This document shows, piece after piece, positions 1 to 12,425 of a stretch of 12,425 bases of DNA (position 1 is its first letter; each line of letters starts with the position of its first letter). Below the pieces are notes generated by a model. The model ran no database searches. It saw only the letters and a list, made by a program, of their open reading frames with translations, and was not told where the DNA came from. This stretch comes from Acidimicrobiales bacterium (lineage in GTDB: Bacteria > Actinomycetota > Acidimicrobiia > Acidimicrobiales > UBA8190), in the NCBI GenBank assembly GCA_030042575.1, contig JASHZK010000284.1, forward strand, positions 1-12,425, in the 5' to 3' direction. A program made the translations under genes and the position numbers.

Positions 1-549
1 GGCTTCACCGTCGACCAGGTGGTGTCGGCCGCCGGCAGCTCGCGCAAGAGCTTCTACCGCTGCTTCTCCTCCAAAGACGAGCTCCTGGTGGCCCTGTTCG
101 CCGACGACGCCCGGCGCGGGGCCCAGGCCCTCGACGCCATGGTGGCCCGCCGTCCCCCGGCCGAGCGCCTGCGGGCGGTGGTGGTGGGGCTGTTCCGGTT
201 CCTGAGCGCCGATGGCCGCCTGCCCTATGCGGCCGCCTTGGCCGGCGAGCACCTGCGCCTGGCCCAGTCGCGTCCGCAGGAGCTCGCCGCGGTACGCCGT
301 CCCTTCCTCGAGGTCTTCGAACGCGAGGTGGCCGGTGCCGCTCGGCGCGGCGAGATCCGGGGCGGCGACGTCGAGCACGATGCCCGCACGATGTTCCATC
401 TCGTGCTCTCGCACCTGCACGCCCTGGTGTGGCACCAGATCGAGGACGACCCCAAGGCGCTGTCCGAACAGCTGTGGGCCTTCTGCGCTGCGGCCCTGCG
501 TCCGGCGGTGCCGGGCATGGCGGTGAAGGCCGAGGCGGGGCGGCGATGA
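1..549 (+). CDS. TetR-family transcriptional regulator (5' partial)
   Basis: Reading frame 1 is open from the window edge to a TGA at 547-549, giving 182 residues with the true start upstream of the window. The first 33 residues are the second half of a TetR helix-turn-helix: TVDQVVSAAGSS, then the recognition-helix pattern SRKSFYRCFSSKDELL, which matches the family's 'aAGvs.gtlYryFpsKeeLl'. The remaining ~145 residues are a mostly helical, Arg/Ala/Leu-rich ligand-binding domain of ordinary TetR length. TetR proteins are dimeric repressors released by a small molecule, and in catabolic loci the ligand is often an acyl-CoA. The stop overlaps the next gene's ATG by 4 nt, so the regulator is probably co-transcribed with the amidohydrolases and ligase. 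I infer, but cannot show, that it binds the TGAY-N5-TGTCA sites in this window. Family assignment is firm; the ligand is unknown. Confidence 0.9.
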   Translation, partial: GFTVDQVVSAAGSSRKSFYRCFSSKDELLVALFADDARRGAQALDAMVARRPPAERLRAVVVGLFRFLSADGRLPYAAALAGEHLRLAQSRPQELAAVRRPFLEVFEREVAGAARRGEIRGGDVEHDARTMFHLVLSHLHALVWHQIEDDPKALSEQLWAFCAAALRPAVPGMAVKAEAGRR

Positions 550-1751
550 CACAGCCGCTGCTCCTGCCCGATCCGGCGCCCAGAGCGATCCGGGTGCCCA
601 TCATCTCGGTCGACGACCATCTCATCGAACCGCCGCACCTCTTCGAGGGGCGCCTCCCGGCGGCGATGGCCGATCGGGCTCCGCACGTCGTCGAGAACGA
701 AGACGGCACCCAGCACTGGCTCTACGAGGGACGCGCCTATCCCAACATAGGGCTCAACGCCGTGGTGGGCCGGGCCCGGGAGACCTGGAGCATGGACCCG
801 TCGCGCTTCGACGAGATGCGGCCGGGGTGTTTCGACATCGAGGCCCGGGTGGCCGACATGGACGTGAACGGCGTGTGGGCCTCGCTGTGCTTCCCGTCAC
901 TGGTGGCCGGCTTCTGCGGGTCGGTGTTCATGCGCTCCGACGACAGCGAGCTCGGACTGGCCTGCCTGCGGGCCTGGAACGACTGGCACCTCGAGGAGTG
1001 GGCGGGCACCCATCCCGAGCGCATCATCCCGCTGCAGCTGCCCTGGCTGGCCGACGTGGAGCTGGGCGCGGCGCAGATCCGGCGCAACGCCGAGCGGGGC
1101 TTCAAGGCGGTGAGCTTCCCCGAGTTCCCCGCCCAGCTCGGCCTGCCCTCGATCTTCACCGACCACTGGGACGCGCTTCTGGCCGCCTGCGCCGACACGG
1201 AGACGGTGATCTGCATGCACACGGGCGCTTCGGCTTGGGCCCCGTTGCCCTCTCCCGGTCCCCCCTTCGAGCTCCTGCCCACCCTCTTCCCGGTCAACGC
1301 CCTCATCGCCGCGGCCGAATGGCTGTGGTCGGGGGTGCCGGTGCGCTTCCCCGACATCAAGCTGGCGCTGTCCGAGGGCGGCATCGGTTGGGTGCCGATG
1401 CTCCTGGACCGGGTGGACTACGTGGTGGACCACTCGGCGTCGGGGACCGAGAGCGGGGCCTGGCGCAGCGAGTTGCGGCCCAGCGAGGTGCTCAGACGCA
1501 ACTTCTGGTTCTGCTCCATCGACGACCCCTCCCTGGTGGCGCTGCGACACGTGATCGGCGTCGACCACATCATGGTGGAGAGCGACTACCCGCATGCCGA
1601 CTCGACCTGGCCCGACACCCAGACGGTGCTGGAGAAGACGATGGGGTCGCTTCCCGAAGACGAGCTGCGCAAGATCGCCGGCGAGAACGCCGCCGCCCTG
1701 TTCCGTCATCCGCTCCCGCCCGCCGACGACTGGAGGACGCCGAGGCCATGA
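546..1751 (+). CDS. PF04909 (amidohydrolase_2) metal-dependent hydrolase/decarboxylase, copy 1
   Basis: A 401-residue protein starting at the ATG that overlaps the TetR stop (ATGA). Family landmarks are in order: the N-terminal metal-site strand SVDDHLIEPP (D23, D24, H25), a strand ending VICMHTG (H225), the SEGGIGWVP segment (E277) and the late metal-ligand strand VESDYPHADSTWP (D347, H350). This is the ACMSD-like TIM-barrel superfamily, whose members are decarboxylases, hydratases or C-C/C-N hydrolases using one divalent metal. The classical HxH of the first strand reads DDH here, as in the many actinobacterial 'D-x-H..EP' paralogues, so the metal site may be altered. An upstream in-frame extension reaches back to 429 but lies inside the TetR gene, and the 4-nt overlap supports 546. 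Substrate unknown; family call secure. Confidence 0.88.
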   Translation: MTQPLLLPDPAPRAIRVPIISVDDHLIEPPHLFEGRLPAAMADRAPHVVENEDGTQHWLYEGRAYPNIGLNAVVGRARETWSMDPSRFDEMRPGCFDIEARVADMDVNGVWASLCFPSLVAGFCGSVFMRSDDSELGLACLRAWNDWHLEEWAGTHPERIIPLQLPWLADVELGAAQIRRNAERGFKAVSFPEFPAQLGLPSIFTDHWDALLAACADTETVICMHTGASAWAPLPSPGPPFELLPTLFPVNALIAAAEWLWSGVPVRFPDIKLALSEGGIGWVPMLLDRVDYVVDHSASGTESGAWRSELRPSEVLRRNFWFCSIDDPSLVALRHVIGVDHIMVESDYPHADSTWPDTQTVLEKTMGSLPEDELRKIAGENAAALFRHPLPPADDWRTPRP

Positions 1752-2884
1752 CCGATCCCGCGCCCCTGGTGGTCGACGCCGACGGGCACGTCGTCGAGCC
1801 CGTCAGCGCCTGGGACCCCGTCCCCCAAGCGCACCGGCCCGCCCTCCACCGAGACCGGGGCGGCTACGAGCACGTGGTCGTGGGCGCAACGGAGATCCTG
1901 GCCGTGCCGCTCGGCACGCTGGCCACGCCGGGAGCCCGCTTCTCGGACCCGACCACGTTCCGTTCCCTCGAAGAAGCCCAACCGGGCGGGAGCGACCCCA
2001 AAGCCCGTTTGGCCGACATGGACGCCGAGGGCATCGACCAGGCGGTGCTGTTCCCCTCGGTGGGGCTCTATTTCTGGGCCCTGGAGGACGCGCAGGCCGC
2101 CACCTCGATCGCCAAGGCCTACAACGACTGGCTGGCCTCGTACTGCGCGGCGGCACCCAACCGGCTCTTCGGAGCGGCCATGCCGCCGGTGCAGGACCCC
2201 AGGGCGGCGGCCGCCGAATTGCGCCGGGCCCACGGCCAGCTCGGCTTCCCGGCGGTGTTCGTGCGTCCCAACCCGTGCTGCGGACGGAGTCTGTCCGACC
2301 CTGCCTACGAGCCGATCTGGGAGGCGGCCGAGGAGACGGGCGTGGCGGTGGGCGTCCACGAAGGCAGCTCGGTCATTCTTCCCACCCTGGGATCGGACCG
2401 GCCCTTCAACCCGATGGTGCTGCACGCCGTGTCCCATTCCTTCGAGCAGATGCTGGCCTGCGCCCAGCTCATCGCCTTCGGTGTCCTCGAGCGCCACCCC
2501 GGGCTGCGGGTGGTGTTCCTGGAGTCGAGCGGAGGGTGGGCACCGTTCTGGCTCGAGCGCCTGAACGAGCAGGCCGACAGCTTCGGGGAGTTCTGCCCGG
2601 AGATGAAGCTGGAGCCGAGCGAGTACTTCGCTCGCCAGTGCTGGATCAGCTTCGAGGTCGACGAGAGGACCCTGCCCGTCCTGGCCCCGGTGATCGGCGA
2701 GGAGCGGATCGTCTGGGGCTCGGACTACCCGCACCACGACGCCACTTTTCCCGGGGCGGTCGACGCCTTGCGTCGTACCACCGCCTCCCTGGACGACGAG
2801 ACCCGGCGCCTGGTGCTCGGGGCCAACGCCGCCGACCTGTACCGGTTGCCTCCCTTGGCGACGACTTCCGAAGCCGTGCGGTGA
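1748..2884 (+). CDS. PF04909 (amidohydrolase_2) metal-dependent hydrolase/decarboxylase, copy 2
   Basis: A 378-residue paralogue of the preceding protein, starting at an ATG in an ATGA overlap with a GGAGG about 11 nt upstream. Motifs: VVDADGHVVEP (D10, D12, H14), VAVGVHEGSS (H204), FLESSGGWAPFWLERL (E259) and WGSDYPHHDATFPG (D326). The overall plan is the same as copy 1, but the two are clearly diverged and not a recent duplication. Two tandem members in one operon suggest either two successive reactions or a hetero-oligomer, which is inference. The gene ends in a GTGA overlap with the ligase, so expression should be tightly coupled. Substrate unknown. Confidence 0.88.
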   Translation: MTDPAPLVVDADGHVVEPVSAWDPVPQAHRPALHRDRGGYEHVVVGATEILAVPLGTLATPGARFSDPTTFRSLEEAQPGGSDPKARLADMDAEGIDQAVLFPSVGLYFWALEDAQAATSIAKAYNDWLASYCAAAPNRLFGAAMPPVQDPRAAAAELRRAHGQLGFPAVFVRPNPCCGRSLSDPAYEPIWEAAEETGVAVGVHEGSSVILPTLGSDRPFNPMVLHAVSHSFEQMLACAQLIAFGVLERHPGLRVVFLESSGGWAPFWLERLNEQADSFGEFCPEMKLEPSEYFARQCWISFEVDERTLPVLAPVIGEERIVWGSDYPHHDATFPGAVDALRRTTASLDDETRRLVLGANAADLYRLPPLATTSEAVR

Positions 2885-4434
2885 CGGGGGACGATCCCGG
2901 CGGGCTGGCCGAGGTGGTGCGGGCGGCGGGGGCCCGCCACGGTGACAAGGCCCTCTACGTCCTGCCCGACGGAAGGAGTCTGACCTACCGCCAGCTCGAC
3001 CGGGGATCCGAGGCGCTGGCCGCCGGCTTGGCCCGCCGGGGGATCGGCCAGGGCGACGTCGTCGTGCTCATGTTGGGCTCGGGACCGGCCTACATCACCT
3101 GCTACGCGGCCCTGGCCAAGCTCGGGGCGATCACCGCCGGCGTCAACGAGCGCCTGTCGCCACCGGAGCGCCGGGCCTGCGTGCAGGTGGCCCGGCCCCG
3201 CCTGGTCATCGGGACTCCGACCCTGCTCGAGGGGTGCGACCTCGAGAGCCAGGCCGGGGCCGACGACGTGTTGGCGGTGGAGACCGAAGACGGCGGTGGC
3301 CAGGTGCTCGGCGCTCTGGGGAGGCTGTGCGCGGAGGGGTGCGAGGTTCCCTCCCTGGCCCCCGATGGCGAGAGGCCGTTGTCCATCGTGTTCACCTCGG
3401 GAACCACCGGAACACCGAAGGGAGCCGTGTTCGGCGCCCGGCAGCTCGACGCCATCTCGACGGTCGACGGCGGCCGGCGTTGGGGGGGCGGCGGCCGGGG
3501 CCTGTCGTCGACCTCCTTCGCCCACCTGGCCACCATGACCAAGCTCCCCCAGGTGTTGCGGGGCGGGGGCACCATCTTTCTCATGGCGCGCTGGTCGGCG
3601 GGCGAGGCACTGGCCATGGTGGAGCGGCACCGGATCACCACCCTGGGCGGGATTCCCACCCAGGTGGCGCTCATGCTGCGCCACGAGCGCTTCGACGCCT
3701 CCGACGTGTCGAGCGTGCAGCTGGTGGCCCTGGGGGGAGGGCCCTCGACGCCGGCGCTGGTGCGCCGGACCCGGGCCGGCTTCGCCGCTCCGGTCGTGGT
3801 CCGCTACACCTGCACCGAGGCCGGGGTGGGAGTGGGGACCGCCCCCGACGATCCCGAGGAGGACGCCGAAGAGACCGTCGGTCGGGCTCGAGCCGGGGTC
3901 GATCTCACCGTGCGCGACGAAAAGGGGGTGGCGCTGGCGGTCGGCGAGATCGGCGAGGTGTGCCTGGCCTCTGCGGCCACCATGAGCGCGTACTGGCGTG
4001 ACGACGAGGCGACCGAGGCGGCCTTCACCGCCGACGGCGCCGTGCGCACCGGGGACCTGGGCTTCGTCGACGAACGGGGCCGGCTGCATCTGTGCGGCCG
4101 GTCCAAGGAGATGTACGTGCGCGGCGGCTACAACGTCTTTCCGCTGGAGGTCGAGTCCGTGCTCGAGGACCACCCGGCGCTGGCCCAGGTGGCAGTGGTG
4201 CCCCGGCCCGACCCCGTCATGGGCGAGATCGGCGTCGCCGTGGTGGTGCTCCGGCCCGGGAAGGCCGTCCCCACCTTGGAGGAGCTGCGCCACTTCGGCC
4301 GCCGCCGCCTGGCCGCCCACAAGCTGCCCGAGGCCCTCGTGGTCGCCGACGACCTGCCCCGCACGGCCATGGAGAAGGTGGACCGTCGGGCGCTCGAGCA
4401 GCGGGTGTCGCCTCGGCCCGACGGCGAACCCTGA
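2881..4434 (+). CDS. AMP-forming acyl-CoA synthetase/ligase (ANL superfamily)
   Basis: A 517-residue protein beginning at GTG 2881, which overlaps the previous stop (GTGA). It activates a carboxylic acid to an acyl-AMP and then an acyl-CoA. Signatures: the phosphate-binding loop FTSGTTGTPKGA (residues 171-182, Lys180); YTCTEAG, the counterpart of the usual Y-G-x-T-E motif with Cys in place of Gly; RTGDLGFVDERG followed by GRSKEMYVRGGYNVFP at the hinge to the C-terminal lid; and the C-terminal PRTAMEKVDRRAL, with Lys499 as the adenylation lysine. Length is normal for a FadD-type ligase. The gene closes the four-gene operon, so it probably makes the CoA thioester for the downstream dehydrogenases and aldolase-like pair. 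FadD3- or FadD17-like steroid-acid ligases belong to this superfamily, but the substrate cannot be assigned from sequence. Confidence 0.92.
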   Translation: MTGDDPGGLAEVVRAAGARHGDKALYVLPDGRSLTYRQLDRGSEALAAGLARRGIGQGDVVVLMLGSGPAYITCYAALAKLGAITAGVNERLSPPERRACVQVARPRLVIGTPTLLEGCDLESQAGADDVLAVETEDGGGQVLGALGRLCAEGCEVPSLAPDGERPLSIVFTSGTTGTPKGAVFGARQLDAISTVDGGRRWGGGGRGLSSTSFAHLATMTKLPQVLRGGGTIFLMARWSAGEALAMVERHRITTLGGIPTQVALMLRHERFDASDVSSVQLVALGGGPSTPALVRRTRAGFAAPVVVRYTCTEAGVGVGTAPDDPEEDAEETVGRARAGVDLTVRDEKGVALAVGEIGEVCLASAATMSAYWRDDEATEAAFTADGAVRTGDLGFVDERGRLHLCGRSKEMYVRGGYNVFPLEVESVLEDHPALAQVAVVPRPDPVMGEIGVAVVVLRPGKAVPTLEELRHFGRRRLAAHKLPEALVVADDLPRTAMEKVDRRALEQRVSPRPDGEP

Positions 4435-4435
4435 C

Positions 4436-4479
4436 GCGAAGCCTGACGGCAGTGTCGGCGAAGCCTGACGGCAGTGTCA
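4436..4479. repeat. Two tandem copies of a 22-bp unit, each carrying an operator-like palindrome
   Basis: Bases 4436-4456 and 4458-4478 are identical over 21 nt (GCGAAGCCTGACGGCAGTGTC), in tandem with a 22-bp period. The repeat begins directly after the ligase stop. Each copy contains TGACGGCAGTGTC; only the second continues into the complete palindrome. A 22-bp step is about two helical turns, which would place two bound dimers on the same DNA face (inference). Two copies without spacers are not a CRISPR. Confidence 0.85.
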
Positions 4480-4481
4480 GG
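4464..4481. promoter_or_regulatory. Putative TetR-type operator, site 1 (upstream of DUF35/thiolase genes)
   Basis: CCTGACGGCAGTGTCAGG is a perfect 6-bp inverted repeat with a 6-bp spacer. Its core, TGACGGCAGTGTCA, fits the TGAY-N5-TGTCA pattern also found upstream of the SDR and the third amidohydrolase. It lies about 20 bp before the candidate -10 at 4500, over the -35 region, a position suited to repression. A nearly complete copy ending in TGTCG is at 4444-4457. Binding by the local TetR protein is inference. Confidence 0.65.
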
Positions 4482-4499
4482 TTTCCGATCGAGCGCAGG

Positions 4500-4505
4500 T
4501 AGCAT
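4500..4505 (+). promoter_or_regulatory. Candidate -10 element for the DUF35/thiolase pair
   Basis: TAGCAT fits the actinobacterial TAnnnT -10. It ends 8 nt before the GTG of the DUF35 gene, which has no convincing Shine-Dalgarno sequence. Transcription would start at or next to the GTG, giving a leaderless or nearly leaderless mRNA. No good -35 is visible; that region is occupied by the operator-like palindrome. Confidence 0.5.
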
Positions 4506-4513
4506 GCGCCCTC

Positions 4514-4990
4514 GTGCATGGCGCCGCCGAGCCCGAGCTTGGTCGGCCGGGCCTCGGGCGCGGCCCGGCCGTTCGGGTGCTGCCCCGCCTGGACGACGCC
4601 AATCGGTTCTTCTGGACCTCCGGGGCCGACGGGGTCCTGCGGTTCCTGCGCTGCGACACCTGCCGCTGCTACGTGCACCCGCCGGGGCCGGTCTGTCCTT
4701 ATTGCCTGCGGGGCGAGCTGCTCCCGGAAGCGGTGAGCGGCAGGGGAACGTTGCACTCCTTCACGGTGAATTACCAGCCGTGGATCCCGGGGGACGGTCC
4801 CTATGCGATCGGCCTGGTCGCCATCGCCGAGCAGGACGACGTCAGGCTCATGACCAACGTGGTCGACTGCCCCGAACAGGCCCTCGAGGTCGAGATGGCC
4901 GTGGAGGTCACCTTCGAGCAGGTCGAGGACGTCTGGCTCCCTCTGTTCCGACCCGCCGGTCGCCCGCGGCCCACGGCCGCGGGCGCCTGA
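4514..4990 (+). CDS. DUF35 zinc-ribbon/OB-fold acyl-CoA-associated protein
   Basis: A 158-residue protein starting at GTG 4514. Residues 30-45 are the usual FFW...G.L.FLRC lead-in. The zinc ribbon CDTCRCYVHPPGPVCPYC follows, with ligands Cys47, Cys50, Cys61 and Cys64. An OB-fold runs from 'SGRGTLHSFTVNYQPW' through 'GPYAIGLVAI' to 'VTFEQVEDVWLPLFRP', typical of DUF35. DUF35 proteins partner thiolase-superfamily enzymes, notably the steroid side-chain aldolase Ltp2 and various acyl-CoA hydratases, and help shape the CoA/acyl site. The thiolase-like gene starts 8 nt after this stop, so a physical complex is likely. The N-terminal 20 residues are Gly/Arg-rich and unlike the family. The next in-frame GTG is at 4577, but the -10 position and the absence of an alternative signal favour 4514. 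Confidence 0.87.
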   Translation: MHGAAEPELGRPGLGRGPAVRVLPRLDDANRFFWTSGADGVLRFLRCDTCRCYVHPPGPVCPYCLRGELLPEAVSGRGTLHSFTVNYQPWIPGDGPYAIGLVAIAEQDDVRLMTNVVDCPEQALEVEMAVEVTFEQVEDVWLPLFRPAGRPRPTAAGA

Positions 4991-4998
4991 GGGCCATC

Positions 4999-6219
4999 GT
5001 GGCCGTCGACGTCCTCGAGCGGCGGGCCGTCATCTCCGGCATCGGCCAGTCCCAGGTGGGCCGGCGACTGGGACGAAGCGACCTCGACCTCACGGTGGAG
5101 GCGGCCTTGGCCGCCATCGCCGACGCCGGGCTCACCCGTGACGACATCGACGGGCTGGCCACCTATCCCGGCGGGGCCATGGGCGGGGGCCCTTTCGCCG
5201 GGCCCACGACCCCCGACGTCCAAGACACCCTACGGTTACGTCTCAATTGGCACGACGGCGGGGGCGAGGGGCCGGGACAGATCCGGGCCGTGTTCGCCGC
5301 CTGCCTGGCGGTGGCGGCCGGGTTGGCCCGCCACGTGCTCGTGTACCGCACGGTGACCGAGTCCACCGCCCAGGGCTCGGGCGGCCGGGTGGGGATCGGG
5401 CAGGCCATGGGCGCCGCTGGCGCCGGCCGCGGCGTCCCCCGCTTCGGAGGGTCGTTCCAGTGGATGCTCCCTTTCGGGGCGGTGTCAGCCGGCAACTGGC
5501 TGGCCCTCGTGGCCCGGCGCCGGATGCACGAGTTCGGCCTCACGCGCCACCAGCTGGCCTGGATCGCCCTCAACGGCCGGGCCAACGCGGCGCGCAACCC
5601 CAAAGCCGTCTACCGCCAGCCCATGACCATGGAGGACTATCTGTCGGTCCGCATGGTCTCGACCCCGCTGTGCCTCTACGACTGCGACGCCCCGTGCGAC
5701 GGATCCACCGCCGTGGTGGTCTCGCACCGCGACTACGCCGCCGACGCCCCCAGCCCGGCCTGCCACGTCAACGCCATCGGCACGGCGCTTCGGGGTCGCC
5801 CCAGCTGGGACCAGTTCGACGACATGACCACGATGGCGGCACGCGACGCGGCGGCCAGCATGTGGGGGCGCACCGACCTGCGCCCGCACGACGTGGACAC
5901 GGCCGATCTCTACGACGGCTTCAGCATCCTCACCATGGTGTGGCTGGAGGAGCTCGGCTTCTGCGAAAAAGGCGAGAGCGGCGCCTTCGTCGAGGGGGGG
6001 AAGAACATCGCCCTCGACGGGCCGCTCCCGCTCAACACCAGCGGCGGCCAGCTGTCCGGCGGGCGCCTACACGGCTTCGGCCTGCTCCACGAGGCGTGCC
6101 TGCAGCTGCGGGGGCAGGGCGGCGAGCGGCAGATCGCCAAGAGACCGGAGGTGGCCGTGGTGGCCAACGGCGGCGGGCCCATCGCCGGCAGCATGTTGCT
6201 CACGGCCGGCCGTGGTTGA
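4999..6219 (+). CDS. Thiolase-superfamily lipid-transfer-type protein, likely Ltp2-like aldolase
   Basis: A 406-residue protein. GTG 4999 is chosen because GAGGG (4989-4993) sits 5 nt upstream and the N-terminus VLERRAVISGIGQSQVGR is the normal thiolase start. The fold is SCP2/lipid-transfer thiolase: 'CDAPCDGSTAVVVSH' mid-protein, DTADLYDGFS (Tyr305), 'NTSGGQLSGGRLHG' and the C-terminal 'VVANGGGPIAGSMLL'. Aligned by eye, the position of the nucleophilic Cys falls in GGEGPGQ (residues 88-94), which has no Cys; Cys102 lies about 10 residues too late. The GHP motif reads GRL (Arg356), and the C-terminal Gly-rich loop has no Cys. Such a protein next to DUF35 matches Ltp2-type enzymes, which do retro-aldol cleavage of beta-hydroxyacyl-CoA side chains rather than thiolysis. 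The function is inferred; the thiolase fold is firm. Confidence 0.85.
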   Translation: MAVDVLERRAVISGIGQSQVGRRLGRSDLDLTVEAALAAIADAGLTRDDIDGLATYPGGAMGGGPFAGPTTPDVQDTLRLRLNWHDGGGEGPGQIRAVFAACLAVAAGLARHVLVYRTVTESTAQGSGGRVGIGQAMGAAGAGRGVPRFGGSFQWMLPFGAVSAGNWLALVARRRMHEFGLTRHQLAWIALNGRANAARNPKAVYRQPMTMEDYLSVRMVSTPLCLYDCDAPCDGSTAVVVSHRDYAADAPSPACHVNAIGTALRGRPSWDQFDDMTTMAARDAAASMWGRTDLRPHDVDTADLYDGFSILTMVWLEELGFCEKGESGAFVEGGKNIALDGPLPLNTSGGQLSGGRLHGFGLLHEACLQLRGQGGERQIAKRPEVAVVANGGGPIAGSMLLTAGRG

Positions 6220-6365
6220 CCCCGGCAGGGCGGCGGCCCGGCCTGCAGGCGGCGGGGCTCCTCCAGTTGACCGGGAGTTGATCTCGGGTTGGCCGGCTTC
6301 GGAGACAACGAGATCACTATGCGTGATGGGTTGTTCATGTGAAGTGAGTCGATAGGGGGCACCTC

Positions 6366-6710
6366 GTGACGATCCGAGCAAGAGGGCGGCGGTACGCCTT
6401 CGGGACCCTGGCCGGCCTGGGAGCTGCCGGGGGGGCCGCCGTGTTGACGGTCGTGCTCACGGCCGGGGCACCGGTTGCCGCTGCCCAGCACCACCCGTCT
6501 TCATCCCGCTCTTCTCGCTCGGTGCCGGTGGTGACCACCCACGTGAGCACGAGCGCCACCGCGCCCGCCCCCGCCGTGCCGGCTCCGGCGCCGGCCGCCG
6601 CCACCGCGCCGAGCACGGCTCCGCAGCCCGGCCAGGGTGTCCAGCCCGCCATCGGGGCCCCCGCCGGGAGCAACTCCTGGGACGACCCCTCGGCTTCCAC
6701 CTCCGGCTGA
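6366..6710 (+). CDS. Small secreted Ala/Pro/Ser/Thr-rich protein, unknown function
   Basis: A 114-residue ORF from GTG 6366, with AGGGGG (6354-6359) 6 nt upstream. The N-terminus has an Arg-rich start (TIRARGRRYAF), a hydrophobic stretch from about residue 13 to 32 and a likely cleavage region GAPVAAAQ near residue 40, so it looks like a Sec signal peptide. An uncleaved membrane anchor is possible. The rest is low complexity: Ser/His/Arg-rich (HHPSSSRSSRS), then Ala-Pro repeats (APAPAVPAPAPAAATAPSTAP), ending in SNSWDDPSASTSG. The Ala-Pro segment resembles flexible extracellular linkers. It has no domain I recognise and no Cys. It stands alone between the aldolase pair and the dehydrogenase, after 146 bp of non-coding DNA. 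Its link to the pathway is unclear. Confidence 0.65.
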   Translation: MTIRARGRRYAFGTLAGLGAAGGAAVLTVVLTAGAPVAAAQHHPSSSRSSRSVPVVTTHVSTSATAPAPAVPAPAPAAATAPSTAPQPGQGVQPAIGAPAGSNSWDDPSASTSG

Positions 6711-6773
6711 CCGGCCTCCACCGCCGAGGTCCGAGATCGGGCTTCGAGCCTCCGAGGAGTACGAGGACTCGAA

Positions 6774-6801
6774 CTGACGTCGAGGTCGTGAAAGCTACGC
6801 T
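6774..6801 (+). promoter_or_regulatory. Candidate promoter of the alpha-type acyl-CoA dehydrogenase
   Basis: CTGACG (6774-6779) is a -35-like element, followed by a 16-bp spacer and the -10 hexamer TACGCT (6796-6801). The GTG start at 6808 lies 6 nt after the -10, and no Shine-Dalgarno precedes it, so a leaderless transcript is expected. The overlapping sequence TGACGTCGAGGTCG is only a weak match to the operator motif found elsewhere in the window. Confidence 0.5.
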
Positions 6802-6807
6802 CCGGCC

Positions 6808-8007
6808 GTGCGGCTCCACTACGACGAGGAAACCGAGGCCTTCCGTTCGGAGCTGCGCTCCTTCTTCCAGGCGCATCTCCCCCCACCCGAGGAGCGCACC
6901 GAGCCGGTCCGGTCCTCCGCCCACATCCCGCAGTGGGCACGTGACTGGCAACGGCTGCTGTTCGACTCGGGTTGGCTCGTTCCCGGATGGCCGCCCGAGC
7001 TCGGGGGGCGAAACGCCACCCCGGTGCAGCAGATGGTCTACTTCGAGGAGCTCGTCAGACTGGAGGTGCCCCGCTCCTGCAACCCCCAGGGGCTCTCGAT
7101 CATCACCCCGTCCATCTTGGACTTCGGGACCGAGGCCCAAAAGCAGCGCTACGCCCTCGCCACCCTGAGGGCCGAGATCAGCTGGTGCCTCGGGATGAGC
7201 GAGCCCAACGCCGGGAGCGACCTCGCCGGGCTGCGCACCCAGGCCGAGCAGCGGGGCGACACCTTCGTGGTGAACGGGCAGAAGGTGTGGACGTCGGGGG
7301 CCCACGACGCCGACTTCTGCTTCTGCTTCGTGCGCACCGATCCGCAAGCCCCCAAGCACGCCGGCATCAGCGTGCTCATCGTCGACATGACGACCCCTGG
7401 GATCGAGACCCGGCCGCTCCCCGAGCTCACCGATCCCGACAACGCCGACTTCAACGAGGTGTTCTTCACCGACGTGGAGGTGCCGGCCGAGAACCTGGTG
7501 GGCGAGCTGCACCACGGGTGGTCCATCGCCGGCGGGTCGCTGGCCCACGAACGGGGGATGCTGTGGATCGCCGAGGCCACCGGGCTCGAGCGCATCCTCG
7601 AGCGAGTGTTGATCACAGCGACGACCCCGCTCCCCGGTGGGCGTCGCCTGGCCGACGACGTCCTGTTCCGCGACACGGTGGCCCGGGCCTACGTGCAGGC
7701 CCAGGCGGTCAAGCTGCTGGGCTATCGGGGTTTCGCCAAGGTGTCGAAGGGCGACAAGGCTCCCGAGCACTCGCTGCTCAAGCTGATGGGGAGCGAGCTT
7801 CGGCGCGGCCTGGCCCTGGAGGTGGGCGAAGCCATGGGCACAGCCGGTCTCGACGTCGACCGGGCCGACGCACCGGCCAACCGCCGCGACGACGAGGCCT
7901 GGTTCTTGCACTGGCTCCAGTCCTTCTCGAACACCATCGCCGGAGGGACCTCGGAGATCCAGCGCAACATCATCGCCGAGCGGATCCTGGGGCTCCCCCG
8001 CCGGTAG
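6808..8007 (+). CDS. Acyl-CoA dehydrogenase, catalytic (alpha-type) subunit
   Basis: A 399-residue flavoenzyme starting at GTG 6808. It introduces a C2-C3 double bond into an acyl-CoA. The family layout is complete: helical N-domain with GWPPELGG; the FAD/substrate beta-domain with WCLGMSEPNAGSDLAGL and VNGQKVWTSGAHDADF; and the C-terminal helical domain ending in NTIAGGTSEIQRN and IIAERILGLPR. The last motif has Gly where medium-chain enzymes carry the C-terminal catalytic Glu. The candidate base is Glu248 in SLAHERG, the position used by isovaleryl-CoA-type and FadE26-like alpha subunits. That pattern suggests an alpha-beta heterotetramer, with the convergent dehydrogenase at 8079-9209 as the obvious partner. 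The product of the ligase operon could be the substrate. Family certain; heteromer inferred. Confidence 0.92.
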   Translation: MRLHYDEETEAFRSELRSFFQAHLPPPEERTEPVRSSAHIPQWARDWQRLLFDSGWLVPGWPPELGGRNATPVQQMVYFEELVRLEVPRSCNPQGLSIITPSILDFGTEAQKQRYALATLRAEISWCLGMSEPNAGSDLAGLRTQAEQRGDTFVVNGQKVWTSGAHDADFCFCFVRTDPQAPKHAGISVLIVDMTTPGIETRPLPELTDPDNADFNEVFFTDVEVPAENLVGELHHGWSIAGGSLAHERGMLWIAEATGLERILERVLITATTPLPGGRRLADDVLFRDTVARAYVQAQAVKLLGYRGFAKVSKGDKAPEHSLLKLMGSELRRGLALEVGEAMGTAGLDVDRADAPANRRDDEAWFLHWLQSFSNTIAGGTSEIQRNIIAERILGLPRR

Positions 8008-8045
8008 GACGTCGTCGAACCTGGGCGGGGCTGCCCTTCGGGCCG

Positions 8046-8064
8046 GCGCCGGGGGGCCCGGCGC
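8046..8064. terminator. GC-rich hairpin between convergent genes, probable bidirectional terminator
   Basis: GCGCCGGG (8046-8053), loop GGG, CCCGGCGC (8057-8064): a perfect 8-bp stem. It lies in the 71-bp gap between two converging stop codons. A smaller stem, GCCC-TTC-GGGC (8033-8043), precedes it. No T-tract follows on either strand, as is common for terminators in high-GC Actinobacteria. Confidence 0.7.
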
Positions 8065-8078
8065 TCACCGCGAGCGTC

Positions 8079-9209
8079 TCACGGCAGGCCGAGATGGACC
8101 GCCAGCTCCCTGCGGTGCTCGGCCCCGGTACCGAACAGCGCCGCTTGGGCCTTCTGGCGCTTCACGTACAGGTGCATGTCGTGCTCCCAGGTGTAGCCGA
8201 TACCCCCCAGGCACTGGATCCCTTCGGTGGCCATGAGCTTCTGGCAGTCGCAGGTGGCCGACTTGGCCATCTCCACCGCCAGGCGGCGGCGCTCGTCGTC
8301 TTCGTCGATGGCGGCCGCGGCGAAGTAGGTGGTGGCCCGGGCTGCTTCGAGGGCCACGTACATGTTGGCCAGCTTGTGCTTGATGGCCTGGAAGGAGCCG
8401 ATCTTGACCCCGAACTGTTCGCGCTCTTTGACGTAGGCCAGGACGATGTCGAAGATGGCCTGGCTGGTGCCCACCGTCTCGGCGCACAGGGCGGCGGTGG
8501 CGCGCTGGACGACGCGCTCCAGGGCCGGCGCCATCTCGCCCGCCACACCCAGGGCCCGGCCGGCCTCCACCTCCACGTCGGCGAGCACCACGGTGGCCAG
8601 CTGGCGGGTGGCGTCGATGCTGTGGGCGGCGCGAACCTCGAGATCCGAAGCGGGTACCACGAAGAGGCCGATGCCGTCGGTGCCGGCCGTGCCCGGGAGG
8701 CGAGCGCTGACCACGATCTCCTCGGCTTTGGCCGCCTCGAGGACGTCGTGCTTCACCCCGTTGAGGCGCCAGCCCCCGCCCGGGGCGGGGCCCGCCGTCG
8801 TCTCGGTGTCGGCGACGGCGAAACGGCCGCCGGCTTCGGACACGGCCAGGGTTCCGACCTGTCCGGACAGCGCCGGGGTGACGAACCGCCGCCGTTGCTC
8901 GGCCGTGCCCGCCTCGGTCACCGCAGCGGCGAATTGGGTGGCGCTGGCCAGGAAAGGCACGGGAGCGAGCGCCCGGCCCAGCTCGTCGGCCACCACGCAG
9001 AGCTCCACTTGACCCAGGCCCAGGCCGCCGTCGGCTTCCGGCCAGGCCATGGCCGGCCAGTCGAGCGCCACCATGGCCGCCCACAGCTCGTCGGCTTCCT
9101 TGCCCTCCTCCACCACCCGGCGCACCAGCGCCATGGGGCATTCGGCGGCCAGGAACTGGCGAACCGAGTCGAGCAGCACCAGCTGCTCCCCGCTCAGCTC
9201 CAGGTCCAC
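8079..9209 (-). CDS. Acyl-CoA dehydrogenase-like protein, non-catalytic (beta-type) subunit
   Basis: A 376-residue protein starting at GTG (9207-9209), with AGAGGA about 7 nt upstream on the minus strand. The fold is acyl-CoA dehydrogenase: MDLELSGEQLVLLDSVRQFL, WPEADGGLGLG, then the C-terminal signatures REQFGVKIGSFQAIKHKLAN and GGIGYTWEHDMHLYVKR. Both known positions for the catalytic Glu lack it: the region aligned with HERG of the alpha-type enzyme reads QRATAAL, and the C-terminal position lies in LYVKRQ. This is the pattern of the beta subunits (FadE27/FadE29-like) of heterotetrameric steroid acyl-CoA dehydrogenases, which contribute FAD-site residues but not the base. The mid-domain is degenerate (AVSEAGGRF in place of the MTEPxxGSD-type motif). 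It sits 89 bp downstream of the SDR on the same strand and may share its transcript. Confidence 0.9.
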   Translation of the reverse strand: MDLELSGEQLVLLDSVRQFLAAECPMALVRRVVEEGKEADELWAAMVALDWPAMAWPEADGGLGLGQVELCVVADELGRALAPVPFLASATQFAAAVTEAGTAEQRRRFVTPALSGQVGTLAVSEAGGRFAVADTETTAGPAPGGGWRLNGVKHDVLEAAKAEEIVVSARLPGTAGTDGIGLFVVPASDLEVRAAHSIDATRQLATVVLADVEVEAGRALGVAGEMAPALERVVQRATAALCAETVGTSQAIFDIVLAYVKEREQFGVKIGSFQAIKHKLANMYVALEAARATTYFAAAAIDEDDERRRLAVEMAKSATCDCQKLMATEGIQCLGGIGYTWEHDMHLYVKRQKAQAALFGTGAEHRRELAVHLGLP

Positions 9210-9298
9210 GACGCTTCCTCTTGCTCCCGTTGCTCTCGGACTCCGGCCCTCACCTGACGCTCAGGCGCCGGCGCCGGGACTGACGCCGACCACGAGGG

Positions 9299-10225
9299 TC
9301 AGCCTCCCATCTGCAAGCCGGCGGCCCGCGAGCCGAAGATCTGGGCGTTGACAGCCGGGCCGATGTCGGCCGGCTCCCATCGGGCCGGTCCGCCTTTGGT
9401 CTCGATCGTCTGGCCCAAGGACCATGGGCGGTAGAGGGTGATGCGGTGGCCCACGGCCCGGAACACCTGACCGGTCACGTGCAGGGCCTCGTCCGAGGCC
9501 AACCAGGCCACCATGGGGGCGGAGTTGGCCGGGTTCATGTGGTCGTACTCGGCCTCCTCGAGCTGGTCGGGCTCCTTCACCTCGGCGTCCTTGCGCAAGG
9601 TGGCGGTGATGCGAGTCATGCCGCCGGGAGCCACGGCGTTGGCCCGTACCCCGTAACGGGCCAGCTCCAGGCTGGCGATGATGGTCATGGCCGCGATGCC
9701 GGCTTTGGCCGCTCCGTAGTTGGCCTGGCCCACGTTGCCTTGCAGTCCAGCCGAGGACACCGTGTTCACGATGGCGGCCTTGGGTTGACGGCCGGCCTTG
9801 GACTCGTCACGCCAATAGTTGGCGGCGTGGTGGGTCACGGCGAAGGTGCCTTTCAGATGCACCCGCACCACGGCGTCGAAGTCGTCCTCCGACATGGAGA
9901 AGATCATGGCGTCGCGTACGATGCCGGCGTTGTTGACCACGACGTCGAGCTTCCCGAACTCGGAGCGGGCCTGGTGGACCAGGTTCTCGGCCCCGGCCCA
10001 GTCGGCCACGTCGTCGTAGTTGGCGGCCGCCCGGCCACCTTTGGAGCGGATGACCTCCGCCACCTCTTCGGCCGGGCGCTTGTCGGCGCCTTGGCCGTGC
10101 ACCGAGCCGCCCACGTCGTTCACCACGACGGCCGCCCCCTGGCGAGCCAGTTCCAGGGCCTCGCCGCGGCCGATGCCGTGCCCGGCTCCGGTGACGACGG
10201 CCACCTTCCCTTCGAGCAGTCCCAT
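9299..10225 (-). CDS. SDR-family 3-hydroxyacyl-CoA dehydrogenase-like oxidoreductase
   Basis: A 308-residue classical-type SDR, longer than the usual ~250. Motifs: TGAGHGIG (residues 12-19) for the dinucleotide; NDVGG (Asp37) after strand 2, which favours NAD(H); NNAG (98-101); and the catalytic set Ser157/Ser158, Tyr170, Lys174 in NTVSSAG...NYGAAK. The extra C-terminal tail (about residues 265-308, 'PWSLGQTIETKGGPARWEPADIG') matches the MFE-2-like SDRs of actinobacterial lipid and steroid beta-oxidation, which oxidise 3-hydroxyacyl-CoA. The exact substrate is unknown. Upstream on the minus strand is a match to the shared operator motif. The Shine-Dalgarno before ATG 10225 is weak (GAGACACGAG). 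It is followed by the beta-type dehydrogenase. Confidence 0.9.
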   Translation of the reverse strand: MGLLEGKVAVVTGAGHGIGRGEALELARQGAAVVVNDVGGSVHGQGADKRPAEEVAEVIRSKGGRAAANYDDVADWAGAENLVHQARSEFGKLDVVVNNAGIVRDAMIFSMSEDDFDAVVRVHLKGTFAVTHHAANYWRDESKAGRQPKAAIVNTVSSAGLQGNVGQANYGAAKAGIAAMTIIASLELARYGVRANAVAPGGMTRITATLRKDAEVKEPDQLEEAEYDHMNPANSAPMVAWLASDEALHVTGQVFRAVGHRITLYRPWSLGQTIETKGGPARWEPADIGPAVNAQIFGSRAAGLQMGG

Positions 10226-10245
10226 CTCGTGTCTCGCTTTCTTTC

Positions 10246-10259
10246 TGATTCGACTGTCA
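10246..10259. promoter_or_regulatory. Putative operator, site 2 (upstream of the SDR gene)
   Basis: TGATTCGACTGTCA, 20 bp before the SDR start. It fits TGAY-N5-TGTCA and continues as TGTCAGCTT, nine bases shared exactly with site 3. The left half is TGAT rather than TGAC, so the palindrome is imperfect. No clear -10 or -35 could be placed around it. Confidence 0.5.
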
Positions 10260-10294
10260 GCTTCGCCAGGCGACGGCGGTCACGCCGGCCGTTC

Positions 10295-10310
10295 GACGGC
10301 CATGGCCGTC
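10295..10310. repeat. Perfect 16-bp palindrome GACGGCCATGGCCGTC
   Basis: The two 8-bp halves are exact reverse complements with no spacer. It lies in the 158-bp gap between the third amidohydrolase and the SDR. It could be a second protein-binding site or chance in G+C-rich DNA; having no loop, it is a poor terminator. It does not match the TGAY-N5-TGTCA motif. Confidence 0.5.
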
Positions 10311-10383
10311 CGGTGGACCCGTTCCCCGGAGCGCCGAGGACGACGGGAGGTCTCTGGGGCGGGCAGGACCTGCCGCTCCACGG

Positions 10384-11532
10384 TCAACCCAGCCGGTACA
10401 GCTCCTTGGCGTTGTCGCACACCATGCGCCGGCGCTCGTCCTGGGGCACGCCGCCCATGGACTCCTCCACCACCCGGCGGCTGTAGGGCCAGTCGTGGCG
10501 GTGGTGCGGATAGTCGGTGGACCACATCATGTTGTCCACCCCGATCCAGTGCCGGACGGCCACGGCGAAGGGCTCCCGGATGAACGTCGCCTTCCAGTTG
10601 CGGCGGAAGTACTCACTGGGCAGCAGCTTGAGCCGCGAGTTGGTCCAAGTGCGGTTGCGCCAATAGTGGTCGTCCATGTGTTCGAGGAAGTGCGGGATCC
10701 AACCTATGCCGCACTCCACTGCCACCATCTGCAGACCGGGAAAGTGGTCGTAGATGCCCGAATAGATGAACTTCGACATGAATTGCGAGGCGTCGCCCAC
10801 CGGCCCCCCCATCTCGGCCAGTCCGATCTGGCGACCGGCCGAAGCGGCTGCTTTCTTGAACGACCCCGCTTTGCGGGCTCCGGCCTGACGTAGGCCGCTG
10901 TGGATGTGGACGGGCATCTGTTCCTCTTCGGCCGCCTCCCAAAAGGGGTCGTCCTCAGCCGAGAGCTCGGCGTTGCCCGAGGGATAGGCGGAGATGATCA
11001 CGCCCCGGTAGCCGGCGCTCTTGGCGTCGCGCAGCCACTTCACAGAAGTCTGCACGTCCACGCCCGGCATCTGGGCCAGTCCGATCAGGCGCGCCGGGTC
11101 CACAGCCATGAACTCGTCGTGCATCCAGGTGTTGTACGCCTCCAACCCGGCCAGGTGGTAGTCGTCGTCCTCCTGGGCCATGAAGGCACCCATGGTGCGC
11201 TGCGAGGGAAAGAGCACCTCGGCGTCCACGCCGTCGAAGTCCTGTTCCTCGAGGCGGGCCTTGCCCTCGAAGGAGCCGTGCAGGATCGCGTCGTAGGTGG
11301 AGCCGTACCACTCGAGCTCTTCGTAACGCTTGCCGTACTTGCCGGCATTGGTCACCAACCCGAGCGGCATGGGAGAGGTGCCCGGCACCAGTTCCCAGGC
11401 GTCACCACCCTTGGGGTCCTTCACCAGCTTGGGCGCCCGTTCGTGGAATTTCGCGGGCAGGTACTTGGTCCACATGTCGGGGGGCTCGACCACGTGGCCG
11501 TCCGCCGAGATGAGCTGGTACTGGCGCGCCAT
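10384..11532 (-). CDS. PF04909 (amidohydrolase_2) metal-dependent hydrolase/decarboxylase, copy 3
   Basis: A 382-residue protein. The ATG ending at 11532 is preferred to the in-frame GTG one codon earlier, because AGGAGG (11537-11542) lies 4 nt before the ATG but only 1 nt before the GTG. Motifs: LISADGHVVEPPDMW (D11, H13), PVHIHSG, VECGIGWIPHFLEHMDDHYWR and WSTDYPHHRHDWP. The layout matches the two paralogues at 546-2884, but the sequence is diverged, nearer the common 'ADGHVVEPPDMW' actinobacterial type. Members of the superfamily include ACMSD, gamma-resorcylate decarboxylase and dicarboxylate lactonases. This copy has its own promoter region, with a match to the shared operator motif about 60 bp upstream, so it may be co-regulated with the others. 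Substrate unknown. Confidence 0.9.
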   Translation of the reverse strand: MARQYQLISADGHVVEPPDMWTKYLPAKFHERAPKLVKDPKGGDAWELVPGTSPMPLGLVTNAGKYGKRYEELEWYGSTYDAILHGSFEGKARLEEQDFDGVDAEVLFPSQRTMGAFMAQEDDDYHLAGLEAYNTWMHDEFMAVDPARLIGLAQMPGVDVQTSVKWLRDAKSAGYRGVIISAYPSGNAELSAEDDPFWEAAEEEQMPVHIHSGLRQAGARKAGSFKKAAASAGRQIGLAEMGGPVGDASQFMSKFIYSGIYDHFPGLQMVAVECGIGWIPHFLEHMDDHYWRNRTWTNSRLKLLPSEYFRRNWKATFIREPFAVAVRHWIGVDNMMWSTDYPHHRHDWPYSRRVVEESMGGVPQDERRRMVCDNAKELYRLG

Positions 11533-11536
11533 CACA

Positions 11537-11542
11537 CCTCCT
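11537..11542 (-). promoter_or_regulatory. Ribosome binding site AGGAGG that decides the amidohydrolase 3 start
   Basis: On the minus strand AGGAGG-TGTG-ATG places the consensus Shine-Dalgarno 4 nt before the ATG, and the alternative GTG is too close. It is the fullest ribosome binding site in the window. Confidence 0.8.
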
Positions 11543-11593
11543 CGGGCCGCCCGGCGGCGGCCGGATCCGGTGCCGCCAGGCCCCGGAGTTCTA

Positions 11594-11607
11594 TGACTTC
11601 CGTGTCA
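11594..11607. promoter_or_regulatory. Putative operator, site 3 (upstream of amidohydrolase 3)
   Basis: TGACTTCCGTGTCA is a TGAC/GTCA inverted repeat with a 6-bp spacer, the same geometry as site 1. The flank TGTCAGCTT is shared with site 2. On the minus strand the bases just after it read TAGAAC, a partial -10 match, so the site may lie between -35 and -10. The gene starts about 60 bp further on. Confidence 0.6.
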
Positions 11608-11722
11608 GCTTACTTGGGGTTCGGGGCCGTGCAGAAATGCGGCCGCCTGCCGCAAACCGCCTGCTCTTGCCGCAATAACCGCTGGTGGCGTCCCCACCGG
11701 GAACGGTTCCGGCCGCCCGGCT

Positions 11723-11908
11723 CTAGAGGCTGTCCGGTGCGCCTGACCCCGTGCCGCGTCCCCCGCCCAAGGGGCTTCCTCGGCCCCCTGAAGCACCCCG
11801 AGCGCGGCGGCGACGCCAGAAGAGGAGACGGCCACCGATCAGCACGACCGGCCCGAGGGCGAACCACCAGGGACCCGTGTAGTGCGTGGCGAAGAGCACG
11901 GCCGGCAC
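11723..11908 (-). CDS. Small single-span membrane protein, unknown function
   Basis: A 61-residue protein. Residues about 1-30 (VPAVLFATHYTGPWWFALG, then PVVLIGGRLLFW) form one hydrophobic segment, immediately followed by RRRRARG. By the positive-inside rule the N-terminus faces out and the Arg cluster is cytoplasmic. The C-terminal half is Gly/Arg/Ser-rich and disordered. The start could be either of two adjacent GTG codons (11909-11911 or 11906-11908). The second is chosen because TACGCT lies exactly 6 nt before it, the same spacing as for the dehydrogenase at 6808, and no Shine-Dalgarno is evident. Tiny one-helix proteins with a Trp-rich segment and Arg cluster are common in Actinobacteria, without assigned function. 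Confidence 0.55.
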   Translation of the reverse strand: MPAVLFATHYTGPWWFALGPVVLIGGRLLFWRRRRARGASGGRGSPLGGGRGTGSGAPDSL

Positions 11909-11914
11909 CACCCC

Positions 11915-11920
11915 AGCGTA
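11915..11920 (-). promoter_or_regulatory. Candidate -10 element of the small membrane protein gene
   Basis: TACGCT on the minus strand, 6 nt before GTG 11908. It is the same hexamer and spacing as the -10 at 6796-6801, which implies a leaderless transcript. No convincing -35 is seen. Confidence 0.4.
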
Positions 11921-11979
11921 AGCGACAGGCCGCTATCACCCCCGTCACCGCGACGGAGGGGCTCGGCGTGCGGGCTCGG

Positions 11980-11994
11980 GGTGCCGTCGGCACC
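11980..11994. repeat. Short inverted repeat GGTGCC-GTC-GGCACC
   Basis: A perfect 6-bp stem with a 3-nt loop, followed by AAAAGG on the plus strand. It lies in the 192-bp region between the small membrane gene and the 63-residue gene, which are divergently oriented. It could be a weak structure in a leader or a protein site; nothing else is recognisable in that region except the -10 at 11915-11920 and the ribosome binding site at 12089-12093. Confidence 0.35.
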
Positions 11995-12100
11995 AAAAGG
12001 GTCTGAAGCCAGGGGCGAAGCGGGGCCGAAGGACCCTATGGACCGCCCCCCTGGCGTCCGATGAGGTGTCGGCCACGAAGAACGGTTTGGAGGTCGGTCG

Positions 12101-12292
12101 ATGCACAGGCTGTTGGCGGTGGTGGTGAATGCGGTGTCGTCGACTTTCGCCCACGAAGAGGCGCCGCCCGGCCAGGAGGTCGAGATCACCTGGCGCCACT
12201 GGGGTCACGACGATTCCGACGTCTGGTTCATGGACGTCGAGTTCCCGTCACCGGAGAAGTGCCTGCAGATCGCCCGGGCCGCCTGTAGCTGA
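12101..12292 (+). CDS. 63-residue protein of unknown function
   Basis: ATG 12101 is preceded by GGAGG (12089-12093) at an ideal 7-nt spacing, and about 85-90% of codons end in G or C, which supports real coding. The protein has a short apolar N-terminal stretch (LLAVVVNAV, too short for a certain membrane segment). An acidic, aromatic-rich body follows: EEAPPGQEVEITWRHWG, then HDDSDVWFMDVEF. It ends in CLQIARAACS with two Cys. I do not recognise a family. It ends 21 bp from the stop of the convergent enoyl-CoA hydratase. Confidence 0.55.
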   Translation: MHRLLAVVVNAVSSTFAHEEAPPGQEVEITWRHWGHDDSDVWFMDVEFPSPEKCLQIARAACS

Positions 12293-12313
12293 GTCGGGCA
12301 CCGCAACCCAGAG

Positions 12314-12425
12314 TCAGAACCCTCTGAACTCCGGGTCCCGCCTCTCGACGAAGGCGGCGATCCCCTCCTTGGAATCAGCCGTCCCGACGATCAGCTCCTG
12401 GGCCCAGGCTTCTTCGTCGAAGGCG
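12314..12425 (-). CDS. Enoyl-CoA hydratase/isomerase (crotonase family), C-terminal fragment
   Basis: The minus strand read from the right edge encodes AFDEEAWAQELIVGTADSKE then GIAAFVERRDPEFRGF and a TGA (12314-12316). The motif 'S.EGI.AFveRR.PeFrG' is the conserved C-terminal end of crotonase-fold hydratases and isomerases. Only the last 36 complete codons are inside the window; the active-site regions lie beyond the right edge. In this context it would hydrate the enoyl-CoA made by the dehydrogenase pair. Confidence 0.85.
   Translation of the reverse strand, partial: AFDEEAWAQELIVGTADSKEGIAAFVERRDPEFRGF

Follow-up and report, generated by a model that had tools for sequence, protein, structure and literature searches.

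A CTGAC-N6-GTCAG palindrome before acyl-CoA and amidohydrolase genes of Acidimicrobiales and its predicted TetR-family regulator

KstR and KstR2, the mycobacterial TetR-type repressors of cholesterol catabolism, act at several promoters through a short palindromic operator. For KstR2, the motif was obtained from the promoters of kstR2 orthologs and is given as AnCAAGnnCTTGnT (PMC3068626). BkaR (Rv2506), the branched-chain keto-acid repressor, is described as an autoregulated TetR protein with a palindromic operator of core GTTA(N)T(N4)A(N)TAAC (PMC3920632). Mce3R of M. tuberculosis, a double TetR with a lipid/cholesterol-linked regulon, carries two TetR units per polypeptide and is reported to bind a nonpalindromic operator (PMC11667970). 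In Acidimicrobiales we found a palindrome, CTGAC-N6-GTCAG, and a single-domain TetR protein, c27, which is predicted to read it. This palindrome is unrelated to the KstR2 operator in the form published there, so the sites fall outside the KstR2 regulon. In being autoregulated and having a palindromic operator, c27 would resemble BkaR as far as that report describes it, whereas the core differs, and the symmetry of the sites sets them apart from the Mce3R operator as reported. By analogy, c27 may work like a KstR-type catabolic repressor. Term searches of open-licence PMC articles found no description of the motif.

The protein comparisons also placed c27 apart from the described regulators. 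It scored 25.9 bits against a cut-off of 280 for the KstR equivalog (NCBIfam NF033703), and likewise stayed below the NCBIfam cut-offs for Bacillus FadR (51.4 vs. 200), FasR (45.2 vs. 330), and MftR (37.6 vs. 224.9). The closest solved relatives of a 16-sequence c27 profile include EthR 3qpl (E 9.2e-19), YvdT 2f07 (4e-18), 5gpa (2.3e-16), and the fatty acid metabolism regulator 3whb (2.6e-15). With a single c27 as the query, the Mce3R chain was the third-best PDB match (E 5.4e-11, N-terminal unit), although c27 has one TetR unit and Mce3R two. A CTGAC palindrome precedes a double TetR in genome G116, about 105 bp ahead of the first HTH domain.

The window, that is, the whole stretch of 12,425 bases analyzed here, contains exactly three matches to TGAYNNNNNTGTCA on both strands, at 4466-4479, 10246-10259, and 11594-11607. 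In 200 dinucleotide-preserving shuffles the mean was 0.07 and none reached three. The 14-bp word TGAY-N5-TGTCA of the first-pass annotation is thus present at its three positions and above chance, and all three sites are intergenic as claimed, but the symmetric palindrome CTGAC-N6-GTCAG is the better form. It shows R-Y preferences inside and W-A outside, and its fuller consensus is wAcCTGAC-RYnnRY-GTCAGgTw; palindromic preferences also appear in columns outside those used for selection. A matrix was trained on other genomes only. Because each of its 72 training sites is an exact match to CTGACN6GTCAG, the core columns show no variation by design; among the loci supplying these sites were 40 picked for the motif (L120-L159) and those of the amidohydrolase/TetR set. 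The five best window positions by this matrix all lie in gaps. Two of them add to the three sites: a tandem, degenerate copy and a decayed site in front of an acyl-CoA dehydrogenase gene. The features are as follows:

4439 to 4462, no strand assigned: degenerate tandem copy of operator 1, CTGACGGCAGTGTCGG, score 15.5.
4461 to 4484, no strand assigned: operator 1, palindrome CTGACGGCAGTGTCAG, score 24.4, the best of the window.
4500 to 4505, plus strand: putative -10 element TAGCAT (TANNNT).
4514 to 6219, plus strand: presumed operon of operator 1, with a DUF35/ChsH2-C-like gene (4514-4990) and a thiolase-like gene (4999-6219).
6770 to 6793, no strand assigned: decayed operator CTGACGTCGAGGTCGT, score 9.1, not significant alone.
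6808 to 8007, plus strand: acyl-CoA dehydrogenase, presumed target.
9299 to 10225, minus strand: short-chain dehydrogenase (SDR) downstream of site 2.
10241 to 10264, no strand assigned: site 2, CTGATTCGACTGTCAG, score 15.6, before the SDR gene.
10384 to 11535, minus strand: amidohydrolase (Amidohydro_2), presumed first gene of operator 3.
11589 to 11612, no strand assigned: operator 3, ATGACTTCCGTGTCAG on the plus strand, score 18.9.

Site 1 lies between the end of a FadD-like gene (4434) and the DUF35 start (4514), with its center about 41 nt before that start. It is the right-hand unit of a tandem repeat of 22 bp, and the left-hand unit is the weaker site. It is conserved before the DUF35/thiolase genes of relatives. 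In the promoter alignments of the DUF35 and acyl-CoA dehydrogenase genes the operator is followed by a conserved TANNNT; at TAGCAT, the T, the A, and the last T are invariant across 7 aligned promoters. Eight nucleotides separate this element from the GTG start at 4514, and the DUF35 transcript may be leaderless. Where the window has the decayed site, 6 of 6 aligned relatives, chosen for having one, carry an intact site. Operator 3, 59 nt upstream of the amidohydrolase start at 11535, is conserved in 8 relatives, and an invariant TAnnCT, possibly a -10 element, overlaps it. Across 9 aligned amidohydrolase promoters (the window and the 8 of 11 loci having a site), conservation apart from the ribosome-binding site and the start is concentrated mainly in the operator; alignments A1, A3, and A4 consist likewise of site-bearing loci plus the window. 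Site 2 sits in the gap that runs from the SDR start at 10225 (minus strand) to the amidohydrolase stop at 10384, and it was not conserved upstream of the SDR gene in 4 of 4 relatives examined. It is a sequence match and not a conserved operator.

By placement and neighbors, the motif appears to behave as the operator of a regulon with acyl-CoA and amidohydrolase genes, as had been proposed. Loose and stringent motif counts across genomes, however, make this regulon genome-wide and order-wide rather than local. In c27 neighborhoods (293,771 bases), which were not chosen by motif and lie almost wholly outside the training set, a score above 14 was reached by 35 sites and by none in the reversed sequence; 25 of 34 were within 150 nt of a called start. 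The neighborhoods of amidohydrolase/TetR orthologs, partly used for training, gave 28 sites against 0 in the reversed control, 2 of them counted twice because one contig stands under two ids (L055/L065). Of the 28, 23 were intergenic, compared with a fraction of 0.11 for random positions. A third set of loci yielded 77 sites against 0, and the three sets together held 136 distinct sites, 24 of which had no called gene start in reach. The genes beside the sites encode mainly acyl-CoA ligases, acyl-CoA dehydrogenases, amidohydrolases, and hydratases. A family scan covered 73 of 169 downstream genes, from loci not chosen by motif (one of 74, L054:3533-4942, was left out), and found 14 AMP-binding, 12 acyl-CoA dehydrogenase, 7 Amidohydro_2, 5 ECH, and 3 TetR_N genes, the last being c27 copies. 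Beyond the order, 10 genomes whose c27 homologs are weaker had 37 loose sites against 12 in the control. Five f76 genomes had 17 against 3, and five f75 genomes 20 against 9, several with different cores. A sample across the phylum had c27 (E <= 1e-22) in 16 of 396 genomes.

This second TetR protein, c27, tracks the motif and is probably the regulator of the CTGAC sites, its binding being predicted from sequence. Among 119 genomes scored for the stringent motif, with cut-offs set post hoc, the 24 with strong c27 had 100 sites against 0 in the control, the 6 with intermediate c27 had 23 against 1, and the 88 with neither had 22 against 10; the genome of the window had 1 against 0. In family f1, 4-9 sites were found in the 8 genomes with c27 and 0-1 in the 8 without it. 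The 14 genomes of greatest loose-motif excess all carry c27 at E < 1e-36. This co-occurrence partly follows phylogeny and gene content, and the motif-rich genomes in which c27 was discovered (G109, G087, and G001) are not independent support. c27 contains a single TetR_N stretch (PF00440, 64.7 bits vs. a cut-off of 24), as expected of the TetR/AcrR family, and its HTH region has an SHGTFYLY stretch that is invariant among 16 aligned sequences. The AlphaFold2 model of the G002 protein (mean pLDDT 89.4) has eight helices and no strand, consistent with the all-helical TetR fold of an N-terminal HTH and a C-terminal helical ligand domain.

The gene is also linked to the motif. The 250 bp upstream of the c27 domain contain a site at 6 of 30 c27 loci and none at the other 24. 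A site directly precedes c27 in G087, G109, G041, G076, and G103. The promoter heading the common ACAD-ECH-CaiB-c27 operon carries a site in 7 of 8 neighborhoods (gene calls are incomplete in L194, L195, and L197), and c27 also lies in a site-headed operon in G001, G084, and G062. It is the last gene of such an operon in some genomes, while others show neither arrangement; in L190, L198, L203, and several others no site was seen at the operon head. In many loci, c27 thus has an operator in its own promoter or at the head of its own operon. The incomplete genome of the window retains only the last seven codons of c27, at a contig end. The end of contig C346, RGLFSGS followed by a stop, resembles the c27 C-terminus and is convergent to the gene that adjoins c27 in 7 of 8 relatives.

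We consider it likely, as a whole, that the sites are operators of one genome-wide catabolic regulon under c27, a single-domain TetR-family repressor encoded elsewhere in the genome. A c27 dimer on wAcCTGACRYnnRYGTCAGgTw, over the -35/-10 region, would exclude RNA polymerase. The target operons would serve CoA-thioester catabolism (acyl-CoA ligases, acyl-CoA dehydrogenases, hydratases, thiolases/DUF35, amidohydrolases, and SDRs), and release would be brought about by a pathway intermediate, most likely an acyl-CoA. In many genomes c27 would control its own gene as well, either directly or as the last gene of a site-headed operon.

The first-pass annotation had named another protein, the TetR encoded at the left end of the window, as the nearest candidate regulator:

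1 to 549, plus strand: TetR-family protein (window TetR), its 5' part on contig C188.
C188, 5388 to 5404, outside the window: predicted operator of the window TetR.

It is indeed the nearest regulator gene and stands among related catabolic genes, and the nine genomes with a clear ortholog, of 60 searched (G109, G087, and G061 excluded), have 10-19 loose motif sites each. However, a different palindrome, GGAGAAYGNCGTTCTCC, occupies the gap before the TetR gene in 9 of 10 ortholog loci, the tenth being cut by a contig end; the window's own copy differs in one base. GGAGAAYGNCGTTCTCC occurs once per genome in 10 of the 60 genomes, namely the nine with a clear ortholog, always beside it, and G043. 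The motif expected upstream of the TetR gene itself was absent, as the gap before it contains no CTGAC palindrome, and within the window GGAGAAYGNCGTTCTCC was not found apart from one 3-mismatch match inside a gene. Moreover, the motif-rich genomes G007 (20 loose sites vs. 3 in the control, with c27 but no clear ortholog) and G024 match the window TetR weakly (best E 1.6e-10 and 7.3e-6). Its own palindrome, the motif-less gap, and the genome distribution rule against this protein, which very probably does not bind the three sites. The window TetR and GGAGAAYGNCGTTCTCC are instead predicted to form a second regulator-operator pair; its expected target is GGAGAACGGTGTTCTCC and not the CTGAC palindrome, and the reverse is expected for c27.

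An unlikely reading is that another regulator (a TetR paralog, CRP-like, GntR, or other) reads the palindrome, with c27 as a target or genomic companion. Many c27 promoters have no site, a LuxR-type response regulator adjoins one site in G001 (L142), and a non-c27 TetR (G001:C80) has an atypical motif match upstream. The pentamer-N6-pentamer spacing also resembles CRP-family sites, which favors this reading. Against c27, just 0-1 stringent sites were found in four genomes with strong c27 (G041, G049, G080, and G098), and at least two in four without it (G026, G043, G074, and G092); G092 was discarded as a counter-example, three of its six sites having been looked at and put down to short dispersed repeats. 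A loose-pattern excess of at least 5 without c27 was seen in G012, G015, G018, G029, G031, and G057, with just 0-1 stringent sites. Against another regulator, stringent counts follow c27 presence, and of the 25 commonest Pfam families in the 73 site-adjoining genes TetR_N alone is a regulator family, a tally that leaves out 18 rarer families and includes neighborhoods chosen for c27. The regulator survey covered TetR genes in three genomes with exact sites. It is most improbable that the three sites match by chance or are promoter elements lacking a regulator of their own. Site 2 is not conserved and alone may be chance, and 20 of 28 lower-scoring loose matches in the same genome overlap called reading frames. 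On the other hand, the empty reversed controls of all three locus sets, conservation at orthologous promoters, and the symmetry of columns not used for selection oppose it, and for sites 1 and 3 chance is contradicted by the shuffles, reversed controls, and conservation.

Acidimicrobiales are largely uncultured, and their many paralogous acyl-CoA genes have roles that are hard to separate by sequence. A predicted operator with a predicted regulator sorts such paralogs into one regulon and flags genes that may act together. The type of control is well known, and what is new is the instance, not the mechanism. The outcome is a directly testable DNA-protein pair, c27 and the CTGAC palindrome, with the window TetR and its palindrome as a second. 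More tentatively, c27 could be an order-specific master regulator of Acidimicrobiales CoA-thioester catabolism, filling the role of KstR/KstR2 through a DNA code that evolved independently, and fused double TetRs of the G116 type might read the same palindrome. If this is true, the G116 double TetR would be a natural bridge from ordinary palindrome-binding TetRs to the asymmetric Mce3R.

The exact pattern TGAY-N5-TGTCA was confirmed at three places in the window, just where the first-pass annotation had put it and all in gaps, against a shuffled expectation of 0.07. A weight matrix built from 72 sites of other genomes read wAcCTGACRYnnRYGTCAGgTw, and its inner R/Y and outer W-A preferences lie in columns that played no part in site selection. 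The five best matrix places in the window all fell in gaps, and gaps account for 15% of the window's length:

4461, score 24.4, gap
11589, score 18.9, gap
10241, score 15.6, gap
4439, score 15.5, gap
6770, score 9.1, gap

Best scores in 200 Markov-chain windows reached 21.7 at most, with 8.7 as the median and 14.5 as the 95th percentile, so the place at 6770 is not significant alone; its position holds an intact site in relatives. The counterpart of site 2, before the SDR gene, was missing in 4/4 relatives. Operator 1 was found to be a 22-bp tandem duplication (4439-4484), and the right half of its left copy has decayed. A small alanine/proline-rich open frame (6366-6710) between the thiolase and acyl-CoA dehydrogenase genes is perhaps an insertion or a gene for a secreted protein; the gap there is shorter in several relatives.

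The loci of amidohydrolase and window-TetR orthologs were picked independently of the motif. The palindrome lay upstream of the amidohydrolase in 8 of 11 loci and was missing in the more distant L060-L062 (63-70% identity). In several ortholog loci it also preceded the DUF35/thiolase genes, the acyl-CoA dehydrogenase gene and a neighbouring ECH/DUF35 pair. The loci titled Bifidobacterium breve (L061) and Acidobacteriota (L053), with amidohydrolases 69 and 92% identical, carry relatives of Acidimicrobiales catabolic genes and probably belong to misnamed or misbinned MAGs.

Matrix sites above 14 numbered 35 vs 0 in reversed sequence around c27, a cluster of single-domain TetR proteins encoded elsewhere (293,771 bases, almost none used for training). 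In the amidohydrolase/TetR neighbourhoods (231,747 bases, partly training loci, two sites counted twice) there were 28 vs 0, and the motif-selected loci (421,800 bases) gave 77 vs 0. Strictly intergenic sites made up 12/35, 23/28 and 42/77, respectively (random positions, 0.10-0.11), while 11, 3 and 12 lay deep within called genes (random positions, 0.70-0.71). A called start was found within 150 nt of 25/34, 24/28 and 66/77. Genes were called from their earliest possible start, at times in the wrong frame, and therefore some of the sites inside genes probably precede genes. In the ortholog and c27 loci these counts support the first-pass annotation's reading of the motif as the operator of a regulon.

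The window, which is all of contig C26, comes from a fragmented genome assembly (2.39 Mb, 58.85% complete). This assembly held the exact pattern at 13 places (14 strand hits) vs 2 in the reversed control, and the symmetric form TGACN6GTCA at 35 vs 13. Seven of these 35 places scored at least 18; two were window sites, and the others were as follows:

L238, 74 nt before a thiolase gene
L005, 32 nt upstream of an FAD oxidoreductase gene
L008, overlapping the beginning of a called acyl-CoA dehydrogenase frame and also a long MerR-domain frame
L012, overlapping the beginning of a called frame, between 2-hydroxyacid dehydrogenase and FGGY kinase genes
L013, overlapping the beginning of a called frame without Pfam match

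Called frames were overlapped by 20 of the remaining 28 places.

The upstream region of the window TetR was supplied by contig C188 of the same assembly, which overlaps the window by 471 bases. The overlap (window 1-471) contains 6 differences and encodes an identical protein, perhaps reflecting a strain mixture in the assembly. A different palindrome, GGAGAAYGNCGTTCTCC, lay upstream of the window TetR on C188 and of its orthologs in 8 further loci, a tenth locus being truncated at a contig end. The own copy, GGAGAACGGTGTTCTCC (C188, 5388-5404), is one base off, and GATGATAGTTT adjoins the palindrome in most of these loci. In an exact search of 60 genomes, GGAGAAYGNCGTTCTCC was present in 10, as a single copy each; nine have a clear window-TetR ortholog, always beside the palindrome, and the tenth is G043. 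The sole match in the window has 3 mismatches and lies inside a gene. The window TetR therefore most likely acts on its own promoter region and not on the CTGAC sites. The first-pass annotation had named it as the nearest candidate regulator of those sites, which this different palindrome speaks against. Since GGAGAAYGNCGTTCTCC occurs once per genome and beside the orthologs, the two are predicted to form a second TetR-operator pair.

The better candidate regulator of the CTGAC sites is c27, a TetR_N protein from clusters of proteins near sites in motif-rich genomes. Stringent sites (CTGACRYNNRYGTCAG) were counted in 119 genomes of the order. Where c27 was strong (24 genomes, best E < 1e-40), they numbered 100 vs 0 in the control, with at least one site in 23/24; six genomes with intermediate c27 (2e-26 to 3e-38) gave 23 vs 1, the 88 others 22 vs 10 and the own genome 1 vs 0. 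At least two sites were present in 23/30 c27 genomes vs 4/88 others (Fisher p 1.5e-14, phylogeny uncorrected, with cut-offs set post hoc and c27 itself first picked out in motif-rich genomes). In the family to which the window belongs, eight c27 genomes had 4-9 sites and eight without c27 had 0-1. The exceptions were G041, G049, G080 and G098, with c27 and 0-1 site, and G026, G043, G074 and G092, without c27 and with at least two. The G092 sites look like a dispersed repeat; near gene borders, loci L249, L252 and L255 of that genome carry short dispersed repeats composed of CTGACACTGGTGTCAG / GACACGAGTGTC units. The loose pattern was in excess by at least 5 without c27 in G012, G015, G018, G029, G031 and G057.

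In 6/30 loci, the 250 bp upstream of the c27 domain contained a site. In eight neighbourhoods c27 was the last gene of an ACAD-ECH-CaiB-(ADH)-c27 operon (gene calls incomplete in L194, L195 and L197), and the heading promoter carried a site in 7/8 (all except L190) and also in G001. In G084 and G062, c27 comes after a FadD-like gene in a site-headed operon. Among the TetR genes surveyed against exact sites in G109 (41), G087 (25) and G001 (26), two had such a site within about 200 bp, a G087 c27 copy and an unrelated G001 TetR. The G109 c27 has two matrix sites upstream, in a scan that covered c27 among the TetR genes. CTGACAGGTCAGTCAG, with an atypical core (G001:C80:16684-16699), lies just upstream of the non-c27 TetR gene of G001 (C80:16417-16557), perhaps as an operator for a TetR other than c27. 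An Mce3R-like gene in L254 (G116:C56) encodes two TetR_N stretches; its first HTH domain is preceded at a distance of about 105 bp by CTGACGTCCGTGTCAG (1501-1516), a site overlapping the beginning of the frame, which was called too long.

The distance from c27 to the window-TetR ortholog is about 14-19 kb in G001, G002 and G014. A search of the own genome turned up no c27 gene (best E 1.1e-15). Contig C346 carries an FGGY kinase 74% identical to the c27-adjacent one in G002, followed by a small gene found beside c27 in 7/8 neighbourhoods searched. At its end, the opposite strand encodes RGLFSGS*, like the c27 C-terminus of G002 (HRALFAG*); other c27 copies have longer C-terminal tails. Seven residues alone are weak, and together with gene order they give good evidence for a putative own c27 gene cut off at the contig end.

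An invariant TANNNT-type element lies a short and varying distance downstream of the operator in the promoters of both the DUF35 and the acyl-CoA dehydrogenase genes; in the window, a GTG start comes 8 and 6 nt after this element, respectively. GTG was invariant in 7 aligned dehydrogenase promoters, and GTG or ATG occurred in 5/7 DUF35 promoters. We infer that the element is the -10 and that the transcripts are leaderless. The amidohydrolase operator is overlapped by an invariant TAnnCT. A protein on the operator would block RNA polymerase, and repression is therefore the natural reading.

The c27 model (mean pLDDT 89.4) looks TetR-like from its helices, and SHGTFYLY in the HTH region was invariant in 16 aligned sequences, as a constant operator would lead one to expect. 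c27 is not a member of the KstR, FadR, FasR, MftR, KstR2, BkaR or Mce3R families. It scored far under the NCBIfam cut-offs for the first four; the respective articles give palindromes other than CTGAC-N6-GTCAG for KstR2 (PMC3068626) and BkaR (PMC3920632) and a nonpalindromic operator for Mce3R (PMC11667970). No description of the CTGAC palindrome was found in open-licence PMC literature. Among 3,230 c27 homologs (E <= 1e-15) in a large protein set, the best 120 were named generically (TetR/AcrR, helix-turn-helix) or not at all.

Genes starting near sites in loci not selected by motif (n = 73) included 14 AMP-binding, 12 acyl-CoA dehydrogenase, 7 Amidohydro_2, 5 enoyl-CoA hydratase, 4 each of FGGY, DUF35/ChsH2 and 2-hydroxyacid dehydrogenase, 3 each of thiolase (PF00108), SDR and TetR_N (all c27 copies), and 2 P450. 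These are mostly genes of CoA-thioester catabolism. The closest solved relatives of the c27 profile include EthR and FadR-like proteins, which would fit a ligand that is hydrophobic or an acyl-CoA. The predicted action of c27 would resemble that of KstR-type repressors of catabolism. Judging by the ChsH2-like, amidohydrolase and P450 genes, our guess is that the regulon substrate is a sterol, terpenoid or branched-chain compound.
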